Assembly (NCBI GenBank): GCA_029260555.1
Contig: JAJDCZ010000044.1
Location: forward strand, 1-64,000
DNA: 64,000 nucleotides
Direction: 5' to 3'
Source: Phycisphaerales bacterium
GTDB taxonomy: Bacteria; Planctomycetota; Phycisphaerae; Phycisphaerales; UBA1924
Part shown: positions 1 through 64,000 of the stretch, piece after piece
Layout: every line of letters starts with the position of its first letter
How positions within the stretch are numbered: the first letter of the stretch is position 1
The notes under the pieces: generated by a model
Seen by the model: the letters and a program-made list of their open reading frames with translations, nothing else
Told to the model about the DNA's origin: nothing
The model's database searches: none
Program-made: the position numbers and the translations under genes

Positions 1-149
1 CGAATCGGACAGGGACGCGGGAAGCACCGGCCCTGCGTGCACGCCACGCCCCTTGTATGGCAGGATCGCTTGTGTGCTAGGACCCGGCCCTGCCGATACA
101 ACGGCGGGTCTCCGCCCGCCCGAGCGCCCTCTCACCTCGGATCTCCGTC

Positions 150-2723
150 ATGTTCGATCGCTTCACCGACCGCGCCCGCAAGGTCATGAATCTCGCCAAG
201 AGCGAGGCCCAGCGGCTCAACCACGAATACATCGGCACCGAGCACATCCTGCTCGGGCTGGTCAAGGAAGGCTCAGGCGTTGGCGCAAATGTGCTCAAAA
301 ACCTTGGCGTAGACCTCCGCAAGGTTCGCCTTGAGGTTGAGAAGCTCGTCAAGGCTGGCCCCGAAATGGTCACCATGGGCAAGCTGCCTCAGACCCCGCG
401 GGCCAAGAAGGTCATCGAGTACGCCATCGAAGAAGCTCGCAACCTGAACCACAACTATGTAGGCACCGAGCATCTCCTGCTCGGGCTGTTGCGTGAACAC
501 GACGGCGTCGCAGCTCAGGTGCTCCGCAACCTGGGTCTGAAACTCGAAGAAGTGCGCGAAGAGGTGCTCAACCTGCTCGGCGCCAGCACCGACACCGAAG
601 ACGAAGGTGCCACACTCGCAGGTGGTGGCAGCGCCCCCGCTGAAGGCAATCGCAAGGGGCGCTCCAAGACCCCTGCCCTTGACAGCTTCGGCAGGGATCT
701 CACCGAGCTTGCCAAAGAAGATGCCTTGGACCCGGTGATCGGCAGAACGCGCGAGATCGAACGCGTGATCCAGGTTCTGTGCCGACGCACCAAGAACAAC
801 CCCGTGCTGCTGGGCGAAGCAGGCGTAGGCAAAACCGCCATCGTCGAGGGGCTTGCTCAGAAGATCATCGCCAACGATGTGCCCGAGATTCTGCACGAAA
901 AGCGTCTGGTGGTGCTCGATCTTGCCATGATGGTCGCTGGCACAAAGTATCGAGGCCAGTTTGAAGAGCGCATCAAAGCCGTGATGAACGAAGTGCGTCG
1001 CGCCAAGAATGTGGTGCTGTTCATTGACGAACTGCACACGCTGGTCGGGGCAGGCGGCGCTGAGGGTGCTATTGATGCCTCCAATGTGCTCAAGCCAGCA
1101 CTCGCCCGAGGCGAGATCCAGTGCATCGGCGCTACGACCTTTGATGAATATCGCAAGTACATCGAAAAGGACGCTGCTCTTGCCCGCAGGTTCCAGTCCA
1201 TCACGGTTGATCCGCCCACCAGCGAGCAAACCGTGGAGATTCTCAAGGGGCTCAAGGAGCGCTATGAGAAGCACCATCGCTGCACCTACACCGACGAGGC
1301 GATTTCCCTGGCTGTGGAGCTCAGTGGTCGGTATATCACAGGCCGGGTTCAGCCCGACAAGTCGATTGATGTGATTGATGAAGCCGGTGCACGGATTCGA
1401 ATCAAGTCGATGACCAAGCCACCAGACCTTGCTGATATCGAAGCGGACATCGAGAAGCTTTCGATCAAAAAGGACGAAGCGGTCAAAGCTGCGGACTATG
1501 AAAAGGCTGCCGAGCTTCGTGACCAGGCAGAACAGCTCTGCAAGAACAAGGATAAGATTCAGCTGGAATGGCGTGAAAAAGCCAAGGAAGCTGGAGGCGT
1601 TGTCGACGAGGAAGTCGTCGCAGAAGTGCTCGCCAAGATGACAGGCGTACCTCTGCAACGACTCGAAAAAGAAGAAGCCAAGCGTCTGCTGGATCTGGAA
1701 AACGAGCTTCACAAGCGCGTGGTTAGCCAGGACGATGCGATCAAAGCGGTTTCCAAAGCCATCCGTCGCGCTCGTGCGGGGCTGAAGGATCCACGCAGAC
1801 CGATGGGCTCGTTCATCTTCGTCGGGCCTTCAGGCGTGGGCAAGACGCTGCTTTCCAAAGCTCTCGCAGAGTTCATGTTCGGCGATCAGGATGCCCTGAT
1901 CCATCTGGACATGAGCGAGTACATGGAGAAGCACACGGTCAGCCGACTGGTCGGTGCGCCTCCTGGCTATGTGGGATACGAAGAGGGTGGTCAGCTTACC
2001 GAGCAGATTCGCCGCAGACCTTATGCGGTGGTGCTGCTGGATGAAGTTGAAAAGGCTCACCCTGATGTCTTCAACATGCTGCTGCAGATCATGGAAGAAG
2101 GTCGCCTGACCGATTCCTTTGGCAGGCATGTCGACTTCCGCAACACCATCCTCATCATGACCTCCAACATCGGTGCTGATCTGATCAAGGGCGGCGGCGG
2201 CTTCGGCTTCCAGAAACGCTCCGGCGAAGCTGACTTTGATAACATCAAGTCCATCCTGATGAAGGAAATCGAACGCTTCTTCAGGCCCGAGTTCATCAAC
2301 CGTCTTGATGAAGTCATCGTCTTCAGGCCTTTGACCAAGGAGGACCTGACCGGCATTGTCAACTACGAAGTGCGCAATGTCGCAGAACGGCTCGTAGGCC
2401 GAGGCCTGGTCCTGGAACTGGATCAGCCCGCCAAGGACTTCCTCATCGAAAAAGGATTCAACCCGGACTACGGTGCCAGACCCTTGCGTCGCGCCATCGG
2501 AACCTACATCGAAGATCCTGTTTCGGAGATGCTGCTCAGCGGCGCCTTTGAACATAAAAAGGTCATCAAGGTCACACATCGTGAAGAAGAAGAACACCTC
2601 TTCTTTGATGCTCAGGATGCCCCGCCAAACAACGACGATGACGATGGGCCTGATGATGGCGATGGACCCGCTGCCGGGCCTGACGCACCCGTCAAAGCCA
2701 AAGCGGGTTCAAGTTCAGCCTGA
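150..2723 (+). CDS. clpC: ClpC-type AAA+ protease-associated unfoldase
   Basis: ClpC is a hexameric AAA+ unfoldase that feeds substrates to the ClpP peptidase. The 857-residue protein shows the full ClpC order: two Clp-N repeats (about 1-145, each with a HLLLGL-type motif), AAA domain 1 with Walker A GEAGVGKT at 222-229 and Walker B ending FIDE near 293, a UVR-type coiled middle domain near 425-475, AAA domain 2 with Walker A GPSGVGKT at 559-566 and LLDEVEKAH near 630, then a D2-small domain. The last ~35 residues are an acidic Asp-rich tail. The middle domain and paired Clp-N repeats separate it from ClpA and ClpB. The ATG at 150 fits the family N-terminus, though no strong ribosome site precedes it. 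A rho-independent terminator follows. A YwlE-like arginine phosphatase is encoded about 40 kb away, which may be relevant because ClpC reads phospho-arginine tags in Firmicutes. Confidence 0.97.
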
Positions 2724-2756
2724 TCTGATCTTGCTGTAAATACTACTTTCAAACAA

Positions 2757-2785
2757 GCCCGTCTCTGAACAGAGGCGGGTTTTTA
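2757..2785 (+). terminator. Rho-independent terminator after clpC
   Basis: A ten-pair stem, CCCGTCTCTG with CAGAGGCGGG (one T-G wobble) and a two-base AA loop, is followed directly by TTTTT. It ends clpC transcription. The stop codon of the convergent helicase gene (2783-2785) lies in the T tract, so the element separates the two genes compactly. Confidence 0.88.
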
Positions 2786-5164
2786 ACTCCCCACACGCAC
2801 AAGTCTGGCGTATTCAAGAATGAGTGTCTTTTCACCCACGCTGGAGAATCGCACCCGTGCCTTGGCATTTTCACCTGCACTGGTCCATGTGACCTGCCCA
2901 ATGCCAAAACGCGGATGACGCACCACCGTGCCCACAGGAAACTCGACCAGCGCCGGATCGCTCTGGCCGCTGTAGCTGCTTGAGCGCCTTGGCGAAGACA
3001 CCACTTCATCAGCCTGATCACTGAAAGTCACCCCGGGCCCTGAGATTTCATCGACAAACGGGCTGGCGATGGTGCGTTCCTGCACACCTCGCATGGTGCG
3101 GTAGCGCGCCGAGGTGATCAGCAGATGCCTTTGAGCGCGGGTGATGCCTACAAAGCAAAGCCTGCGCTCTTCTTCAAGAGCAGCGATTCGCTCGCGAGAA
3201 CGAAAATGAGGCAAAATGCCCTCCTCAAGCCCGATCATCGCCACCGCGGGAAACTCCAGCCCCTTGGCAGCGTGCAGCGTCATCAGCGTCACCGCTCCCC
3301 GCTCCGGGTCCACCATGTCCGCATCCGCCACCAGCGAAACCGATTCCAGATACGCTCGCAGCATCACCAACAACGGCGGCGGCTCTGCACGCCCTTCCGC
3401 CACAGGCACATCCAGCGACGGGTCATTTTCAGGAACATACTCCTGCTCAAACTGTGCCGCTGACGAAATCAGTTCTGCCAGGTTGTCCGGCCTTTCCAGA
3501 TCAGACTCAGCCTTGCCAATGCGCGCCCTGTCTGCATACATCTTTTCCAGACCTGACGACTGGATCACGCGCTGCACCAGATCCGCAAGCGAGCCTGAGA
3601 TTTGCTCGCCCATGAATGTGCCGCCACCGGACAAATCATCTATCAACTCGACAAATCGCTGAGCTGAGTTGACCGCTCTGGCTGTCAAACCGGGAACCTG
3701 ACCAATCGATCGCATGGCGCGAAATGTGCTCAGATTGTTCTTATGGGCATAGTTTTCGATGCGGGTGATGCTGGTCGCCCCCAGCCCGCGCGTGGGTACA
3801 TTGACAATGCGTCGAAACGCTGCGTCATCTGTCTCGTTCGCTGTGATGCGCAAATACGCCAGAGCATGGCGGATCTCTTCTCGCTCATAAAACGATGTAC
3901 CACGAGCGATCACATAAGGCACACCCGATGCGCGAAAGGCATCTTCAATCGATCGGCTCAACGCATTGGTGCGATAGAACACCGCCATCTCTTTCCAGGC
4001 CAAGGGCGATTCTGTCTCCGTGAACGCCTTGAACCAGTCAACGACGATATCTGATTCGTGTTGTTCGTTCTGGCACAATACAACTTGCACAGCCCCGCCT
4101 CCGGGTGTCGTGGTAAACAAATCCTTGTGACGACGCTGCTGATTGTTACGGATAAGCCGATCAGCCGCAGCCAGAATGGGCTCGGTGGAACGGAAGTTTT
4201 CACCCAGCGTGATGACACGGGCACCGGTGTAGCTTTTTTCAAAATCCAGGATGTTGGTGATGTCAGCACCGCGCCAGCCATAGATCGACTGATCAGGATC
4301 ACCCACCACACAGATATTGGGCGAGCCTTCACCTGCGATCAGGTTCGCCAGCAGAAACTGCGCATGGTTGGTGTCTTGATATTCATCGACCAGCAAATAC
4401 TCCCAGCGATTTTGACACTCTGCCCGGATGTGCTCGTGCTGTAGAAGCATGCGTGCGGTGAGCATCAGCAGGTCGTCAAAGTCGACCGCGTTGGCTTTGC
4501 GAAGCTCTGCCTGGTAAGCCTCATAAACCCTCGCCAGATTCTTTGAATAAAAATCGCCCGCCTGGGCTTGGTAGGTCTCAGCATCGATGAGCTGGTTCTT
4601 GGCATCGCTGATCACCGCCCGCACGCTGGCTGGTGGCCAGTTGGACCCGTTCAAATCCAGCCTCTTGAGCACTCGCTTGATCACCGAAGACTGATCGTCC
4701 GAGTTGTAAATCGTGTAATCGCCCGTCAAACCCGGGATCTGTGCCTGCTCGACATAGCGCCTGAGAAGCCTGGCGCAGAGCGAGTGAAAAGTCGTAATCG
4801 TCAGCCCGCGAACAAGCCTTGATTTCCCTGAACCCTCAGGATCAAGCAGATGATGCACACGATCACGCATCTCGCCCGCGGCCTTATTCGTAAAGGTCAG
4901 CGCCAAAACAGACCAGGGAGCCACACCAGTCGTTATCAGGTGAGCAATGCGGCGGGTGATGACGCGCGTCTTGCCCGAGCCCGCAGCGGCCAGCACCAAT
5001 AACGCCCCCTGCTCATGGAGCACCGCTCGCATCTGAGGCTCAGTCAGATCACACAAAAGCGGATCATCCACCGGAGAGTCTCCACTGGCGTGAAACACCT
5101 CAAGAGGTGCAGCTTCACTCTGATTCATCTGGTTCGGGCTTGGAGGCGTTGGTTTCTGGTCCAT
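2783..5164 (-). CDS. pcrA: UvrD/PcrA-family superfamily 1 DNA helicase
   Basis: This is a 793-residue ATP-dependent 3'-5' DNA helicase of the UvrD/PcrA/Rep group, used in repair and in clearing RecA or stalled replication. Visible motifs run in family order: Q-motif region LTEPQMRAV, Walker A AAAGSGKT at 59-66, TFTNKAA, DEYQDTN (motif II), GDPDQSIYGWRGA (III), ENFRST (IV), MTLHAAKGLEFPAV (V) and LCFVGITRA (VI). The C-terminal RHPRFGIGQV stretch matches the PcrA Tudor-like RNA polymerase-binding tail, which favours PcrA/UvrD over Rep. The first 50 bases overlap the end of the permease gene upstream on the same strand; a second ATG at 5128 would cut the overlap to 14 bases, and neither start has a clear ribosome site. 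Confidence 0.95.
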   Translation of the reverse strand: MDQKPTPPSPNQMNQSEAAPLEVFHASGDSPVDDPLLCDLTEPQMRAVLHEQGALLVLAAAGSGKTRVITRRIAHLITTGVAPWSVLALTFTNKAAGEMRDRVHHLLDPEGSGKSRLVRGLTITTFHSLCARLLRRYVEQAQIPGLTGDYTIYNSDDQSSVIKRVLKRLDLNGSNWPPASVRAVISDAKNQLIDAETYQAQAGDFYSKNLARVYEAYQAELRKANAVDFDDLLMLTARMLLQHEHIRAECQNRWEYLLVDEYQDTNHAQFLLANLIAGEGSPNICVVGDPDQSIYGWRGADITNILDFEKSYTGARVITLGENFRSTEPILAAADRLIRNNQQRRHKDLFTTTPGGGAVQVVLCQNEQHESDIVVDWFKAFTETESPLAWKEMAVFYRTNALSRSIEDAFRASGVPYVIARGTSFYEREEIRHALAYLRITANETDDAAFRRIVNVPTRGLGATSITRIENYAHKNNLSTFRAMRSIGQVPGLTARAVNSAQRFVELIDDLSGGGTFMGEQISGSLADLVQRVIQSSGLEKMYADRARIGKAESDLERPDNLAELISSAAQFEQEYVPENDPSLDVPVAEGRAEPPPLLVMLRAYLESVSLVADADMVDPERGAVTLMTLHAAKGLEFPAVAMIGLEEGILPHFRSRERIAALEEERRLCFVGITRAQRHLLITSARYRTMRGVQERTIASPFVDEISGPGVTFSDQADEVVSSPRRSSSYSGQSDPALVEFPVGTVVRHPRFGIGQVTWTSAGENAKARVRFSSVGEKTLILEYARLVRVGS

Positions 5165-7142
5165 CGTCAGTGAGCGTAGGACGCTTCACAGAGTTCTTGG
5201 AGTCTTGAGCCTCTGAAGATGGCTCTTGAGCGTCCCCAGCTGGTTTATCCTCAGGTTTTTCTTTGGCCGGACGCGAGACATGAGGCGTCTGCGCTGACCG
5301 CGTGATCAAAGCCACATCATCAGGCAGATCCGCCACCACACGCGAAATGACATCGCCCTCGATCTTGCGAGAAAAGAGCGAACGACGAGATTTACCCATG
5401 ATCAGCGTGTTACACCCATAGGTCACCGTGTAATCCAGAATCTCCTCAGCAATGTCGGTGCTGGTGACATAGATGGGCACAAAAGGTACCCCTGCTTCAG
5501 CTGCCAGAAGCGCGGTGGCTCCCAGTGCCTGAACCGCATCAGCATCATCCCTGATCTGAGGCACATTGCCAGGCGTCAAATCCATCACCCGAAGCGTGCG
5601 CACGAAAATAACAAAGAGCGTGGCACTCTGACTCTTGGCCAGATCAACTGCAAACTCCGCCTGATAACGCCCGCGAGCAGCCAGCATGATCTTGGGACGC
5701 GATGGGTCGATCTGCGTTTCCGCAGCTTTCACCTGAGCAAGCCAGCCCATGCGAGGCTCCTCGACGGGCGGCGGCCCGGCTTTGCGATAAGTCGCAAGCC
5801 CCAGACGCATCGCCAGCACCATGGCAATCACCAGCCCTGCAAACAGCGTTGCATTGGCTTTGGTCACCACAATCGTCAACGACACCGTCAAAAGGAAAAC
5901 ACCAAGAGCGGTCATGCCCAGTCGCTCGATCCGGGCCATCTTCAGTTCACGGTTCAACGAACAGCTCAACACCGTCACCGTGATCGCGCCGCACACACCG
6001 ATGATGTAAAGCTCCGCCAGTTTCTCAGGCCTGCGCTCTATGAAAATAATCAAAACCGAAACCACACACGAAGCAACCAGCGCGATCCAGGGCACCCCCG
6101 AGTAGTTGAGCTTGGTCAAAGGCCTGGGCAGTTCCTTGTCCTGAGCCATCGCATACAAAACCGAAACCATCGCCATGATCGCAGTGTTGGTCGCAGAAAG
6201 AAGCAACAACCCAAAGACAACCGCTGCGATCTTGCTGAAGATCGCCCCCAGCGTTGTACCCAGCATGTTGGTTGCAACAGTGTGCGCGATCACTTCCATC
6301 GCCGTGTTTTTGATATCCTCGATCGCCTGAACAGCATTTGGATCTGTCAGCGTTTCAAGATCCACACTCGATAATGGCTGACTGATTCCAGAAAGTTCGG
6401 GAATCGAACTGAATATCCCTGTCATCACGATGCCAAAGAGCAGATTCAACGCGACCACTTCAATCAACACGGGCAAAATGGTTCGCTTGGCGGTCCGCTT
6501 GACGGGTCGCTTCATAAGACCCGTCATGTTCGCCACGGCTTCAACGCCTGCAAGTGCCAGGACGATCTGGGTGAATGAAGTCCAGTGAGGCCAAAGACCA
6601 CGGGAACTGGTCAGCTGAATATTTTGAAAACCATCTTTCAGGAACGGGATGCTCATCAGAGCTATCAAACCTGAAATGGAAAGTGCCGCAATGGCAATAA
6701 ACAGCGCAAAGGTGCCAGCGCTTTTGGCTCCCAGCCAATTCACAGCACCAACGACAAGAATAATGACCACCGAGAACGCCACCAGCAAAAACCCGTCGTT
6801 CATGCCAAAGTAGTGCATGGCTTCCACAACTGAGATCGCTGCGGTAATCAGATACCCGCACAACAAGAGCGTTGCCCCGATAACCGAGAGCACCGGGCTG
6901 AGTTGTCGTGCTGCGGTGTAAACACCCCCTCCGTCAGGAAATGATCGACAGACAATGGTGTATCCCCAGGCGACCGCTGCCATGAGCAGCGATATGGCGA
7001 TCATGTACAACACCGACTCGCCCGCGGTGTAGAAAAAGGCCAGTCCCAGAACATAAAGCCTGCTGGTGCCCCAGTCGCCATATAGCAGAGGCCCTGCGTG
7101 GAACCACTTGAGGTTCCGTGGTCTGGATTCGGTTACAAGCAT
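5115..7142 (-). CDS. APC-family permease fused to a universal stress (UspA) domain
   Basis: The protein has an N-terminal amino acid/polyamine/organocation transporter domain of about twelve membrane segments (residues ~20-460) and a cytoplasmic UspA-like domain at about 490-610 (start PKIMLAARG, end VADLPDDVALITRS). Within the latter, TLIMGKSRRS resembles the ATP-binding GxSxRS loop of UspA. The tail beyond 620 is low-complexity and charged. The transporter core carries FPDGGGVYTAARQ and an LMKRPVKRT cytoplasmic loop typical of APC permeases. I chose the ATG at 7142, with a weak GGCGAG upstream; a TTG at 7226 would add 28 residues without membrane character. The gene overlaps the helicase start, so the two are probably co-transcribed. 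The substrate cannot be read from sequence. Confidence 0.88.
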   Translation of the reverse strand: MLVTESRPRNLKWFHAGPLLYGDWGTSRLYVLGLAFFYTAGESVLYMIAISLLMAAVAWGYTIVCRSFPDGGGVYTAARQLSPVLSVIGATLLLCGYLITAAISVVEAMHYFGMNDGFLLVAFSVVIILVVGAVNWLGAKSAGTFALFIAIAALSISGLIALMSIPFLKDGFQNIQLTSSRGLWPHWTSFTQIVLALAGVEAVANMTGLMKRPVKRTAKRTILPVLIEVVALNLLFGIVMTGIFSSIPELSGISQPLSSVDLETLTDPNAVQAIEDIKNTAMEVIAHTVATNMLGTTLGAIFSKIAAVVFGLLLLSATNTAIMAMVSVLYAMAQDKELPRPLTKLNYSGVPWIALVASCVVSVLIIFIERRPEKLAELYIIGVCGAITVTVLSCSLNRELKMARIERLGMTALGVFLLTVSLTIVVTKANATLFAGLVIAMVLAMRLGLATYRKAGPPPVEEPRMGWLAQVKAAETQIDPSRPKIMLAARGRYQAEFAVDLAKSQSATLFVIFVRTLRVMDLTPGNVPQIRDDADAVQALGATALLAAEAGVPFVPIYVTSTDIAEEILDYTVTYGCNTLIMGKSRRSLFSRKIEGDVISRVVADLPDDVALITRSAQTPHVSRPAKEKPEDKPAGDAQEPSSEAQDSKNSVKRPTLTDDGPETNASKPEPDESE

Positions 7143-7339
7143 GAAAGACTCGCCTGGGATTGCACCGTGCACTCGCGGGCGAGAGTATAACCGCCTGAGA
7201 CCAACCCGACACAAACACCCCCTCAATGTAATGCCTGAAGGTATCTGATATACCCCATAAATGCGCGAGGACCTGATTACGGGTTTGGATATTCCCGATA
7301 ATCGCTTCGTCTACACGCAGAGTCGGTCCAGGAGCGCCC
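7143..7339. promoter_or_regulatory. Divergent promoter region
   Basis: This 197-base gap separates the outward-facing permease and c-di-GMP enzyme genes and must hold both promoters. An AGGAG ribosome site at 7330-7334 sits five bases before the ATG at 7340. I could not assign convincing -35/-10 boxes. Confidence 0.5.
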
Positions 7340-9673
7340 ATGAGCGGGTTCGATCAGAATAGCACCGAGCTGATCAGCATGATTGATGCTATAGCAGCGC
7401 CCACATACTTGCAACACAACGCGATTGTAACGCTGCAGGGTGGTGGTGCTCTTGAAGCAGGCTCATGGTTCCTTGCAGGCGCTGTCTCAATGGTGCTGAT
7501 TGCCACGCTGGCGCTGCTCCTGTCACTTCGCAGACACGCCAGGCACCAGCAAATCAAAGCTCAGTTTCAAAAACGGCTGGCAGACAAAACACGCCAGCTT
7601 ACCGTGCTCAATCATGCACTGGATGAGCACGCCATCGTCTCGATGACCGATCGAAATGGAAAACTCATCTATGTCAACGATGCGTTCTGTACAATCACCG
7701 GCTACCAGCGCGAAGAACTCCTTGGCAGAGACCACTCCATCATCAACTCCAGTCATCACGACCCGAAAATATTCTGTGAGATGTACCTGGCCATTAATCA
7801 AGGCAAAACCTGGCACAGCCAGATCCTTAATCGTTCCAAAGATGGCTCACTTCACTGGATGGACACCACCATTGTGCCTGCGTTCAACGAAGCGGGTGAA
7901 ATCGAACGCTTTGTCGCGATCCGTTCTGATGTCACTGACCGCGTGAAAGCAGAAGAAGCCCTCATTCAAAGTCAACAGCGTTACGAGCTTGCTGTCAATG
8001 GCTCACGCGACGGGCTCTGGGACTGGAACCTTCGCACCGGCGAGATCTACTACGCTCCACGATGGAAGCAGATGCTGGGGCTGGAAAATCAGGAAGTGAC
8101 TTCCAGACCTGACGAGTGGATCAGCCGAATCGTCTCTGACGATCTGGTGCGCTTCCAAAGCGAACTCAACAGACGCATTGATGGTGACGGCGATGAGTTT
8201 GAATGTGATCTGCGCATGATCCATACCGACGGGGATGTTCGCTGGATGCTCTGCCGCGGCGCCGTGGTTCGTGATGAAATCACCGAAAAAGCGATTCGCA
8301 TTGCTGGTTCACTGGCTGACATCACCGAGATCAAAAAGGCTCAACAGGCACTTCGCCATGCTGCTGAGCATGATCGATTGACCAATCTTGCCAATCGTGA
8401 AGTGCTGATGAACCATATTCAAAATGCAATCAACCGCTGGAAACGCAATCCAGATGCACACTTTGCGGTGTTGTTCTTTGACTTTGACCGGTTCAAGGTC
8501 GTCAACGACAGCCTGGGCCATGATGTGGGAGATTCGCTTCTGGTTGCCATCGCAGAACGACTCCGCAATACCATGCGCACAACCGATATCGCTGCCCGCT
8601 TTGGAGGCGACGAGTTTGTCGTGCTCCTGGAAAACATACACACACTGAGCGAAGCTACAGACGCTGCCCAAAGGCTCCTGAAGCTCTTTGCTGAGCCCTT
8701 TGACATCAATGGCCACGATGTCGTTTCAACCGCAAGCATCGGCCTGGTCACCAGCGAGATGGTTTACGACCGGGCTGAGGATGTCATCAGAGACGCCGAC
8801 GCTGCCATGTACCAGGCCAAGGCTGCCGGACGAGGGCAGGTGGTGCTGTTTGATCGCAAGATGCACGAACAGGCACTGGATCGCCTGTCCATCGAAGAAG
8901 ACTTGCGTGGTGCTGTCGACCGAAGCGAGTTCGTCCTGGTCTATCAACCCATCATCGAACTGGTGACCGGGCGACTGGAAGGCTTTGAAGCTCTGGTCCG
9001 CTGGGAACACCCAACCAGAGGGCTGGTATGTCCCGATGACTTTATCCCCATCGCTGAGGATACCGGGCTGATCGTTTATCTCGGCCAATGGGTCATCAAC
9101 GAAGCATCTCGTCAGCTTGCAGATTGGCGTCATCGGCTGATCGTGCCTCATGAGATTTCGCTGAATGTCAATGTCTCAAAGCGTCAGCTTTGTCATCCTG
9201 AGATCGTGCCTGTCATCGAGCGCGCAATCCGTGTAAACGAGCTAGAGCCCCGCATGCTCAAGATCGAGATCACCGAATCGACGATCGTCGACAACCGCCG
9301 GGACATGGTCCCCCTGCTTGAGCGAATCCATGACATTGGCGTAGCGATAGCCATGGATGACTTTGGCACAGGCCATTCTTCGCTGAGCGGGCTTCACCAG
9401 TTCCCGATCGACATCCTGAAGATTGACCGCAGCTTTATCCAGAGCATGGAAAAGAGTCGTGATCTTGCCGCGGTTGTCCACGCCATCATCTCGCTGGCCA
9501 AGCATCTGGGTATGACTATCGTCGCTGAAGGCGTAGAGACCGCGGATCATGTCGTCGCTCTCCAGACTCACGGGTGTGATCTTGCTCAGGGATACTTCTT
9601 CTCCAGGCCTTTATCCGTCGCCCAGGCTGAGGCATATATGCTCGACTTGTCCCAGACAAAGCGAATCGCCTGA
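7340..9673 (+). CDS. Membrane-anchored PAS-PAS-GGDEF-EAL c-di-GMP enzyme
   Basis: This 777-residue protein has one N-terminal membrane helix (about 42-63), two PAS sensor domains (about 90-195 and 215-330), a GGDEF domain and an EAL domain. The diguanylate cyclase signature RFGGDEF is intact (GGDEF at 422-426) and is preceded five residues upstream by RTTD, the inhibitory I-site. The phosphodiesterase signature EAL is at 550-552, and the other catalytic elements are present: NVSKRQL, KIEITES, DDFGTGHSSL, LKIDRSFI, AEGVET and GYFFSRP. Both activities therefore look possible, so the net direction cannot be called. The ATG has a good AGGAG ribosome site. The next gene downstream is a Ser/Thr kinase with an N-terminal region resembling c-di-GMP-binding MshEN motifs. 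Confidence 0.95.
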   Translation: MSGFDQNSTELISMIDAIAAPTYLQHNAIVTLQGGGALEAGSWFLAGAVSMVLIATLALLLSLRRHARHQQIKAQFQKRLADKTRQLTVLNHALDEHAIVSMTDRNGKLIYVNDAFCTITGYQREELLGRDHSIINSSHHDPKIFCEMYLAINQGKTWHSQILNRSKDGSLHWMDTTIVPAFNEAGEIERFVAIRSDVTDRVKAEEALIQSQQRYELAVNGSRDGLWDWNLRTGEIYYAPRWKQMLGLENQEVTSRPDEWISRIVSDDLVRFQSELNRRIDGDGDEFECDLRMIHTDGDVRWMLCRGAVVRDEITEKAIRIAGSLADITEIKKAQQALRHAAEHDRLTNLANREVLMNHIQNAINRWKRNPDAHFAVLFFDFDRFKVVNDSLGHDVGDSLLVAIAERLRNTMRTTDIAARFGGDEFVVLLENIHTLSEATDAAQRLLKLFAEPFDINGHDVVSTASIGLVTSEMVYDRAEDVIRDADAAMYQAKAAGRGQVVLFDRKMHEQALDRLSIEEDLRGAVDRSEFVLVYQPIIELVTGRLEGFEALVRWEHPTRGLVCPDDFIPIAEDTGLIVYLGQWVINEASRQLADWRHRLIVPHEISLNVNVSKRQLCHPEIVPVIERAIRVNELEPRMLKIEITESTIVDNRRDMVPLLERIHDIGVAIAMDDFGTGHSSLSGLHQFPIDILKIDRSFIQSMEKSRDLAAVVHAIISLAKHLGMTIVAEGVETADHVVALQTHGCDLAQGYFFSRPLSVAQAEAYMLDLSQTKRIA

Positions 9674-9739
9674 ACACAACCCCCCGCTGCGTGGTATTGA
9701 CATCCATGAGGGCAAGTGTGTAGGGTAGAGTCCTGGCTG

Positions 9740-11116
9740 ATGAGCATAAATCCTTCTGACAATCCGAATAACGATGCCCTTGAAGACACCTCGCGTCTGT
9801 CTGATCCAGGCTCCACCCCCACCAATAGCCCACCTCCTCCTCCTTCGGTCAGCGAAACTGAACGGGTTATCCAGACCGCAGCCAAGGAAGGCACCAACCT
9901 GGACACACTGGTCGGTCGTCTGGTGGTAGACCAGGGGCTTGCCACCGAGGATGAAGTCACCCACTGCATGGAGCGTGCCCGCCAGGAGCAGGAAAATCAG
10001 AGATCGCTGGTTCAGTTTCTCGTTGACAACGAATATGTCACCAAGCGACAGATCGCCAGACTCAAGCAGATCATCGAAGCAGAGCGAACCGATCAAAAAA
10101 TCCCCGGGTTCAAGCTGCTGGGCAAGCTCGGTGCTGGTGCCATGGCATCGGTCTTCAAAGCCAAACAGCTCAGCCTGGACCGGACCGTCGCCATCAAGGT
10201 GCTGCCTCGCAAGTACTCATCCAACGCCCAGTTCATCGAGCGTTTTTATGCAGAGGGTCGGGCTGCAGCCCAGCTCAACCATCCCAACATCGTGCAGGCG
10301 TTTGATGTGGGCAAGGCTGGGGATTACCACTACTTTGTGATGGAGTATGTCGCAGGCCGAACCGTCTACGACGACATCCTCACTCACTCAAGATACAGCG
10401 AAACCGCTGCACTGGAAATCACCATTCAGATCGCAGAAGCACTTGAACACGCCCACGATTGCGGGCTGATCCATCGCGATGTCAAGCCTAAAAACATCCT
10501 CATCACACGCCAGGATGTCGCCAAACTCGCTGATATGGGTCTGGCCCGCCCTGTTTCTGACAAAGAAATGGCTGAAGCTGAAGCTGGCAAAGCCTTCGGC
10601 ACCCCCTACTACATCAGCCCCGAACAAATCCGCGGCGAAGTCAACCTCGGCCCCCCCGCTGACATCTACTCCCTCGGCGCAACCCTCTATCACATGGTCA
10701 CAGGCTCGGTTCCCTTTGAAGGCAAAAACCCCTCCGCTGTCATGCACAAGCATCTCAAAGCTGAACTCGTAGCCCCCGATCATGTCAACCCCAAGCTCAG
10801 CGCAGGCATCAGCGAAATCATCGAAATGATGATGGCCAAGAACCCCAGAAAACGCTACCAGAACTGCAAGGATCTCATCCTGGATCTCCTGGCTGTTCGA
10901 GATGGCAAACCCCCGGTCATCGCACACAAAGATGTCCTGCAAGTCGGTGATCTGGCCAGCATGCTCCAGGAAGAATCCGCAGCCCAAGGCACCATCGCTG
11001 TCGACACATCCCAATCCGATCAACCCATGGTCAGGCTCCCATTTGTCATCATCCTGGGCATCCTCCTGGTTCTCAGTGTGATCATCAATATCTTGCAAGC
11101 TGTCAACAGCTCATAA
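9740..11116 (+). CDS. Serine/threonine protein kinase with C-terminal membrane anchor
   Basis: A 458-residue Hanks-type kinase. Residues 1-45 are Pro/Ser-rich. Residues ~55-115 form two helical repeats (LVGRLVVDQGLATEDEV, then a variant FLVDNEYVTKRQI) resembling T2SSE-N/MshEN modules. The kinase domain spans about 122-385, with glycine loop GKLGAGAMASVFKA, VAIK lysine, HRDVKPKN catalytic loop from 245, and YISPE as the APE equivalent. The metal-binding DFG is DMG (ADMGLARP), a common planctomycete variant, so activity is still likely. A single hydrophobic segment at ~432-454 anchors the C-terminus with almost no periplasmic tail. I used the ATG at 9740 rather than a GTG at 9716. It lies 66 bases after the c-di-GMP enzyme gene and may share its transcript. 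Confidence 0.93.
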   Translation: MSINPSDNPNNDALEDTSRLSDPGSTPTNSPPPPPSVSETERVIQTAAKEGTNLDTLVGRLVVDQGLATEDEVTHCMERARQEQENQRSLVQFLVDNEYVTKRQIARLKQIIEAERTDQKIPGFKLLGKLGAGAMASVFKAKQLSLDRTVAIKVLPRKYSSNAQFIERFYAEGRAAAQLNHPNIVQAFDVGKAGDYHYFVMEYVAGRTVYDDILTHSRYSETAALEITIQIAEALEHAHDCGLIHRDVKPKNILITRQDVAKLADMGLARPVSDKEMAEAEAGKAFGTPYYISPEQIRGEVNLGPPADIYSLGATLYHMVTGSVPFEGKNPSAVMHKHLKAELVAPDHVNPKLSAGISEIIEMMMAKNPRKRYQNCKDLILDLLAVRDGKPPVIAHKDVLQVGDLASMLQEESAAQGTIAVDTSQSDQPMVRLPFVIILGILLVLSVIINILQAVNSS

Positions 11117-11178
11117 CCCCCCTCCCCCTCCCTCCACATCCGAACTGCAACCTCCAAACTCTCACGGAACCCATCCCC

Positions 11179-11643
11179 ATGCACTGGACCGTCTACCTGG
11201 CTGGCGAAATTCATAGCGACTGGCGCCATCAACTCCAAAATGCCTGTCAGCAACTCAACCTGCCCGTCACACTCACCGCGCCCGTGACCGACCACGCTGC
11301 CAGCGACGACTGTGGTGTTGCAATCCTGGGTCCAGAAACAGACCCCTTCTGGCATGACCACAAATCAGCCAAGCTCAACGCCATCCGCACGCGCACGCTC
11401 ATTCAAAGTTGTGATCTGCTGGTCGTTCGCTTTGGCGACAAATACCGCCAGTGGAACGCTGCCTTTGATGCAGGCCAGGCTCTTGCATTAAACAAGCCCA
11501 TCATCGTCATGCACGACCCTGCCTTGCGGCACGCCCTTAAAGAGATTGACGCAGCTGCCCTTGCGGTGGTCCAGACGCCTCAGGAAGTGGCTGACATACT
11601 CAACTATGTCATCAATGCTGCGCTTGACCAATCCCCCACCTGA
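11179..11643 (+). CDS. ytoQ: YtoQ-family protein
   Basis: A 154-residue protein starting MHWTVYLAGEIHSDWR. It matches the YtoQ family, as recalled from Bacillus, through its nucleoside 2-deoxyribosyltransferase-like fold features: YLAGEIHSDW at the N-terminus, FGDKYRQWNAAFDAG in the middle and ALALNKPIIVM after it. The family is of near-constant length and its biochemical role is unsettled. It follows the kinase gene by 62 bases on the same strand with no terminator between, and converges with the next gene. Confidence 0.87.
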   Translation: MHWTVYLAGEIHSDWRHQLQNACQQLNLPVTLTAPVTDHAASDDCGVAILGPETDPFWHDHKSAKLNAIRTRTLIQSCDLLVVRFGDKYRQWNAAFDAGQALALNKPIIVMHDPALRHALKEIDAAALAVVQTPQEVADILNYVINAALDQSPT

Positions 11644-11656
11644 AATCCAAAGCCAG

Positions 11657-12331
11657 TCACTGACCCTGCACCAGCCTGGCAATCACATCTCGGGCACTGA
11701 TCGACTGAACCTGTCTTTGTGTCTGCTGAGCTATCGCATCAAACCGGTGGATCTCCGGCGGCTCACTCAATGCTGGCGTCTGCTCATCCGCAAGCCCAAG
11801 CCCAAGCGCCCCACTCCCCGTCATCGTAATCACCCAGCGACCCTCACCCAATGCCCGATACACCGCTTTGCCATACGCCACAGCCTCATCATCCCAGTCA
11901 ATCAGCTTCCGCTCAGCATCGATCACAAGCCCCTCGCCCGGCGGCGTACCAGCATCAAAAACACGCCGAATCCAGAGCCGACCCCCAACCACCACATAAT
12001 CAACATAAATCTCCCCCGATGGATCAAACGCCGTGGGAATCTCGTGAATCACCCCCGCCTTGCTCGCCACACGAATCGTCAGCTTCCCATCATGCACAAA
12101 AAGCTCGGTCACCGCAGTCTCTGTGACAAGATCGTTGTAACGATCTCGAAGATTTTCGTAATCATCGATCAACTCCACCAGCCGTTGACGATAAATCGCA
12201 GATTCCACATCCGCCCGCACAAACCGATACCCCAGCACACTGGCTGTCGTCATCAACACCAGCGCCATCAGCGTCCAGATCCATCGAAATACTGACTTTG
12301 TCATACCAGAAACCACATCGACCAATTGCAC
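11657..12331 (-). CDS. Hypothetical single-pass membrane protein
   Basis: I do not recognise a family. The 224-residue product has one membrane helix near residues 17-36 (WIWTLMALVLMTTASVLGY), a short helical stretch rich in Arg, Asp and Tyr (about 40-70), and an extracytoplasmic beta-rich domain. The GTG start at 12331 has GGAG seven bases upstream, whereas the ATG nine codons later (12304) has no ribosome site, so the GTG is preferred. It converges with ytoQ. The acyltransferase gene upstream on the same strand ends 75 bases earlier, so the two may be co-transcribed. Confidence 0.75.
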   Translation of the reverse strand: MQLVDVVSGMTKSVFRWIWTLMALVLMTTASVLGYRFVRADVESAIYRQRLVELIDDYENLRDRYNDLVTETAVTELFVHDGKLTIRVASKAGVIHEIPTAFDPSGEIYVDYVVVGGRLWIRRVFDAGTPPGEGLVIDAERKLIDWDDEAVAYGKAVYRALGEGRWVITMTGSGALGLGLADEQTPALSEPPEIHRFDAIAQQTQRQVQSISARDVIARLVQGQ

Positions 12332-12405
12332 TCAATCGCTCCAACTCCAATATCCACAAGCTGTTCCCCTCCCCATCTCCTCCCCTGTCCCTCCCAACCT
12401 GCTGC

Positions 12406-13077
12406 TCAGGGCCTGGCTGGACACCCCTTTACCGTCAAGCCAGAAGCAACATCCCCCGTCACCACCGCACCCGCGCCGATGACCACCCCAGAACCAATAC
12501 TCACCCCCGGCAGCACACGCGAACCCAGCCCCACCAGCGTGTCATCACCAACACAAACATTCCCCCCCAGCACCGCACCCGGAGCAATATGCGCATTGCA
12601 GCCAACCACACATTCATGCTCCACAATCGCTCCAGTATTAATAATTGCATGTGATCCAATGCTGGCAAAGGAGTGCACGATAGCCCCCGCTCCAACAAAC
12701 ACCCCCGCTCCAACCTCAGCAGATGGTGACACGATCGCAGTTGGATGAACCACCGAACTCGCCCCCCCGCCCCCCCCACTCTCACCATCACTACCTGACA
12801 CCGACCCGTATTCATCTATGATCCGCCTTCGAGCACGCATATCGCCCAGCGTGACAATCCACGCCCCCTTCAACCCATCCATCAACCCGCCCACCCGCTC
12901 AACCCCCCCACCCCCCCTATCCCCAACCATCAGCCTGCACACGCAAGGCTCAGCCTGATCATCCAGCACGCTCAGTTTGGTCACACCCCCAGCCCGCGCA
13001 GCTTCTGCCACGACCAGGCCATGTCCGCCGCCTCCGATCAGAAGCAGACTGACAGGATTGTGCACGCAATGAGCCAT
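12406..13077 (-). CDS. NeuD-like sugar O-acyltransferase with left-handed beta-helix
   Basis: The 223-residue protein opens with a Rossmann-like PglD/NeuD N-domain (LLLIGGGGHGLVVAEAA, about 10-27) and continues into hexapeptide repeats of the left-handed beta-helix fold from about residue 110 (VVHPTAIVSPSAEVGAG, then GAGAIVHSFASIGSH and similar). Such enzymes transfer acetyl groups to amino sugars during surface polysaccharide synthesis; the HEC stretch near 'VEHECVVG' carries the usual catalytic histidine. The link between domains is Gly/Ser-rich and is encoded by long C runs on the plus strand, which could be slippery. No glycan cluster surrounds it, so the acceptor is unknown. Confidence 0.85.
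   Translation of the reverse strand: MAHCVHNPVSLLLIGGGGHGLVVAEAARAGGVTKLSVLDDQAEPCVCRLMVGDRGGGGVERVGGLMDGLKGAWIVTLGDMRARRRIIDEYGSVSGSDGESGGGGGASSVVHPTAIVSPSAEVGAGVFVGAGAIVHSFASIGSHAIINTGAIVEHECVVGCNAHIAPGAVLGGNVCVGDDTLVGLGSRVLPGVSIGSGVVIGAGAVVTGDVASGLTVKGCPARP
12762..12777. repeat. Poly-C tracts inside the NeuD-like gene
   Basis: On the plus strand C7, a single G, then C8 occur within the coding region of the acyltransferase. A second pair of C7 tracts split by an A lies at 12903-12917. Tracts of this length are prone to slippage and a one-base change would truncate the enzyme. Confidence 0.7.
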
Positions 13078-13164
13078 GCCTCAACTATCGGCAGCCCAGC
13101 CCAGCTGCCTGAAGCAGATAACCTGCCGACCAGAGGGATACCATGCCCCGTCAGGTTGTGCCAA

Positions 13165-13240
13165 ACGAGCCGAGACCGTCAGGGAGCGGTCTTCTCCAGA
13201 GCATTTCTACCATTCCCGCTCCCTTACGGTCGCGGCTCGT
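13165..13240. repeat. Inverted pair of a dispersed palindromic repeat (REP-like)
   Basis: Two 25-base arms (13165-13189 and 13216-13240) are reverse complements with two mismatches, separated by 26 bases, and can form a long hairpin between the divergent acyltransferase and mqnA genes. The arm core CTGACGGTCGCGGCTCGT, or close variants, recurs at 37149, 54798 and 59916, and inverted at 59865, always between genes. Confidence 0.85.
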
Positions 13241-13275
13241 CAGAATGAACCTCGCCCGAGTTGAAGGATTCCCCA

Positions 13276-14103
13276 ATGAGCAAATGCTGCATCGCGTGTG
13301 TTGAATACATCAACACACTCCCCCTCATCCAAGGCCTCGATCAGATCAAAACCATTGCCCTCAAACCCACTACACCCGCTCAGATAGCTGATCTCGTTCT
13401 CAAAGGCCAGGCAGACATCGGCCTCGTATCACTTGTGGATATCGCCAGACATCACAATCAACTCACCCCCCTGCCCGTAGGCATGATCGGCTCGATGGGT
13501 CCGACACTCACCGTCCGTCTGTTTTCATCCACGCCTCTGGATCAGATCACACAGATCGCCTGTGATCAGGAAAGTCACACCTCGGTCATTTTGTGCCAGT
13601 TGCTACTTAAAAAAATGTATGGCATCACACCCCAAATCACGCCTCTCAACGCCAGTGATCTTGGCAAAGGCACACCCTGGCCTCAAACGCTGCTTCTGAT
13701 CGGCGACAAGGTCGTCACCAACGCTCCTTCTGAATCCTGCTACACCCATCAGCTGGATCTCGGGCAGGCGTGGACCAGCAACACCGACCTGCCATTCGTG
13801 TATGCCATGTGGGCATGCCGCAGCGATCGTTTGGACGACCCCACAATCCAGAACGCCTGCACCGTGCTTGATCATCAACGCAGGCACAACGCAACACGGC
13901 GCAGCTGGATCGCATCAACGCACGCCCAGGCTCACAACTGGCCCGTGAACCTTGCTCAGCAATATCTGTGTCAACTGCTTCGCTATGACGCAAACGATCT
14001 GGCCCGCGCCGGTGCTCAGCGCTTTATCACTGAGGCAAGCGAGCTTGGCCTGCTGGCTCATGCACCTGATGTGTTTGCTGAGTGCTGCGCGACGGGGTGT
14101 TAG
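13276..14103 (+). CDS. mqnA: Chorismate dehydratase of the futalosine menaquinone pathway
   Basis: MqnA dehydrates chorismate to 3-enolpyruvylbenzoate, the first committed step of futalosine-route menaquinone synthesis. The 275-residue product has the MqnA/MqnD periplasmic-binding-protein-like fold. Visible signs are VEYINTLPLIQGL at the N-terminus, LKGQADIGLVSLVDIARH, the SMGPTLTVRLFSS stretch, SHTSVILCQLLL, and DLGQAWTSNTDLPFVYAMW, which forms the substrate pocket in this family. An AAGGA ribosome site seven bases before the ATG at 13276 makes that start better than the TTG at 13261. The following gene begins five bases after the stop, so they form an operon. A menaquinone pool fits the quinone-linked redox module at 49458-53749. 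Confidence 0.9.
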   Translation: MSKCCIACVEYINTLPLIQGLDQIKTIALKPTTPAQIADLVLKGQADIGLVSLVDIARHHNQLTPLPVGMIGSMGPTLTVRLFSSTPLDQITQIACDQESHTSVILCQLLLKKMYGITPQITPLNASDLGKGTPWPQTLLLIGDKVVTNAPSESCYTHQLDLGQAWTSNTDLPFVYAMWACRSDRLDDPTIQNACTVLDHQRRHNATRRSWIASTHAQAHNWPVNLAQQYLCQLLRYDANDLARAGAQRFITEASELGLLAHAPDVFAECCATGC

Positions 14104-14107
14104 GTCG

Positions 14108-15778
14108 ATGCCTCCGCTTCCCAAACTCACCTTGCCCGTGTTCCAGGAACTTGATCAACAGCTGCGCTTTGCCCCCGCAAAAGCCATCGCCCGCGATCTG
14201 GACCGCATCGAACAACTCGCAGGCCAGATCACGCCCAGTCAGGTCTATCCCCAAGACTGGGTCGTATTCCGAATCACCGGATACAGACCCGAAATTGACA
14301 ACCCCTCACTCATCCCCGGCAGCGATCTCATCTGCGATCTCAGTGCCCTGCTGGAACGGCTTTCAGATGTCTGTGCCATGAGCTTTGATGATCTTGCCCA
14401 GCAGGTTGATGGCTCATTGCACGACATCCAGAGCCTGTGTCAGCTCTGGAGCGTCAGCAGAAAAACCATCGAGCGATTTCGCAATCAGGGACTCGTCGCA
14501 AGGCGTGTCGTCCGCAACAACAGACGCACCATCGTTTTTACCCCCATCGCCTGCCAACAGTTTCAAGCTGAAAAACAAGACATGATCGACCGCGCTTGCG
14601 CTTTTTCCCGCAATGACCCCAAGCAGCGCCAGGCTATCCTCGACCAGGCTCGGCAACTGGCTAGACAGGATCTGAGTCTCAACCAGGCTGCTGCCAGGAT
14701 CGCTGCTGACACCGGGCGCAGCCTTGAAGGCATCCGCCAACTTCTCATCACCCACGACCACAACATTGCTTCGAGCAAAGCTGCGCCCATCTTCCAGAAC
14801 CGTTCACCCTGGACCCCGCGTCAGCGCATATTTGCACTACGCGCTCATGATCGAGCACTCGAGCCGCGAGCCATCGCAACCCGAATCCACAAGCCAGCGC
14901 CCAGCGTGAGCCGGGCAATCAATCGTGGCCGTATCGACAGATTACTCGCCCTTGACTTGCATTGCTCCGTGGGACCAACCTTCTCACACAAACAGGCATG
15001 GCGTGTGCTCCTGCTTCCTGATGTAGTCACAACACACCTCGGTCAGCCGGGCATCCTCACACTCAGTCAGCTTCTTGACCTCTCAACCATTCATGAATCA
15101 CCCCCCGCTGAAGTTCAATCTGCCCGGGCAGTCGCCCATGCTTTACTCATCTATCGCGCCAGCAGGCTGCTGGACGATCCCAGATCACTCATGAACAAGC
15201 CCATGTTGATCGATGAGATTGAAACCAGTCTGCTATGGGCAGCAAGGCTCAGAGCCGAGCTGGTTCGCGCACGCCTGCCACTGATTCTCCAGACGCTTGA
15301 AAGTACCATGCATCAGCCGCTCACCCAGATCCGGTCCGATCGGCTCAAAGCCCTCATCGAGCAAAGTATCGATGCTGCAGCACGCGCCCTGGAGCGTTTT
15401 GACCCCTTCAAAGGCGGCAACGAAGCCTCACCCATGGGCATGGCTGTCAGCAAACTCGCTGCTGCCTGGGTGCGTCAAAACCCACACTCAACCCGCGCCG
15501 CACCAACTCTCCGCCCCAGCACCACCATCAGCGACTGGACACGCTCGGTCACACCCTGGCAGGCATTTCTTGAACCACCCGCCCGCGTTCATCGCGTGCT
15601 TGATCTTCTGAGTGATCCTGACGCAACACTCCTCTGCGAGCGTTTCGGCTGGCAAGGGCCGCCCAGCACACTCTTGCAGATCGCAGACCACCGCGATCGT
15701 GCCCCCATGCACTTGGCGCGCACACTCCGAAAAACCATTCGTCATGCAAGACGCCTCAGCTTGAAGCACGAACCCTGA
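14108..15778 (+). CDS. Sigma-70-like protein, planctomycete type, degenerate
   Basis: A 556-residue protein that I cannot place firmly. Residues ~100-140 (WSVSRKTIERFRNQGLVARR) look like a MerR/excisionase-type helix-turn-helix. A second probable helix-turn-helix lies near 240-275 (RAIATRIHKPAPSVSRAINRGR). The C-terminal third has the helical character of sigma-70 region 2: LRAELVRARLPLILQ, then AAARALERFDPFKGG and MGMAVSKLAAAWVRQ, which echo the core-binding part of group 1-3 sigma factors. The N-terminal architecture resembles the planctomycete sigma factors that carry a DNA-binding domain before the sigma core. The core here looks divergent, with no clear region 4. Co-transcription with mqnA is likely (five-base gap). 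Alternatives are a non-sigma DNA-binding regulator or an anti-sigma decoy. Confidence 0.6.
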   Translation: MPPLPKLTLPVFQELDQQLRFAPAKAIARDLDRIEQLAGQITPSQVYPQDWVVFRITGYRPEIDNPSLIPGSDLICDLSALLERLSDVCAMSFDDLAQQVDGSLHDIQSLCQLWSVSRKTIERFRNQGLVARRVVRNNRRTIVFTPIACQQFQAEKQDMIDRACAFSRNDPKQRQAILDQARQLARQDLSLNQAAARIAADTGRSLEGIRQLLITHDHNIASSKAAPIFQNRSPWTPRQRIFALRAHDRALEPRAIATRIHKPAPSVSRAINRGRIDRLLALDLHCSVGPTFSHKQAWRVLLLPDVVTTHLGQPGILTLSQLLDLSTIHESPPAEVQSARAVAHALLIYRASRLLDDPRSLMNKPMLIDEIETSLLWAARLRAELVRARLPLILQTLESTMHQPLTQIRSDRLKALIEQSIDAAARALERFDPFKGGNEASPMGMAVSKLAAAWVRQNPHSTRAAPTLRPSTTISDWTRSVTPWQAFLEPPARVHRVLDLLSDPDATLLCERFGWQGPPSTLLQIADHRDRAPMHLARTLRKTIRHARRLSLKHEP

Positions 15779-15779
15779 T

Positions 15780-16598
15780 TCACACACTCTCTGAATCTGA
15801 CGCATCCACTGCAAGCGGATCTGTTTCAGGCGTCGGATCACCATGACTAAGCACCCTGCTCTGAGCAACCTGAAAAAGCTCACGCGCAAGCTGCCTCGCC
15901 TTGACACGCTCAGGCTCAAACGCCCGGGCACACGCACGCACCGCACGCAGCTGAAGACCAATCGGCAATACAACCCCGCACCCCGTCGGCTCAATATAAA
16001 GTGATGCCAGCATATGCCCCGCCTGCGCCACCTTGTCGCCAACCTTGCGCAGCGCCACGCAATCAATCACCGCGATGCGCTCACTCTCTGCACCTTCATC
16101 AAGCACAATCAGATTCGAAGGCTTGTGATCCCGGTTATACCGACCCAATCGCACCAACTCAGCAATCTGCCCACCCACAAGCTGTGCAACACGCACCTGA
16201 CCCCCCCTTGCCCCCTCCATATCGCTCATCAGTTTGAGCAGCGTCCTGCCCGCGAGATACTCAAGCACTAGCACTTCGATCAGCTTGTTGTTTTCCATCG
16301 CATGAAACAGCGCGATTGGTCTGGCTGTGGGAATATCGTGCTCGCTGAGCCATTTCGCGCCCAGCCAGTGCCTTGCTCCCCTCGTCGCGCCCAGCATTGA
16401 TTGAACCCGATGCTTGATGCTCTTGAGCACCATCGTCTTGATCACCACTTCCTGATCGTTGAGCTTTGTGTGGTACACACAGCTGCCTTGCCCCTGCTTG
16501 AGCACCGCTGCGCCAGCCCGCCAATCCGAGCCCAGCGTGCTAGACCAGAGCACCGCCTGCTGATGAGGCGCAATGCGTTCAGGATGCAGATGCTCCAT
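15780..16598 (-). CDS. WaaP/RIO-like small-molecule or LPS kinase
   Basis: The 272-residue protein has a compact kinase fold of the lipopolysaccharide-kinase (WaaP/Kdo kinase) type. Visible elements are VVIKTMVLKS for the ATP-binding lysine, LEYLAGRTLL as the hinge, NRDHKPSNLIVL as the catalytic loop (Asp, Lys and Asn present), and IAVIDC where DFG would sit. The ATG at 16598 has GAGG five bases upstream and overlaps the trpE stop by 20 bases, indicating translational coupling; a start at 16634 would overlap more. The substrate is most likely a heptose or Kdo of lipid A core, but I see no other LPS genes here. It converges with the sigma-like gene one base away. Confidence 0.8.
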   Translation of the reverse strand: MEHLHPERIAPHQQAVLWSSTLGSDWRAGAAVLKQGQGSCVYHTKLNDQEVVIKTMVLKSIKHRVQSMLGATRGARHWLGAKWLSEHDIPTARPIALFHAMENNKLIEVLVLEYLAGRTLLKLMSDMEGARGGQVRVAQLVGGQIAELVRLGRYNRDHKPSNLIVLDEGAESERIAVIDCVALRKVGDKVAQAGHMLASLYIEPTGCGVVLPIGLQLRAVRACARAFEPERVKARQLARELFQVAQSRVLSHGDPTPETDPLAVDASDSESV

Positions 16599-18219
16599 CA
16601 GAACCTCGCAAAAATGCTGCCTCGGCCACATCAATCGCGCGCATCAGTGCCGCAGCCTTGTTCACCGTCTCCTGATACTCCGCATCGGCATCTGAATCCA
16701 CCACGATCCCTCCCGCAGCCTGAATGTGATACACCCATGTCCCACCCTCAGCATCATGCCTGTCAACAGGCACCACCATCGTGCGAAGCGTGAGCGCAAT
16801 ATCCATCTGACCATCAAGCCCCACATACCCCACGCCCCCGCCATAAGGTCCACGCCGAATCGGCTCAAGCTCATCAATAATCTGCATCGCCCGAACCTTG
16901 GGCGCCCCTGATATCGTCCCCACAGGCAGTGCCGCCCGCAACGCATCAAACGCACCAAACCCCGGCCTCAACACACCCGTCACCGTTGACGAAATGTGCA
17001 TCACATGGCTGTACCGCTCAATCTCCATCACCGCAGGCAACTGAACCGACCCGGGCACGGAAACTCGCCCAACATCGTTCCGCCCCAGATCCACCAGCAT
17101 CACATGCTCTGCCCGCTCCTTGTGATCCGCCAACAGCTCTGCTTCAAGCTCACGATCCTGCGCTTCAGTCCTGCCTCTTTTTCGCGTGCCCGCCAAAGGC
17201 CGATTTGTCACCACCAGCTCATCGCCCCGACGCCGCACCCGACACAAAATCTCCGGACTCGAAGCCACCAGCAAACACCCCTGCGCTTGCAAATACACCA
17301 TGTATGGACTGGGATTTACCACACGCAGCGCCCGATACACATCAAATGGATCAATCGTCGACTTTCTCTCAAACCGCTGACCCAGCACCACCTGAAACAC
17401 ATCGCCCGCTGCAATGTACTGCTTGGCACGATCAACCATCTCCCCGTGCTGTTCTCTGGTGATGTTGGAACTTGACTCGCCCACCGGGGCAGCGGGATCA
17501 AACCATCCCGAAGCCAAAGGCTTCGCGTGCCTTTGTATCTGCTCAACTTGCATCTCAAGAGCCTCAATTGCCCTCTCATACAAATCCTGCGCATCATCGC
17601 CAGCCCTGACACGCACACACCGCACCACAAACACCAGCTTGCTCACATGGTCAAACACCACCACCATGTCATACAACCCAAAGTGCGTGTCCGGCAACCC
17701 GCGATCATCCTCAGGCGACCCGTCAAACGACAACCCCACCGGCTCGGCATACCGCACCGTGTCATACGAGGCATACCCCACCCAGCCACCCAGCATCGCA
17801 TCAGGAAACTCGATCCCCAGCACCCCCTCACCCAACTGCTCACCAGGATTGACAAACCGCAAACTCGCACTGATTCGGCTCGGCACCTCCAGGGGGTCCT
17901 CAACTCGCATCTGCTGCCTGGTTCCCGCTCGATGATCCACCACCACCACTTCATGCTGATGGGCGATCACCTCCACCGCAGGCTGAGCACCCAGAATCGA
18001 ATATCGACCCTGCTGATTCCCGCCTTCGACAGACTCCAGCAAAAACGACGGTGCCGACCGCTCGTCCGCAGCCACCAACCTCCGATAACAAAGCACCGGC
18101 GTCAGCTGATCCGCCAACAGCCCCATCCCCACAGGCACCACCAGCGTCTTGCCATCAGGCCACTCACGCCGGGCTTGTTCCACACATTCAACGAACTGTT
18201 CGCAAGTTGGTATCGTCAC
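16579..18219 (-). CDS. trpE: Anthranilate synthase component I
   Basis: TrpE converts chorismate to anthranilate with ammonia or TrpG-supplied nitrogen. At 546 residues it has the normal length. The tryptophan feedback site is present as LLES near residue 60 and NPSPYMVYLQ near 310. Catalytic-domain signatures are intact: LAGTRKRGR, DLGRNDVGRVS, MEIERYSHVMHISSTVTG, GTISGAPKVRAMQIIDELE, GGGVGYVGLDG and AAGGIVVDSDADAEYQET. No trpG, trpD or trpC is adjacent, so the pathway genes are scattered. The kinase gene overlaps its 3' end. Because the protein retains the LLES allosteric pair, it is TrpE rather than PabB. Confidence 0.95.
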   Translation of the reverse strand: MTIPTCEQFVECVEQARREWPDGKTLVVPVGMGLLADQLTPVLCYRRLVAADERSAPSFLLESVEGGNQQGRYSILGAQPAVEVIAHQHEVVVVDHRAGTRQQMRVEDPLEVPSRISASLRFVNPGEQLGEGVLGIEFPDAMLGGWVGYASYDTVRYAEPVGLSFDGSPEDDRGLPDTHFGLYDMVVVFDHVSKLVFVVRCVRVRAGDDAQDLYERAIEALEMQVEQIQRHAKPLASGWFDPAAPVGESSSNITREQHGEMVDRAKQYIAAGDVFQVVLGQRFERKSTIDPFDVYRALRVVNPSPYMVYLQAQGCLLVASSPEILCRVRRRGDELVVTNRPLAGTRKRGRTEAQDRELEAELLADHKERAEHVMLVDLGRNDVGRVSVPGSVQLPAVMEIERYSHVMHISSTVTGVLRPGFGAFDALRAALPVGTISGAPKVRAMQIIDELEPIRRGPYGGGVGYVGLDGQMDIALTLRTMVVPVDRHDAEGGTWVYHIQAAGGIVVDSDADAEYQETVNKAAALMRAIDVAEAAFLRGSDGASAS

Positions 18220-18291
18220 AGCACACAGTGTAGTGCGTTGGATTCTGCTTCACACTCGCCACCCCCGCTTCGATTTGCCGATGGATCAACC

Positions 18292-20319
18292 ATGCCCACC
18301 CCACCCCACCACCTCTTCCCACCACGACCCACCCTCGCTGGCCACCGCATCGCAGTGTTGCTCGCCCTGTTGACAACACTGGTGCTCAAGACCCTCCCCG
18401 CCTCTGCCATTTTGCTTCAGCAGGATCAGCCCGCGATCGATCCACGCACCCATCCTGTACTGAATCTCGGTCAGCGTGCCGCAACCACTCGCGCCATCGC
18501 CAGCATCTTTACCACCGTCATCATCGTCGAAGATGATCGATCATTCCTCAGCGCCCTGCAAACATGGACGCCAGCATCTCGTTTTCCCATCCTCTTTGAC
18601 GATGGCTCATCCATTGCCCACGAACACAACGCCCGCTTCGTCCGCGCTTATCAACCCCAGCAGATCCTGCGCTACAAAGTTCCCCAGGACGACGACACAT
18701 CCAAAAACCTCTCGCTCGAGCACATCGTTGCTCAGACCTGGAGCACGCCTCAGGCATCTGACTCTGACTCGCCGAATCTTCCCCCATCACTGACAGATCA
18801 CTACAGCACCCTGAATCACACCCCTCTGGGCATCGTCGTGACCGATCCTGACGACCCCGCCCGCCTTGCTGGAGCAGCCCTCGCCTCTGCCTATGGCCAG
18901 CTTCTCATCACCACCAAACTCTCCTCAAACCCCGTCGGTGTCCTTCACTACAAACGCGCCCAGGCCATCAACACTCAAATCATCAATGCTGCCAAAGCCT
19001 CGGGTTATGACTGGCGAGCCCTGGGCGATGACCTCGACGCCATCACCCTCTGCGCCTCCATGCCTGCCCGCACACGCATCAACGAAAAACTCTGGGTCGC
19101 CACCTCTGATCTTCTGGGCCGCATCATCCCCGATACCGACCCCCAACGCGCCATCAAAAACGCACCACGATGGGCATGGGCTTCACAGATCATGGGTTCC
19201 ACATCCCAGACGGTCTACGCAGCCATGTGCTCGCTCTTTCTTGAACCCAGCTCCGCATTCCTGTTTGATGGCTACCCAAACTCTGAACCCTGGAATCAAT
19301 ACGACGCCACACTCGCCAGCCAGCTCCTTGTACAGGCTCGATTCAAAACCGAACTCTTCGACTCCCCCACCAACTCTGCCCGGACATGGAAAACCCGTGC
19401 AACCCGCTCCGTTGATGCCCAGATCATCCTCATCAACTCCAAAGGCAACGCCGATTTCTTTGACCTTGAACCCGGCCGCTGCAATCCTGGCGACATCCCC
19501 CAACTCCAAACCCCCGCTGTGCTCCACATGGTCCACTCATGGTCTGCCACCAGACCCACAGACCGCAACACCGTCGCAGGCCGATGGCTCGAGCGAGGCG
19601 CCTTTGCCTACATTGGCTCCGTGCAGGAACCCTACCTCCAGGCCTTTGTCAAAACCCCAGGCATCGCAGTGCGCATGGCTTCAGGCGTCCCCTGGGGTGC
19701 AGTGGGCAGACTCTGGAACCCCGCAACAGGCGCCAGCGATACCGTCTGGAAAATCGCCACCCTGGGTGACCCCCTCTGGACCATCGCCCATCCCGGTAAA
19801 CGCATCTCAACCGCCTTGCCCATAACCACCAACACCACCAGCCTCAGCGCTGACATGAAACAAGCCCTGCACGCTGGCGACTATGCCCAGGCCCTCTCCC
19901 TGCTCACGCTCATGGGGCGCGACCAGGACGCCCTTCGCCTGATCAACTCAATCCTCGCTCAAAACGCCCTGCTCCCAGCCTCCGCAGCCCAAGGCATCCC
20001 CCCCGCATTCAGACTCAACAACCCCGACCTGCTCATCACCTGCTACAAAAAACTCTCCCCAGCCCAGGCTGACGACCCCCAACTCCGCGACCTGCTCTTT
20101 CTCACCATCACACCATCACTTGAATCAACCACCGACCTGACCATCCTCGGGCTTGCACGCCAGAATGTTCGCCAGGGTCAGCTCGTGGCAGATGCCAAAG
20201 CTGTATACAAAGCCACCAAACGCATACAAGGCGCACCCGCTGCCCAGGCATGGCTCAAAAATCTCATCAACAAGACCCCCAACAAAAAAACACAAACCGC
20301 GCTCAGCAAGATCCGCTAA
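18292..20319 (+). CDS. Secreted protein of unknown function
   Basis: The 675-residue product starts with a clear Sec signal peptide (hydrophobic LLALLTTLVLKTLPASA, cleavage near residue 36). The mature part is a mixed alpha/beta protein. The stretch HMVHSWSATRP, followed about 30 residues later by RWLERGAFAYIGSVQEPYL, resembles the core of gingipain/C25-like or TIGR03790-type folds, in which a GA.AYIGSV.EPY segment follows the active-site strand, but I see no catalytic Cys. The C-terminal 180 residues are helical and repeat-like, possibly TPR-type. The ATG at 18292 is supported by the signal peptide; the frame stays open 765 bases upstream only because it runs antisense to trpE. Confidence 0.75.
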   Translation: MPTPPHHLFPPRPTLAGHRIAVLLALLTTLVLKTLPASAILLQQDQPAIDPRTHPVLNLGQRAATTRAIASIFTTVIIVEDDRSFLSALQTWTPASRFPILFDDGSSIAHEHNARFVRAYQPQQILRYKVPQDDDTSKNLSLEHIVAQTWSTPQASDSDSPNLPPSLTDHYSTLNHTPLGIVVTDPDDPARLAGAALASAYGQLLITTKLSSNPVGVLHYKRAQAINTQIINAAKASGYDWRALGDDLDAITLCASMPARTRINEKLWVATSDLLGRIIPDTDPQRAIKNAPRWAWASQIMGSTSQTVYAAMCSLFLEPSSAFLFDGYPNSEPWNQYDATLASQLLVQARFKTELFDSPTNSARTWKTRATRSVDAQIILINSKGNADFFDLEPGRCNPGDIPQLQTPAVLHMVHSWSATRPTDRNTVAGRWLERGAFAYIGSVQEPYLQAFVKTPGIAVRMASGVPWGAVGRLWNPATGASDTVWKIATLGDPLWTIAHPGKRISTALPITTNTTSLSADMKQALHAGDYAQALSLLTLMGRDQDALRLINSILAQNALLPASAAQGIPPAFRLNNPDLLITCYKKLSPAQADDPQLRDLLFLTITPSLESTTDLTILGLARQNVRQGQLVADAKAVYKATKRIQGAPAAQAWLKNLINKTPNKKTQTALSKIR

Positions 20320-20337
20320 CCCCGGCATGCTCCTGAT

Positions 20338-20871
20338 TCAGCGTTTAAACCTGCTGACAGGTGGCAACAGCCCGATCAGAATACAAAATCCCGCACCCGC
20401 AATCAGCCAAAGCCGGGCACGATCGTCCATGGCAAGCTCCGCCAGCATCGAGTCAGGCTCAGGTTGTGCATACAGCGCCAGCTCCGTTGCCACCGGAGGC
20501 TCAAGTGCACGAAATACCGAAACATCCAACCGCCCTGACGATTCAGCCAAAAGATACCGATGCCCCACAGGCACAAGATTCAGCTGCTCGGCAGCCAGCG
20601 CCTTGATCAGCGTCGGGTCATGCTGTTCCAAAGCGGCCAGATACCTCGAATGACGCTCCAGCCGATCAATGCGATGCTCTTCAAGCCCCAAAACCGCATC
20701 ACGCTGATTCCGGGCATTGCGTACATCCTGGTGAGCTGGCAAAAGGACCACCGCAGCGATCAGCGTAAGCCCCGCAACCAGAAAAAGCCACCCCGCATCG
20801 ACCCTGGCATGTAATCCCTCAGCACTCCTGGCTGATTCCCCGATCGACTCTGCGTGAATAGGTGTGGTCAT
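20338..20871 (-). CDS. Conserved-type two-pass membrane protein of unknown function
   Basis: A 177-residue protein with two membrane helices (about 27-46, VDAGWLFLVAGLTLIAAVV, and about 150-170, LWLIAGAGFCILIGLLPPV) flanking a roughly 100-residue soluble segment. The segment begins with a charged coiled coil (RNARNQRDAVLGLEEHRIDR). The ATG at 20871 has GGGGGA about five bases upstream and is preferred to the in-frame upstream start at 20964, which would overlap the ketosynthase gene. It converges with the secreted-protein gene and diverges from the ketosynthase. I recognise no family. Confidence 0.7.
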   Translation of the reverse strand: MTTPIHAESIGESARSAEGLHARVDAGWLFLVAGLTLIAAVVLLPAHQDVRNARNQRDAVLGLEEHRIDRLERHSRYLAALEQHDPTLIKALAAEQLNLVPVGHRYLLAESSGRLDVSVFRALEPPVATELALYAQPEPDSMLAELAMDDRARLWLIAGAGFCILIGLLPPVSRFKR

Positions 20872-20983
20872 GGATTCCCCCTTATCGGCTCGCCCCCCAG
20901 TCAGGATGGAATTCTCTTTTCTGTTTATTTCATCACCCCAATGTGTGACCCAACACTTCAACAAGCATCCTACACTGCGTCAT

Positions 20984-22324
20984 ATGAGCCAAAGCGTGGT
21001 CATCACAGGATTGGGCGTTCTCACAGGCCTTGGGCAAGGTGCCCCTGCTTTCTGGGAAGGGCTTTGTCAACAGCGATCAGCCCTCAAACCTGTCCAGTCG
21101 TTTGACGCTTCAGAGTTTGCCAGTTCCATAGCCAGTGAAGTCAAAGACTTCTCAGCCCGCACAATGGTTCCCAAAAGCTATCGCAAAGCTGTCAAAATCA
21201 TGAGCCGGGATATTCAACTCGCCGTCGGCGCAGCTCAACTTGCCGTGCTTGATGCCGGACTGATCACACGGGCCTCACCTGAGGTCATCGCAGAAGATAC
21301 CCAGACAACCTACCCCGCCGATCGCATCGGCTGTCAGATCGGCGCGGGCCTTATTGCAGCAGAAACACCCGAGCTTGCCATGGCTCTGGCAACCGCCAAA
21401 GCTGACGATGGCTCGTTCAGCCCCCACCTCTGGGGCCAATCCGCGATGGACAACCTCCCGCCCCTCTGGCTCTTGAAGTACCTCCCCAACATGCCCGCTT
21501 GCCATGTTTCCATCATCCACGGAGCCCAAGGCCCCAGCAACACCATCACCTGCTCTGAAGCCAGTGGCCTCCTCTCCGCAGGCGAGTCCCTCCGCGTCAT
21601 CCAGCGCGGCTCAGCAGATGCATGCTTCTCCGGAGGCACCGAATCCAAAATCAACCCCATGGGTCTCATGCGCCATCATCTCGGTGGCAGACTCGCACCC
21701 ACCGACCCGTCAACCTCAGCTCCAGACCTGATCAAACCGTATGACCCGGATTCACCGGGTCAGCTCATCGGTGAAGCTGCAGGCGTCGCCATCGTCGAAT
21801 CTCAAACCCATGCCAAACAGCGCCAGGCAAAGATGTACGCCCGTCTGCTGGGCTTTGGAGCGGGCCAGTCTACCTTTGGCAACATCCCGCCCCTGCCTGA
21901 TATCCAGTCCTCAGGCACAGAGACAGGCCTCGTCTTTGCCATTCAGGATGCCTTGAACGAAGCTGGCATCAGCCCCGATCAGATCGATGTCATCGTGCCT
22001 CACGCCTCAGGCATCGGGTTTATGGATGCCCGCGAAGCCCAGGCCTTGCGCGAAGTCTTCAGCTCCGCCTTGACCAAAATCGAACTCATCACCATCACAC
22101 CCAATGTCGGTGATGCCCTGGCAGGCCAGAGCAGCCTTCAACTGACAGCCGCTGCCCTCGCCCTCAAGAACCAGCAACTCCCCGCACGAATCAACCCCGG
22201 CAATCCCCCAAGCGACCTCCGCGCCGAACAAATCTCAGCACGCAAGGCTTCATTGGGATACGCTCTGGTGTGTACCAATGCTCTGGGTGGTCAAAATGCC
22301 GCAATGGTACTTGAGCGACTGTGA
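20984..22324 (+). CDS. Ketosynthase-like protein with degenerate active site (chain-length-factor-like)
   Basis: The fold is that of a FabF-type beta-ketoacyl-ACP synthase (SVVITGLGVLTGLGQG start, GPSNTITCSEASGLL nucleophile region, GSADACFSGGTES). Aligned without gaps to FabF from GPS onward, the catalytic Cys position falls on Glu192, with a Cys two residues earlier (190) that is out of register. The first active-site His is kept (His340 in VPHASG), but the second His and its Lys are lost (ITPNVGDALAG instead of KSMxGHLLG). This pattern recalls chain-length factors, the catalytically silent partners of ketosynthases. An intact ketosynthase lies 620 bases downstream. The ATG at 20984 precedes the conserved N-terminal strand. 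Confidence 0.85.
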   Translation: MSQSVVITGLGVLTGLGQGAPAFWEGLCQQRSALKPVQSFDASEFASSIASEVKDFSARTMVPKSYRKAVKIMSRDIQLAVGAAQLAVLDAGLITRASPEVIAEDTQTTYPADRIGCQIGAGLIAAETPELAMALATAKADDGSFSPHLWGQSAMDNLPPLWLLKYLPNMPACHVSIIHGAQGPSNTITCSEASGLLSAGESLRVIQRGSADACFSGGTESKINPMGLMRHHLGGRLAPTDPSTSAPDLIKPYDPDSPGQLIGEAAGVAIVESQTHAKQRQAKMYARLLGFGAGQSTFGNIPPLPDIQSSGTETGLVFAIQDALNEAGISPDQIDVIVPHASGIGFMDAREAQALREVFSSALTKIELITITPNVGDALAGQSSLQLTAAALALKNQQLPARINPGNPPSDLRAEQISARKASLGYALVCTNALGGQNAAMVLERL

Positions 22325-22379
22325 GTCACCCCCGGCATAGGCTTTTATTCAGACAACAAACAACTACGGAGATCCGACC

Positions 22380-22937
22380 ATGAGCTACGAAGACAGAAAC
22401 TACGACCGAGGCTATCGCTCATCAAACCCCTCAGGCTCCCATGGCAACAAAGGACACCAAAGGCGTGGTGTCCCCCTTTCTGATCTTGATCCTGAACTCA
22501 CCGAAGTTTCCCGCCTGCTCATCGGCTGCGCCATTGAGGTCCACCGAACCCTGGGCCCGGGCTATCCCCTTGATATCTACACCAAAGCCTTGTGTCAGGA
22601 ACTCAAAGAAGAAGAAATCGACTTCCTCCAGAACCATGAAATTCAAGTTTCCTACAACGACGAAATCATTGGCACCGTCACCACAGACCTGTTCATCGAT
22701 GACAAGTTTTTCGTCAAGCTCATGGCAAGGCCCGGCGAGATCGGCCGCGCCGAACGCTCTGAGCTTCGCGCCTTTCTCAAAGCTGGCGATCTTGAACTGG
22801 GTCTGATCGTCAACTTCGCTGAACGCCGTCTCAAGGATGGGCTGGTGCGTGTTCTGAATCTGGACAAAATCAATCTTGCCCATGAAGATGAACACCACAA
22901 TGATGACGACGACGATGAGTATGACAACGAGGATTGA
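22380..22937 (+). CDS. GxxExxY-family protein with altered motifs
   Basis: The 185-residue product matches the GxxExxY family (RLLIGCAIEVHRTLGPGYPLDIY, then TDLFIDDKFFVKLMARPG and the LGLIVNFAERRLKDGLVRV C-terminal strand). The name-giving Glu is Asp (G-YPL-D-IY). The nuclease-like Asp...V-E-L-K-A pattern typical of the family reads V-K-L-M-A here, so the presumed catalytic acid and lysine are missing. The protein also has a disordered N-terminus (1-30) and a very acidic Asp-rich C-terminal tail after about 165. It sits between two ketosynthase genes in the same direction, seven bases before the second, suggesting one transcript. Confidence 0.85.
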   Translation: MSYEDRNYDRGYRSSNPSGSHGNKGHQRRGVPLSDLDPELTEVSRLLIGCAIEVHRTLGPGYPLDIYTKALCQELKEEEIDFLQNHEIQVSYNDEIIGTVTTDLFIDDKFFVKLMARPGEIGRAERSELRAFLKAGDLELGLIVNFAERRLKDGLVRVLNLDKINLAHEDEHHNDDDDDEYDNED

Positions 22938-22943
22938 TCACCC

Positions 22944-24275
22944 ATGAGTGATGTTCGTGTTGTCATTACAGGCACCGGCTGGGTGACGCCTCTGGGATGC
23001 GATGTACCCTCCGTCTGGAAACGCATGATCGCAGGAGATTCAGGCATCGCTCCCGTTGCCCAGTTCCCCGCCTCAAGCTATCCAACCAACTTCGCTGGCG
23101 AATCCGAAGATGTCAATCTTGATGCCATCTTGCCCAACCCCAAACCGCACCGCCACGCGCTGCGCAATGTTCGCTTTGCCCTCGCTGCAGCAGCCCAGGC
23201 GTGGAGCCAGGCCGGGCTGAGCACCCATAGCCTGACCAACCCCAGGCGCTTTGGCATGTATCTTGGTTCCGGCGAAGGCCCCCCGGACTTTGGCCCGTTC
23301 GCTGAAGCAAACCTCAAAAGCTGGAAGGCAGATTCTCGCAGCGTCGACTATGCCAACTGGGCACAATCCGCCCAAAAACTCTTCACCGTTCACAATGAGG
23401 TCGGGCAGGAACCCAACATGTCCCTGGCCCATCTGGCCACCGCCTTTGGCTGCCAGGGCCCCGCCTACAACTGCATGACCGCCTGTGCTGCAAGCACCCA
23501 GGCACTTGGCGAAGCCTTTGAAATCATCCGGCATGGCGATGCTGATGCCATGCTCACAGGCGGTGCCCATTCCATGATTCACCCACTGGGCATGTCAGGC
23601 TTCATCCGCCTCACCGCCATGAGCACCCGGTGTGACAACCCCACCACCGCTGCTCGACCCTTTGATGCCACGCGCGATGGCTTTGTCATGGGCGAAGGTG
23701 CAGGCATGATCGTGCTCGAATCACTCCAGCACGCTTTGGACCGGGGCGCAACACCGCTGGCAGAAGTCGCAGGCTATGGCTCAACCGCCGATGCCTACCG
23801 CATCACCGATATGCACCCCGATGGTCAAGGCGCAGCCTCAGCCATGCGCATGGCTCTCAAACAAGCTGGCATCGAACCCCGCGAGCCCGCCTCAGACAAC
23901 CGCCCCCCCATCGACTACATCTCCGCCCATGGCACAGGCACCAAAGAAAATGACTCCACCGAGTCCAATGCCATCCACACCGTCTTCGGCCCCCAGGCAC
24001 ACAACCTCGCTGTCAGCTCCATCAAATCCATGACAGGCCATCTCATCCAGGCTGCCGGTGCTGTCGAACTGATCACCTGCGTGCAAGCCATCCAGACCGG
24101 CTGGCTCCCCCCCACCATGAACCTCTCCGAGCCTGATGTCGAATGCGACCTGGATTACATCCCCAACCAGGCACGCGATCTCAACGCCAACAACGGCGTC
24201 GAAGTCTGCCTCTCCAACAGCTTCGGCTTCGGCGGCCAAAACGACACCGTCGTCATCCGCAAGTTCCACCCCTGA
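22944..24275 (+). CDS. Beta-ketoacyl synthase, active type
   Basis: A 443-residue FabF-like condensing enzyme that joins an acyl-thioester to malonyl-ACP. The catalytic set is complete: Cys181 in MTACAASTQ, His329 in ISAHGTGT, Lys361 in SIKSM and His366 in TGHLIQAAGA. It also carries DATRDGFVMGEGAGMIVLE and NSFGFGGQND at the C-terminus. It starts seven bases after the GxxExxY gene and forms a gene trio with the degenerate ketosynthase upstream. No acyl carrier protein, ketoreductase or malonyltransferase is in the window, so any heterodimer would use partners encoded elsewhere. A role as a housekeeping FabF is the main alternative. Confidence 0.92.
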   Translation: MSDVRVVITGTGWVTPLGCDVPSVWKRMIAGDSGIAPVAQFPASSYPTNFAGESEDVNLDAILPNPKPHRHALRNVRFALAAAAQAWSQAGLSTHSLTNPRRFGMYLGSGEGPPDFGPFAEANLKSWKADSRSVDYANWAQSAQKLFTVHNEVGQEPNMSLAHLATAFGCQGPAYNCMTACAASTQALGEAFEIIRHGDADAMLTGGAHSMIHPLGMSGFIRLTAMSTRCDNPTTAARPFDATRDGFVMGEGAGMIVLESLQHALDRGATPLAEVAGYGSTADAYRITDMHPDGQGAASAMRMALKQAGIEPREPASDNRPPIDYISAHGTGTKENDSTESNAIHTVFGPQAHNLAVSSIKSMTGHLIQAAGAVELITCVQAIQTGWLPPTMNLSEPDVECDLDYIPNQARDLNANNGVEVCLSNSFGFGGQNDTVVIRKFHP

Positions 24276-24279
24276 CCCC

Positions 24280-24319
24280 ACACACAAACCAGGTTACACC
24301 TGACCGCTCATTTGTGTGT
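24280..24319. promoter_or_regulatory. Hairpin overlapping the possible GTG start of the GH20 gene
   Basis: ACACACAAA (24280-24288) pairs perfectly with TTTGTGTGT (24311-24319), and an inner CAGGT/ACCTG stem forms inside the loop. The element follows the ketosynthase stop by four bases. It may be a 3'-end stabilising structure; if the GTG at 24316 is really used, the start lies in the stem. Confidence 0.55.
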
Positions 24320-26172
24320 ACAAAGGGATATCACTCCTCGCTGTCTTCATCGCAGTCGTGCCCTGCACCGCCAACCTGCTACCCTCACAAATCATGGCAT
24401 CGTACTTCTCAGATTCATCTGACATGCTCCGCAGCAGTCCTCCCCTCCTGCTCCCTGCACCCCAGCGCATCGATGCCTTCAACCCCGCCATCACCTCCTC
24501 CTCCACCATGCCCATTGAGCACATCGCTCCCCATCATCCCGACCTGCCCGCATCCAGCCAAGGCTATTGCCTGAATATCACCCCCCACAAACACCACGCC
24601 TCCCACCCCATCACCATCTTCGCAAAAACAAGCGTCGGCCTGACCCACGCAAGACGCACACTCCATCAACTTCGCGTTCAATATGGTGATGCCCTGCCCA
24701 GCCTGCGCATCATCGACTGGCCCGCCCTCCAAAACCGAGGCGTCATGCTCGATATCTCGCGCACCCGCGTGCCCACCATGCAAAACCTGCTCAGCCGCAC
24801 ACGCCTGCTCGCCAGCCTGAAAATCAACCACCTTCAGCTCTACACCGAACACACCTTTGCATATCGCAACTGGCAAAGCGTCTGGCAAGGCGCTTCCCCC
24901 ATCACCCACCAGCAAATCCGCACCCTCGATCAACTCTGCTGTCAGCTCAACATCGAACTCGTCGCCAACCAGAACTGCTTTGGTCATATGTCGCGATGGC
25001 TCACCAACCCCGCACTGGCGCCTCTCGCTGAAACACACAACACTTTTGACTTCCTGGGCATCACACGCCAAGGCCCCATGAGCCTCTGCCCCACCGATCC
25101 TCACTCAATCCCATTCGTTTGCGCTCTGCTCGACGAACTCCTGCCTTGCTTTTCATCAAACAGAATAAACCTCGGCTGCGATGAAACCCTTGATGTCGGC
25201 CAGGGTCGCAGCGCCCACGCTCTCCAGTCACAAAGCCCCCTCTCAATCTGGAGCACCTTCGTCCAGCAACTCGTCGATCATGTGGTTGATTCCGAGCACA
25301 CTCCCATGGCATGGGCAGACATGCCCTTGTCCCACATCGATCAACTCCACCACGCACCAAAACCCGTAGAGTGGATGGTCTGGAACTACGAAGCCAACGC
25401 CCCCTTTGACAACTGGTGCAAAACCCTCCATAACGCAGGCTTGCCCTTCTGGGTCTGTCCCGGCACCAGTGCCTGGCGCAGCATCATCGGCCGCACCAGC
25501 GTTAGACAAGCCAACCTCAACTGCGCTGTTTCAGCTGCTGTCACTCACAACGCCCAAGGCCTGCTCATGACCAACTGGGGTGATTGTGGCCATCTCCAGC
25601 AGCAACCCATCGAAGACCACGCCCTGGCCCACACTGCAGCCCTCTCATGGAACCCCGATCAAGCGGTCGACCCCAGCGCCATCTCCCTGCATGTTTTCAA
25701 TGACCCAAGCCTCAAAATAAGCACCTGGCTCGATAAACTCGGCGATGCCGATGCTGAACTCCGCAGCACAGGCCGATTTGATCCCGCCTCCTCTAATCAA
25801 CTACCCTTGAACAACGCTGGTGCCATCTTTGAAGATGCCTGCCCCAGTGGCGCAGCTGGCCAACTTCAACCAGACCCACAACCCTGGAGGGATTGTTACC
25901 AACAACTCTCAGCACTCGCTGACTCCATGCCCGCAACACCCAACCCGGTTCTCACCGATCAACTCACCCACACACTCAACCTCGCCAAACTGCTTGCTCT
26001 TAAAGCAGCCCGCAAACGAAGCCTTCACTTCGCCAGCCACAACAAAACCATCCGCGACCTTTCCCGCCGCATCCCCCATGACCATCGCAGGCTCTGGCTC
26101 ATGACGAGCCGATTCGGCAGCCTGCCCGAAAGTGCAGCCATACTCGCCCGCATGATTCACGACGAAAACTAA
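24316..26172 (+). CDS. Glycoside hydrolase family 20-like beta-N-acetylhexosaminidase
   Basis: The protein (up to 618 residues) has a GH20-type TIM barrel. LQNRGVMLDISRTRVP opens the barrel near 140, LKINHLQLYTEHTFAYRN follows as the second strand, and the catalytic Asp-Glu pair is in LGCDETLDVG near 290. Later signs are VEWMVWNYEANAPF and LMTNWGDCGH, typical of the active-site Trp loops. The C-terminal ~150 residues are helical. The start is unsure: the GTG at 24316 gives a plausible signal-like segment (SLLAVFIAVVPCTA), while ATGs at 24394 and 24424 give cytoplasmic forms; none has a convincing ribosome site. Function in chitin or peptidoglycan sugar turnover is inferred from the family. 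Confidence 0.83.
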   Translation: MYKGISLLAVFIAVVPCTANLLPSQIMASYFSDSSDMLRSSPPLLLPAPQRIDAFNPAITSSSTMPIEHIAPHHPDLPASSQGYCLNITPHKHHASHPITIFAKTSVGLTHARRTLHQLRVQYGDALPSLRIIDWPALQNRGVMLDISRTRVPTMQNLLSRTRLLASLKINHLQLYTEHTFAYRNWQSVWQGASPITHQQIRTLDQLCCQLNIELVANQNCFGHMSRWLTNPALAPLAETHNTFDFLGITRQGPMSLCPTDPHSIPFVCALLDELLPCFSSNRINLGCDETLDVGQGRSAHALQSQSPLSIWSTFVQQLVDHVVDSEHTPMAWADMPLSHIDQLHHAPKPVEWMVWNYEANAPFDNWCKTLHNAGLPFWVCPGTSAWRSIIGRTSVRQANLNCAVSAAVTHNAQGLLMTNWGDCGHLQQQPIEDHALAHTAALSWNPDQAVDPSAISLHVFNDPSLKISTWLDKLGDADAELRSTGRFDPASSNQLPLNNAGAIFEDACPSGAAGQLQPDPQPWRDCYQQLSALADSMPATPNPVLTDQLTHTLNLAKLLALKAARKRSLHFASHNKTIRDLSRRIPHDHRRLWLMTSRFGSLPESAAILARMIHDEN

Positions 26173-26186
26173 CCCCGCATCCCGCT

Positions 26187-28727
26187 CTACTCATCTCGCT
26201 TCATCGCACCGGCAACAATCTGCCCGTCCTTTTGAATCACCACATGAATCGCCCCGTCTGTTGCTGTCGTCAGCCATCGCCTGCCCGTGCGAACATGATC
26301 CCATCGGCTGTCCCCCGCCCGTGATGGTCCCGTCGATTGAATCACCACCTGCGGGTTCGCCCAAAGCACAAAGTCCATCGCAGCCTTCTTCGCACTCCCG
26401 TGGTGTGGCACCTGCATCACATCAACATCAAGCCCGGGCATCATCATGCGAATCTGACTGATCGCCTCCCCTTCAATATCCCCCGTCAGCAACACACGCT
26501 TCATCCCCGAATCCGTCTGCACCTCAACGAAACTCACCAGCGAGTTATTATTTTCATCCCCCAGCACCTCCCCCTTCTCAGGCCAGAGAAGTGTCACCCG
26601 CGCCGTGCCCACTGTCACCGCATCTCCCCGCCCAGTCACAATCGTCTCAATATCCATCTCCCTGAGCCGCTCCAGAAAATGCACCGTCGCAGCACCCTTC
26701 GCCTCAACCAGAGATGTCCCAATATAAACCCTCTGAACCCCCAGCCGATCCGCAGCATCAACCAACCCGTCATAATGATCAATATTGGCATGTGTAATAA
26801 ACACCGCACTCACCGGCCCCGCACCCAGCGCCCTCACCGCACGAGGAATCGTCTGCCCGCCAACCCAGTACCGCTTAGAGCCACAGTCAATAAGCATCGC
26901 TTCAGACCCCGATCGAATCAGATGGCATGACCCATCCCCAACCGCCAGCGTATCAATCCGCAATACCTCCGCTGTCGGCAGCCTTGTTTCTATTGTCAGC
27001 TGTGTCACCAGCCACCCCGCTGAAATCAGCGTCATAATCCAAAGCCCATAGCTCCGTCGATGTCCCCATCCGATCCACCGGATCGTCACAACCACCGCCA
27101 CCACTGACCACACCTCGCTAATCCGAGGCAACATGATCGCCGAACCAGGCAAACCATCAATCCACTGCACCAGACTGATCGTCCACCTCGCCAACATCCC
27201 CAACAACCCGCCCAGCCACTCGCCCGCCATCGGCACAATCACCCCAACCATAAGCACCAGATACCCAAGCGCCAGCATGATCAGCACTGGCCCCAGCAAC
27301 ACCAGACTCGCCAGCACACCCAAAAGCGAAACCGTCCCAAAGTGATATGCCACGATCGGCAGTGCCATCAGCCAACACAAAACCGTAATCGTCACAAGCT
27401 GACCTAACCGATGCAACACCTCACCAAGCACACCACGACGATCAACCGTCCCTTTTAACCTGCTCCCAAACATCCTGCTGTGAAGCGTTGGCCCAAGCCA
27501 GATCATCGCCCCCACCAAACCAAAGCTCAACTGAAAACCAGGCGACCACAAATCCATAGGCCTGAGCAGCAAATCCACAATCCCCACCCAACCCAGAATC
27601 GCCAGCAAATCATGCCGCCGACCAAACGCCCGGCCCACAAGCACGCCAAGCACCATCACCCCCGCCCTCATCAACGGCGGCCTCATCGGCACAACAAGCA
27701 ACATCAAAACCACCGCCAACCCCACCACCCAATACTCCAGTTGACCATGATCCCCCGTAAGCCGAACCGCCCACAACACCAGCATCACCAACACCGCCAG
27801 ATGAAACCCCGAAATCGCCAGCAAATGCCCCACACCCACGCGCGAAAACAATCCCAGCAACTCCTGCTGATCAGGTCCACGCTCCCCAAGCACCAGCCCG
27901 GAAATCGCCGCCCGGCTCTCATCATCAAACGCCTTTGATCCCAGCGCACGATCCAGAAGTCCCTCCACCCGCTCCCCAAGCCCCGCCCGAAACCTCATCC
28001 ACCGCCCTGTTACTGATTCTTCACGCCCCACCACCTCGACTAGCCCCGCCCGTGTTGTAAGCCGTCCACACTCATTACTCTGTGCCTGCCACAACTTCCA
28101 GCTTACCTCCCCCGGATTCATAACCCCCTTCAACCCCCGCGCAATCCCCTGCACACGCACACGATCACCAACCTCAACCCGAGGCATCCCCTGCGCAGGC
28201 ATCCACACCCTGAGAACACCCGATGCTTTCTTCCCCCCTACCTCGCCGCCCACACCCTCAACCTTCAAACGAAACGATGCGCCGAGTTTGTAAAATACAT
28301 ACGAACCAAACTCCCCCGCTGGTGCTTGCGCCTTTTCAAGCTTCGTCAACGCCACCCCCTGCACCCTCAGCATCATGCCCGGATTCGCCCCCTCATCTTC
28401 AGGAATCATCAGCCCAAGACTCTCCCTTGGCACCTCATATATCTTCAATGAAAACACACCCCCGCCCAGAAACACCATGCTCCCTCCCAGAAGCAGCACC
28501 CACCACCTGCCTTTCATTAATCCCGCCACCATCAACAATGCACTCGCCATCGCAAACCACAAGGGCGCATGGACCTCGTCCAGCCAGCGCCCCAGCATGA
28601 TTCCCGCTGCAAAGCACGAAAACGCCACCAACGCCCGCCGAGCTGCCCCGCTCAGTCTCGGCACCACAGACACACCCATAGCCTGCACATCTTCAAGAGC
28701 CTTGAACTGATCTTGCAAAGCAGACAT
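26187..28727 (-). CDS. comEC: ComEC/Rec2-family DNA internalisation protein
   Basis: This is an 846-residue polytopic protein with a ComEC layout: N-terminal membrane helices and an OB-like DUF4131 domain (about 20-230), a Competence domain with the conserved GLVLGERG, then LFSRVGVGHLLAISGFHLAVL near 285, a multi-helix channel up to about 560, and a C-terminal metallo-beta-lactamase domain. The last has FITHANIDHYDGL for the metal site and VPHHGSAKK, LLTGD. ComEC carries single-stranded DNA across the inner membrane during natural transformation. No other com genes are adjacent. The ATG at 28727 is preferred over one 57 bases upstream, which would extend into a poly-C-rich gap. Confidence 0.92.
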   Translation of the reverse strand: MSALQDQFKALEDVQAMGVSVVPRLSGAARRALVAFSCFAAGIMLGRWLDEVHAPLWFAMASALLMVAGLMKGRWWVLLLGGSMVFLGGGVFSLKIYEVPRESLGLMIPEDEGANPGMMLRVQGVALTKLEKAQAPAGEFGSYVFYKLGASFRLKVEGVGGEVGGKKASGVLRVWMPAQGMPRVEVGDRVRVQGIARGLKGVMNPGEVSWKLWQAQSNECGRLTTRAGLVEVVGREESVTGRWMRFRAGLGERVEGLLDRALGSKAFDDESRAAISGLVLGERGPDQQELLGLFSRVGVGHLLAISGFHLAVLVMLVLWAVRLTGDHGQLEYWVVGLAVVLMLLVVPMRPPLMRAGVMVLGVLVGRAFGRRHDLLAILGWVGIVDLLLRPMDLWSPGFQLSFGLVGAMIWLGPTLHSRMFGSRLKGTVDRRGVLGEVLHRLGQLVTITVLCWLMALPIVAYHFGTVSLLGVLASLVLLGPVLIMLALGYLVLMVGVIVPMAGEWLGGLLGMLARWTISLVQWIDGLPGSAIMLPRISEVWSVVAVVVTIRWIGWGHRRSYGLWIMTLISAGWLVTQLTIETRLPTAEVLRIDTLAVGDGSCHLIRSGSEAMLIDCGSKRYWVGGQTIPRAVRALGAGPVSAVFITHANIDHYDGLVDAADRLGVQRVYIGTSLVEAKGAATVHFLERLREMDIETIVTGRGDAVTVGTARVTLLWPEKGEVLGDENNNSLVSFVEVQTDSGMKRVLLTGDIEGEAISQIRMMMPGLDVDVMQVPHHGSAKKAAMDFVLWANPQVVIQSTGPSRAGDSRWDHVRTGRRWLTTATDGAIHVVIQKDGQIVAGAMKRDE

Positions 28728-28774
28728 CCCCCACACACTCACATGCCACCAGCAATCTGTCAAGTTTTGCGCTA

Positions 28775-28810
28775 CCCCCCCCACTCCCCCACCCCCCCAC
28801 CCCCCATCCC
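28775..28810 (-). repeat. G-rich tract, potential G-quadruplex
   Basis: On the plus strand runs of eight, five, seven and six C are separated by one to three bases, giving four G runs on the minus strand. It occupies the gap between the upstream fusion gene end and the comEC start, on the coding strand of both genes, so the quadruplex could form in the mRNA. Confidence 0.75.
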
Positions 28811-28811
28811 A

Positions 28812-31496
28812 CTACCCCCTGCGTGAACCAAGCACCAGTTTCACCAGCTCGCGTCTGGTCATTGGCTCAACCCCCGCCTCCTTGCGCCATTCACCCAGTT
28901 TGTAAAGCACCCTCCACTGCTCGCGCAAAGTATCCATCGCCCAACGATGTCCCTGCTCTGGATCATACAAGTTGGTCGATTCGGAAGTCACGCCATTGAG
29001 CTCAACCACCCCGAACCCCGTGCCTTGCTTGAGCTCCTCCACCGATTGATACCGCAAATCAAATCGGCCAAAATCCAGCCCCCCCTCCCCCCCCATTCCA
29101 TCCTCCCCCGCAAAGCCTTCTGCAATCCTGTCAATCGCCAGTGCCAGCTCAGGCGTGATCAGGTCCGCGCCATCTGAAAAAATACACCCCGCTGAGTGAT
29201 TTCCCGTGTCCGTCAGCTGGACCACCTCGCCCTCATCAGGCACACGCGTCCATTGATCCCTGAGTGAGCACTTAAAAACATGCGCCATAATTCGATGCCT
29301 GCGATCCTTGCGCACCAGTTGCTCGACAGTTCGCCTGCCATCACCTGTAATCGTGGGAAAGGCCTTGCGCGTGATGGAAAAAATCCGCCCCGCCAAACCC
29401 GAACCCGGCTCAGGATCACGCACCCAGAACACCCCGCACTCCTCAGGCCCGGCATGAAACCGTTGAATAATAAACCGTTGCGACATTCGCCTTGCATACT
29501 CACGAACATCCTCGCATGATCTTGCAAGTTCAAGCCCAAACCCCCGCTCACCCGCATCAGGTTTAAGTATCACCGGATACCCACCCAACCTGCTGTCCTC
29601 TTGCACCGCAAGCATTGCAACTTCTGCTCTTTTTTTAACATCATCATCTGCTTCAATCCCCACCGCGTGCAGCACCACATCACCCGCCCGTGACATGCCA
29701 TCAAGAATGGCGCTCTTGGATTCGCCCACAATCCCGCCGCCGGGCTTGATCCCCGGATTGGCACTCGTAAAGACCATCAACCCGCCATGCTTTTTCCCCA
29801 GCTGCAAAATCGTTGGCACAATCGGCAGATACAGCGCCCACCTCGGCCAGAACTCATACCGGACCACGCGCCCGATCTTCGCCTTGATGATCGACCTGCC
29901 CGTCCACGAAAGCATCAGTAAAAAAAACCGCACCAGCTTCAAAATCACCCACACACTCACCGCGACCCCAACCCAGCCCAGCGCATACTCACCCAGCCTC
30001 GCCACTTGATACCCGACCATCAACACCACCCCAAGCCCCAGCACCACTTTGAGAACAAGCCCCACACCACCCGCCATCAGCGTCCTCAGCCGCACCGTCC
30101 GCGTCACACCCATCGCGAAGAACGACGCATCACAAAACCCCCGCAAGAACCGACCCGCAAGCCCCACCCGCATCGACTGCATCTCAAACCTCCGCTTCCA
30201 GTCCCCCGCGTGAATCTCAGGCACAAACTTGCCAATCAATGCAAAATCGCGCGCCCCGCCTCCAAACTTCACCCCTATCACCACCAACATCAGCGTTCTC
30301 ACACCCGCACCCAGCATCACGCCCGCAGCACCAACCCCAAAGTCCAGCACCCCGCCCGCAACCACCAGCCCCACCAGCACAATCGCCAGATCCTCAAAGA
30401 AAATCGCCACACAGGCAAGAACCAGAACCCGCAACCACCAGGGCATCCGCTTGCCAGCCATCCCAATATCTGACAGCAGCCGTGCCAACGCATCCAGACG
30501 CTCCCTTGGCAGCAAATCAACACCACCCACCAACGGCGCAACCCCATCCTGATCATGCCGACTCAAAAATACACCCAGGTGCTCAGCTGCCAGCTCAGGC
30601 TTCCAATAAGGAATAAAATGGCTCGCATTCAGCATCACCAGCCGGCTCGTCGACATCAGCGCGTGATGTTGCTCCGCTGCCCAGTCTGACACCAGCGGAT
30701 CATGCCTGCCATGCAGAATCAGCACCGGCAACTTTGTTTGCGCCATCACCCGCGCCAAAGGCCTCTGATCTGAATCCCAGAAGTTACGCAAAAATGCACG
30801 AGCAAGCCCCCCATCATCCAGCAACCCAAAGTGAGGCACAAGTTTCGGCAAACCAACCAACGCTGCATACCCAAAAGCGTACTTGGCATGCTCAAAGAAG
30901 TAACTTCCCGAGCCTTCCGTCTCCTGTGTACCCACCCCTGCCAACAGCGTGAGCGATGCCATCCGTTCAGGTTGCTGCTCTGCCATGCGTAACGCCACCG
31001 CCCCGCCCTGTGACCAGCCCACAATGTGCGCCCGTTTGATGTCCATCGCATCCAGAAGCCCAAAAACCGCCCATGCATGGGCTGCTGCTGAATAATCTGG
31101 AACATCCGCTGGCGAAGACCCGAACCCCGGCAGATCCGGCGAAATGACCAGCCGACCTTCAGCTGCCAAAAGAGGAGCCATGCGAGAAAAATCCGAACCT
31201 GATCCCGGCGACCCATGCAACAGCACAACCGGTAGCCGATCAAAATCCGCATCAGCCCCCCAGACCCGATACGCGATCCAGCTGGATTGACCTGCAATCG
31301 GCCCATCGCGCCGCATGGCAGGAATCTCAGCCGTCCTGACACCCGCAGGGACAACCAGATCAGCATCGTGCGAGGATCGCCATTGAACACCATGCGAACC
31401 AAGCAATGCGAGCAGATACCAGACCCACCATTTCCTGAACCAGCGCCGTCCCCGTTTTGGAAGCTGGGGTTCTGGGTGGAAAGCGGGATTGGTCAT
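28812..31496 (-). CDS. Triple fusion: alpha/beta hydrolase, DedA-like membrane domain, ATP-grasp domain
   Basis: An 894-residue protein with three parts. Residues ~85-320 are an alpha/beta hydrolase: VVLLHGSPGSGSDF oxyanion region, nucleophile elbow GWSQGG, ILHGRHDPLV with the acid, and ASHFIPYW with the His. Residues ~350-560 hold about six membrane helices with a DedA/VTT-like pattern (FFEDLAIVLVGLVV, then GRFLRGFCDASFFAMG). Residues ~575-880 are an ATP-grasp carboxylate-amine ligase-like domain: FWPRWALYLPIVPTIL, ANPGIKPGGG, VILKPDAGERGFG for nucleotide binding and VELNGVTSEST for the metal site. The N-terminal 35 residues include a membrane anchor. The parts are known separately; the reaction of the ligase part is unknown. 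It is followed by comEC. Confidence 0.85.
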   Translation of the reverse strand: MTNPAFHPEPQLPKRGRRWFRKWWVWYLLALLGSHGVQWRSSHDADLVVPAGVRTAEIPAMRRDGPIAGQSSWIAYRVWGADADFDRLPVVLLHGSPGSGSDFSRMAPLLAAEGRLVISPDLPGFGSSPADVPDYSAAAHAWAVFGLLDAMDIKRAHIVGWSQGGAVALRMAEQQPERMASLTLLAGVGTQETEGSGSYFFEHAKYAFGYAALVGLPKLVPHFGLLDDGGLARAFLRNFWDSDQRPLARVMAQTKLPVLILHGRHDPLVSDWAAEQHHALMSTSRLVMLNASHFIPYWKPELAAEHLGVFLSRHDQDGVAPLVGGVDLLPRERLDALARLLSDIGMAGKRMPWWLRVLVLACVAIFFEDLAIVLVGLVVAGGVLDFGVGAAGVMLGAGVRTLMLVVIGVKFGGGARDFALIGKFVPEIHAGDWKRRFEMQSMRVGLAGRFLRGFCDASFFAMGVTRTVRLRTLMAGGVGLVLKVVLGLGVVLMVGYQVARLGEYALGWVGVAVSVWVILKLVRFFLLMLSWTGRSIIKAKIGRVVRYEFWPRWALYLPIVPTILQLGKKHGGLMVFTSANPGIKPGGGIVGESKSAILDGMSRAGDVVLHAVGIEADDDVKKRAEVAMLAVQEDSRLGGYPVILKPDAGERGFGLELARSCEDVREYARRMSQRFIIQRFHAGPEECGVFWVRDPEPGSGLAGRIFSITRKAFPTITGDGRRTVEQLVRKDRRHRIMAHVFKCSLRDQWTRVPDEGEVVQLTDTGNHSAGCIFSDGADLITPELALAIDRIAEGFAGEDGMGGEGGLDFGRFDLRYQSVEELKQGTGFGVVELNGVTSESTNLYDPEQGHRWAMDTLREQWRVLYKLGEWRKEAGVEPMTRRELVKLVLGSRRG

Positions 31497-31517
31497 GGAT
31501 CGTAATGCTGCCTGTGC

Positions 31518-31727
31518 ATGAGCGGTGGATCAAGCGTGTTCAAGGAGTGTATGAACCGTTCATCAGCACCATTTGGTTTTTTACGATCCTGTTTTTGGCC
31601 CGATTTAATCATTCTGCAGCTCATCACATTCAGTCGCTGCCTGCTGCTGACGATACATCCTCAAGACGAGGCACGCGGACTTGCAACGACCCGCACCCCA
31701 ATCGCCCCGCTGGATGAGAACGGATAG
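31518..31727 (+). CDS. Possible small protein ahead of a terminator
   Basis: A 69-residue reading frame begins with ATG at 31518 between two minus-strand operons and its TAG ends exactly where a strong terminator hairpin starts. There is no clear ribosome site and the composition is unremarkable (several Cys, one hydrophobic segment PDLIILQLITFSRCLLLTI). The adjacent terminator shows that something on the plus strand is transcribed here, either this frame or a short RNA. Confidence 0.3.
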   Translation: MSGGSSVFKECMNRSSAPFGFLRSCFWPDLIILQLITFSRCLLLTIHPQDEARGLATTRTPIAPLDENG

Positions 31728-31756
31728 AGCAGCCTTTCGAGGCTGCTTTGTTCGTT
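31728..31756 (+). terminator. Rho-independent terminator on the plus strand
   Basis: AGCAGCC pairs with GGCTGCT around a six-base TTTCGA loop, followed by TTTGTTCGTT. Read on the minus strand no T tract follows, so it belongs to a plus-strand transcript even though the flanking known genes are on the minus strand. Confidence 0.75.
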
Positions 31757-31770
31757 AACAACCCCTTCCC

Positions 31771-32916
31771 TCAACAACCCCTCGCCTTGCTGCCCACCAT
31801 CTCGTCCAGAAGCACGCCCGCCACCACCTTTGCCCCATCAGCAGGCCCAAGCTGCTCAAGTGCCTTACCCATCTCGCTCAATGCTGCACGATTGTGCATC
31901 AATCTGCTCAACACCTGACATATCGCTCCACGATTGGCCCTCGGCTCGTTCACATCCTCAACTATCACCGCCCCACCAACCCCTTCCAGCGCCAATGCGT
32001 TGATTCTCTGGTGCTGATCGCGATGGTGCGGGTAAGGCATGAATATCGCAGGCACACGATTGGCCCATGCCTCAGCCACGATCCCCGCACCCGACCTTCC
32101 AATCGCCAGATCCGCAGCTGACCACGCATCGCCCATCCCCTCAATAAACCCGCCCACCCAGGCTTTCACCGATGCCCCCTCATACGCCCTGACCAACGCC
32201 TGATTATCCGCCATGCCCGTCTGATGTATCACCTGCCACGGCAAGCCTTTGTCATCAACCATCAGCCCAGGCTGCGAACCGATCAACTCCAGCATCATGG
32301 CATTGATCGAACCCGCCCCCTGACTCCCCCCGGTGATCAAAAGTGTGGGTCGGTCTTCATCCAGCCCAAAAGCTCGCCTTGCCTCGCCTGATTGTGTCGC
32401 CGCCAACGCTTCAGGACGAACGATCGGCCCTGTGACCTGCCAGTCCCGGTCATTAATCAGCACCGCACTGAGCACACGATCAACCCGCCCCGCAATCCAC
32501 CGATTGGCTTTGCCAGGCACCGCATCCAGATTCACCAAAAGCGACTGCACGCGTTCCACCCTCCCCGCCTGCACACCCGGAGCCGCGACAAACCCGCCCA
32601 TGGCGATCACCACCACCTCGTCTGCTTCTTTTTTCAACCTTTGGATACATTGCCTCGCCCCTCGAACGCTCGGCCCCCACCCCGCCAAAAACCGCACCAA
32701 CCCCCTTGGCTTCACCGACATCGGCTGAGCCTGCAAACACTCAAACGATACCCCCGCATCACCCAATATCTGCCCATCCAGAGGCCTTCCCGAACACAAA
32801 AAATGGACGATGGCATCAGGCTCACGCACCTGAATCTGCCTGGCAATCGCAAGCCCCGGGAACAGATGCCCTCCAGTCCCCCCGCCAACGAAAACAAACG
32901 CACGCCCATTGCTCAT
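31771..32916 (-). CDS. murG: UDP-GlcNAc:lipid I N-acetylglucosaminyltransferase
   Basis: MurG adds GlcNAc to lipid I to make lipid II at the inner face of the membrane. The 381-residue GT28 enzyme has the G-loop FVGGGTGGHLFPGLAIA at the N-terminus, a second glycine-rich loop LLITGGSQGAGSINAMM near 200, and the UDP-GlcNAc site region AADLAIGRSGAGIVAEAWANRVPAIFMPYPHHRDQHQ near 270-310. Its ATG overlaps the ftsW stop by four bases (ATGA), so translation is coupled. Gene order on the minus strand is rimO-ftsW-murG, a fragment of the classical division and cell-wall cluster. Confidence 0.95.
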   Translation of the reverse strand: MSNGRAFVFVGGGTGGHLFPGLAIARQIQVREPDAIVHFLCSGRPLDGQILGDAGVSFECLQAQPMSVKPRGLVRFLAGWGPSVRGARQCIQRLKKEADEVVVIAMGGFVAAPGVQAGRVERVQSLLVNLDAVPGKANRWIAGRVDRVLSAVLINDRDWQVTGPIVRPEALAATQSGEARRAFGLDEDRPTLLITGGSQGAGSINAMMLELIGSQPGLMVDDKGLPWQVIHQTGMADNQALVRAYEGASVKAWVGGFIEGMGDAWSAADLAIGRSGAGIVAEAWANRVPAIFMPYPHHRDQHQRINALALEGVGGAVIVEDVNEPRANRGAICQVLSRLMHNRAALSEMGKALEQLGPADGAKVVAGVLLDEMVGSKARGC

Positions 32917-34334
32917 GAAGGCACGCGAGTTCTGGCAGGAATGACAATCTCGGGAACTTCTGCATCTTCAGGCTCATCCAGAAGCTCGTTTTCACTGGCA
33001 GCCTGTTGAGTCGCCAATATTACCGCACGAGTCTGACGCACCTGCTCGCGAGCATGTTGACGGTCGATTGCAACCAATGCCCCTAGCGATGCTGCTGTGA
33101 GAATCCACCCTGTGCCGCCAGAACTGAGCAGAGGCAGCGCGATGCCTTTGGTCGGCGCCATGCCCGTCACCACCAGCATGTTCATCGTCGCTTGCAAGCC
33201 GATGGTCGCCATCACGCCCAGCCCCGCCAGTTTGAGCAGCGGGTTGGTTTCTTTACTGATGATGCGCTGAGAAACCAGCAAAAGAGCTGCGTACAGACCG
33301 ATGACCAGTGCAACGCCCAGAATGCCAAGTTCCTCAGCGATGATGGCAAAGAGAAAGTCCGTCGTGTCTTCAGGCAGGTAGCCAAACTTTTGTAGCCCAT
33401 GCCCCAGCCCGCGACCAAAGCCTTGCCCGCCTGCGACAGCACGGATGGACTGAAGCAGGTGATACCCTGAGCCTTGCGCATCAGCCAGGGGGTCTAGAAA
33501 GCCCACGATTCGCCGCATGCGGTAGGGGCTGGTAATCACCGCAACCGCCAGCACCACCAATGCTGCGGGGGCTGCCAAAAGAAAATACCGAAGCTTCGCG
33601 CCCGCTGCCAGCAGGATAATGCACCCCACCGCACCAATGAGCACCGCAGTGCCCAGATCCTCAACCATAATGACCAGCGAAATGATGCCCACGCATGCCA
33701 GACCAGGCACCAGCCCGCGCCAGAACGAGCGAATTCCAAAACCCTGAGTCGCTGCAAACCATGCCATGATGGGAATAATGGCCCATTTGGCGATTTCACT
33801 GGGTTGAACACTCAGAACATCACCAATCCCGGGCACCGGCAGCCGAACCCAGCGATGCGACCCATTAATATTCACACCAATCACAGGCCAATAGACCGTA
33901 CTCAACACCAGCACCAGCCCCAACACCGCGAGCAGCTGAGCGCGATACTGACGATGCGGATTCTGGATTGTCCCTTGAAGTGCCCCCACCCCATCTCCAC
34001 CCCCACCCCCACCACCCATCAACCTGCAGCTCATCGCATGCACAGGCAACAGCGAGACAATCCCCATCGTGAGCAATGCCATGAGCGCATACAGACTGGA
34101 CCGTGAGAAGGCTATCGAAAAAAACATGCCCGGCAAACCCGCTACCACAGGCGAGCTGCTGATGCCCGTAGCAACACTGGGATCGCTGGTCGAAACAGGC
34201 TCGATCGCCATCCCTGCAGACGAAACCATCACCACGCCCAGGCAGAGCAGACAGAGCACAATCAAAATCAAAGCCTGACCCGGGCGCAGCATCACAGTTG
34301 TATCGTCAGCCCCGTGCCAAAGTCTGAAAAACAT
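32913..34334 (-). CDS. ftsW: FtsW/RodA-family SEDS peptidoglycan glycosyltransferase
   Basis: A 473-residue polytopic SEDS protein that polymerises lipid II with a partner penicillin-binding protein. About ten membrane segments are visible from residue ~18. Family motifs include WVRLPVPGIGDVLSVQPSEIAKWA (the GxxxQPSE loop), then YHLLQSIRAVAGGQGFGRGLGHG with KFGYLPEDTTDFLFAIIAEELG, and SSGGTGWILTAASLGAL near the end. FtsW is preferred over RodA because murG follows directly and because of the LPE.TTDFIFA.IAEE pattern. Residues ~120-150 contain an unusual glycine-rich loop (GGGGGGGD) between helices. It starts 12 bases after the rimO stop. Confidence 0.93.
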   Translation of the reverse strand: MFFRLWHGADDTTVMLRPGQALILIVLCLLCLGVVMVSSAGMAIEPVSTSDPSVATGISSSPVVAGLPGMFFSIAFSRSSLYALMALLTMGIVSLLPVHAMSCRLMGGGGGGGDGVGALQGTIQNPHRQYRAQLLAVLGLVLVLSTVYWPVIGVNINGSHRWVRLPVPGIGDVLSVQPSEIAKWAIIPIMAWFAATQGFGIRSFWRGLVPGLACVGIISLVIMVEDLGTAVLIGAVGCIILLAAGAKLRYFLLAAPAALVVLAVAVITSPYRMRRIVGFLDPLADAQGSGYHLLQSIRAVAGGQGFGRGLGHGLQKFGYLPEDTTDFLFAIIAEELGILGVALVIGLYAALLLVSQRIISKETNPLLKLAGLGVMATIGLQATMNMLVVTGMAPTKGIALPLLSSGGTGWILTAASLGALVAIDRQHAREQVRQTRAVILATQQAASENELLDEPEDAEVPEIVIPARTRVPS

Positions 34335-34346
34335 TCACGCTGACGA

Positions 34347-36095
34347 TCAAACTATCGGCAGGCTCACCCGCGACTCCAGCTCATCAACAGGCACCGCGAT
34401 CAAATCATAATCCTGCCAGCCCACGACCACACACCGCACCAACTCGCCTGATGCCTTGGGTGTGCGCGAGCGCACGAAAGTCACCGCATCGACCTGCGGA
34501 GCCTGGAAATAACAGCGACCCTGCTGAAGAAATCGGCTGTTTTCATCATTGGGAGCAGCATCGCTGGCCAGACCCTGATCAATCAACACATCAAAACGCA
34601 CGCCTGTCTTCAGAGGATCCTCAGCATCGAACTGACCCGCCAGATATTCAGCCTGCTCAAAGGCGATCTCCTGCTGAAGTGCCATCAACTCGCCCTTGCG
34701 CTGAGCCTTGATGCGTGCTGGCACCGCCAGTTTCATATCCTGCTCCAGCGTACCTGCAGGCGTGCCGGGTTCTGCAGAATACTCAAACACCCCCAGGGCT
34801 TCAAAGCCGATTTCTTCAACAAACGCGAGCAATGCGTCATGATCCTGCTCAGTCTCACCCGGAAAACCTGTAATAAGCGTGGTTCTGATCGCCAGCCCGG
34901 GGATTTTCTCACGCAACTCGCACATAAGCTCTGCCTGTTGCGTCGCAGACACATGCCGGCGCATCTTCTCAAGCATGTGATCCGTCGCGTGCTGGAGCGG
35001 AATGTCAATATAAGGCACCAGCACGCTCTGCTCACACATCTCGGCAAACGCCTCGATAAACTCGCTGCGAAAGTTCGAGGGATAGGCATACATCAACCTC
35101 ACCCACCCCATACCCGAAGCCCCGTGTGCCTTTTCAACCGATTCACAAACATCCTTAAGCAGATCAGGCAACCCCCCACGACCAAACAGCCCCCCGGGAT
35201 CAGCCAGTGCCCAGCCCTGATCAAAGCCCAAGCCGATGTCATCGCCATAGCTCGTGGTGTCCTGGCCGATGAGATTGATCTCAAAAGCCCCATCACGGAC
35301 CAGTTCCTGGGCTTCATCTGCAATGCGAGCCCGCGGCTTGGAGCGCATCTTCCCCCGAATCGACGGAATCGTGCAAAAAGCACACTTCTGATTGCACCCC
35401 TCGCCAATACGAAGATATGCGTAGTGCCGAGGCGTCAGCCTGAGCCGGGCTGAATCATCCTCAAAGTAGCCAATCCCTTTGCCATCCTTGCCTTGAACGG
35501 TCAGCCCTGTGGTTTGAATGCCTCGATCTGCAGCCGCACTCAGAGCATTGGCAGAAACCCAATACTTCGGACCATGCTCAGAATCCGCAAGTGCCTCTCG
35601 CTCTGGGGTCTGCCCTGTGACCGCATCAACAATGTGATCTCGATCAAATACACCGATCATCGCATCAATCCCAGGCTCCCACTGGATCATCCTGGCCCGA
35701 TGCCTTTGTACCAGACACCCCGCCACCACCACCCGTTTGAGCCGCCCACGCTCCTTGGCAGCCACAGCCTGTTTAATAACCGCCAGCGATTCATCTTTGG
35801 ATGCTTCAAGAAAGCCACAGGTATTGATCACAATGGCATCAGCACTTGGAAGCGTCTGGGATTCATCAACCTCAGCGTCAGAGACTGGAGCTGAGGATTC
35901 GCCCTCGACATGGGCAGCGTCATCCCACCGCTCAGATTCCTGAGCTTCCCAAGGCACAGGGGTGATGCCTGATTCTGCCAGCAGCCCCAACATTTTTTCT
36001 GAATCAACAAGGTTCTTGGGACAGCCCAGCGAGACAAACGCAACGGTTCGGATCGCTTCGTGAGAGTCGCAAGATGAGGCATTTGACGCAGCCAT
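34347..36095 (-). CDS. rimO: Ribosomal protein S12 methylthiotransferase
   Basis: RimO is a radical-SAM enzyme that adds a methylthio group to an Asp of ribosomal protein S12. The 582-residue protein is longer than the usual ~440. It has the UPF0004 domain (SLGCPKNLVDSEKMLGLL, INTCGFL, AGCLVQRH with three cluster Cys), then the radical-SAM CNQKCAFCTIP triad with GEG before it, and a C-terminal TRAM-like segment (VRFDVLIDQGLA ... GRCYFQAPQVDAVTFVRS). The extra length is mainly an acidic insertion near residues 40-70 inside the first domain and another near 155-220, which I take as lineage-specific. It heads the rimO-ftsW-murG gene set. Confidence 0.94.
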   Translation of the reverse strand: MAASNASSCDSHEAIRTVAFVSLGCPKNLVDSEKMLGLLAESGITPVPWEAQESERWDDAAHVEGESSAPVSDAEVDESQTLPSADAIVINTCGFLEASKDESLAVIKQAVAAKERGRLKRVVVAGCLVQRHRARMIQWEPGIDAMIGVFDRDHIVDAVTGQTPEREALADSEHGPKYWVSANALSAAADRGIQTTGLTVQGKDGKGIGYFEDDSARLRLTPRHYAYLRIGEGCNQKCAFCTIPSIRGKMRSKPRARIADEAQELVRDGAFEINLIGQDTTSYGDDIGLGFDQGWALADPGGLFGRGGLPDLLKDVCESVEKAHGASGMGWVRLMYAYPSNFRSEFIEAFAEMCEQSVLVPYIDIPLQHATDHMLEKMRRHVSATQQAELMCELREKIPGLAIRTTLITGFPGETEQDHDALLAFVEEIGFEALGVFEYSAEPGTPAGTLEQDMKLAVPARIKAQRKGELMALQQEIAFEQAEYLAGQFDAEDPLKTGVRFDVLIDQGLASDAAPNDENSRFLQQGRCYFQAPQVDAVTFVRSRTPKASGELVRCVVVGWQDYDLIAVPVDELESRVSLPIV

Positions 36096-36373
36096 CCAAG
36101 GCTACTGTATCCGCCTGACCATCCACAAGCAGTTTCATTAGAATGATTCAATTCATCCCAGCCTATCTCGGCACCGAGATTGATGGCCCATTATCCATAT
36201 GACGCATCAGACTGTCCCAATTTTCATGGAACATCGCCTGCTCAAGAGACGAATAGAAGGATGTCACCTTGACCGTGACGACCCGGACCAGGCATGAGGC
36301 CAAGAAGCTTTTTTTCAAATTGCTCGCCTGATGACAGATGAATGGTTCGGGTGTATTACCACGAAAAACTGCG
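36096..36373. other. Intergenic stretch before the RNA candidate
   Basis: This 278-base stretch lies upstream of rimO on one side. It contains no convincing gene; a minus-strand frame crosses it without ribosome site or recognisable motif. It must contain the rimO promoter and probably that of the structured RNA. Confidence 0.5.
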
Positions 36374-36580
36374 CTGCGGAGCTGGGCAATGCTTGGAAAA
36401 GCGTTGCAGGCATGTGGTGTGCAATCGAAAGTCCGCAGGGGAAACAGGGGTTCGCAATGTGAGGGAGCATTGCGATCTTTGGGCGTCATAGGGCTGCTCG
36501 TTCAGAGCCTTGAGAGGGATCCATGACGCCTGGTGTGCTCAGCGGGAGAAATCCCGCTGAGACACTTGCTCGGTGAGTGT
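36374..36580 (+). ncRNA. Candidate multi-helix structured RNA, family unknown
   Basis: At least five helices follow one another. (1) CTGCGGA 36374-36380 pairs with TCCGCAG 36432-36438, enclosing (2) a nine-pair hairpin 36386-36394/36399-36407 capped by GGAA. (3) TCGCAATG 36452-36459 pairs with CATTGCGA 36468-36475. (4) GGCGTCAT 36482-36489 pairs with ATGACGCC 36523-36530 with an inner GGCT/AGCC stem. (5) A ten-pair stem 36538-36547/36552-36561 capped by GAAA, extended by GTGT/ACAC with one bulge. Both tetraloops are GNRA only when read on the plus strand, fixing orientation. I do not recognise it as RNase P RNA, tmRNA, 4.5S or 6S RNA. It lies in a 667-base gap with no convincing gene and precedes a small winged-helix-like gene. 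Confidence 0.65.
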
Positions 36581-36762
36581 CGTGCAGGATTCAGTTTGTT
36601 CGTTTTCCGCGTAGACCTGCACTTCTCTGAAAAAAACCGACAGACCAAGGCCCGCAGGTGGGATGATCAGAGATGGTTATGCCGGGGAAGGATGAGGATG
36701 GTCCCAGAACGCCCTGGAAGGTGGAGTTTCGGGGCTCATGGAGAGAAGAGAGGGGATTTATC
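36581..36762 (+). promoter_or_regulatory. Leader region of the small winged-helix gene
   Basis: This stretch connects the structured RNA to the downstream gene. A GAGGGG ribosome site lies about eight bases before the ATG at 36763. I see no terminator between the RNA and the gene, so the RNA could be a long 5' leader rather than a separate transcript. Confidence 0.45.
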
Positions 36763-37011
36763 ATGAAGTTAGCCATCAACAAGCGAGGCAGCCTGCTGAT
36801 CGCGCTGGAAGCTTTGTTTTATGACGATTCCAGACGCTTTGAGGATCGACTCTGGCTGGGCTTTGGCGATCACTGGCTGCTTGTGCGTTCCGGCCTTGTG
36901 CGTGATGGCGTGATTTCCATCAACAAGAACGAAACTTCCATCAGACTGACCTCCAGAGGTCGGCGTCTGGTCGAAAAACTACAACGCGATGTGCCAGACA
37001 CAGCCCGCTGA
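36763..37011 (+). CDS. Small winged-helix-like protein
   Basis: An 82-residue protein. The C-terminal half (LLVRSGLVRDGVISINKNETSIRLTSRGRRLVEKL) has the pattern of a winged-helix beta-wing: a helix ending in L.R.G, two short strands and an LTS.GR..V closing helix, as in MarR/PadR/phage-type regulators. The N-terminal half is a helix-rich MKLAINKRGSLLIALEALF. A strong GAGGGG ribosome site decides the ATG at 36763 over an in-frame upstream ATG at 36673. It could bind DNA or RNA; no partner gene is adjacent on the plus strand, and the structured RNA lies 180 bases upstream. Confidence 0.6.
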   Translation: MKLAINKRGSLLIALEALFYDDSRRFEDRLWLGFGDHWLLVRSGLVRDGVISINKNETSIRLTSRGRRLVEKLQRDVPDTAR

Positions 37012-37148
37012 ACGACAAACTACCTCAACTCGCATGATCCCGCGCCAGTTTGTGCATTACCCTCGCAAACTGTGACAGCAATATCGCGAGAATGTGAGAT
37101 GGGGATATGGGGGGGTGGGTGGGGCCAGGAAATATGCGGAAAAAGATC

Positions 37149-37171
37149 ACTCCCTGACGGTCGCGGCTCGT
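37149..37171. repeat. Single copy of the dispersed palindromic repeat
   Basis: The core CTGACGGTCGCGGCTCGT is identical to the copy at 59921-59938 and nearly so to that at 13216-13240. Here only one arm is found, in the gap between the small winged-helix gene and the WD40 gene. Confidence 0.85.
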
Positions 37172-37254
37172 TTCTGCATGAACCTGCATCTTTTTGCAGC
37201 AACACGGACCACACCAGCCTGCAATTGTGGCACTGCCACTGAAAATTGCCTTGA

Positions 37255-38286
37255 TTATGAACTTCTGACAGCGTTTGCATTCCAGACGCGTGCAGTGCGA
37301 TCAACTGAGCCTGTCACAATGCGGGACGCATCGTTTGTCATGGCGACAGCTTTGACCGCAGCGTGATGCCCGATCATTCGTGCAATTTCCTGCCCTGCAT
37401 CAACATCCCATAGCCTGGCGGTGCGATCACTGGATGAGGATGCTGCCAGATGGCCGCTTTGATCGAGAGTCGCGCTGCAGATGGCTTTGCCGTGGCCTTT
37501 GATTTTGGAAACAAGTGTGCCGGAATGGGTTTCGTAGATGCGAAGTCGCCGATCGCCACAGGCGATGATGATTCGATTGCCATCTGCTGAAAAATCAATT
37601 GCGTGAATACCCAGAATCTGCTCGGGCAGCGTGATGGTTGGTTCAAGGGTGCTCACGCTGCGAATGGTGACAACGCCTTCAGCATCGCCAGCTGCAAAAA
37701 GCTCGCCACCAGGATGAATCGCAATGCTCCTCACGCTGGCATCATGAGCAACCTGGCTGATCAACGCAGAAGTGTGTGCATCAAAGATTCTGACGCAATC
37801 ATCGTATGAGCCTGCAACAACCAGCTTGCCATCGGGGCTTAAAGCACAAGAGGCAATCATCTCAGAATGCGTTTCAGGCTCAGACCTTGCGAACTTTGTG
37901 AGATAAAGAAGGGGATAGAACGCTGTTAAAACTGTACTGACAGCCTGAAAAAAACTGGGATGCTGTCTGGCAACAGGCTCATGGGTACTCATGCAGGCGA
38001 GTTGCTCACCAGTGGCAAGATCAAAGATGCGCGACGAGCTGTCATCTGATCCTGTCAGAGCACCGAGGCTGTCGGGTGTAAACGCAACCGCGTTGATTGC
38101 ATCAAGATGTCCTGTCAGTTCATGGATGAGCACGCCGGTGTCGGTGTCAAAGAGCCTGGCAATGCCATCAGCACAGCCCGTCAGAACAAACTGACCATCC
38201 TCTGATATTGCAACGGCATTCACCGCGCCCTGATGGTGGGTCATGGTGGCACTCTGGGCGAGTTGTCGCATGTCAGGATGGATCAT
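37255..38286 (-). CDS. WD40 repeat beta-propeller protein
   Basis: A 343-residue protein made almost wholly of WD40 repeats, about seven, spaced roughly 42 residues apart, each with a GH/AH start and a closing W/F-D pattern (ARLFDTDTG, SRIFDLATG, VRIFDAHTS, RLRIYETHSG, ARLWDVDAG, ARVWNANA). It predicts a complete single propeller. There is no signal peptide, so it is likely a cytoplasmic scaffold. A roughly 30-residue insertion near residues 108-140 (VLTAFYPLLYLTKF) is hydrophobic and interrupts the pattern between repeats 2 and 3. It starts 42 bases after pdxH on the same strand, with a poly-G tract in the gap. Confidence 0.88.
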   Translation of the reverse strand: MIHPDMRQLAQSATMTHHQGAVNAVAISEDGQFVLTGCADGIARLFDTDTGVLIHELTGHLDAINAVAFTPDSLGALTGSDDSSSRIFDLATGEQLACMSTHEPVARQHPSFFQAVSTVLTAFYPLLYLTKFARSEPETHSEMIASCALSPDGKLVVAGSYDDCVRIFDAHTSALISQVAHDASVRSIAIHPGGELFAAGDAEGVVTIRSVSTLEPTITLPEQILGIHAIDFSADGNRIIIACGDRRLRIYETHSGTLVSKIKGHGKAICSATLDQSGHLAASSSSDRTARLWDVDAGQEIARMIGHHAAVKAVAMTNDASRIVTGSVDRTARVWNANAVRSS

Positions 38287-38308
38287 GGAAAATGCGGTGA
38301 GAGGAGTT

Positions 38309-38335
38309 GGGAGGGGGGGGAGGGGGGGTCAGGGG
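38309..38335 (+). repeat. Poly-G tract at the end of pdxH
   Basis: Runs of eight, seven and four G on the plus strand, with shorter runs before them, span the pdxH stop codon and the gap before the WD40 gene. On the plus strand it could form a quadruplex; the mRNA of the flanking minus-strand genes would carry the C-rich complement. Confidence 0.65.
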
Positions 38336-39060
38336 AACAGGCGTGAAGCAGACCAGGGGCTGGTCTGGTAATCGTCTGAATCTTCGCGGAGTTGAAGTGT
38401 TCTGGTCCATCGTGCCCGATCGTGGATGCGATCCTGATTATTGACCCAGAGTTCAACGCTCTGTGCCCACAGCCGAAACCCGCCCCAGTAGTCAGGTCTG
38501 GGGATGACGGGTGTTTCACCTGAACCCTGTTCATCCATGAGCTGTTCAACGGTGATGCCGAAGTGAACCATCGCATGGCCTATAGCTTCGATGAGTTCAT
38601 CTCGAGATGCCATGGGTTGAGATTGCTGAGAAGCCCAGGCGCCCAGTTGCCTTGAAATGGGGCGAGTGGCGAAGTAAGTATCTGATTCTGTAGCTGGCGA
38701 TCGGAGAACGGGCCCTTGAATGCGGACTTGCCGACCTGCTTGGTCCCAGTGAAAAACGAGGGCTGCGTGTGGATGGGCGATCAGCGACTTGCCCTTGGCA
38801 CTTTGATAGTTTGTATGAAAAACGACATAACCTGCTTGAACATCAAGATGCTTGGCCAGCACCATTCGGCCCTCAGGCAACCCATCAGGGCTCACAGTAC
38901 ACAAACAAACTGAATGTGGGTTGGGGGTCTTCTGGAGTTGGTGGGCCTGGGTGAGCCAGTGGTCAATGAGCGTGAAAGGCTCTGAAGGCAGAAGCTCAGG
39001 CAGCCCATCTTCACAAGCAAAGGGGTCGGAACTGAACAGATCGTCAGCAGGTTTGGTCAT
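38329..39060 (-). CDS. pdxH: Pyridoxamine 5'-phosphate oxidase
   Basis: PdxH oxidises pyridoxine or pyridoxamine 5'-phosphate to PLP with FMN and O2. The 243-residue product has the FMN-binding signature GRMVLAKHLDVQAGYVVFHTNYQSAKG, VFHWDQAGRQVRIQGPV, SQPMASRDEL, and the C-terminal PDYWGGFRLWAQSVELW...RIHDRARWTR substrate-binding segment. The ATG at 39060 matches the usual N-terminal length; a farther upstream in-frame start would overlap the divergent dnaB leader. PdxH needs molecular oxygen, so the organism meets oxygen at least at times. Confidence 0.95.
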   Translation of the reverse strand: MTKPADDLFSSDPFACEDGLPELLPSEPFTLIDHWLTQAHQLQKTPNPHSVCLCTVSPDGLPEGRMVLAKHLDVQAGYVVFHTNYQSAKGKSLIAHPHAALVFHWDQAGRQVRIQGPVLRSPATESDTYFATRPISRQLGAWASQQSQPMASRDELIEAIGHAMVHFGITVEQLMDEQGSGETPVIPRPDYWGGFRLWAQSVELWVNNQDRIHDRARWTRTLQLREDSDDYQTSPWSASRLFP

Positions 39061-39152
39061 AGGGTGATCATAGGTCGATTTTTTTCTTGAAAGGCTGTGA
39101 AGAAGCTGACCATTTGCTCGCTTTGGAAGAATTTTACGGGACAATACAAGTG

Positions 39153-40844
39153 ATGACTACTGCTGCGACCAACTTCAAGTCCGGATCAGCTGATGAGCGA
39201 GGCCCCAAACCTTCGCTTTCCAAGTTGTTCGATCGCCTGCCACCACATTCACTTGAAGCGGAGATGTCTCTCCTGGGATCGTTGATTATCGATCCCATGA
39301 TGATGAGCGAGGTGATCCCCACGCTGGCGGGGCCTGATGCGTTTTACAAGGAAGCGCATGCTGAGGTTTTTTCGTGTCTGTTGACGCTTTATGATCAAAA
39401 GCAAAGCGGGGATCTGGTTCAGCTGGTGAGTCTGCTCCAGGGTCGAGCATCACTGACAGAAGTTGGCGGGGTTGATTATCTTGAGGAGCTTGCATCTGCG
39501 GTGCCCTCAGCGGTCAATGCACCACATTATGCGCGCATCGTGAGTGATACTTTTCAGCTGCGTCAGCTCATCGACGCTGCGGGTCAGATTCTGTACGATG
39601 CCTACAACACCGGCGGGCAGGGACCAGACACAACAAGAGAAGTGCTTGATGTTGCTGAGCAACGCATCTTCGAGATTGCCAACCTTGAACAGTCCAGCGA
39701 TCCGCAACGACTGGCGGACATGCTGCAGGATGAAATTGATCGCCTGGAAGCGCTCCTTGATAATCGTGGCGTCAGCGGGCTGTCCACGGGGTATTCCAAG
39801 CTTGATGAAATGCTCAGCGGGATGCAGCCTGGCGAGTTGATCATCGTGGCTGCTCGTCCTTCAATGGGCAAGACTTCGCTGGCGTTGAACATGGCTGAGC
39901 AGATGGCGCTAGGTGGAGCACCAAGTGCATCGCACACGACGCCTCAGTCGGTCGGGTTTTTCTCGCTGGAAATGTCCAAGAGTGCTGTCGCCCAGAGGCT
40001 TCTCAGCGCCCGCTCAGGCGTCAGCATGGATCGCATGCGCAAGGGGTATCTGGGCGAGATGTCCAAGGAAAAAGGCGAAGAGATTTTTCGTTCGCTGATC
40101 TCAGCATCCAGCGAGCTTCGTGAAGCGCCGATCGTGGTTGACGATTCTGCATCACTGACCGTGATGGGCTTGCGAGCACGCGCCCGGCGGATGGTTGCCA
40201 AGCATCAGATCAAAGCCATCATGGTGGATTATCTTCAGCTCATGACCGCACCGGGTTCAGCGCGAGAATCTCGTCAGGTTGAAGTGTCTGCCATCAGCCG
40301 AGGCATCAAAGCCCTGGCACGAGAACTCAATGTGCCGATCGTTTGCCTGGCCCAACTCAACCGAGGTGCAGAACAGCGCGAAGGACATCGACCACGCATG
40401 AGCGATTTGCGTGAATCAGGCTCGATTGAACAGGATGCGGATGTGATCATCCTCCTGCACCGCGAAGCGTATTACCACAAGGGCGACCCCTCGTGGGACC
40501 CAAACTCAATCGAGTTTGACGAACTGAACCGGGAAAAACTCAATATCGCTGAGCTCATCATCGCCAAGCAGCGCAACGGCCCAACGGGCATCGTCAAACT
40601 CACCTGGGACGAACGAACAACACGCTTCCGTGATTTCGCTGGCTCAGGTTATGACGATGACTCTGGCTTCGCAGGCAGTAACAGCGGGTTTGGCGGAGGT
40701 GCTGGGGGCGGAGGGGGGGGTGGGGCACCGTTTGAACCTGGCGATTCGACCTTTTCTGGCCGACCCAAAACCGGACCAGAAGCAGGATTCCGCGACGGCG
40801 GCGGACCAAACGATGACGATGACCTGCAAGGCTTGCCTGTCTGA
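39153..40844 (+). CDS. dnaB: Replicative DNA helicase
   Basis: DnaB is the hexameric 5'-3' replicative helicase. The 563-residue protein has the DnaB N-domain (SLEAEMSLLGSLIIDPMMMSEV at about 33) and the RecA-like C-domain: Walker A AARPSMGKTSLALNMA near 235, SLEMSKSAVAQRLL, DYLQLMTAPG as Walker B, LAQLNRGAEQR, and RESGSIEQDADVIILLHR with the arginine-finger region AKQRNGPTG. After ~485 follows a glycine-rich (GGGAGGGGGGG) linker and an acidic tail ending DDDDLQGL, which resembles the C-terminal tip of SSB-type tails. The ATG at 39153 fits the family; 92 bases separate it from the divergent pdxH. Confidence 0.96.
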   Translation: MTTAATNFKSGSADERGPKPSLSKLFDRLPPHSLEAEMSLLGSLIIDPMMMSEVIPTLAGPDAFYKEAHAEVFSCLLTLYDQKQSGDLVQLVSLLQGRASLTEVGGVDYLEELASAVPSAVNAPHYARIVSDTFQLRQLIDAAGQILYDAYNTGGQGPDTTREVLDVAEQRIFEIANLEQSSDPQRLADMLQDEIDRLEALLDNRGVSGLSTGYSKLDEMLSGMQPGELIIVAARPSMGKTSLALNMAEQMALGGAPSASHTTPQSVGFFSLEMSKSAVAQRLLSARSGVSMDRMRKGYLGEMSKEKGEEIFRSLISASSELREAPIVVDDSASLTVMGLRARARRMVAKHQIKAIMVDYLQLMTAPGSARESRQVEVSAISRGIKALARELNVPIVCLAQLNRGAEQREGHRPRMSDLRESGSIEQDADVIILLHREAYYHKGDPSWDPNSIEFDELNREKLNIAELIIAKQRNGPTGIVKLTWDERTTRFRDFAGSGYDDDSGFAGSNSGFGGGAGGGGGGGAPFEPGDSTFSGRPKTGPEAGFRDGGGPNDDDDLQGLPV

Positions 40845-40901
40845 GCAGGTCGATGCCTGACCCGTCAAGTGACCAGACAAAACCACCATACATGCCGAGG
40901 C

Positions 40902-42020
40902 TCAGCCTCCGGTTGCCATGAGATCATCAAATCCTTCGATGATATCGATGGGTGCAGCCTTGCCGTTGGAGTCCAGGTAGATCCCGCCACTTGGCGACTG
41001 GAACGACCAGATATATTCCAGCGGGTCAGAGCTTTGCTGACCAAACTGCCGAAAGCCTTTATCCTTCTTTGAAAAATACACGCCATCAGATCCTGCTGAT
41101 TGCAGCACAAATGCTGATCGTGGTGCTGTGGGATAAGTTCGATCAGAGCTGGAAAAACTGGGGTGCCCGAATAACGCTGCCATTGTTTTCAAGTGATCTG
41201 CCTGATAAGACCCCCCGATGATGCTGCCCCTGTTTGCATCGGTCTGATCTTCGCCGCCTTTGCCCAGCGAGGTTGCTTTGAGGAACGCTGCGTTTGAGTT
41301 CCAGTACATTCGTGCTGCATTTGGTGATGATGTATCTTCCAGAGCAAAGAGAACCGTGTTGTTGTCCACAGGCCCAGCATTCGCATTATCAACCCAGAGC
41401 AGCAGCGGGTTGCCAAAGGCATCGACAAGATCAGGCAGCTGGTTTGAGCCTTCCGGGCCTGTGTTGTCAGCATCGCCAATCTGTTGCCCAAGGTTTGAAT
41501 ACTGCGAAGCCATGAACCGGGGGTCTGGTGCAAAGTAAACCTGGTCGCTGTCGGTATTAACACCCAGAAGATCTACATTCAGTTGCGCCTGACTGCGCAC
41601 GCCACGAAGTGGACCAACATAAATGGCGCTTCTTGCACCACCCACACCCGCATTGCCCGGCAGTTTGGTGATGGCTCCCGCCCACGAAAGATCCAGAAGC
41701 GCATTTTCCATCGCAGACATGCCTCGCGTGGCATTATCCGGATCTCCCATCTGCTCGGGAGTGAACAGCCCCGGCATGCGACGATTGTCCTGCTGATATT
41801 GCACCGAAGCATTGATCACATCCGTCATCAACGCCCGCGAAGAGGTCGCCTTGGCAACTTTATTGGCTCCACCCAGTGCAGGCACCACGATGGCAATGAC
41901 CATCGCAATAATAAAGATCACGATCAGCAGTTCGATCAGGCTGAACGCCCGACCAGCACGATCACTCTTCCGATGATCAGAAATCTGTTTCGGGGCCAAC
42001 GGGCTTTTGGAAACTGTCAT
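40902..42020 (-). CDS. Pseudopilin-like protein with prepilin cleavage motif
   Basis: A 372-residue protein starting with a basic leader (HRKSDRAGR) followed by AFSLIELLIVIFIIAMVIAIVVPALGG, the type IV prepilin/pseudopilin signature, although the residue before Phe is Ala rather than Gly. The rest is a large globular domain of no family I recognise, with DTSSPNAARMYWNSNAAFL and a C-terminal SSDPLEYIWSFQSPSGGIYLDS. Planctomycetes encode many such lone pseudopilin-like proteins. A GAGG site eight bases before the ATG at 42020 decides the start. It converges with dnaB; no pilus or type II secretion machinery is near. Confidence 0.85.
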   Translation of the reverse strand: MTVSKSPLAPKQISDHRKSDRAGRAFSLIELLIVIFIIAMVIAIVVPALGGANKVAKATSSRALMTDVINASVQYQQDNRRMPGLFTPEQMGDPDNATRGMSAMENALLDLSWAGAITKLPGNAGVGGARSAIYVGPLRGVRSQAQLNVDLLGVNTDSDQVYFAPDPRFMASQYSNLGQQIGDADNTGPEGSNQLPDLVDAFGNPLLLWVDNANAGPVDNNTVLFALEDTSSPNAARMYWNSNAAFLKATSLGKGGEDQTDANRGSIIGGSYQADHLKTMAALFGHPSFSSSDRTYPTAPRSAFVLQSAGSDGVYFSKKDKGFRQFGQQSSDPLEYIWSFQSPSGGIYLDSNGKAAPIDIIEGFDDLMATGG

Positions 42021-42295
42021 TACGATACCTCGCCTTCTAACTCTTAAAAACACCCCGCACCCTCCACTCCGCCCCCTTCTGGCCCCCGCAAGCCTCACTC
42101 TTTGCTGACACCTGCCTATGGATCCTTTCGACTCATCGATGCATCTGGTTCCCGGGGATAGCAACCATTGCTCCAAACAAACACCAGCTTTGAATCCTGG
42201 CGTGCCTTGGCTTTGAGTATAGCAGCATCTTCCTGCACACTTCGAGAATCCAGTGCGGGGTTTGATCGACTGGTTCAGCCAGCGGATACTTCAGC
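42021..42295. other. Divergent intergenic region
   Basis: This gap of 275 bases lies between the pseudopilin-like gene and the phosphatase gene, which run outward. I see no gene, hairpin terminator or repeat in it; it should contain promoters for both sides. Confidence 0.5.
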
Positions 42296-42793
42296 GTGAC
42301 CCAGCGTTCAACCAGCAAAATCAAGGCTCCTCAAAGCCGCAAGCCTCTGACCATCCTCTTTGTATGCACAGGCAATACCTGCCGAAGCCCCATGGCCCAG
42401 GCGATCTGTCAACACGAAATCCGCGAAAGATTCGGACAAGCTGATCGTTTTTCCGTATTGTCTGCGGGTGTTGCTGCGATGCAAGGCATGCCCGCATCAC
42501 CGGAGGTGGCACAGGCGCTAGATCGACTGGGTATTGGCCTGCATGAGCATCAGTCTCAGCCTCTGACCCGGGAACTTCTGCACGATGCAGATATCGTGTT
42601 TGGTCTGACGCAAAGCCATGTGCAGGCCATCGAATCACTGGCTCTGGATTCTCAGCAAGTGCGTATCGAGCTTCTTGACCCCCAGCAGCAGGACATTCCC
42701 GACCCAATCGGGTGTTCGGTTCAGGTCTATGAGCAGACCGCACGCACGCTTTGGAAACTCATCAAACTCAGGCTCGAGGAACTATCAGCATGA
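42296..42793 (+). CDS. Low-molecular-weight phosphatase, probably protein-arginine phosphatase (YwlE-like)
   Basis: A 165-residue LMW-PTP-fold enzyme. The P-loop is FVCTGNTCRSPMAQ, with the CX5R catalytic Cys and Arg, and DP near the C-terminus (IPDPIG) supplies the general acid. In YwlE a Thr in this loop (CTGNTCRS) gives specificity for phospho-arginine, whereas tyrosine phosphatases have Ile/Leu there, so an arginine phosphatase is the better call. The C-terminus SVQVYEQTARTLWKLI also follows YwlE. It overlaps rpiB by four bases (ATGA), the same neighbour as in Bacillus ywlE-ywlF. Its partners would be McsB (not seen here) and ClpC (150-2723). Confidence 0.8.
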   Translation: MTQRSTSKIKAPQSRKPLTILFVCTGNTCRSPMAQAICQHEIRERFGQADRFSVLSAGVAAMQGMPASPEVAQALDRLGIGLHEHQSQPLTRELLHDADIVFGLTQSHVQAIESLALDSQQVRIELLDPQQQDIPDPIGCSVQVYEQTARTLWKLIKLRLEELSA

Positions 42794-43257
42794 AAATCGT
42801 ACTGGGATCAGACCATCGTGGTAATGACGCCATCAAAGCCCTCACGGAAAAACTCACCCGTGAAGGTCATGCTGTTGAGATTCTCGGTGCTTGTGACCCC
42901 CAGAACCCATGTGACTACCCCGAGCCGGCCTATCGCGTCGCCACTGCGGTCGCCAGCGGGCAGGCGGATGTGGGCATATTGATCTGTGGCACAGGCATTG
43001 GCATGAGCATCGCTGCCAACAAAATTCATGGCATCCGTGCTGCCAATGTGCACGACGAACTGGCTGCCGAACTCAGCAAGAGCCATAACAACGCCAACAT
43101 CCTCTGCCTCTCAGCCGATCTGCTGGGTCAGAAACTGATTGAAAAGATTACCGAAGTCTGGCTCAAGACACCCTTTGAAGGCGGCCGACACGCAAGACGC
43201 GTAGAAAAAATCACCGCCATCGAGCAAGGCAAAAACCCCGCAGAAATGTCCAACTGA
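42790..43257 (+). CDS. rpiB: Ribose-5-phosphate isomerase B
   Basis: RpiB interconverts ribose 5-phosphate and ribulose 5-phosphate in the pentose phosphate pathway. The 155-residue protein has SDHRGNDA at the N-terminus (phosphate-binding Asp-His), the catalytic Cys loop ICGTGIGMSIAANK near 70, and VHDELAAELSKSHNNANIL with the conserved His and Arg environment. Its ATG overlaps the preceding phosphatase stop as ATGA, so the pair is translationally coupled. No terminator was found after it. Confidence 0.95.
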   Translation: MKIVLGSDHRGNDAIKALTEKLTREGHAVEILGACDPQNPCDYPEPAYRVATAVASGQADVGILICGTGIGMSIAANKIHGIRAANVHDELAAELSKSHNNANILCLSADLLGQKLIEKITEVWLKTPFEGGRHARRVEKITAIEQGKNPAEMSN

Positions 43258-43308
43258 ACAAACAGTTTTTTCCTGCATGCATCTGTATGTTCTGGTGTGG
43301 TCAGTTGA

Positions 43309-44202
43309 TTACAGGCTGCCGAGTGCTTCGGGTGCTCCCAGAGCTTTGCGAAGGATGGCGCACGCCTTGAGTTGATCTGAAAGCAGGTAATACACCGCGC
43401 CGTCATATTTCCACACAAAGATGGCGATGTCGGGTTCCTGGGGATAGTTCAGCCGATAGGTCTTGCCTGCTTCCAGCTCAAGCTGACCGGTATCACGCTG
43501 AATGAACAGACTGACATCAGCCACTTCATCGCCTTGCTGCTGGGCAAGACGCAGGTGAATCGATGATCCCTTGCCGGGCACCTGACACTCGCCAGCGCCC
43601 ACCAGTGTGGCATTGGCTTGAGTCAGGCCATCAATCTGAGGCAGCACACCCAGGTGATCAGTGAACTTGCCGGGAACCTCATTGAGTTGATTCATCGTGA
43701 ACTTGCGTGCTGCGTACGCTTCGTTGGTGCAACAACGCTGATGCTCGTGCGTGACAAAGCTGGCAACTTGAACGGTGTACCCCTGATCAGATGCAAACAT
43801 CGACGAACCCGGGCCAAGCGTATAGATCGCAGTGGTCGCCACGATGACCAGAGCGGCTGCCAGAGCAATGAATCTGGCCGTACCCGACCAGAAAGATCGC
43901 TCCCTGGAACCAAGTGTTTTAGCGTCTGCTTTTTCAGCAGCCTCTGCGCCGAGCGATTGCTGAATCCGCTCAGCCAGACCTGCGGGTGCATGAGCCGCGT
44001 CATTGCTGAGCACACGCGCGCACGAGCTGCGGAGTTGACGATCAAACTCGATTCTGCGTTGATCTTCAGGATGTTCACCAAGGTGAGCGTTCAGCTTTGC
44101 ACGCTGAGCCTCATCCAGCAGATCCAGCTCGTCATCCGCTGCAATCCGTAGCAGTGCTGCGATACTCAGTTCATTGAGATCGTATTCGTCATGCTGGTTC
44201 AT
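43309..44202 (-). CDS. Membrane-bound anti-sigma factor
   Basis: A 297-residue single-pass protein. An N-terminal cytoplasmic helical domain (about 1-85, DELDLLDEAQRAKLNAHLGEH) resembles anti-sigma domains, though the zinc HxxxCxxC motif is not present. A membrane helix spans about 109-128 (ARFIALAAALVIVATTAIYTL). The extracytoplasmic part contains THEHQRCCTNEAYAAR, a His/Cys cluster that might bind metal or sense redox. The start overlaps the ECF sigma stop by four bases, the standard arrangement of sigma/anti-sigma pairs, and this context is the main support. Confidence 0.83.
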   Translation of the reverse strand: MNQHDEYDLNELSIAALLRIAADDELDLLDEAQRAKLNAHLGEHPEDQRRIEFDRQLRSSCARVLSNDAAHAPAGLAERIQQSLGAEAAEKADAKTLGSRERSFWSGTARFIALAAALVIVATTAIYTLGPGSSMFASDQGYTVQVASFVTHEHQRCCTNEAYAARKFTMNQLNEVPGKFTDHLGVLPQIDGLTQANATLVGAGECQVPGKGSSIHLRLAQQQGDEVADVSLFIQRDTGQLELEAGKTYRLNYPQEPDIAIFVWKYDGAVYYLLSDQLKACAILRKALGAPEALGSL

Positions 44203-44783
44203 GGTGAATCCTCCCGGCCTTGTGCCTCAGAACCCAAGGCATCACCCGCATCACCCGGGCTTGCTGTCAACGCATCTGCGACGGTCTTTCTTGCTCGGTG
44301 CAGACGACTCATGACCGTTCCGATCGGCACTTCAAGAATGGCTGCAATCTCACGGTACTTCAGTCCATCAACACCCCACATCAAAAGCACCTGTCGATAC
44401 CCCGGTTTGAGGTCATCAATCGCAGCCTTGAGTTTGTCGTCAACATGCTCCCAGTCCAGACTCGCCTGATCCCACGCTGGAGGCGGAGCATCAGGTTCAC
44501 GCTCGTTGCTGGAAGCTTCAAAGAACTCGCCCACCGGAATTGGAATACGCCGATTCTTCTTGAGCGATGTGTAAAAAACATTGTGGGTGATTGCCAGCAG
44601 CCACGACCGCATACCCCCGCCCTTGGCTTCAAACCCCGCTACTGCCCGAGGCTGAAAGGCTCGAACAAACACATCCTGTGTCAGGTCTTCAGCCAGTTCG
44701 GGTTTTTTTGTCAAGCTCAAAGCCATGCCGTACACCGAGTCCAGATGCTCCATAGCCGCCTGTTCGAACGCAACTCGATCCAT
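44199..44783 (-). CDS. ECF-type RNA polymerase sigma factor
   Basis: A 194-residue sigma-70 family protein with region 2 (SVYGMALSLTKKPELAEDLTQDVFVRAFQ, then RSWLLAITHNVFY for 2.3-2.4) and region 4 (LKPGYRQVLLMWGVDGLKYREIAAILEVPIGTVMSRLHRARK). It has no region 1 or 3, so it belongs to the ECF group. The next gene, with a four-base overlap, encodes a membrane protein that is its probable anti-sigma factor. The extracytoplasmic His/Cys cluster of that partner hints at a redox or metal signal. The target regulon is not apparent. Confidence 0.94.
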   Translation of the reverse strand: MDRVAFEQAAMEHLDSVYGMALSLTKKPELAEDLTQDVFVRAFQPRAVAGFEAKGGGMRSWLLAITHNVFYTSLKKNRRIPIPVGEFFEASSNEREPDAPPPAWDQASLDWEHVDDKLKAAIDDLKPGYRQVLLMWGVDGLKYREIAAILEVPIGTVMSRLHRARKTVADALTASPGDAGDALGSEAQGREDSP

Positions 44784-44908
44784 CTAGGCGACCCTCTTAG
44801 CAGCTGAACCTCGCTGAAGTGACATTTATTCCCGACTCACACAAGATTTACATTCTGACGATAGGCCCGCATTGGTGATCCCATCATTCAACCCGTACAA
44901 TCGGCACA

Positions 44909-46522
44909 ATGAGCACGACCTACATCACCACGCCGATTTACTATGTCAACGACAGACCCCATATTGGACACTGCTATACCACGCTCCTGGCAGATGTTGC
45001 TGCAAGAGCCCACCGCCTGACCGGCTCAGATGTGTTTTTTCTGACAGGTACAGACGAGCATGCTGAAAAAGTCTCCAAAACCGCCCTTGAGCATAACAAA
45101 ACCCCAATGGAATGGGCCACGATCAATGCAGATCGTTTTAAAGAGGCCTTTGGATTCATGAACTTTTCGCATGATGACTTTGTCCGCACCACCGAAAGTC
45201 GCCACAAGACCAAAGCTGCCCAGTACATTCAACAACTCGTTGATTCAGGTGACATTGAACTGGGCGACTATCAAGGCTGGTACGACCCCTCTCAGGAAGA
45301 ATACCTGACTGAAACCGTTGCAAAGGAAAACGATTACACCAGCCCCGTCACCGGCAAGCCTCTGGAAAAGCGCGTTGAGCAGAACTACTTCTTCAGGCTC
45401 GACAAGCACGAAGCATGGCTCAAGGAGCAGATTCAATCTGACCAGATCCGCGTGCTGCCTCAGGCTCGCAAAAACGAAGTTCTGGGCCGATTTGCCCAGG
45501 GGCTACAGAAAGTGCCCGTCTCGCGCCGCATCAAGCAAGGCGATGCAGACTGGGGCATCACCATGCCCAACGACCCTGACCACCGGATCTATGTCTGGAT
45601 CGAAGCGCTGTGCAACTACCTGACCGTGGTTGACACGCCCGAACGAGAAAAATACTGGCCGGCAACCGTTCACTTGATGGCCAAGGACATTCTCTGGTTT
45701 CACGCGGTCATTTGGCCCGCCATGCTCCGCGCTCTGGGCCGGGAACCACCCGCGATGATCTACGCCCACGCTTATTTCATCAGCGAAGGGCGCAAAATGA
45801 GTAAAAGCCTCGGCAACTTCATCGAGATCGATCAGCTCCAGGCGTATGCCGAACGCTTCAGTCTTGATGCACTGCGCTGGTACCTTCTCACCCAAGGCCC
45901 ACTGGGCGCGACCGATGCAGACTTTGCCTACCAGCGATTCGTCGAAGTTTACAACGCTGATCTGGCCAACGGCATCGGCAACGCCACCAGCCGCGTCGGC
46001 AACATGATCGTTAAATACTTCGATGGCATCATGCCTGAATGCGATACACCCGCCACACCGAACGACTCACCTCTTGTAACAGAATGCAAGAACATCGCTG
46101 AGCAGTTTGCCCAATCCTGCAGCGATATGGCAATCGATCAAGCTGCATTGCTCGGCACACGCCTGGCTGGCAAGGTCGATGAATATATCTCCCAAACCCG
46201 CCCGTTCTCACTCGCCAAACAACGCGAAGAGCCCGAAAACGAGCAACAACTCAGACGGATCTTGCAGGATTGTGCTGAAACACTCCGCATCGCAACCCTT
46301 TTACTCTACCCTGCCATGCCTTGGAAGATGGCTCAACTCTGGCGAACCTGGAACTGCAACCACTTGACTGATCCTGATGATCCGAACAGCTCTTTTGTCG
46401 CACCTCTTGCTGAACTGGCGCAATGGAACAGCCCCTACAGCATCAAACCGGGCCAACTCATTGCCAAAGGCGAAGTGTTGTTCATGCGCGCAGATGCCAA
46501 ACTGGCTGTGCCCGCTCCATGA
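44909..46522 (+). CDS. metG: Methionyl-tRNA synthetase
   Basis: MetG charges tRNA-Met. The 537-residue class I enzyme has PHIGHCYT (the HIGH motif), GRKMSKSLGN (KMSKS) near 292, and YVWIEALCNYLT, AKDILWFHAVIWPAML, characteristic of MetRS. The connective domain lacks the paired-Cys zinc knuckles (ESRHKTKAAQYIQQL ... WYDPSQEEYLTE), so it is the zinc-less form. The C-terminal tRNA-binding EMAP-like extension is absent. The following gene overlaps its stop by four bases, so translation is coupled. Confidence 0.96.
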   Translation: MSTTYITTPIYYVNDRPHIGHCYTTLLADVAARAHRLTGSDVFFLTGTDEHAEKVSKTALEHNKTPMEWATINADRFKEAFGFMNFSHDDFVRTTESRHKTKAAQYIQQLVDSGDIELGDYQGWYDPSQEEYLTETVAKENDYTSPVTGKPLEKRVEQNYFFRLDKHEAWLKEQIQSDQIRVLPQARKNEVLGRFAQGLQKVPVSRRIKQGDADWGITMPNDPDHRIYVWIEALCNYLTVVDTPEREKYWPATVHLMAKDILWFHAVIWPAMLRALGREPPAMIYAHAYFISEGRKMSKSLGNFIEIDQLQAYAERFSLDALRWYLLTQGPLGATDADFAYQRFVEVYNADLANGIGNATSRVGNMIVKYFDGIMPECDTPATPNDSPLVTECKNIAEQFAQSCSDMAIDQAALLGTRLAGKVDEYISQTRPFSLAKQREEPENEQQLRRILQDCAETLRIATLLLYPAMPWKMAQLWRTWNCNHLTDPDDPNSSFVAPLAELAQWNSPYSIKPGQLIAKGEVLFMRADAKLAVPAP

Positions 46523-47091
46523 AGATCGTGTATGGCAACTCGAGCCCGCTCATCGCAGGTGCAGCCCGTGATCATCTTGCATCTCATGGCATACTCGCAG
46601 CGGTCATTCGGCGCGTCAGTGGCGTCTTTGGCAGCATCATGGGCTTTGATGTCATCCTCTGCTATGACAAACACGAGAAACTCGCACGCACGCTCCTGGA
46701 TGATCAGCAATGGTGGTTCGCCGATGACCAGTCGCTCATAGAGCCTTTGCCGGACCTGTCCGTATTGCCTGAAGCATGGGCACCACTTTGCCCAGCATGC
46801 CAAACAACGCTGCCTCTGGACGCAGCGATTGACACCTGCCCGTCCTGTCATCAAACCGTTGATATTCCTGAGCTGATCGTGCAATCCCAAGGCCCTGAAG
46901 CACTGGCAGACTGTTACGAACTGGCCCAGCCTGTTATTTCTGAGCAAACCATGCAGCTCATCGACACGCTTGATCTGCTGTGCCCGGGTTGTCAGTATTC
47001 ATTGATGGGGCTGGATCGCACGGGCTTGTGCCCCGAGTGTGGCGAACCGTTTGACAAGGACACCATTGTGCGCCAGTTTATGGATTCGTAA
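46519..47091 (+). CDS. DUF2007-like protein with two zinc ribbons
   Basis: A 190-residue protein. The N-terminus (MKIVYGNSSPLIAGAARDHLASHGILAAV) resembles the DUF2007 putative signal-transducing domain, and two CPxC-type zinc knuckle pairs follow (CPACQTTLPLDAAIDTCPSC near 94-113 and CPGCQYSLMGLDRTGLCPEC near 155-175). Two ribbons suggest a protein- or nucleic-acid-binding adaptor. The ATG overlaps the metG stop (ATGA), a coupling that may only reflect compaction. The function is unknown. Confidence 0.78.
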   Translation: MKIVYGNSSPLIAGAARDHLASHGILAAVIRRVSGVFGSIMGFDVILCYDKHEKLARTLLDDQQWWFADDQSLIEPLPDLSVLPEAWAPLCPACQTTLPLDAAIDTCPSCHQTVDIPELIVQSQGPEALADCYELAQPVISEQTMQLIDTLDLLCPGCQYSLMGLDRTGLCPECGEPFDKDTIVRQFMDS

Positions 47092-47112
47092 TGTCCGGTT
47101 GGAGGATGAGGC

Positions 47113-48504
47113 ATGTACACAGTCAATCGGCGTGGGTTTCTTCAGCTTGGTGCTGCGGGACTTGTTGCAGCATCAAATCCGAGCCATGCCCACGCGACCT
47201 GGCATCCTTCGCCAGTCACAGCGCGTAAAGGTCCTGCCAGAAACATCATCTTCATGGTTGCTGACGGGATGAGTCTGGGCACACTCACGCTGGCGGACAT
47301 GATGATCCATGCGCGTACGGGCAAGCATTCAAACTGGGTTCAGCTCTGGGGTGCTTCGGGCTGCAGGCGGGCGATGTGTCAGACACACTCGGCCGACTCG
47401 CTGGTGACAGATTCCGCAGCTGCGGGCTCAGCCTGGGGGATCGGCAAACACATCAACAACGGCGTAATCAATATCACCCCCGATGGAAAGCCACTCGAGC
47501 CGATCCTGATCCAGGCCAAAAAGGCTGGCAAAGCGACCGGGCTTGTCACCACCACGCGCATTACTCACGCAACGCCTGCATCTTTCTACGCCAATATACA
47601 ATCGCGTGAAAAGGAAGACGAAATCGCCCGTCAGCTGCTCACTCGGGGGGTCGATGTGGCACTGGGAGGCGGGGCTGTCCACTTTCCAGATCAGCTGCTC
47701 GATGAACATCCAGATGCTAATGTCGTGCGCACTCTTGCAGCTCTCACACAGGCCAAGGCTCACCCAGGGCGACTTTTAGGGCTGTTCCGGGATCGGCACA
47801 TGAGCTTTGAGCTTGATCGCCCTGTGACCGAGCCTCACATCAAGGAAATGACACGCGTTGCTCTTGATCGACTGGCTGAGGCACCAGACGGGTTTGTCTT
47901 GCAGATCGAAGGCGGCCGGGTCGACCACGCAGCGCATTACAACGATGCCTGTTCACTGGTACACGATCAGATCGCCTTTGATGAGGCGATTCGTGCTGCA
48001 TGGGAGTTTGTGCAAAGCCGGGATGACACACTTTTCATCGTCACCACGGACCATGGCAACGCCAACCCGGGGTTGACGCTATATGGCGAAACTGGCGATC
48101 AGGGCTTTGCCCGTCTGGAAAATGCCCGCCACTCATTTGAGTGGATCCTGGACCAGCTGGCTGGGGTGCGGGCTGCCGATGCCATCATGCAGCGGCTGCC
48201 CGATCTGGTGGCTCGCGCCATTGGCGTGGAGCTTTCAGCCCCTGAAGTTGCCTGGCTTGGCAAAAAAGTGGTTGATCGTGAACGGGTTGATGGTTTTTTA
48301 GCAGCATCGTGCACGGTTTGCACGCTGGGTGCCTTGCTGGCAAACCATCTGGGTGTGGCATTTCTCAGCCCGAACCACACTGCTGATCTGGTCGAAGTGA
48401 CCGCTCTGGGGCCTGGCGCTGAGCGTCTGAGCCCCCTGATCGACAACATCGACCTGCACCAGTTGATGGTTCAAGTGCTGAATCTCTCGCCTGTAAGACC
48501 ATGA
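47113..48504 (+). CDS. Secreted alkaline phosphatase
   Basis: A 463-residue alkaline phosphatase that releases phosphate from organic esters. It begins with a twin-arginine signal (NRRGFLQLGAAGLVAA), fitting export of a folded metalloenzyme. Metal and nucleophile residues are visible: VADGMSLGTL for the first Asp, TDSAAAGSAWGIG with the catalytic Ser, EGGRVDHAAHYND with Asp and two His, TTDHGNA, and PNHTADLVEV with the last His. Length and motif order match the PhoA/PhoK family. It is 21 bases after the previous gene on the same strand, with its own probable ribosome site (GGAGGATGAGGC). Confidence 0.93.
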   Translation: MYTVNRRGFLQLGAAGLVAASNPSHAHATWHPSPVTARKGPARNIIFMVADGMSLGTLTLADMMIHARTGKHSNWVQLWGASGCRRAMCQTHSADSLVTDSAAAGSAWGIGKHINNGVINITPDGKPLEPILIQAKKAGKATGLVTTTRITHATPASFYANIQSREKEDEIARQLLTRGVDVALGGGAVHFPDQLLDEHPDANVVRTLAALTQAKAHPGRLLGLFRDRHMSFELDRPVTEPHIKEMTRVALDRLAEAPDGFVLQIEGGRVDHAAHYNDACSLVHDQIAFDEAIRAAWEFVQSRDDTLFIVTTDHGNANPGLTLYGETGDQGFARLENARHSFEWILDQLAGVRAADAIMQRLPDLVARAIGVELSAPEVAWLGKKVVDRERVDGFLAASCTVCTLGALLANHLGVAFLSPNHTADLVEVTALGPGAERLSPLIDNIDLHQLMVQVLNLSPVRP

Positions 48505-48600
48505 TCTGAGCCTGAGGTTCTGCGAGTTGTTGGCGGGGGAAATTTGTCAAGGCGGGTGCAAGTCGATAGGGTTGCATCTCTGAATCCAAGGAGTTTTGTT

Positions 48601-48858
48601 ATGCCTCATATCATTGCTGAGCCTTGCCATGGCACCAAAGACACCGCATGTGTCGATGTCTGCCCGGTGGATTGCATTCATCCCACCAAAGATGAAGAAG
48701 ATTTCGACAAGTACGAGATGCTTTACATCGAGCCTGACACCTGCATTGACTGCGGTCTTTGCGTTGACGAGTGCCCGGTCAAAGCGATCTTCCCTGAAGA
48801 AGATTTGCCCGAAGAATGGCACAAGTATATCCAGATCAACATCGATTATTACGAATAA
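48601..48858 (+). CDS. fdxA: Dicluster ferredoxin
   Basis: An 85-residue ferredoxin with two iron-sulfur cluster motifs: CVDVCPVDCIHP (C..C...C type with an upstream Cys) and CIDCGLCVDECPVKAI. The layout CxxxCxxxC plus an acidic tail (PEEDLPEEWHKY) matches the FdxA-type seven-iron or 2[4Fe-4S] ferredoxins of aerobic bacteria. A strong AAGGAG ribosome site seven bases before the ATG at 48601 decides this start. It lies in a run of plus-strand redox genes and could carry electrons to or from them. Confidence 0.93.
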   Translation: MPHIIAEPCHGTKDTACVDVCPVDCIHPTKDEEDFDKYEMLYIEPDTCIDCGLCVDECPVKAIFPEEDLPEEWHKYIQINIDYYE

Positions 48859-48865
48859 TTGAGCC

Positions 48866-49390
48866 TTGGCGCTTTCTGGCGACAATGCCCAGCCACACCC
48901 GTGGCACGACCTTGCCATCCGGGCGATCACGCAGGGCGATGTCTGTTCCATTCATGAGCTGATCGGCGATATCTATAAAGAATATGGCATGACGCTGTAT
49001 CTGCGCGACCCTGCAGAGGCTCATCTGCTTGATCCTGTCCAGAGCTTTGCTGATCAGGGCGGGGGGTTCTGGGCTGCAGAAGCAAACGGGCAGATTCTGG
49101 CAACCTGCGGCATCGTGGTGCAAAATGAAGACGGGATCAACGAGGCTCTTCTCAAAAGTGTGTATGTCGCGCCGCAGGCACGCAGATATGGGCTTGCTTC
49201 GCGCATGGTTGGACATGCCATTGATAACGCCAGGGATCGGGAGCTGACGCGCATGACGCTCTGGACTGACACGCGCTTTATCGCAGCCCATCGGTTTTAT
49301 GAATCGCTGGGCTTTGTTTACAAGGGTGAACGCAAGCTGAACGACTGGAACGACTCCAGCGAATATTGCTACCAGAAGACTATTTCCTGA
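48866..49390 (+). CDS. GNAT-family N-acetyltransferase
   Basis: A 174-residue GNAT enzyme. Motif A is LKSVYVAPQARRYGLASRMVGHAI (Q/RxxGxG/A type, here RRYGLA), followed by LTRMTLWTDTRFIAAHRFYESLGF as motif B. The acceptor is unknown. No ATG or GTG precedes the domain, so the start is the TTG at 48866, eight bases after the ferredoxin stop; a ribosome site is not evident, so expression may depend on re-initiation after the ferredoxin gene. Confidence 0.82.
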   Translation: MALSGDNAQPHPWHDLAIRAITQGDVCSIHELIGDIYKEYGMTLYLRDPAEAHLLDPVQSFADQGGGFWAAEANGQILATCGIVVQNEDGINEALLKSVYVAPQARRYGLASRMVGHAIDNARDRELTRMTLWTDTRFIAAHRFYESLGFVYKGERKLNDWNDSSEYCYQKTIS

Positions 49391-49457
49391 GAAGTTGATG
49401 TCCTGTGCATGAACGCTCTGGCCTGCAGCCTGCGCTGCGACTGAGTACACTCCCGGC

Positions 49458-50930
49458 GTGAAATACGGCTTTCTCATTGATCACGACCGCTGCATCGGGT
49501 GCCATGCCTGCACTGTTGCGTGCAAAGCTGAGAACAATGTTCCCGTGGGCGACTTTCGCACCTGGGTTCAATATCAAGAGCAAGGCACATTTCCTGCTGT
49601 CAAACGCCACTTTGCGGTATTACGCTGCAACCACTGTGACAACGCACCTTGCGTGCGCATCTGTCCGGTCAATGCACTGGAAAAACGAGCTGATGGCATC
49701 GTTGATGTTGATCGCGATGCCTGTATTGGCTGCCGGGCATGCATGCAGGCCTGCCCCTATGACGCGATCTATCTTAATGACGACACGGGTTCGATTGAAA
49801 AATGCCATTACTGTGCCCACAGGGTCGAAAATGGTATCGAGCCTGCCTGTGTGGTGGTCTGTCCTGAGAAAGCCATCATCGCTGGCGATCTGAACGACCC
49901 TCGTGCAAAAATCGCCCGGATGATTGCAGAGAATGACACGCTGGTGCGCAGGCCTGAACAGAACACTGGCCCCAATGTACATTACAAGGGGGTCGAGCCA
50001 ACCATGCTCGAGCCTGGCAGTGCAACACGCCCGGATATGTATATCTGGAGCGATCGCCCGCCTGAAAAGCCCGAGGCGTGGCCAATCAGCTTGCCTGTGA
50101 TCGAAGATGCACGCACGGTGCTGGATGTCGGACATCGCGTGGAGTGGAACTGGCCGGTAGCGATGTATCTGGTCACCAAATCCATCGCAGCAGGAGCAGC
50201 CATCCTGGCACCATTTGCAGGCGTGCTGGGTTTGCGAGGGGCTGTGCAGAACTTTGCACCGGAGATCATCGCGCTGGTTTTTACACTCATCACGCTGGGG
50301 CTTCTGGTTGAAGATCTTTCCAGACCCAGCAAGTTCTTTCGACTTTTAACCAGACCAAACTGGCGCAGTTGGCTGGTGCGTGGCGGCGTGATCCTCGGCG
50401 GCTTCGTGGCGATCGAATCAGTGGCACTGATCTTGCGATTCGTGCAGATGGATGCGCTGGCGGACATGGCGCGGTGGGTGGGTTTGCCGATGGGTGTGAT
50501 GGCTGCGGGATATACCGCGTTTTTGTTCAAGCAGTGTGAGGGTCGCGATCTCTGGCAGTCTGAGGGGCTGTTCAGCCATCTGCTGATTCAGGCGGTGCTG
50601 TGCGGGGCGTTGGTGTTTTTGCCTTTCAGTGAGCATCGCTCAACGCTTGAATGGTTTGTCATTATCCCGGCGATTTTGCATTTCATGTTTGCACTGCACA
50701 ATCATCTGGGCGAGCATGAAACGAGCAACGCCTTGCAAGCGGCTGCATTTTTAGGCACGATCCGGCTGGGGCCGATGCGTGCATTGCGTGGATCGGTGCT
50801 GATGGGTGTCACGCTTGTGTTGATACTGGTGTTCTTTGTGCCGATCGGGGCGATGGTTGCGGGGTTGGCAGGGTTGTATGCGTATGAGTGGGCGTTTGTG
50901 CGTGCAGGGCAGTTGCCGCCGTTGTCGTAG
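49458..50930 (+). CDS. Fused four-cluster FeS protein and NrfD-type membrane subunit
   Basis: The 490-residue protein joins two usually separate subunits of complex-iron-sulfur molybdoenzymes. Residues ~1-150 are a DmsB/PsrB-type ferredoxin with four cysteine clusters (CIGCHACTVACK, CNHCDNAPCVRICP, CIGCRACMQACP, CHYCAHRVENGIEPACVVVCP). After a linker, ~225-485 is an NrfD/PsrC-type quinone-binding membrane domain with about eight helices. The start is a GTG at 49458 and no ATG precedes the first cluster. The molybdopterin subunit follows 23 bases later. Together they suggest a menaquinone-linked respiratory reductase or dehydrogenase. Confidence 0.9.
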   Translation: MKYGFLIDHDRCIGCHACTVACKAENNVPVGDFRTWVQYQEQGTFPAVKRHFAVLRCNHCDNAPCVRICPVNALEKRADGIVDVDRDACIGCRACMQACPYDAIYLNDDTGSIEKCHYCAHRVENGIEPACVVVCPEKAIIAGDLNDPRAKIARMIAENDTLVRRPEQNTGPNVHYKGVEPTMLEPGSATRPDMYIWSDRPPEKPEAWPISLPVIEDARTVLDVGHRVEWNWPVAMYLVTKSIAAGAAILAPFAGVLGLRGAVQNFAPEIIALVFTLITLGLLVEDLSRPSKFFRLLTRPNWRSWLVRGGVILGGFVAIESVALILRFVQMDALADMARWVGLPMGVMAAGYTAFLFKQCEGRDLWQSEGLFSHLLIQAVLCGALVFLPFSEHRSTLEWFVIIPAILHFMFALHNHLGEHETSNALQAAAFLGTIRLGPMRALRGSVLMGVTLVLILVFFVPIGAMVAGLAGLYAYEWAFVRAGQLPPLS

Positions 50931-50953
50931 GTGATTTTTCAGGGGTTGATCTG

Positions 50954-53749
50954 ATGAGCAAGAGTGCACCAATGACGACGACCGAGCTGGAATCGTTCCC
51001 GCCAATGGATCAGTGGGATGACTGGATGGAGCTTGATGCTGACAGTTGGCCCAAGCGTGTTGAGAAACGCTATTCACTGATTCCGACGACTTGTTTTAAT
51101 TGTGAAGCAGCCTGCGGGCTGGTGGCGTATGTGGACAAGAGCACGGGCACGGTGCGCAAGCTTGAAGGCAATCCACATCATCCCGGATCGCGGGGCCGAA
51201 ACTGCGCCAAGGGGCCGGCAACGCTGAACCAGATCAATGATCCTGAGCGCATTTTGTACCCAATGAAGCGCGTGGGTGAGCGCGGCTCGGGCCAGTTTGA
51301 ACGCACAAGCTGGGATGAAGTACTCAACACATTTGCAACAACCATTCGCAAGGCCTTGCAGGAAAATCGCCACGATGAGATCATGTACCATGTGGGCAGA
51401 CCCGGTGCTGACGGTTTCATGGACCGGGTGCTGAGAAGTTGGGGGATTGATGGACATAACTCGCATACCAATGTGTGTTCATCGTCTGCGCGGGTGGGGT
51501 ACACGCTTTGGACCGGGGCGGATCGGCCCAGCCCGGATCACGAAAATGCCAAGTTCATCCTGCTTTTGTCAGCCCATCTTGAAACCGGGCACTATTTCAA
51601 CCCGCACGCGCAGCGGATCATGGATGCCAGGGAAAAAGGTGCAAAGATCTGCGCGGTGGATATCCGCCTGTCCAACACAGCGTCGATCGCTGATGAATGG
51701 ATCTGCCCCTGGCCCGGCACGGAATCAGCCTTGCTGCTGGCGATGGCGCATGTGATTCTCAATGAGGATCTCTTTGATGCTGAGTTTTTAGAGCGCTGGG
51801 TGGACTGGCGCGCGTTTCTAAAATTCAAGGCACCTCAGCGCCCGGTTTCGTTTGCGAGCTTTATCGAAGCTGTCAAGGAGCATTATGCAAAGAACACGCC
51901 TGAAGCCGCAGCTGAGGAAACGGGTGTTCCTGCGGAACAGATTGTGCGGGTTGCCATGCTTATTGGTGATGCGGGCAGCCGGTTTGCCAGTCATGTGTGG
52001 CGGAATACGGCTGCGGGCAATCTTGGTGGGTGGCAGGTGGCGCGGTGTTTGCAGTTTTTGACGGTGCTGGTGGGTGCTGTGGGAACGGTCGGGGGGACAA
52101 ACCTGAACTCGCGGGACAAGTTTGTCGCAGCACCGTTTGCATCGCCTCCAGCGGTGAATCGGTGGAACGAGCTTTTGTATCCGATTGAGTATCCGCTGAG
52201 TTATCACGAGTTGTCGATTTTACTGCCTCACTTTCTGCTTGAGGGTCGGGGTAAACTCAGTGCGTATTTCACTCGCGTATACAACCCGGTGTGGACCAAC
52301 CCGGACGGGATGATGTGGGAGCGTGTGCTTCGTGATGAATCGAAGATCGGTCTGCATGCTGCGCTGACGCCGGTATGGAGCGAGACGGCGCAGTATGCGG
52401 ATTTCGTTTTGCCAATGGGCGTGGGGGCTGAGCGACATGATCTGGTTAGTCAGGAGACGCACGCTGCACGATGGCTGAGTTTTCGTCAGCCTGTGACGCG
52501 GGTCTTTGCAGAGCGTCAGGGCGCACAGGTTGAATATACCCATGAGACAAATCCCGGTGAGGTGTGGGAGGAAGACGAGTTCTGGATTGAGCTGAGCTGG
52601 CGGATTGACCCTGATGGCGAGCTTGGGATTCGCAAGTATTACGAATCGCCTTATCGTGAGGGCGAGAAGATCACGGTGCATGAGTATTACCAGTGGATGT
52701 TTGAAAACTCTGTACCGGGGTTGAAGGAGGAGGCTGCCAGGCTTGATTTGTCGCCTTTGGAATACATGCAGCGGTATGGTGCGTATCTGGTGGATGACAA
52801 CACTTATGAAGGGCATCGAGAAGAGCTTGGTGAGGCGCAGCTGGCGGGGACGGCTGTGGATGCTGATGATGGCACGATTTTGCGTGACGGAAAGCCCGTC
52901 GGGCTGATGGTTGATGACAAACCTTGTCATGGATTCAATACGCCATCGCGTCGGCTTGAGATGGTCAGCCCGACGCTGGCTGACTGGGGCTGGCCTGAGC
53001 ATGATGTGCCCGGGGAGATCAAGAGCCAGGTGCATCGGGACAATCTGGATGCGGACAAGGGTGTGTTCTGTCTGGTGCCTACCTTTCGCCTGCCCACGCT
53101 GATCCATACGCGTAGTGCTAATTCCAAATGGCTTTGCGAGCTTTCCAACTGCAACCCGGTCTGGATCAATACGGAAGATGCTCAGCGAATGGGCATCAAG
53201 ACGACGGACCTGATCCGGATTTCGACGAGTATTGGTCACTTTGTCAATCGCGCGTGGGTGACCCAAGGCATCAGGCCCGGCGTGGTCGCCTGTTCGCATC
53301 ATCTGGGACGCTGGAGGCTCTTTGATTCAGCGGGGACAGACCGCTGGGCCAGCGCCAAGGTGATCAAAGAGGAGCTCGCTGAGGGTTGTTTTCGTTTTCG
53401 GCGGGTTGAGGATGTTGGGCCTTTTGTCAGCGATGATCCTGATTCAAAGCGCATCTGGTGGACCGATGGAGGCGTCCACCAGAACCTGATCTTCCCCGTT
53501 CAGCCCGACCCCGTCTCAGGCATGCACTGCTGGCATCAGGTCGTCACGGTTGAACCAGCAAAAACGGGCGATTGCTATGGCGATGTGCAAGTTGACACCA
53601 ACAAATCCATGGCTCAATACAGAATATGGCTATCAAAAACACGCCCGGGACCGGGGCCTGGGAATCTGCGAAGGCCGCTGTGGCTGGCGCGAGCGGTGAG
53701 GCCCACGGACCAAGCGTATATCTTTGGGAAACCCGGCGAGCAGGGTTGA
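50954..53749 (+). CDS. Molybdopterin oxidoreductase catalytic subunit
   Basis: The 931-residue subunit belongs to the DMSO reductase family. An N-terminal [4Fe-4S] site (CFNCEAACG with a fourth Cys in GRNCAKG) precedes the Mo domains; SHTNVCSSSARVG near 175 provides the probable Mo ligand Cys. Other parts are SAHLETGHYFNPHAQ, TPVWSETAQYADFVLPMG near 480 and the C-terminal dinucleotide-binding stretch with VWINTEDAQRMG. No Tat signal is visible, so the active site may lie on the cytoplasmic side, unlike most Psr/Phs/Ttr enzymes. The ATG at 50954 has AGGGG nine bases upstream. With the fused FeS-NrfD protein it forms a two-gene respiratory module. The substrate cannot be deduced. Confidence 0.9.
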   Translation: MSKSAPMTTTELESFPPMDQWDDWMELDADSWPKRVEKRYSLIPTTCFNCEAACGLVAYVDKSTGTVRKLEGNPHHPGSRGRNCAKGPATLNQINDPERILYPMKRVGERGSGQFERTSWDEVLNTFATTIRKALQENRHDEIMYHVGRPGADGFMDRVLRSWGIDGHNSHTNVCSSSARVGYTLWTGADRPSPDHENAKFILLLSAHLETGHYFNPHAQRIMDAREKGAKICAVDIRLSNTASIADEWICPWPGTESALLLAMAHVILNEDLFDAEFLERWVDWRAFLKFKAPQRPVSFASFIEAVKEHYAKNTPEAAAEETGVPAEQIVRVAMLIGDAGSRFASHVWRNTAAGNLGGWQVARCLQFLTVLVGAVGTVGGTNLNSRDKFVAAPFASPPAVNRWNELLYPIEYPLSYHELSILLPHFLLEGRGKLSAYFTRVYNPVWTNPDGMMWERVLRDESKIGLHAALTPVWSETAQYADFVLPMGVGAERHDLVSQETHAARWLSFRQPVTRVFAERQGAQVEYTHETNPGEVWEEDEFWIELSWRIDPDGELGIRKYYESPYREGEKITVHEYYQWMFENSVPGLKEEAARLDLSPLEYMQRYGAYLVDDNTYEGHREELGEAQLAGTAVDADDGTILRDGKPVGLMVDDKPCHGFNTPSRRLEMVSPTLADWGWPEHDVPGEIKSQVHRDNLDADKGVFCLVPTFRLPTLIHTRSANSKWLCELSNCNPVWINTEDAQRMGIKTTDLIRISTSIGHFVNRAWVTQGIRPGVVACSHHLGRWRLFDSAGTDRWASAKVIKEELAEGCFRFRRVEDVGPFVSDDPDSKRIWWTDGGVHQNLIFPVQPDPVSGMHCWHQVVTVEPAKTGDCYGDVQVDTNKSMAQYRIWLSKTRPGPGPGNLRRPLWLARAVRPTDQAYIFGKPGEQG

Positions 53750-53769
53750 GAACTGAGTGTTTACAAGTT

Positions 53770-54717
53770 TCAGGATTCGTCTGCGACGCCTGAGCCAAAG
53801 AACTTGGGTGGGTCTTTGAGTGAGTAGTGTTGGGTTTCGTTTTCACACGCGGTGCGGATGTGCTTGGGGAGTTGCATGAGCCCCAGCATAGCGATGCCAT
53901 CAAACATGCGAAGGTTCGATACGCTGTGGCTTTCAAGAATGGTGTCAACTTCAGCCGGGTCGGGCATGGTGTTGACGGGCCTGTCGCTGCCCAGAACGAA
54001 TGACCAGGGGCAGGCATAGGTGGGGATAAACGAAACCATCGATGCGGTGTGCGTGAAGACCTGAGCAACGGTTTTGCGATTGCGAGCGTGCATGGTCGGG
54101 TCCATGGGAAAGACCGAACCAGACTGAAGAACGAATACGCCACCGGGGTTCAGGACGGCTTTGGCTTTGGCGTGGTATTCCCTGGTGAAGAGCATGAAAC
54201 TTGGGCCGTTTTCGATGGGATCTGAGAGGTCGGATATCACAACATCAAAGCGGTCCGTGGTGTTCTGGAGATATTCGATGGCATCGCCAATGACAAGCTC
54301 GGTTCGTGGGTCGTCAAAGGCTCCCTGATGCATTTCGGGCAGGTGTTCTTTGCAGGCATCGACCACTGCGCCGTCGAGATCGACCATGACGACTTTTTTG
54401 ACCGAGTTCCATCGCAAGGCTTCGCGAATGGTGGCGCCTTCGCCGCCGCCGAGAACGAGGACGCTTTGGGGGTTGCCATGGATCACGCAGGCGGGGTGGA
54501 CCAGAGGCTCATGGTAGAGGAACTCATCGCCGGTGCATGACTGCCATTTGCCATCGAGCACCAGAGCCTTGCCATAGGCTCCCGAGGAGACGATGCTCAT
54601 CTGCTGGTAAGGGGTGCGGGCGAAGGCGTGGATATCGGTGATGCCATGGGCGTAGATGTCATAAGGCGTGACATACTCGCTCACCCACTGGTCCGCGTTA
54701 AGTGTTGAACCGGCCAT
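53770..54717 (-). CDS. speE: Aminopropyltransferase, thermospermine-synthase-like
   Basis: SpeE-type enzymes transfer an aminopropyl group from decarboxylated SAM to a polyamine. The 315-residue protein has the glycine motif VLGGGEGATIREAL, the VVMVDLDGAVVDAC acidic pair, and DVVISDLSDPIENGPS near 168. GGGEG (not GGGDGG) and the DLxDPxExGP loop are features of ACL5-like thermospermine or agmatine/triamine aminopropyltransferases rather than canonical spermidine synthases, so the product may be a longer or different polyamine. An AAGGAG ribosome site precedes the ATG. speD lies 104 bases upstream on the same strand, with a variant of the dispersed repeat between. Confidence 0.9.
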   Translation of the reverse strand: MAGSTLNADQWVSEYVTPYDIYAHGITDIHAFARTPYQQMSIVSSGAYGKALVLDGKWQSCTGDEFLYHEPLVHPACVIHGNPQSVLVLGGGEGATIREALRWNSVKKVVMVDLDGAVVDACKEHLPEMHQGAFDDPRTELVIGDAIEYLQNTTDRFDVVISDLSDPIENGPSFMLFTREYHAKAKAVLNPGGVFVLQSGSVFPMDPTMHARNRKTVAQVFTHTASMVSFIPTYACPWSFVLGSDRPVNTMPDPAEVDTILESHSVSNLRMFDGIAMLGLMQLPKHIRTACENETQHYSLKDPPKFFGSGVADES

Positions 54718-54797
54718 GGCAATGCTCCTTGGTTATGAGTTGGGTGCGTGATCAGTTTACCTGAAGCCTTGGGAACAACCATGTCAGGGCTTCAGGA

Positions 54798-54820
54798 CCG
54801 CTCTTGCGCGGTCGCGGCTC
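54798..54820. repeat. Variant copy of the dispersed repeat between speD and speE
   Basis: CCGCTCTTGCGCGGTCGCGG then CTC follows the repeat core with several changes (the CCTGAC part reads CTTGCG). TTCAGG units flank it on both sides. It sits in the speD-speE gap. Confidence 0.6.
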
Positions 54821-54821
54821 T

Positions 54822-55217
54822 TCAGGAAGATACCTGAACAGCCATGGGCATGTCGGGGGTTTGTCTGCCTACTTGCATAGCCCGGTTGATGGTCTTGAGT
54901 GAATGTTTTTGGGAACGGAATGATTCGATGAGATGATCGCACGCGCGGTGAGGCATGGCAACATCGCCACAGGTGAAGACATCAATCGCAGCGTATCCCT
55001 TTTCGGGCCAGGTGTGGATGGAGATGTGTGATTCAGAGAGCAGGCCCAGGCAGGTTACGCCTTGAGGCTCAAAGCGGTGATGCTGCATGGAGAGCAGCGT
55101 GGCGCCAGATCGATCGACCGCGTCGGAGAGTGTGCGCTGGATATAAGAAGGGTCGTCGAGCAGTTCAAGCGGACAGCCATAGAGTTCAAGAATGCAATGC
55201 GTGCCTACAGCTTCCAT
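54822..55217 (-). CDS. speD: S-adenosylmethionine decarboxylase proenzyme
   Basis: SpeD self-cleaves to form a pyruvoyl group and makes decarboxylated SAM, the aminopropyl donor for speE. The 131-residue prokaryotic form shows the processing site LLSESHISIHTWPE (cleavage between Glu and Ser, giving pyruvate from Ser) near 60, the Cys of DVFTCGD near 82, and the N-terminal LYGC. It lies directly upstream of speE on the minus strand, with a repeat copy in the gap; the pair is likely one operon. Confidence 0.95.
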   Translation of the reverse strand: MEAVGTHCILELYGCPLELLDDPSYIQRTLSDAVDRSGATLLSMQHHRFEPQGVTCLGLLSESHISIHTWPEKGYAAIDVFTCGDVAMPHRACDHLIESFRSQKHSLKTINRAMQVGRQTPDMPMAVQVSS

Positions 55218-55423
55218 AGATCCAACCCCAATCGAGCTGAAGATCTGCGGTTTACCCGCTCGCCTTCATATTCACAGGTTCATTTGTTGCCGGACACCGC
55301 CCCGGCGAGTGGGGCTATTGGTAGGAGGCAAGCACCCAGCAGGCAAGCCTGCCCTCGTGAAGATCCCATTGAAGGCGTGAAAACAGGCTTATAGGACAAT
55401 CCAGTGCGATAGATAAGGGTTCT

Positions 55424-55918
55424 TCAGGGGGTCGGGGGCGGGGATGGGGGTGAATCTTCAGAAGTGGCGTATGTGACGACGGGTTGACCATCTTCACCGA
55501 TGAGGACTTCCCATGCCATGCCGAGCTTGGGATCAGCCATGCGGATTCTGGGGCGGTAGTCTTTATGAGCGGTGGTGATGATCAGCAAACTATTTGTATC
55601 CGGGGAGTCCATCGTCACCATGACATGCCCATTGTGTGATACCAAAAGAGACATGCCTCCTTTGCCTGAAACATTGTTGATATAGGCTTTTGACCCATCG
55701 AACAAGGCACTCAACATGATCCTGTTGTTGCCATTCTGGTCATCCATGAAGACATTCTTTGCCCGAAGCGCACGATAGCTGGGCATGCCGATGTAAAACA
55801 CAACCAGAAACAAAATCGGCATGATAAAAAACGCGCCCGTTGCAAAAGGACCGATCAGCTGAAACAACCGCTTGAAAAGACGCGGCTTTGGGTGTGTTGT
55901 TTTGGATGTTTTTGTCAT
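55424..55918 (-). CDS. Membrane-anchored hypothetical protein, paralogue 1
   Basis: A 164-residue product with one membrane helix (about 28-47, GAFFIMPILFLVVFYI) and an external beta-rich domain. The C-terminal part, RPRIRMADPKLG followed by WEVLIGEDGQPVV, closely parallels the next gene's RPRIMLRDP...WSVAVGEDGLPII, so the two are tandem paralogues. A proline/serine tail (PPSPPPTP) ends it. No known family. No ribosome site is evident before the ATG; the upstream paralogue ends 22 bases before it, so the genes may be coupled. Confidence 0.78.
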   Translation of the reverse strand: MTKTSKTTHPKPRLFKRLFQLIGPFATGAFFIMPILFLVVFYIGMPSYRALRAKNVFMDDQNGNNRIMLSALFDGSKAYINNVSGKGGMSLLVSHNGHVMVTMDSPDTNSLLIITTAHKDYRPRIRMADPKLGMAWEVLIGEDGQPVVTYATSEDSPPSPPPTP

Positions 55919-55940
55919 GATGATTTTTGCTTTAAAGACA

Positions 55941-56426
55941 TCAGTTGTTGTTCATCACTTTTTCGATGATGGGCAGGCCATCCTCGCCCACGGCGACACT
56001 CCACACGATCTTTGATCGCTTCGGATCTCTGAGCATGATTCTGGGTCGGAAGCCTTCACGATCAGTATCGATGCTGATCAGATCCGCCTTGGCGTTTGGA
56101 GCCCCGATGCTGATCGTTGATGCGCCATCGCGTTTGGTCTGGAGCGTGAGTCTGGTTTGGCCGGTGGCATCGGTAAAGAGCATCCGGGCATCGCCATCGG
56201 GATTGGTTGTCAGCGTGATTTTGCTCTTGGGTGTGTCTGAGCTGGGGTTCTGAACAATCAGCGTGGGTGTCTGCAGGATTAAGAATCGAGGCGAAGGAAT
56301 GAAGCCTGCGATCAGATACATGGCTGCGATGCTGACAAGAACAGGAATAACAAGAACTTTGATAACTTGCATCCAGCCCTTGTCAGACTTGGATCTGGTG
56401 GTGGTTTGGTCAGTGTTTTCTGTCAT
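55941..56426 (-). CDS. Membrane-anchored hypothetical protein, paralogue 2
   Basis: A 161-residue protein with a membrane helix at about 22-45 (VIKVLVIPVLVSIAAMYLIAG) and an external domain of repeated beta strands: ITLTTNPDGDARMLFTDATG, then TRLTLQTKRDGASTISIG. The D-G-A-S/T.SIG and ..LFTD..G..RL strands recur about every 20 residues, suggesting a beta-solenoid or similar. The end matches paralogue 1. The ATG has AGGAA nine bases upstream. Function unknown. Confidence 0.8.
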   Translation of the reverse strand: MTENTDQTTTRSKSDKGWMQVIKVLVIPVLVSIAAMYLIAGFIPSPRFLILQTPTLIVQNPSSDTPKSKITLTTNPDGDARMLFTDATGQTRLTLQTKRDGASTISIGAPNAKADLISIDTDREGFRPRIMLRDPKRSKIVWSVAVGEDGLPIIEKVMNNN

Positions 56427-56471
56427 CTTTGGGATTCCTGTATTGTACTCAACGCCAATATTTTCCTCTTA

Positions 56472-57389
56472 TTAATGATAAACAAGATCTGGTTCATACT
56501 CAGAAGGGCAATGTGAGTTTTTATAGTCCAAACAGGATAAATAACTTTGAAGTGCGCTCGCCCTTTCATCATATAGTTGCTGAGTACATATATGCAACAA
56601 GATTATATCACCAGCAATAAAAACACCTGCATGACACGCACTGACACATGTTTTGTACAATGGTACATTTGGCAACAGAGGTGCACAAACCACAAAGCAT
56701 GCAATATGACTTAGTCCGACAGGTGCCGCTTGTGTCTTAAGACAAGCCGCAAAATTAGTCAGCGCAGAGCTAAGACGACCTCTGTAGGTATTATAGCAAT
56801 AGAAAGGATCAGAGCTTGTGCACGGGTTTGAATCTGGACCAAGGGGGAGACCAGGCCACTCAGTTTCATGCATGATAACATCGAGTTCTGGTGGTGCCTG
56901 AACGAAAGGAATCAAATAGTGCATGCGTTGCCCATTAGCCACGACACTCATCCAAAGTCCCACGACGGGTACTGTCCCACAAGATCCTGTCAAATCGCCA
57001 AATACCAATGCTGCTTCAGCTTGCATGTCATTTAGCTGAGTAATTGTATTTGGGTCAAGCCCCCCCGCATTCCAGTCGTACCTGTCATAGTAATATGTTG
57101 TCCATGTCATGGGGTTAGACAGCCCCTGATTACCATTCACAGGGTCTGGAATGAGCGGTGAGCGATCCAATGTAAAAATCCAGAGATTATCGCCTCCATC
57201 AACACAGAACGCACCTTGTATAATGGGCGATTGAGATTGTATATAATTGCTGAAATCAAAACTCAAAGGGATGGGTATAGCATCAATTGTATTAGCTGTT
57301 GAGCCAGCAGTTTGCGCTGAGGCAGTACTAGTAATCAATACCAGCAGACAGGCAGACAGGCAGACAGGCAGACGATTAAACAATCTCAT
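56472..57389 (-). CDS. Cysteine-rich secreted protein, possible slippage locus
   Basis: A 305-residue protein with a Sec signal peptide (MRLFNRLPVCLSACLLVLITSTASA) and a mature part with about 15 cysteines, most in the C-terminal 120 residues, suggesting disulfides. I recognise no family. An AGGAG ribosome site eight bases before the ATG supports expression. The base composition is distinctly more AT-rich than neighbouring genes, hinting at recent acquisition. The signal sequence contains three and three-quarter copies of an eight-base repeat, so adding or losing a copy would shift the frame. Confidence 0.75.
   Translation of the reverse strand: MRLFNRLPVCLSACLLVLITSTASAQTAGSTANTIDAIPIPLSFDFSNYIQSQSPIIQGAFCVDGGDNLWIFTLDRSPLIPDPVNGNQGLSNPMTWTTYYYDRYDWNAGGLDPNTITQLNDMQAEAALVFGDLTGSCGTVPVVGLWMSVVANGQRMHYLIPFVQAPPELDVIMHETEWPGLPLGPDSNPCTSSDPFYCYNTYRGRLSSALTNFAACLKTQAAPVGLSHIACFVVCAPLLPNVPLYKTCVSACHAGVFIAGDIILLHICTQQLYDERASALQSYLSCLDYKNSHCPSEYEPDLVYH
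57344..57373. repeat. Octanucleotide tandem repeat in a signal-peptide coding region
   Basis: GCAGACAG is repeated three times and then six more bases on the plus strand (CTGTCTGC on the coding strand), a simple repeat that is not a multiple of three. It lies 16 bases after the start codon of the secreted-protein gene. Confidence 0.9.
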
Positions 57390-57507
57390 TGTGCAAACTC
57401 CTATACCAAATTATCCGGCATCAGGGTCTTACCTTAATAGCTTGAACGAAACCTGTCAAGGAGTGTTTATAAAAATATTGAAAATTATTTGATCCAGTAT
57501 TCTGAAC

Positions 57508-58902
57508 TCAGGCTTCGCGCACGCCTGAGGCTGTGGTTTGGGCGGGTTCGTGTTGGGGGGCTGAGGGTTTCATGGTTTTGGCCATGATAACAAAGCCGAT
57601 CGCGCCCAGCATGGTCAAGGTTGCGCACACGAGAAAGACAAAGGGGCCAGCACCGGGCGAAAGGGATTCAAACCATGTGTAGAGCGTGACCGCCAGCAGG
57701 GGGGCGATGATGCCTCGCACGCCTGTCAAGGTCACATGCACAGCCATGTACTGAGATTCTTTGTCAGCCGGTGCAAAGTCATGATGCCCCAGGCTCCAGG
57801 CCATGGCTCCACCTGCAAAGGCGATGCCTCGAACCACTGCTGCAGCGTAGATGATCCAGAGTTGATTGAGCACGACGCCTGCAAAGAGCATGAGGATCTG
57901 AATGAAAAAGACCCATGAGTGTATGGATCTGAATGTCACGATGTGAAAGCGATCGAGCATCCTGGCCCAGGGCAGGATCATCAAAGGCATGACCAGGAGG
58001 GGGACGGATGACACGATCATGATGGATGGCCCATAGGCCAGATCAAAGCGTTCGTGGAGGATGAGTACGAGCGGCGCGGTGAGCATGAGATTGCCGGTGC
58101 CAAAGATGAACTGACAAGCCATGAACCAGGCGTAGTTTTTGTCCGCCCTCAGGAGCCGAACCATGCTTTGGGGGTTGAGGCTTGGTTTCTGGGTGCGGGA
58201 CTGGGCGAGTTCGTCTGTCAGGAGTCGGGCCTGACCTCTGACGCGGATGCCTTTGTAGGCGATGATGCCGAGGATTGAGATAAAGGCTGCAACGGGCATG
58301 AGCCAGAGGAAGGCGTTGTCGTTGATGTCCATAGCTGAGCCGATGATCAGGCCTGAAAGCCCGAGGACAATGGTTTGGACGATTCCGAAGCGGCCTGTGA
58401 TGCTGGCGCGGTTTTCACGGGGGTAGTTGGCGCGCCAGGCTGTGGATCTGAGCATGACGATGCCGGTCCAGCAGGCGCGTGTGCCGAGGACTGCAAGAAC
58501 CAGCAGAAACAATCCCAAGGCATTTTTGGGAGCAGCTGCGATCAATGCGACCTGGGCGATGATGATGAGTTGCAGACCTGTGATGAAGCGGACCTTGGGC
58601 TTGCCATGGGAAAGTGCTGCCCAGACGAAGCTGGTGATGGCAGCGATGGGACCCGCGGTGGTGAGCAGGCCTACCACATAGTTGAGAATGGTGTCCGAGA
58701 TGATGCCCGTGTAGATATTTTTGACGATGACGCCTGCGATTGAGCCTTCAGCAGCAGCAAGGGCAACGGGGAAAAACAAAGCTGCCAGCAGCTCTCGGCG
58801 ATAGTTGCCCCGTGCCATTTTGGAAAGGATGCTGGGGTCGAGCAACGCGCGAACCGGGCTTAAACGCTGAAACTTGTTGAATGTTGCACTGGTATGCTGC
58901 AC
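57508..58902 (-). CDS. MFS-type transporter
   Basis: A major facilitator protein with about twelve membrane helices and no family more exact than MFS. The GTG at 58902 has AAAGGTG four bases upstream and is my choice (464 residues); a TTG at 58950 adds sequence without ribosome site, and an ATG at 58818 would remove residues that look leader-like but have no membrane character. Visible helices include LAALFFPVALAAAEGSIAG and IIAPLLAVTLYTWFESL. The C-terminal tail is hydrophilic. A methyltransferase gene diverges from it 78 bases away. Substrate unknown. Confidence 0.82.
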   Translation of the reverse strand: MQHTSATFNKFQRLSPVRALLDPSILSKMARGNYRRELLAALFFPVALAAAEGSIAGVIVKNIYTGIISDTILNYVVGLLTTAGPIAAITSFVWAALSHGKPKVRFITGLQLIIIAQVALIAAAPKNALGLFLLVLAVLGTRACWTGIVMLRSTAWRANYPRENRASITGRFGIVQTIVLGLSGLIIGSAMDINDNAFLWLMPVAAFISILGIIAYKGIRVRGQARLLTDELAQSRTQKPSLNPQSMVRLLRADKNYAWFMACQFIFGTGNLMLTAPLVLILHERFDLAYGPSIMIVSSVPLLVMPLMILPWARMLDRFHIVTFRSIHSWVFFIQILMLFAGVVLNQLWIIYAAAVVRGIAFAGGAMAWSLGHHDFAPADKESQYMAVHVTLTGVRGIIAPLLAVTLYTWFESLSPGAGPFVFLVCATLTMLGAIGFVIMAKTMKPSAPQHEPAQTTASGVREA

Positions 58903-58980
58903 AAAGCACCTTTGACATGAGGATTGTGCAAAGCAAGCCTGTAGACACAAACCCGGCGCGCGATCTACGCTTGATCACAC

Positions 58981-59835
58981 ATGACAGACATCAACACCGT
59001 AAACCAACCCGATCATTCCCATGAATATGTGCTGGGCACAAAGGACGACGAGCTCGCCCGGCTCGGTCTTCAGCACAGACTCTGGGCAGCGTATGCCCAT
59101 GATGCCTGGCTACGGGCGGGGGTTGAACCTGATACACACTGCCTGGACATTGGTTGCGGCCCGGGGTTCGGGCTCTTTGACATGGCTCAACTCGTCGGGG
59201 TGGGTGGCTCGGTGATTGGCGTGGATGAATCACCCGGGTTTGTTGAGCATGTCAATGAACAGGCGAAAGCAAGAAACCTGCCTCAGGCGCAAGCGTTGCA
59301 AGGCGATGTGCATGATCTTTGTGAGCTGGGGATTGCGCGGGGATCGATTGATGTGGCGTTTACGCGATGGCTCTTGTGCTTTGTCAGCGATCCCGGCCGA
59401 GTGATTGCACAAGCTGCTGAGCTGCTCAAGCCCGGTGGTCGGCTGATAATTCAAGACTATTTCAACTACGAAACACTGACGCTGGCACCAAAACGCGCAT
59501 CGATGGACCGCGTTGTCCAAGCGGTATCTCAAGCATGGAAAGTGCGAGGCGGGAATGTCAATATCATGGGAGATGCGCCGCGATTACTCGCTGATGCGGG
59601 GCTTGAGCTTGCAGATATTCGTGTGATCCAGAGGCTTGCCCACCCCGGCAAACCCATGTGGAACTGGCCTACAACCTTTTTTACGAACTTCATCCCGGTG
59701 CTTGTCGAGATGAAGCTGCTGACACAGGCAGAGGGTGACGCTTTCTGGAAAGACTGGCATGAGGCGACGAATGACCCGCATTCGTTTCTGGTCTTGCCGC
59801 CGGTGTTTGAAACCATCGCGGTGAAACGGGGTTGA
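58981..59835 (+). CDS. SAM-dependent methyltransferase, class I
   Basis: A 284-residue class I methyltransferase: motif I CLDIGCGPGFGLFDMAQ near 57, motif II VIGVDESPGFVEHV, and DVAFTRWLLCFVSDPGRVIAQAAELLKPGGRLIIQDY for motifs III-IV. The fold resembles UbiE/Coq5- or arsenite-methyltransferase-type enzymes but no specific acceptor motif is visible. No clear ribosome site precedes the ATG. It diverges from the MFS transporter and is followed by the inverted repeat pair. Confidence 0.85.
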   Translation: MTDINTVNQPDHSHEYVLGTKDDELARLGLQHRLWAAYAHDAWLRAGVEPDTHCLDIGCGPGFGLFDMAQLVGVGGSVIGVDESPGFVEHVNEQAKARNLPQAQALQGDVHDLCELGIARGSIDVAFTRWLLCFVSDPGRVIAQAAELLKPGGRLIIQDYFNYETLTLAPKRASMDRVVQAVSQAWKVRGGNVNIMGDAPRLLADAGLELADIRVIQRLAHPGKPMWNWPTTFFTNFIPVLVEMKLLTQAEGDAFWKDWHEATNDPHSFLVLPPVFETIAVKRG

Positions 59836-59864
59836 GGCTGACACCGCTTGCAGACAGATAGATG

Positions 59865-59939
59865 ACGAGCCGCGACTGTCAGAAAGTGATGGACCGTTGT
59901 TGATCAACTGAACAACGCTCCCTGACGGTCGCGGCTCGT
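59865..59939. repeat. Second inverted pair of the dispersed palindromic repeat
   Basis: Arms 59865-59888 and 59916-59939 are reverse complements with about four mismatches and a 27-base spacer. The right arm holds the repeat core. The element lies between the convergent methyltransferase and ABM-domain genes and may act as a bidirectional 3' end. Confidence 0.85.
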
Positions 59940-59978
59940 CTGGATATGAAACAGCTGCGACTTTATCAATATATTTTT

Positions 59979-60302
59979 CTAGTGCGCGCCAGCGGGGCAG
60001 CCACCGGTTTGGGGGGCAGAGCCGCCATAGACCTCGTGTGTGGGTCGACCTGCGAGCACATTTTCCTTGCCCCAGTCTGCGACATTCTTGAATCTTTCGG
60101 ATGCGATGAACGCATTGAATGCGTCCTGGTCGCTCCATTCGGATACCACCAGATAGTTGTGCTCGTTGAAGACATCGCGGAAGAGATGGGTTTGCTCGTG
60201 GCCTTGGACTTCTTCCATGATTGTCATGACCTTGGCGAAGACGGTGGTGAACTCGTCGTCTTTGCCGGGGATGACCGAATAGTTCATGCCGATGGTGACC
60301 AT
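59979..60302 (-). CDS. Antibiotic biosynthesis monooxygenase (ABM) domain protein
   Basis: A 107-residue ferredoxin-like fold protein (VTIGMNYSVIPGKDDEFTTVFAKVM start, RDVFNEHNYLVVSEWSDQDAFNAFIAS). The ABM family includes heme-degrading and quinone-modifying enzymes as well as simple binding proteins. An AAGGAG ribosome site nine bases upstream supports the ATG at 60302. The C-terminus SAPQTGGCPAGAH has a lone Cys. Function is not predictable. Confidence 0.85.
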   Translation of the reverse strand: MVTIGMNYSVIPGKDDEFTTVFAKVMTIMEEVQGHEQTHLFRDVFNEHNYLVVSEWSDQDAFNAFIASERFKNVADWGKENVLAGRPTHEVYGGSAPQTGGCPAGAH

Positions 60303-60617
60303 GATGATTTTCTCCTTGTGGATGAGATTCGTGCGTTATGATTTCATGAGTCTATCGGCCCAAAACACCGGGCACGATCAATCCAGATACGCCATTGTTT
60401 TGTATTGCTATTCAGGATTATCGACTCTTATTGTCTCTATTTGTTCGTTTTATGACTGGTGAGCCAGAAGATATAATTCCGATATGAATATCTCCTTGTT
60501 GCGGGATTGATTTGCAGATCCTTCTTGCATGGGGTGGCATGTTTCGGGTATCTTTATGGAGTCAGATTGATTCCTGGCTGTTCTGGCTGATCTGACACAA
60601 CCGCGGAGGTAAACATC
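60303..60617. promoter_or_regulatory. Divergent intergenic region, AT-rich
   Basis: This gap is more AT-rich than the window average (for example AGATATAATTCCGATATGAA near 60468) and separates two outward-facing genes. It presumably contains their promoters. A GGAGG ribosome site eight bases before the ATG at 60618 is strong. Confidence 0.5.
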
Positions 60618-61646
60618 ATGGGTATGACAGCGGGCAAGGCCCTTAGACGCTGTGGATTCACTTTGATCGAGCTGCTGGTCGTGATTGCGATCATTGCGCT
60701 GCTCATTGGCATTCTTCTGCCTGCACTGGGTGGCGCGCGAAGAGCGGGACGAATGGCTGTGTGCATGTCGAACCTCAAACAGTTCGGCATAGCGACCAAC
60801 ACTTATGCAGCGGACTTTGAGGACCGCATCTTTTCCTATACATGGAAACCCGGTGTAGCCTATAGCCAGTACGCGGACCTGAATAACTCCAACTCGTATT
60901 ACGGTGCCCAGATGAACCAGGCAACGGACATCATCCGCCGTCGCGGAGACTACCCCACGCTGCCAAGGCTCACCAACCGTTTCCCACACCGTCGCTTCAG
61001 CCATCTGGTTTTGCTTGATTACCTTGGATCTTCCATGCCTGAGCCCATCGCTGCCTGCCCAGAGGACAAGGTCGTGCAGGCTTGGGCAAGTGATCCAAAG
61101 GGAGAGCTTGATCCACCAGTTAACAGCACGGGTGCATTCCGGTTTTTCTGGCCCTACAGCTCTTCGTACCAGCTCGTGCCTTGTGCGTATTCCATCGATC
61201 AGATCAGCAGCAACGGCGCCATGCGCACAATCGAACAGTTCCCCGCTGACCAGAACCTGTTCTGGATGGGCAACGCTCCTTTGGGAACTCGGCATCTGAC
61301 CGATGTGGTGTTTCCCTCTGGCAAGGTGGAAATGTTTGACATGGAACAACGGCATGTGACTGCCCAGCCGCTCTACCATGCCTATGAAGAAACCAAGCAG
61401 CCTTTGCTCTTTTTCGATGCTTCGGTCACCATCCGCATGACGGCGGATTCCAATATCAGTGGCTGGCCCAACTCGCCTCAACTGGATCGTGCGGTCATGT
61501 ACCGTTACAACCCCAATATCCTTGGCTTTGAATCACCAACACGCAGCGGCAACACATTTGACTTTGTCGTTGGCTATTACCGATGGACCCGCGGCGGCCT
61601 CAAGGGCATTGACTACGGCGGCAAAGAAATCAACAACGGACAATGA
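60618..61646 (+). CDS. Pseudopilin-like protein with planctomycete prepilin signature
   Basis: A 342-residue protein that begins [19 protein letters not shown] and continues [22 protein letters not shown], the classic N-terminal cleavage/methylation motif of planctomycete pseudopilin-like proteins. Processing would occur before Phe. The mature domain is large and soluble ([22 protein letters not shown] after the helix, then mostly beta). I cannot assign a partner or apparatus. A GGAGG ribosome site supports the start. The downstream microprotein gene is 157 bases away. Confidence 0.9.
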
Positions 61647-61803
61647 TAAGTCCAAAAATCCCATATAGTGTTTAGGCGGCAACGCGCAGGCTCCTCATAT
61701 GGGTGTATGTGTGTCTGTGCTGTAATGTTTTATGCTGCTGCAAACTGAGATTACGATGTGCCTGCTGACGAGTTATCTCAAAGAGTAAGTAGCCAGGCGT
61801 CAC

Positions 61804-62046
61804 ATGGAGTATTCGGCCATGCAAGAAGCACAACTGGGCAGAAAAAGGGCCAGTGGCAGGGGAGGTCGGGGTCTTGTCCTTGGCATCGCGATTGGAGTCG
61901 CGTTGGGCGTGGCGATGGACAACATAGCAATTGGGATCGCTATCGGTGTTGCTATTGGCATCGCGATAGATGCCCGCCAGCAAAAAAAACCGCCTCGCAA
62001 GGATGCTTTCAGCTATGACGATTCTGGTTCTCTGCCGCCGCGGTAG
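61804..62046 (+). CDS. Glycine-zipper microprotein
   Basis: An 80-residue protein. Residues ~24-56 are almost wholly Gly, Ala, Ile and Val with small residues at regular spacing (VLGIAIGVALGVAMDNIAIG, then IAIGVAIGIAID), a glycine-zipper membrane hairpin broken at a charged Asp. The tail is basic and Pro-rich. Start options are 61804 and 61819; the latter has GGAG about nine bases upstream. Such proteins are known as membrane-integrating or pore-forming small proteins in many bacteria. Confidence 0.72.
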   Translation: MEYSAMQEAQLGRKRASGRGGRGLVLGIAIGVALGVAMDNIAIGIAIGVAIGIAIDARQQKKPPRKDAFSYDDSGSLPPR

Positions 62047-62047
62047 T

Positions 62048-63859
62048 TTATAAATCGCTCAGTTGCGATTCGATCCATCGCTGGACATGCGTTTGGAGTA
62101 CTGGAAGGGGCAAGGGGCCGTTGCCAAGCACAGCTTCATGAAATGCACGGACATCAAATGCTTTGCCCAGTCTTTGTTCTGCTTGGCGTCTGAGTTTGAG
62201 GATGGTCAGTTGGCCGATCTTGTAGCCACAGGCTTGCCCGGGCCAACCGATGTAACGATCGACCTCGGCTTTGATGTTGTGCGCGGTCAGGGCTGAGTTG
62301 GCAGCCATATACTGGATCGCCTGCTCTCTGGTCCAGCCAAAGGCGTGCAGGCCGGTGTCTACCACGAGTCTGAGGGCACGCCACATTTCCATGTTGAGTC
62401 TGCCGAAGTCGTCATAGGCATTTGTGTAAAGCCCGTACTGAGGGTCTTCGCCCATCTCCAGCCCCAGGCCTTCTGCGTAGAGCGCCCAGCCTTCGACATA
62501 GGCGCTGTAGCGATAGGTGGTTCGCAGCGGATGGACGCTTTGCATTTCGCGGGCAAGTGATATCTGCAGGTGATGGCCGGGCACCGCTTCGTGAAAGGTC
62601 AGAGCCATCGCGTCGTACGAGGGGCGTTGATCAAGATTGGCGACATTGGCCATGAACGAGCCAGCCATGCCCGATTTGAGTGAGCCGGGGTAGTAATACG
62701 CAGTGGGCGCATTGGCAGAGGCGTATGCGGGGATGGGTCTAACCCCATAGCTGAGTCTGGGAAGTGTAGAAAACAGCTTTGGCAACTCGCCATCGACGAT
62801 CTTGGAGATGTTGCGATATGACATGAGCAGCTGATCTTCTGTTGTGTGATAGAACCGCTTGTCGGTGCGAAGGTAGGTTGTGAAAGCATCAAAAAGCGCC
62901 TGATCTTGCAACGACTGCCTTTGGGGAAAGTCTGAGCGGGCGATGGTCTGGAACATGAGTTTGCGGATACGGGTGACTTCATCAAGGCCGATCTGGTGGA
63001 TCTGGTCAGCGGTCAGGTTTGTGGTGGTGTGCATGGCGAGGGCGTTGTTGTAGGCCTGGATTCCATCAACCCCCTGGCTGTAGCCAAAGGATGCCCGTGC
63101 AGCGGGGACATATTCATTTTCAAGGAAGGTTGCCAGCTTTTGGTAAGCGGGAACGATGCCTTTGGCAATCGTCCGCTCGATGCGCCCCACCGTCGGCGAA
63201 TCAAGATGTCTGGTCATGGGTTTGAAGAATGGGCTTTGGCGCGGGTTGTTGGCGTAGGACTCATCGCCCAAGGCGCGGGTCTGTTCAATGGCAGGCTCAA
63301 CGGTGACCCGAGGCGGAACACGACCAGATGCCATTCCCAGGCGCATCTGTTGAATCAGTTTATCGATTACATCGGGATAGGCTTCAAGGCGGGCTGCGTA
63401 ATCTGCGATCTGTTTTTCGTTGGAGACGGGGCTGAAGCGTGCGATCTGGGGGCCATTGATGTGGGGACCACTCAGCGTGGTGATGGGGATCTGCTCAGCA
63501 TGGAACTGGGCGCTTTGATTGGTCCGCTGAAGATTGTAGATGAGCAGCTCAGCATCAAGCCTTTGCGGAGTGGTCAGTGAATCAAGATCGAGAGTTTGCA
63601 AGCGTTCCAGGCGATCTGCGATCTGCACGAGCCATGATGCCTGGGCTTGAGGGCTGGGATCAAAGAGCTTGTCGTTAAAACGCAGATCCCCCCGATTTGA
63701 GCCCATCGTGAGAGGAAATCGACGAATGAGAGCTTCGAAATGCTCATCCATGATCGCGTTGAGCTGGTCAGCATCATCCTGCAAGTGGGCCTGTGCCAGT
63801 GCTGGGACAAGAAACGACGCAAGCAGGCTAAGAAGGGCGAGTATGTACCTGAGCTGCAT
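62048..63859 (-). CDS. Secreted DUF885-family putative peptidase
   Basis: A 603-residue protein of the DUF885 family with a Sec signal peptide (LRYILALLSLLASFLVPALAQA). The zinc-like motif HEAVPGHHLQ (H-E-x3-H variant with a second His) lies near 460 and the adjacent EGWALYAEGLGLEMG contains the downstream glutamates, as in M13/M49-like metal sites. GGAG nine bases before the ATG at 63859 decides the start. Members are often described as secreted peptidases without a firm substrate. It converges with the microprotein gene. Confidence 0.88.
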   Translation of the reverse strand: MQLRYILALLSLLASFLVPALAQAHLQDDADQLNAIMDEHFEALIRRFPLTMGSNRGDLRFNDKLFDPSPQAQASWLVQIADRLERLQTLDLDSLTTPQRLDAELLIYNLQRTNQSAQFHAEQIPITTLSGPHINGPQIARFSPVSNEKQIADYAARLEAYPDVIDKLIQQMRLGMASGRVPPRVTVEPAIEQTRALGDESYANNPRQSPFFKPMTRHLDSPTVGRIERTIAKGIVPAYQKLATFLENEYVPAARASFGYSQGVDGIQAYNNALAMHTTTNLTADQIHQIGLDEVTRIRKLMFQTIARSDFPQRQSLQDQALFDAFTTYLRTDKRFYHTTEDQLLMSYRNISKIVDGELPKLFSTLPRLSYGVRPIPAYASANAPTAYYYPGSLKSGMAGSFMANVANLDQRPSYDAMALTFHEAVPGHHLQISLAREMQSVHPLRTTYRYSAYVEGWALYAEGLGLEMGEDPQYGLYTNAYDDFGRLNMEMWRALRLVVDTGLHAFGWTREQAIQYMAANSALTAHNIKAEVDRYIGWPGQACGYKIGQLTILKLRRQAEQRLGKAFDVRAFHEAVLGNGPLPLPVLQTHVQRWIESQLSDL

Positions 63860-64000
63860 GAATGGGTCTCCGAATGGTCCATGTTGGATGAGGGTTTGGG
63901 GCAAGTGGGGATTGGGTGGGGGGTGCAATGATGATACAAGGCTGCTTGTCTGGATGATGCAGTTGGTTACAATGTCGCCACTGTCAGGGGATTAGTGTAA
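63860..64000. other. Window edge, no gene seen
   Basis: Upstream region of the DUF885 gene, which is on the minus strand. I see no other gene or structure in the remaining bases. Confidence 0.5.

Follow-up and report, generated by a model that had tools for sequence, protein, structure and literature searches.

The window, a stretch of 64,000 nucleotides from a Phycisphaerales bacterium, carries on its forward strand three codirectional genes encoding KS-A, a FabF-fold protein of 446 residues (20984..22324), a PDDEXK_3/GxxExxY-family protein of 185 residues with an acidic tail (22380..22937), and KS-B, a FabF-like ketosynthase of 443 residues (22944..24275). They are separated by gaps of 55 and 6 bases. 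The initial annotation had treated the two ketosynthase genes as a pair; both open reading frames are present, but the gene between them had been omitted. The ATG start of KS-A agrees with alignments of its homologues, whereas a GTG upstream at 20864 does not. Both ketoacyl synthase Pfam domains are found in each protein, with 94.9 and 54.4 bits for KS-A and 154.9 and 120.9 bits for KS-B. Elsewhere in the window lie a PF02621-family protein of menaquinone biosynthesis, which points to the futalosine route (13261-14103), a 930-residue open reading frame that has no Pfam family and matches TIGR03790 weakly, in its later part only (17527-20319), and a respiratory-type pair consisting of a 4Fe-4S/NrfD protein followed by a molybdopterin oxidoreductase (49458-53749).

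Alignment with E. coli FabF places E192 (codon 21557..21559), H340, T372 and D377 of KS-A, and C181 (codon 23484..23486), H329, K361 and H366 of KS-B, at the positions of C163, H303, K335 and H340. The active site of KS-A is degenerate, with Glu in place of the catalytic Cys and the Lys and second His gone, and that of KS-B is complete, exactly as had been read from the sequence at the outset; Cys181 is the predicted acyl-accepting nucleophile. Cys190 of KS-A was considered as an alternative nucleophile and rejected, as it aligns two residues before the catalytic position and is Ala, Ser or Leu in several relatives. KS-B scores 444 bits against the fabF equivalog model TIGR03150 (NCBIfam), below the cut-off of 493.75, and 434.2 bits against the subfamily NF005589, above the cut-off of 387. 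It retains the FabF gating residues D265 and F400, which on sequence grounds fit a reducing cycle and release after every round.

Of 120 class genomes searched with a KS-A profile, 116 gave matches above 350 bits; the raw tally was 119, from which we excluded three genomes whose best match (E values of 1e-66 to 1e-72) falls in the range of ordinary FabF. Nearly all of the 60 relatives have a KS-A orthologue, in most cases with KS-B adjoining, the named loci belonging to Phycisphaerales, Phycisphaerae and other planctomycete metagenome bins. The catalytic Cys position is occupied by Glu (120), Asp (8), Gln (4) or another residue (3) in the 135 aligned KS-A rows, in which a few genomes are counted twice through two loci or different tools. 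With 120 rows having Glu and a further 12 having Asp or Gln, Glu192 goes beyond chance, and the remark in the initial annotation that Glu departs from the usual Gln of chain length factors (CLF) extends to the subfamily, where Gln is confined to those four rows. The His303 position is His in only 35 of the 135 rows, so that the His retained by the window copy (H340) is not conserved in the subfamily, and the His340 position is mostly Asn or Asp. The Cys-His-Lys-His set of KS-B is intact in all 121 complete rows. The most conserved stretch of KS-A is LWLLKYLPNM, which contains Trp162 (codon 21467..21469), the equivalent of FabF Phe133 at the predicted subunit interface and Trp in 134 of 135 rows.

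Apart from the pair and the middle gene, no conserved neighbours were found in 40 loci, and the small clusters that recur there overlap the ketosynthase genes and look like shadow open reading frames. A PDDEXK_3 protein lies between the two ketosynthase genes at most loci of the window's family. The window's copy scores 81.1 and 79.5 bits against its family models (cut-offs of 22 and 35 bits) and is the only PDDEXK_3 gene found in this genome. Its D...ExK motif is broken, reading VKLMA where relatives have VELKA. By motif reading all 14 members of this type have Met or Leu for the catalytic Lys, whereas most of the 19 stand-alone PDDEXK_3 members of the class that were read have the Lys, and the motifs are largely preserved in the stand-alone members. 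The GxxExxY motif is also mostly lost in the middle-gene type, and several members combine an Arg/Gly-rich N-terminal part with an acidic C-terminal tail. The middle protein is probably dead as a nuclease, and may be a non-nuclease scaffold or a nucleic-acid binder. In one genus, no fewer than four genomes (G023, G072, G090 and G103) have the divergent type (members of alignment A3, loci L256-L285) at another place.

The predicted structure of KS-A alone (pLDDT 87.8) adopts the FabF fold, with 1j3n as its best match (VIA Z 59.6), and E192 stands at the N-terminal end of helix 191-207, the nucleophile elbow. As the window's KS-A and KS-B are not in frame with each other, the two subunits were modelled together for a relative (L044) as a fused KS-A/linker/KS-B polypeptide with AlphaFold2, using an alignment of 22 paired in-frame KS-A/KS-B read-throughs taken mostly from fifteen further genomes of the class. 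The fused model has a pLDDT of 91.2 and a pTM of 0.92, with a disordered linker of 31 residues (443-473). Two independently placed domains would be unlikely to reach such a pTM with a disordered linker, and the model hence supports a KS-A/KS-B heterodimer. The LWLLKYLPNM stretch has a pLDDT of 49-65 in KS-A alone and of 91-92 in the relative's fused dimer. In a VIA search with the fused model the chains listed match the KS-B half only, and the search is silent on the dimer arrangement. Structural alignment, dimer prediction and a survey of other planctomycetes had all been proposed in the initial annotation; the survey found the pair class-wide, and the dimer prediction stands for the relative rather than for the window's own pair. 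We suggest that KS-A and KS-B would form an obligate heterodimeric ketosynthase, in which KS-A, itself catalytically dead, may complete the interface between the subunits through Trp162 and the LLKYLPNM stretch.

The two genes stay adjacent in nearly the entire order and in the pairs checked across the class; the exceptions include no fewer than four genomes from the window's own family that have KS-A and KS-B on different contigs. Certain other families of the phylum have several copies of KS-A-type and KS-B-type genes, unlinked to one another, and this would suit a KS-A that works by itself, as a homodimer that binds acyl groups or ACP and serves as a regulator or carrier, adjacency then reflecting shared ancestry or regulation. 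We regard such a role as unlikely, given the retained adjacency, the complementarity of residues between KS-A and KS-B and the confidently predicted fused dimer. Loci L165-L174 and L179-L182 come from families that have at least two KS-A-type genes, apart from each other and with the Cys replaced by Asp, Glu or Ser, and in L166 (6066-7367) a KS-A-type gene adjoins a canonical fabF and an ACP-like gene.

In FabF the region-1 contacts with ACP are made by Lys65, Arg68 and Lys69, and in FabF and FabB the non-crosslinked subunit supplies most of the ACP contacts (PMC7138838). The basic segment PKSYRKAVKIMSRDI of KS-A (21170..21214) is a predicted ACP docking patch, in which K68 and K71 correspond to FabF Lys65 and Arg68. 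All 135 KS-A rows have Lys at the first of these positions and Lys or Arg at the second. The same patch is mostly lost in KS-B, giving mean segment charges of +3.5 for KS-A and -0.7 for KS-B, and the docking charges are already missing from KS-B of L175 and L176. In the window's KS-B this segment, NLDAILPNPKPHRHALRN, remains fairly basic, hence the docking asymmetry is a family trend that is weaker in the window. KS-B also carries Glu111 (codon 23274..23276) at the position of FabF Ile108, with Glu in 114 of 115 KS-B rows and Ile in FabF; Ile108 shapes the acyl pocket of FabF, and the I108F substitution lowers long-chain elongation (PMC5206705). From these residues we infer an ACP-docking role for KS-A, an effect on chain length and a reducing cycle for the pair. 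KS-A would provide the main basic docking surface for a dedicated ACP that feeds the KS-B site, where the acyl chain would be held on Cys181 and condensed with malonyl-ACP.

A candidate for this ACP comes from deep relatives. The operon in L177 encodes a FabZ-like protein, FabG, ACP, a second FabZ-like protein, KS-A and KS-B, and that in L183 is the same without FabG. In L177 (9084-11947) a GH3-family and a methyltransferase-like protein come after the ketosynthase operon and are possible hints to the product. In the window's genome, relatives of the operon ACP (60% identity) and of both FabZ-like proteins lie together on another contig (C7:68812-70277), away from the ketosynthase pair, and the module is therefore split. 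The initial annotation had reported no ACP nearby, which is true of the window's own contig; the cognate ACP is found elsewhere in the genome. In a sample of 199 genomes of the phylum, with KS-A called above about 290 bits, the ACP accompanies KS-A in 31 of 32 genomes and is absent from all 167 genomes that lack KS-A (Fisher p ~2e-35, uncorrected for kinship). This co-occurrence is strongly structured by kinship, which accounts for part of it. In the proposed cycle the keto group would be reduced by a FabG and dehydrated by the FabZ-like enzymes encoded with the ACP at C7:68812-70277, and the KS pair would carry out elongation in a second type II fatty-acid-synthase-like system of Planctomycetota.

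The ordinary set is also present in this genome on contig C32, which has fabF and an ACP gene and, close to its end, fabH with fabD-, fabG- and plsX-like genes. Ketosynthases with Gln in place of the Cys are able to decarboxylate, and KS-A could accordingly be imagined as an enzyme in its own right, a malonyl-ACP decarboxylase of the KSQ type in which an acid replaces Gln and whose product is the acetyl-ACP primer. Some deep KS-A members (L165, L177 and L183) do retain His-Lys-His. The KSQ type is marked by Gln for Cys together with both catalytic His, and we rejected it for the window copy, in which E192, H340, T372 and D377 stand at the four positions, Lys335 and His340 being replaced. Across KS-A the variable His303 and the mostly Asn or Asp residue at His340 mean that the decarboxylating histidines are gone, and FabH, present in 61 of 61 class genomes, already gives a source of primer, so that we consider this reading very improbable.

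In a maximum-likelihood tree KS-A and KS-B are sister clades, apart from canonical FabF, and four type II polyketide synthase (PKS) KS and CLF pairs form a separate clade (100/98). These pairs come from plasmid-borne clusters of three Streptomyces and one Azospirillum; the tree, rooted at its midpoint, has one CLF on a long branch and covers no sequences of the aryl polyene, ishigamide or AntD/AntE systems. Among the KS-A rows the deepest (L175 and L176) keep Cys-His-Lys-His, and other early-branching rows have Asp or Glu with His-Lys-His or His-Lys-Asn. From the tree and these early rows the pair looks like the outcome of an independent duplication, with stepwise loss of catalysis in the partner. 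In L175 (7071-9820) and L176 (6767-9334), both of family f36, Cys-His-Lys-His is present in both subunits, a FabZ-like gene lies beside the pair, and L176 has an ACP gene as well; these pairs possibly represent the state before decay.

The same evidence bears on whether the genes are a true type II PKS KS/CLF pair that has lost its cluster and makes an aromatic or polyene polyketide. The anatomy is the same, and a 2023 catalogue of KS-CLF pairs includes Planctomycetes among other phyla (PMC10132072); set against this, the tree puts the pair outside the KS and CLF clade, its distribution in the class is near-universal rather than patchy, and no cyclase or aromatase occurs in the neighbourhoods read, leaving this origin little chance of being correct. 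The likeness to KS-CLF pairs drawn in the initial annotation survives as a functional analogy, in the pairing of an active with a degenerate subunit, the fused model and the division of catalytic and docking residues between the subunits. It does not extend to membership, given the tree, the acidic residue in place of Gln, the FabF gating residues, and ancestral neighbours (FabG, two FabZ-like dehydratases and an ACP) that are not cyclases.

Collectively, we think it probable that the pair is an obligate heterodimer serving as the elongating enzyme of a second fatty-acid-synthase-like system, with KS-A as a dead, ACP-docking subunit that would act like a chain length factor, and with an origin in a FabF duplication of its own. 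To a broader claim we would give even chances, namely that this is a Planctomycetota KS/CLF-like heterodimer independent of type II PKS, forming the core of a class-wide fatty-acid-synthase-like system with its own ACP, and that it arose through docking asymmetry while both Cys were present (as in L175 and L176), then replacement of Cys by an acid, then decay of His-Lys-His. Ideas on how an active ketosynthase becomes a dead partner such as the chain length factor usually draw on a single ancient event, and a second, independent case with living intermediates would, if true, make the steps of decay testable. The pair would also point to a conserved lipid or polyketide pathway in almost every member of the class, whose parts (the KS pair, ACP and two dehydratases) can be named, so that its product can be sought.

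We found no literature on the pair as a partner system, on its ACP or on its separate origin, in a search outside which most subscription journals lay, and no paper associated with PDB 9s5h, an entry with two KS-like chains. FabF paralogues with an acid for Cys seem to be already known, and the pairing, pathway and origin seem undescribed. A table by Rattray (2009) lists two FabF paralogues of Rhodopirellula baltica, RB3714 and RB4527, with Asp and Glu respectively at Cys163 (PMC2649909). Judged from these published residues rather than from their sequences, both are likely members of the KS-A subfamily; they were treated there as FabF paralogues of unknown substrate in the context of ladderanes, and not as partner subunits.

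FabF (KASII) shares its fold with KS-A and KS-B, and KS-B has all its catalytic and gating residues; KS-B differs from it in the Glu at Ile108 and the sub-cut-off equivalog score, and KS-A in lacking the catalytic residues. AmcF-AmcG of cispentacin biosynthesis likewise combines an active KS with a KS-fold partner that lacks the motif, and there the heterodimer has been shown (PMC10698177), although AmcG is without some secondary structures whereas KS-A has the full KS fold. The ishigamide Iga11-Iga12 (PDB 6kxd) and aryl polyene ApeO-ApeC systems are, like the one proposed here, reducing systems in which a KS-CLF works with a ketoreductase and a dehydratase, a comparison made by description as their sequences lie outside our tree. 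In Iga11-Iga12 the ACP binds mainly the CLF, and ApeC is a single thiolase domain of about half the size of a full-fold protein such as KS-A with its 446 residues (PMC8358021). The type II PKS KS-CLF of actinorhodin (PDB 1tqy) similarly has adjacent active and nucleophile-less ketosynthases of the thiolase fold, the heterodimer being a prediction in our case. Unlike the CLF, KS-A has Glu or Asp rather than Gln, groups with KS-B in the tree rather than deriving from the KS/CLF duplication, and occurs without genes of an aromatic pathway; the cognate ACP gene is not in the window but in the operon of deep relatives and, in this genome, on another contig. Furthermore, Asp265, absent from the actinorhodin KS (PMC7138838), is kept in KS-B.

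Follow-up and report, generated by a model that had tools for sequence, protein, structure and literature searches.

The gap between rimO and a small downstream gene contains a compact, closed multi-branch element, which we consider a plausible, unproven and lineage-restricted candidate for a structured RNA (Table 1). Our preferred reading, put forward tentatively, is that the downstream winged-helix gene has this element as its folded 5' leader. Under this model a promoter at about 36331-36359 would drive transcription of the plus strand of 36366-36588. The RNA would form a compact, closed domain with several branches, placed at the extreme 5' end of a leader of about 400 bases preceding the gene at 36766. 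The folded domain might act in cis on the stability, elongation or translation of the downstream mRNA, and a switch could naturally sit at its 5' arm, which has two near-isoenergetic pairing partners, 36432-36438 and 36582-36587. Transcription, strand, leader role and switching are all parts of the model that we infer.

Table 1. Features of the element and its surroundings; positions are those of the window, i.e., the whole 64,000-nucleotide stretch of DNA that was analysed.
Feature	Position	Strand	Details
Closed multi-branch structured element	36366..36588	+	z -5.9 (+), -5.8 (-)
Terminal closing helix	5' arm 36369..36374 CUGCGC; 3' arm 36582..36587 GUGCAG	+	probability 1.0 in 36366-36588
Enclosing helix of the preliminary description, 7 bp, perfect	36374..36380 CUGCGGA / 36432..36438 UCCGCAG	+	alternative to full closing helix
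Hairpin, 9 bp including one G-U, loop GGAA (GNRA)	36386..36407 (36386-36394/36399-36407)	+	probability 0.60-0.99 by 3' end used
Hairpin, core UCGCAAUG/CAUUGCGA extended by CAGGGGU/AUCUUUG	36445..36481	+	core probability 0.94; 0.86-0.99
Long irregular hairpin closed by GGCGUCAU/AUGACGCC	36482..36530	+	probability 1.0
Hairpin GGUGU-g-CUCAGCGGGA(GAAA)UCCCGCUGAG-ACACU, GNRA loop	36532..36566	+	probability 0.87-0.99
Promoter-like site (putative) ATGACA - 17 - TATTAC	36331..36359	+	top 0.1% of window positions
Gap between rimO and small gene	36096-36765		670 bases; rimO (-) ends at 36095, next ATG at 36766
rimO, upstream divergent gene	34347..36095	-	TIGR01125 above cut-off
Small winged-helix-like protein gene, conserved, about 81 aa	36766..37011	+	

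A gap of 667 bases with no convincing gene had been described here; it measures 670 bases, and none of the ORFs inside it matches a Pfam family above cut-off. A protein-coding nature of the element region was rejected on this ground and by the lack of any match to a decayed gene. On a larger scale, the GC skew changes at about 36 kb, from strongly negative values (-0.2 to -0.4) over 10000-36000 to near zero or positive values over 36000-64000, roughly where the minus-strand genes cease. A replication origin at this point was considered and rejected, as DnaA-box-like sites are not enriched (11 found, 9.05 expected). Further downstream, a seven-stretch WD40 beta-propeller gene (37255-38286, minus strand) adjoins pdxH and dnaB.

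The folding signal is sharply bounded to about 36366-36588, and the flanks fold no better than random sequence on the plus strand (z of -0.6 for 36096-36365 and +0.9 for 36589-36765). The helices named in the preliminary description were all found in place, four of them perfect and a fifth with 9 bp including one G-U pair; the extent of 36374-36580 given there does hold these helices, but the element is larger, with a closing helix that reaches 36587. In the best fold, pairing of 36376-36378 and 36381-36388 with 36567-36580 extends this closing helix, and the hairpins 36391-36402, 36403-36425, 36445-36481, 36482-36530 and 36532-36566 lie inside. The third of these has a perfect core of 8 bp (36452-36459/36468-36475), the fourth is closed by a perfect helix of the same length (36482-36489/36523-36530), and in the fifth a perfect 10-bp helix (36538-36547/36552-36561) carries the loop GAAA.

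The domain is closed off by the terminal helix, in competition with the helix 36374-36380/36432-36438, which had been thought to enclose others. The multi-branched architecture proposed earlier holds, but its enclosing helix is a minority conformer whose probability falls from 0.94 to 0.12 once the 3' end is included. The alternative fold, containing both the enclosing helix and the complete 9-bp GGAA hairpin, reaches -103.6 kcal/mol under constraint, 5.1 kcal/mol higher than the best fold (-108.7 kcal/mol). The probability of the terminal helix varies with the 3' end chosen, being 0.74 for 36366-36600, about 0.01 for 36366-36640 and 0.62 for 36366-36780; it is nearly lost in the second case because 36582-36588 pairs with 36616-36622 instead. 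A near-repeat, AAAGTCCGCAGG at 36428-36439 and AAGGCCCGCAGG at 36647-36658, provides two possible 3' partners for CTGCGGA at 36374; the second copy precedes the downstream ATG by about 110 bases, and the whole near-repeat could be due to chance.

The helices exceed chance. For the 241 bases of 36360-36600 the MFE is -109.8 kcal/mol, compared with -84.1 +/- 4.6 kcal/mol in shuffled sequences (z -5.57; minus strand, -5.64), and four stems have 7 or more perfect pairs, where shuffles hold 0.59 such stems on average and only 3 of 500 reach four. Lower folding z values within the window belong only to two REP-like inverted pairs, at 13.1 and 59.8 kb. Among 3970 windows covering 399 kb of the same genome, ten had a composition-corrected energy at least as extreme, a comparison in which the element's own window was placed and the others lay on a grid. 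Windows as extreme as this fall on REP-like repeats, on the 3' part of RNase P RNA and on stems beside 16S rRNA, hence on DNA repeats as well as on real RNAs, and genuine RNase P RNA and tmRNA reach z values of only -0.4 to -2.1 in fixed 200-base windows, so that a high z neither proves an RNA nor is required for one. Single-sequence folding is not evidence of functional RNA structure (PMC8250186). The preliminary judgement of a strong candidate for a new structured RNA, sound as to a bounded non-coding structure with no Rfam match and weakened by the absence of conservation, should therefore be read as plausible, unproven and lineage-restricted.

Several observations favour the leader. Besides the confinement of the structure, the start predicted for the promoter-like site at 36331-36359 would lie near 36366, about 3 bases before the first helix. 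This site and another at 36115-36144 score best among the promoter-like sites on the plus strand of the gap, and both lie upstream of the element, whereas weaker plus-strand sites inside or downstream of the element would leave the gene with a short leader or no leader. As the plus strand shows no terminator-like site from the element to the downstream ATG, the simplest transcript would have the element as the 5' end of a leader. Both tetraloops, GGAA and GAAA, are GNRA loops on the plus strand only, as had been pointed out before, a coincidence with a chance of about 0.002 by composition (both loops, either strand); a GNRA-type argument has been used for strand assignment previously (PMC2864571). 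These two loops are the only evidence on the strand, the folding energy having no strand preference. That several of the similarly extreme windows of the genome are genuine RNA features, namely the RNase P and 16S-flanking ones, likewise supports the leader. On the other hand, the promoter-like site is a match to the consensus only and was missed by a stricter scan, folding energy is equal on both strands, and nothing comparable precedes the homologues of the downstream gene or rimO.

The downstream gene is conserved, which also speaks for the leader. Homologues were found in 17 of the 101 genomes searched (its own included), at 33-46% identity and in varying gene contexts, and the 81-residue protein shares the motifs RRFEDxLWLGFGDxW and LTERG with them. 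It has a sub-threshold Pfam match (ArnR1-like_WHD) and no NCBIfam match, and the best structural matches of its confident model (pLDDT 89.5) are winged-helix DNA-binding proteins, though statistically weak, with F93 as the closest in the PDB (E 0.048). The gene at 36766-37011 is real and belongs to an unannotated family of small winged-helix-like proteins of about 80 aa.

The element resembles structured 5' leaders and riboswitch-like cis-regulatory RNAs in being a compact multi-helix domain that precedes a gene on its own strand and offers competing pairings. It differs from the leaders and riboswitches of Rfam in matching none of them and in having no conserved core shared between genomes. 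Moreover, it comes without a recognisable terminator or occluded ribosome site; the roughly 178 bases between element and ATG are unstructured, and hence no ready-made expression platform is seen.

Searches for relatives of the element gave a uniform picture. Against 100 relatives and a set of 400 genomes from the order, blastn returned only short chance matches of 17-47 nt. The best match in the 400 genomes (L143, E 1.9e-4) falls within a coding frame, as do three others, and all four look like chance; a decayed gene of the L143 type in the gap was tested with the L143 protein, and no supporting match emerged. A single-sequence covariance model, a method of limited reach, found only the element itself above chance, both in 163 genomes from the family and in 392 from the phylum, the best match in the latter set (E 0.0034, chance level) aligning to an unrelated inverted repeat. 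For an exact 18-mer taken at the junction, 84,980 genomes (257 Gb) yield 9 matches against a chance expectation of about 7.5, and plasmids, phages and viral contigs held no match to the element. Upstream of the downstream-gene homologues in the 17 genomes and of rimO in the nearest relatives nothing similar was seen, and the few upstream regions that fold strongly (L067, L072, L073) do so through unrelated repeats or hairpins. The closest rimO among the compared genomes, in the nearest genera, is about 68% identical; the comparison thus works at genus distance, and no compared genome is near enough for covariation. The missing relatives are an absence of evidence at that distance, yet they argue against a broadly conserved RNA. 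The search of related genomes that had been suggested earlier, together with a warning that a lack of conservation would refute a new RNA, gave no conservation by blastn, covariance model or neighbour-gene upstream regions, a result that stops short of a full refutation.

This absence of conservation in every search is one reason why the element may have no RNA function and may instead represent dyads bound at the DNA level between the divergent genes, a relic of a mobile element or the extreme tail of a chance distribution. We regard this as nearly as probable as the leader. The equal z on both strands fits such an origin, as do the ten or so windows elsewhere that are as extreme, several of them REP-like DNA repeats; three dyads of 22-24 bp are of operator size, and one flanking gene encodes a winged-helix protein. 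However, the dyads are unlike one another in spacing and sequence, the nested and long-range helices with loops of 33 and 51 bases are ill-suited to operators, and both tetraloops are GNRA on one strand. Furthermore, the element is single copy, with only chance-level partial blastn matches elsewhere in the genome, and it is not the REP-like repeat that is common here.

That repeat, the REP/REPIN-like CTCCCTGACGGTCGCGGCTCGT, occurs in the window at 37150-37171 (plus strand), 13165-13240 and 59865-59939. The genome holds 87 copies with at most two mismatches (reversed control, 0), and the repeat is present in 12 of 31 genomes searched; it often forms inverted pairs about 53 bp apart, which are the strongest hairpins of the window. 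Tagged REP families have been described (PMC3733652). Like REP/REPIN palindromic repeats, the element consists of hairpin-forming inverted repeats in intergenic DNA. Those repeats, in contrast, have many copies per genome, and an identification of the element as REP/REPIN was ruled out, as it occurs only once and lacks the repeat sequence.

An independent, lineage-specific small non-coding RNA of about 220 nt, acting in trans or binding a protein, with the downstream gene as a separate unit, seems rather unlikely. The closed domain with its paired 5' and 3' ends and sharp bounds would suit such a molecule, and a U-rich stretch (36592-36606) follows the element while a promoter-like site directly precedes it. 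Nevertheless, no terminator was found at the end of the element, blastn and covariance-model searches revealed no relatives, and GGA motifs are at chance level (6, with 5.2 expected), so that the signature of a CsrB/RsmZ-type sponge is lacking and this type was rejected. It is improbable, in our estimate, that the element belongs to an undescribed lineage-restricted RNA class, whose two GNRA-capped arms could make tertiary contacts and whose two-state terminal helix would sense a signal and control the small winged-helix regulator.

A known family diverged past the reach of Rfam, be it a housekeeping RNA or a published candidate outside Rfam, is very improbable. The Rfam search that had been recommended (4227 models, the 64-kb window) gave no known-family match at gathering or relaxed thresholds, and the weak, chance-level matches that remain would be compatible with strong divergence. 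The best of them, Acido-1 (RF01686), reaches 15.7 bits against a gathering threshold of 50 (E 1.2); the likeness lies in one aligned hairpin of the type GCGGGA-loop-UCCCGC, and the rest of the element is left uncovered. A Planctomycetes candidate, Rhodopirellula-1, has been listed without an Rfam accession (PMC2864571), which favours such a divergent origin. Against it, the genome carries over-threshold copies of RNase P RNA, tmRNA, 6S RNA and SRP RNA at other places (C52:155989, C5:63699, C30:6689 and C11:16257, respectively), and therefore the element is none of these, in agreement with the earlier impression that it resembles neither RNase P RNA, tmRNA, 4.5S nor 6S RNA.

The element illustrates the reach of single-genome folding without comparative support. 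If it has no RNA function, it calibrates how RNA-like the intergenic DNA of this genome can look, at about 10 in 3970 windows. If it is transcribed and functional, it would add an orphan structured RNA to a planctomycete family that has been little studied.
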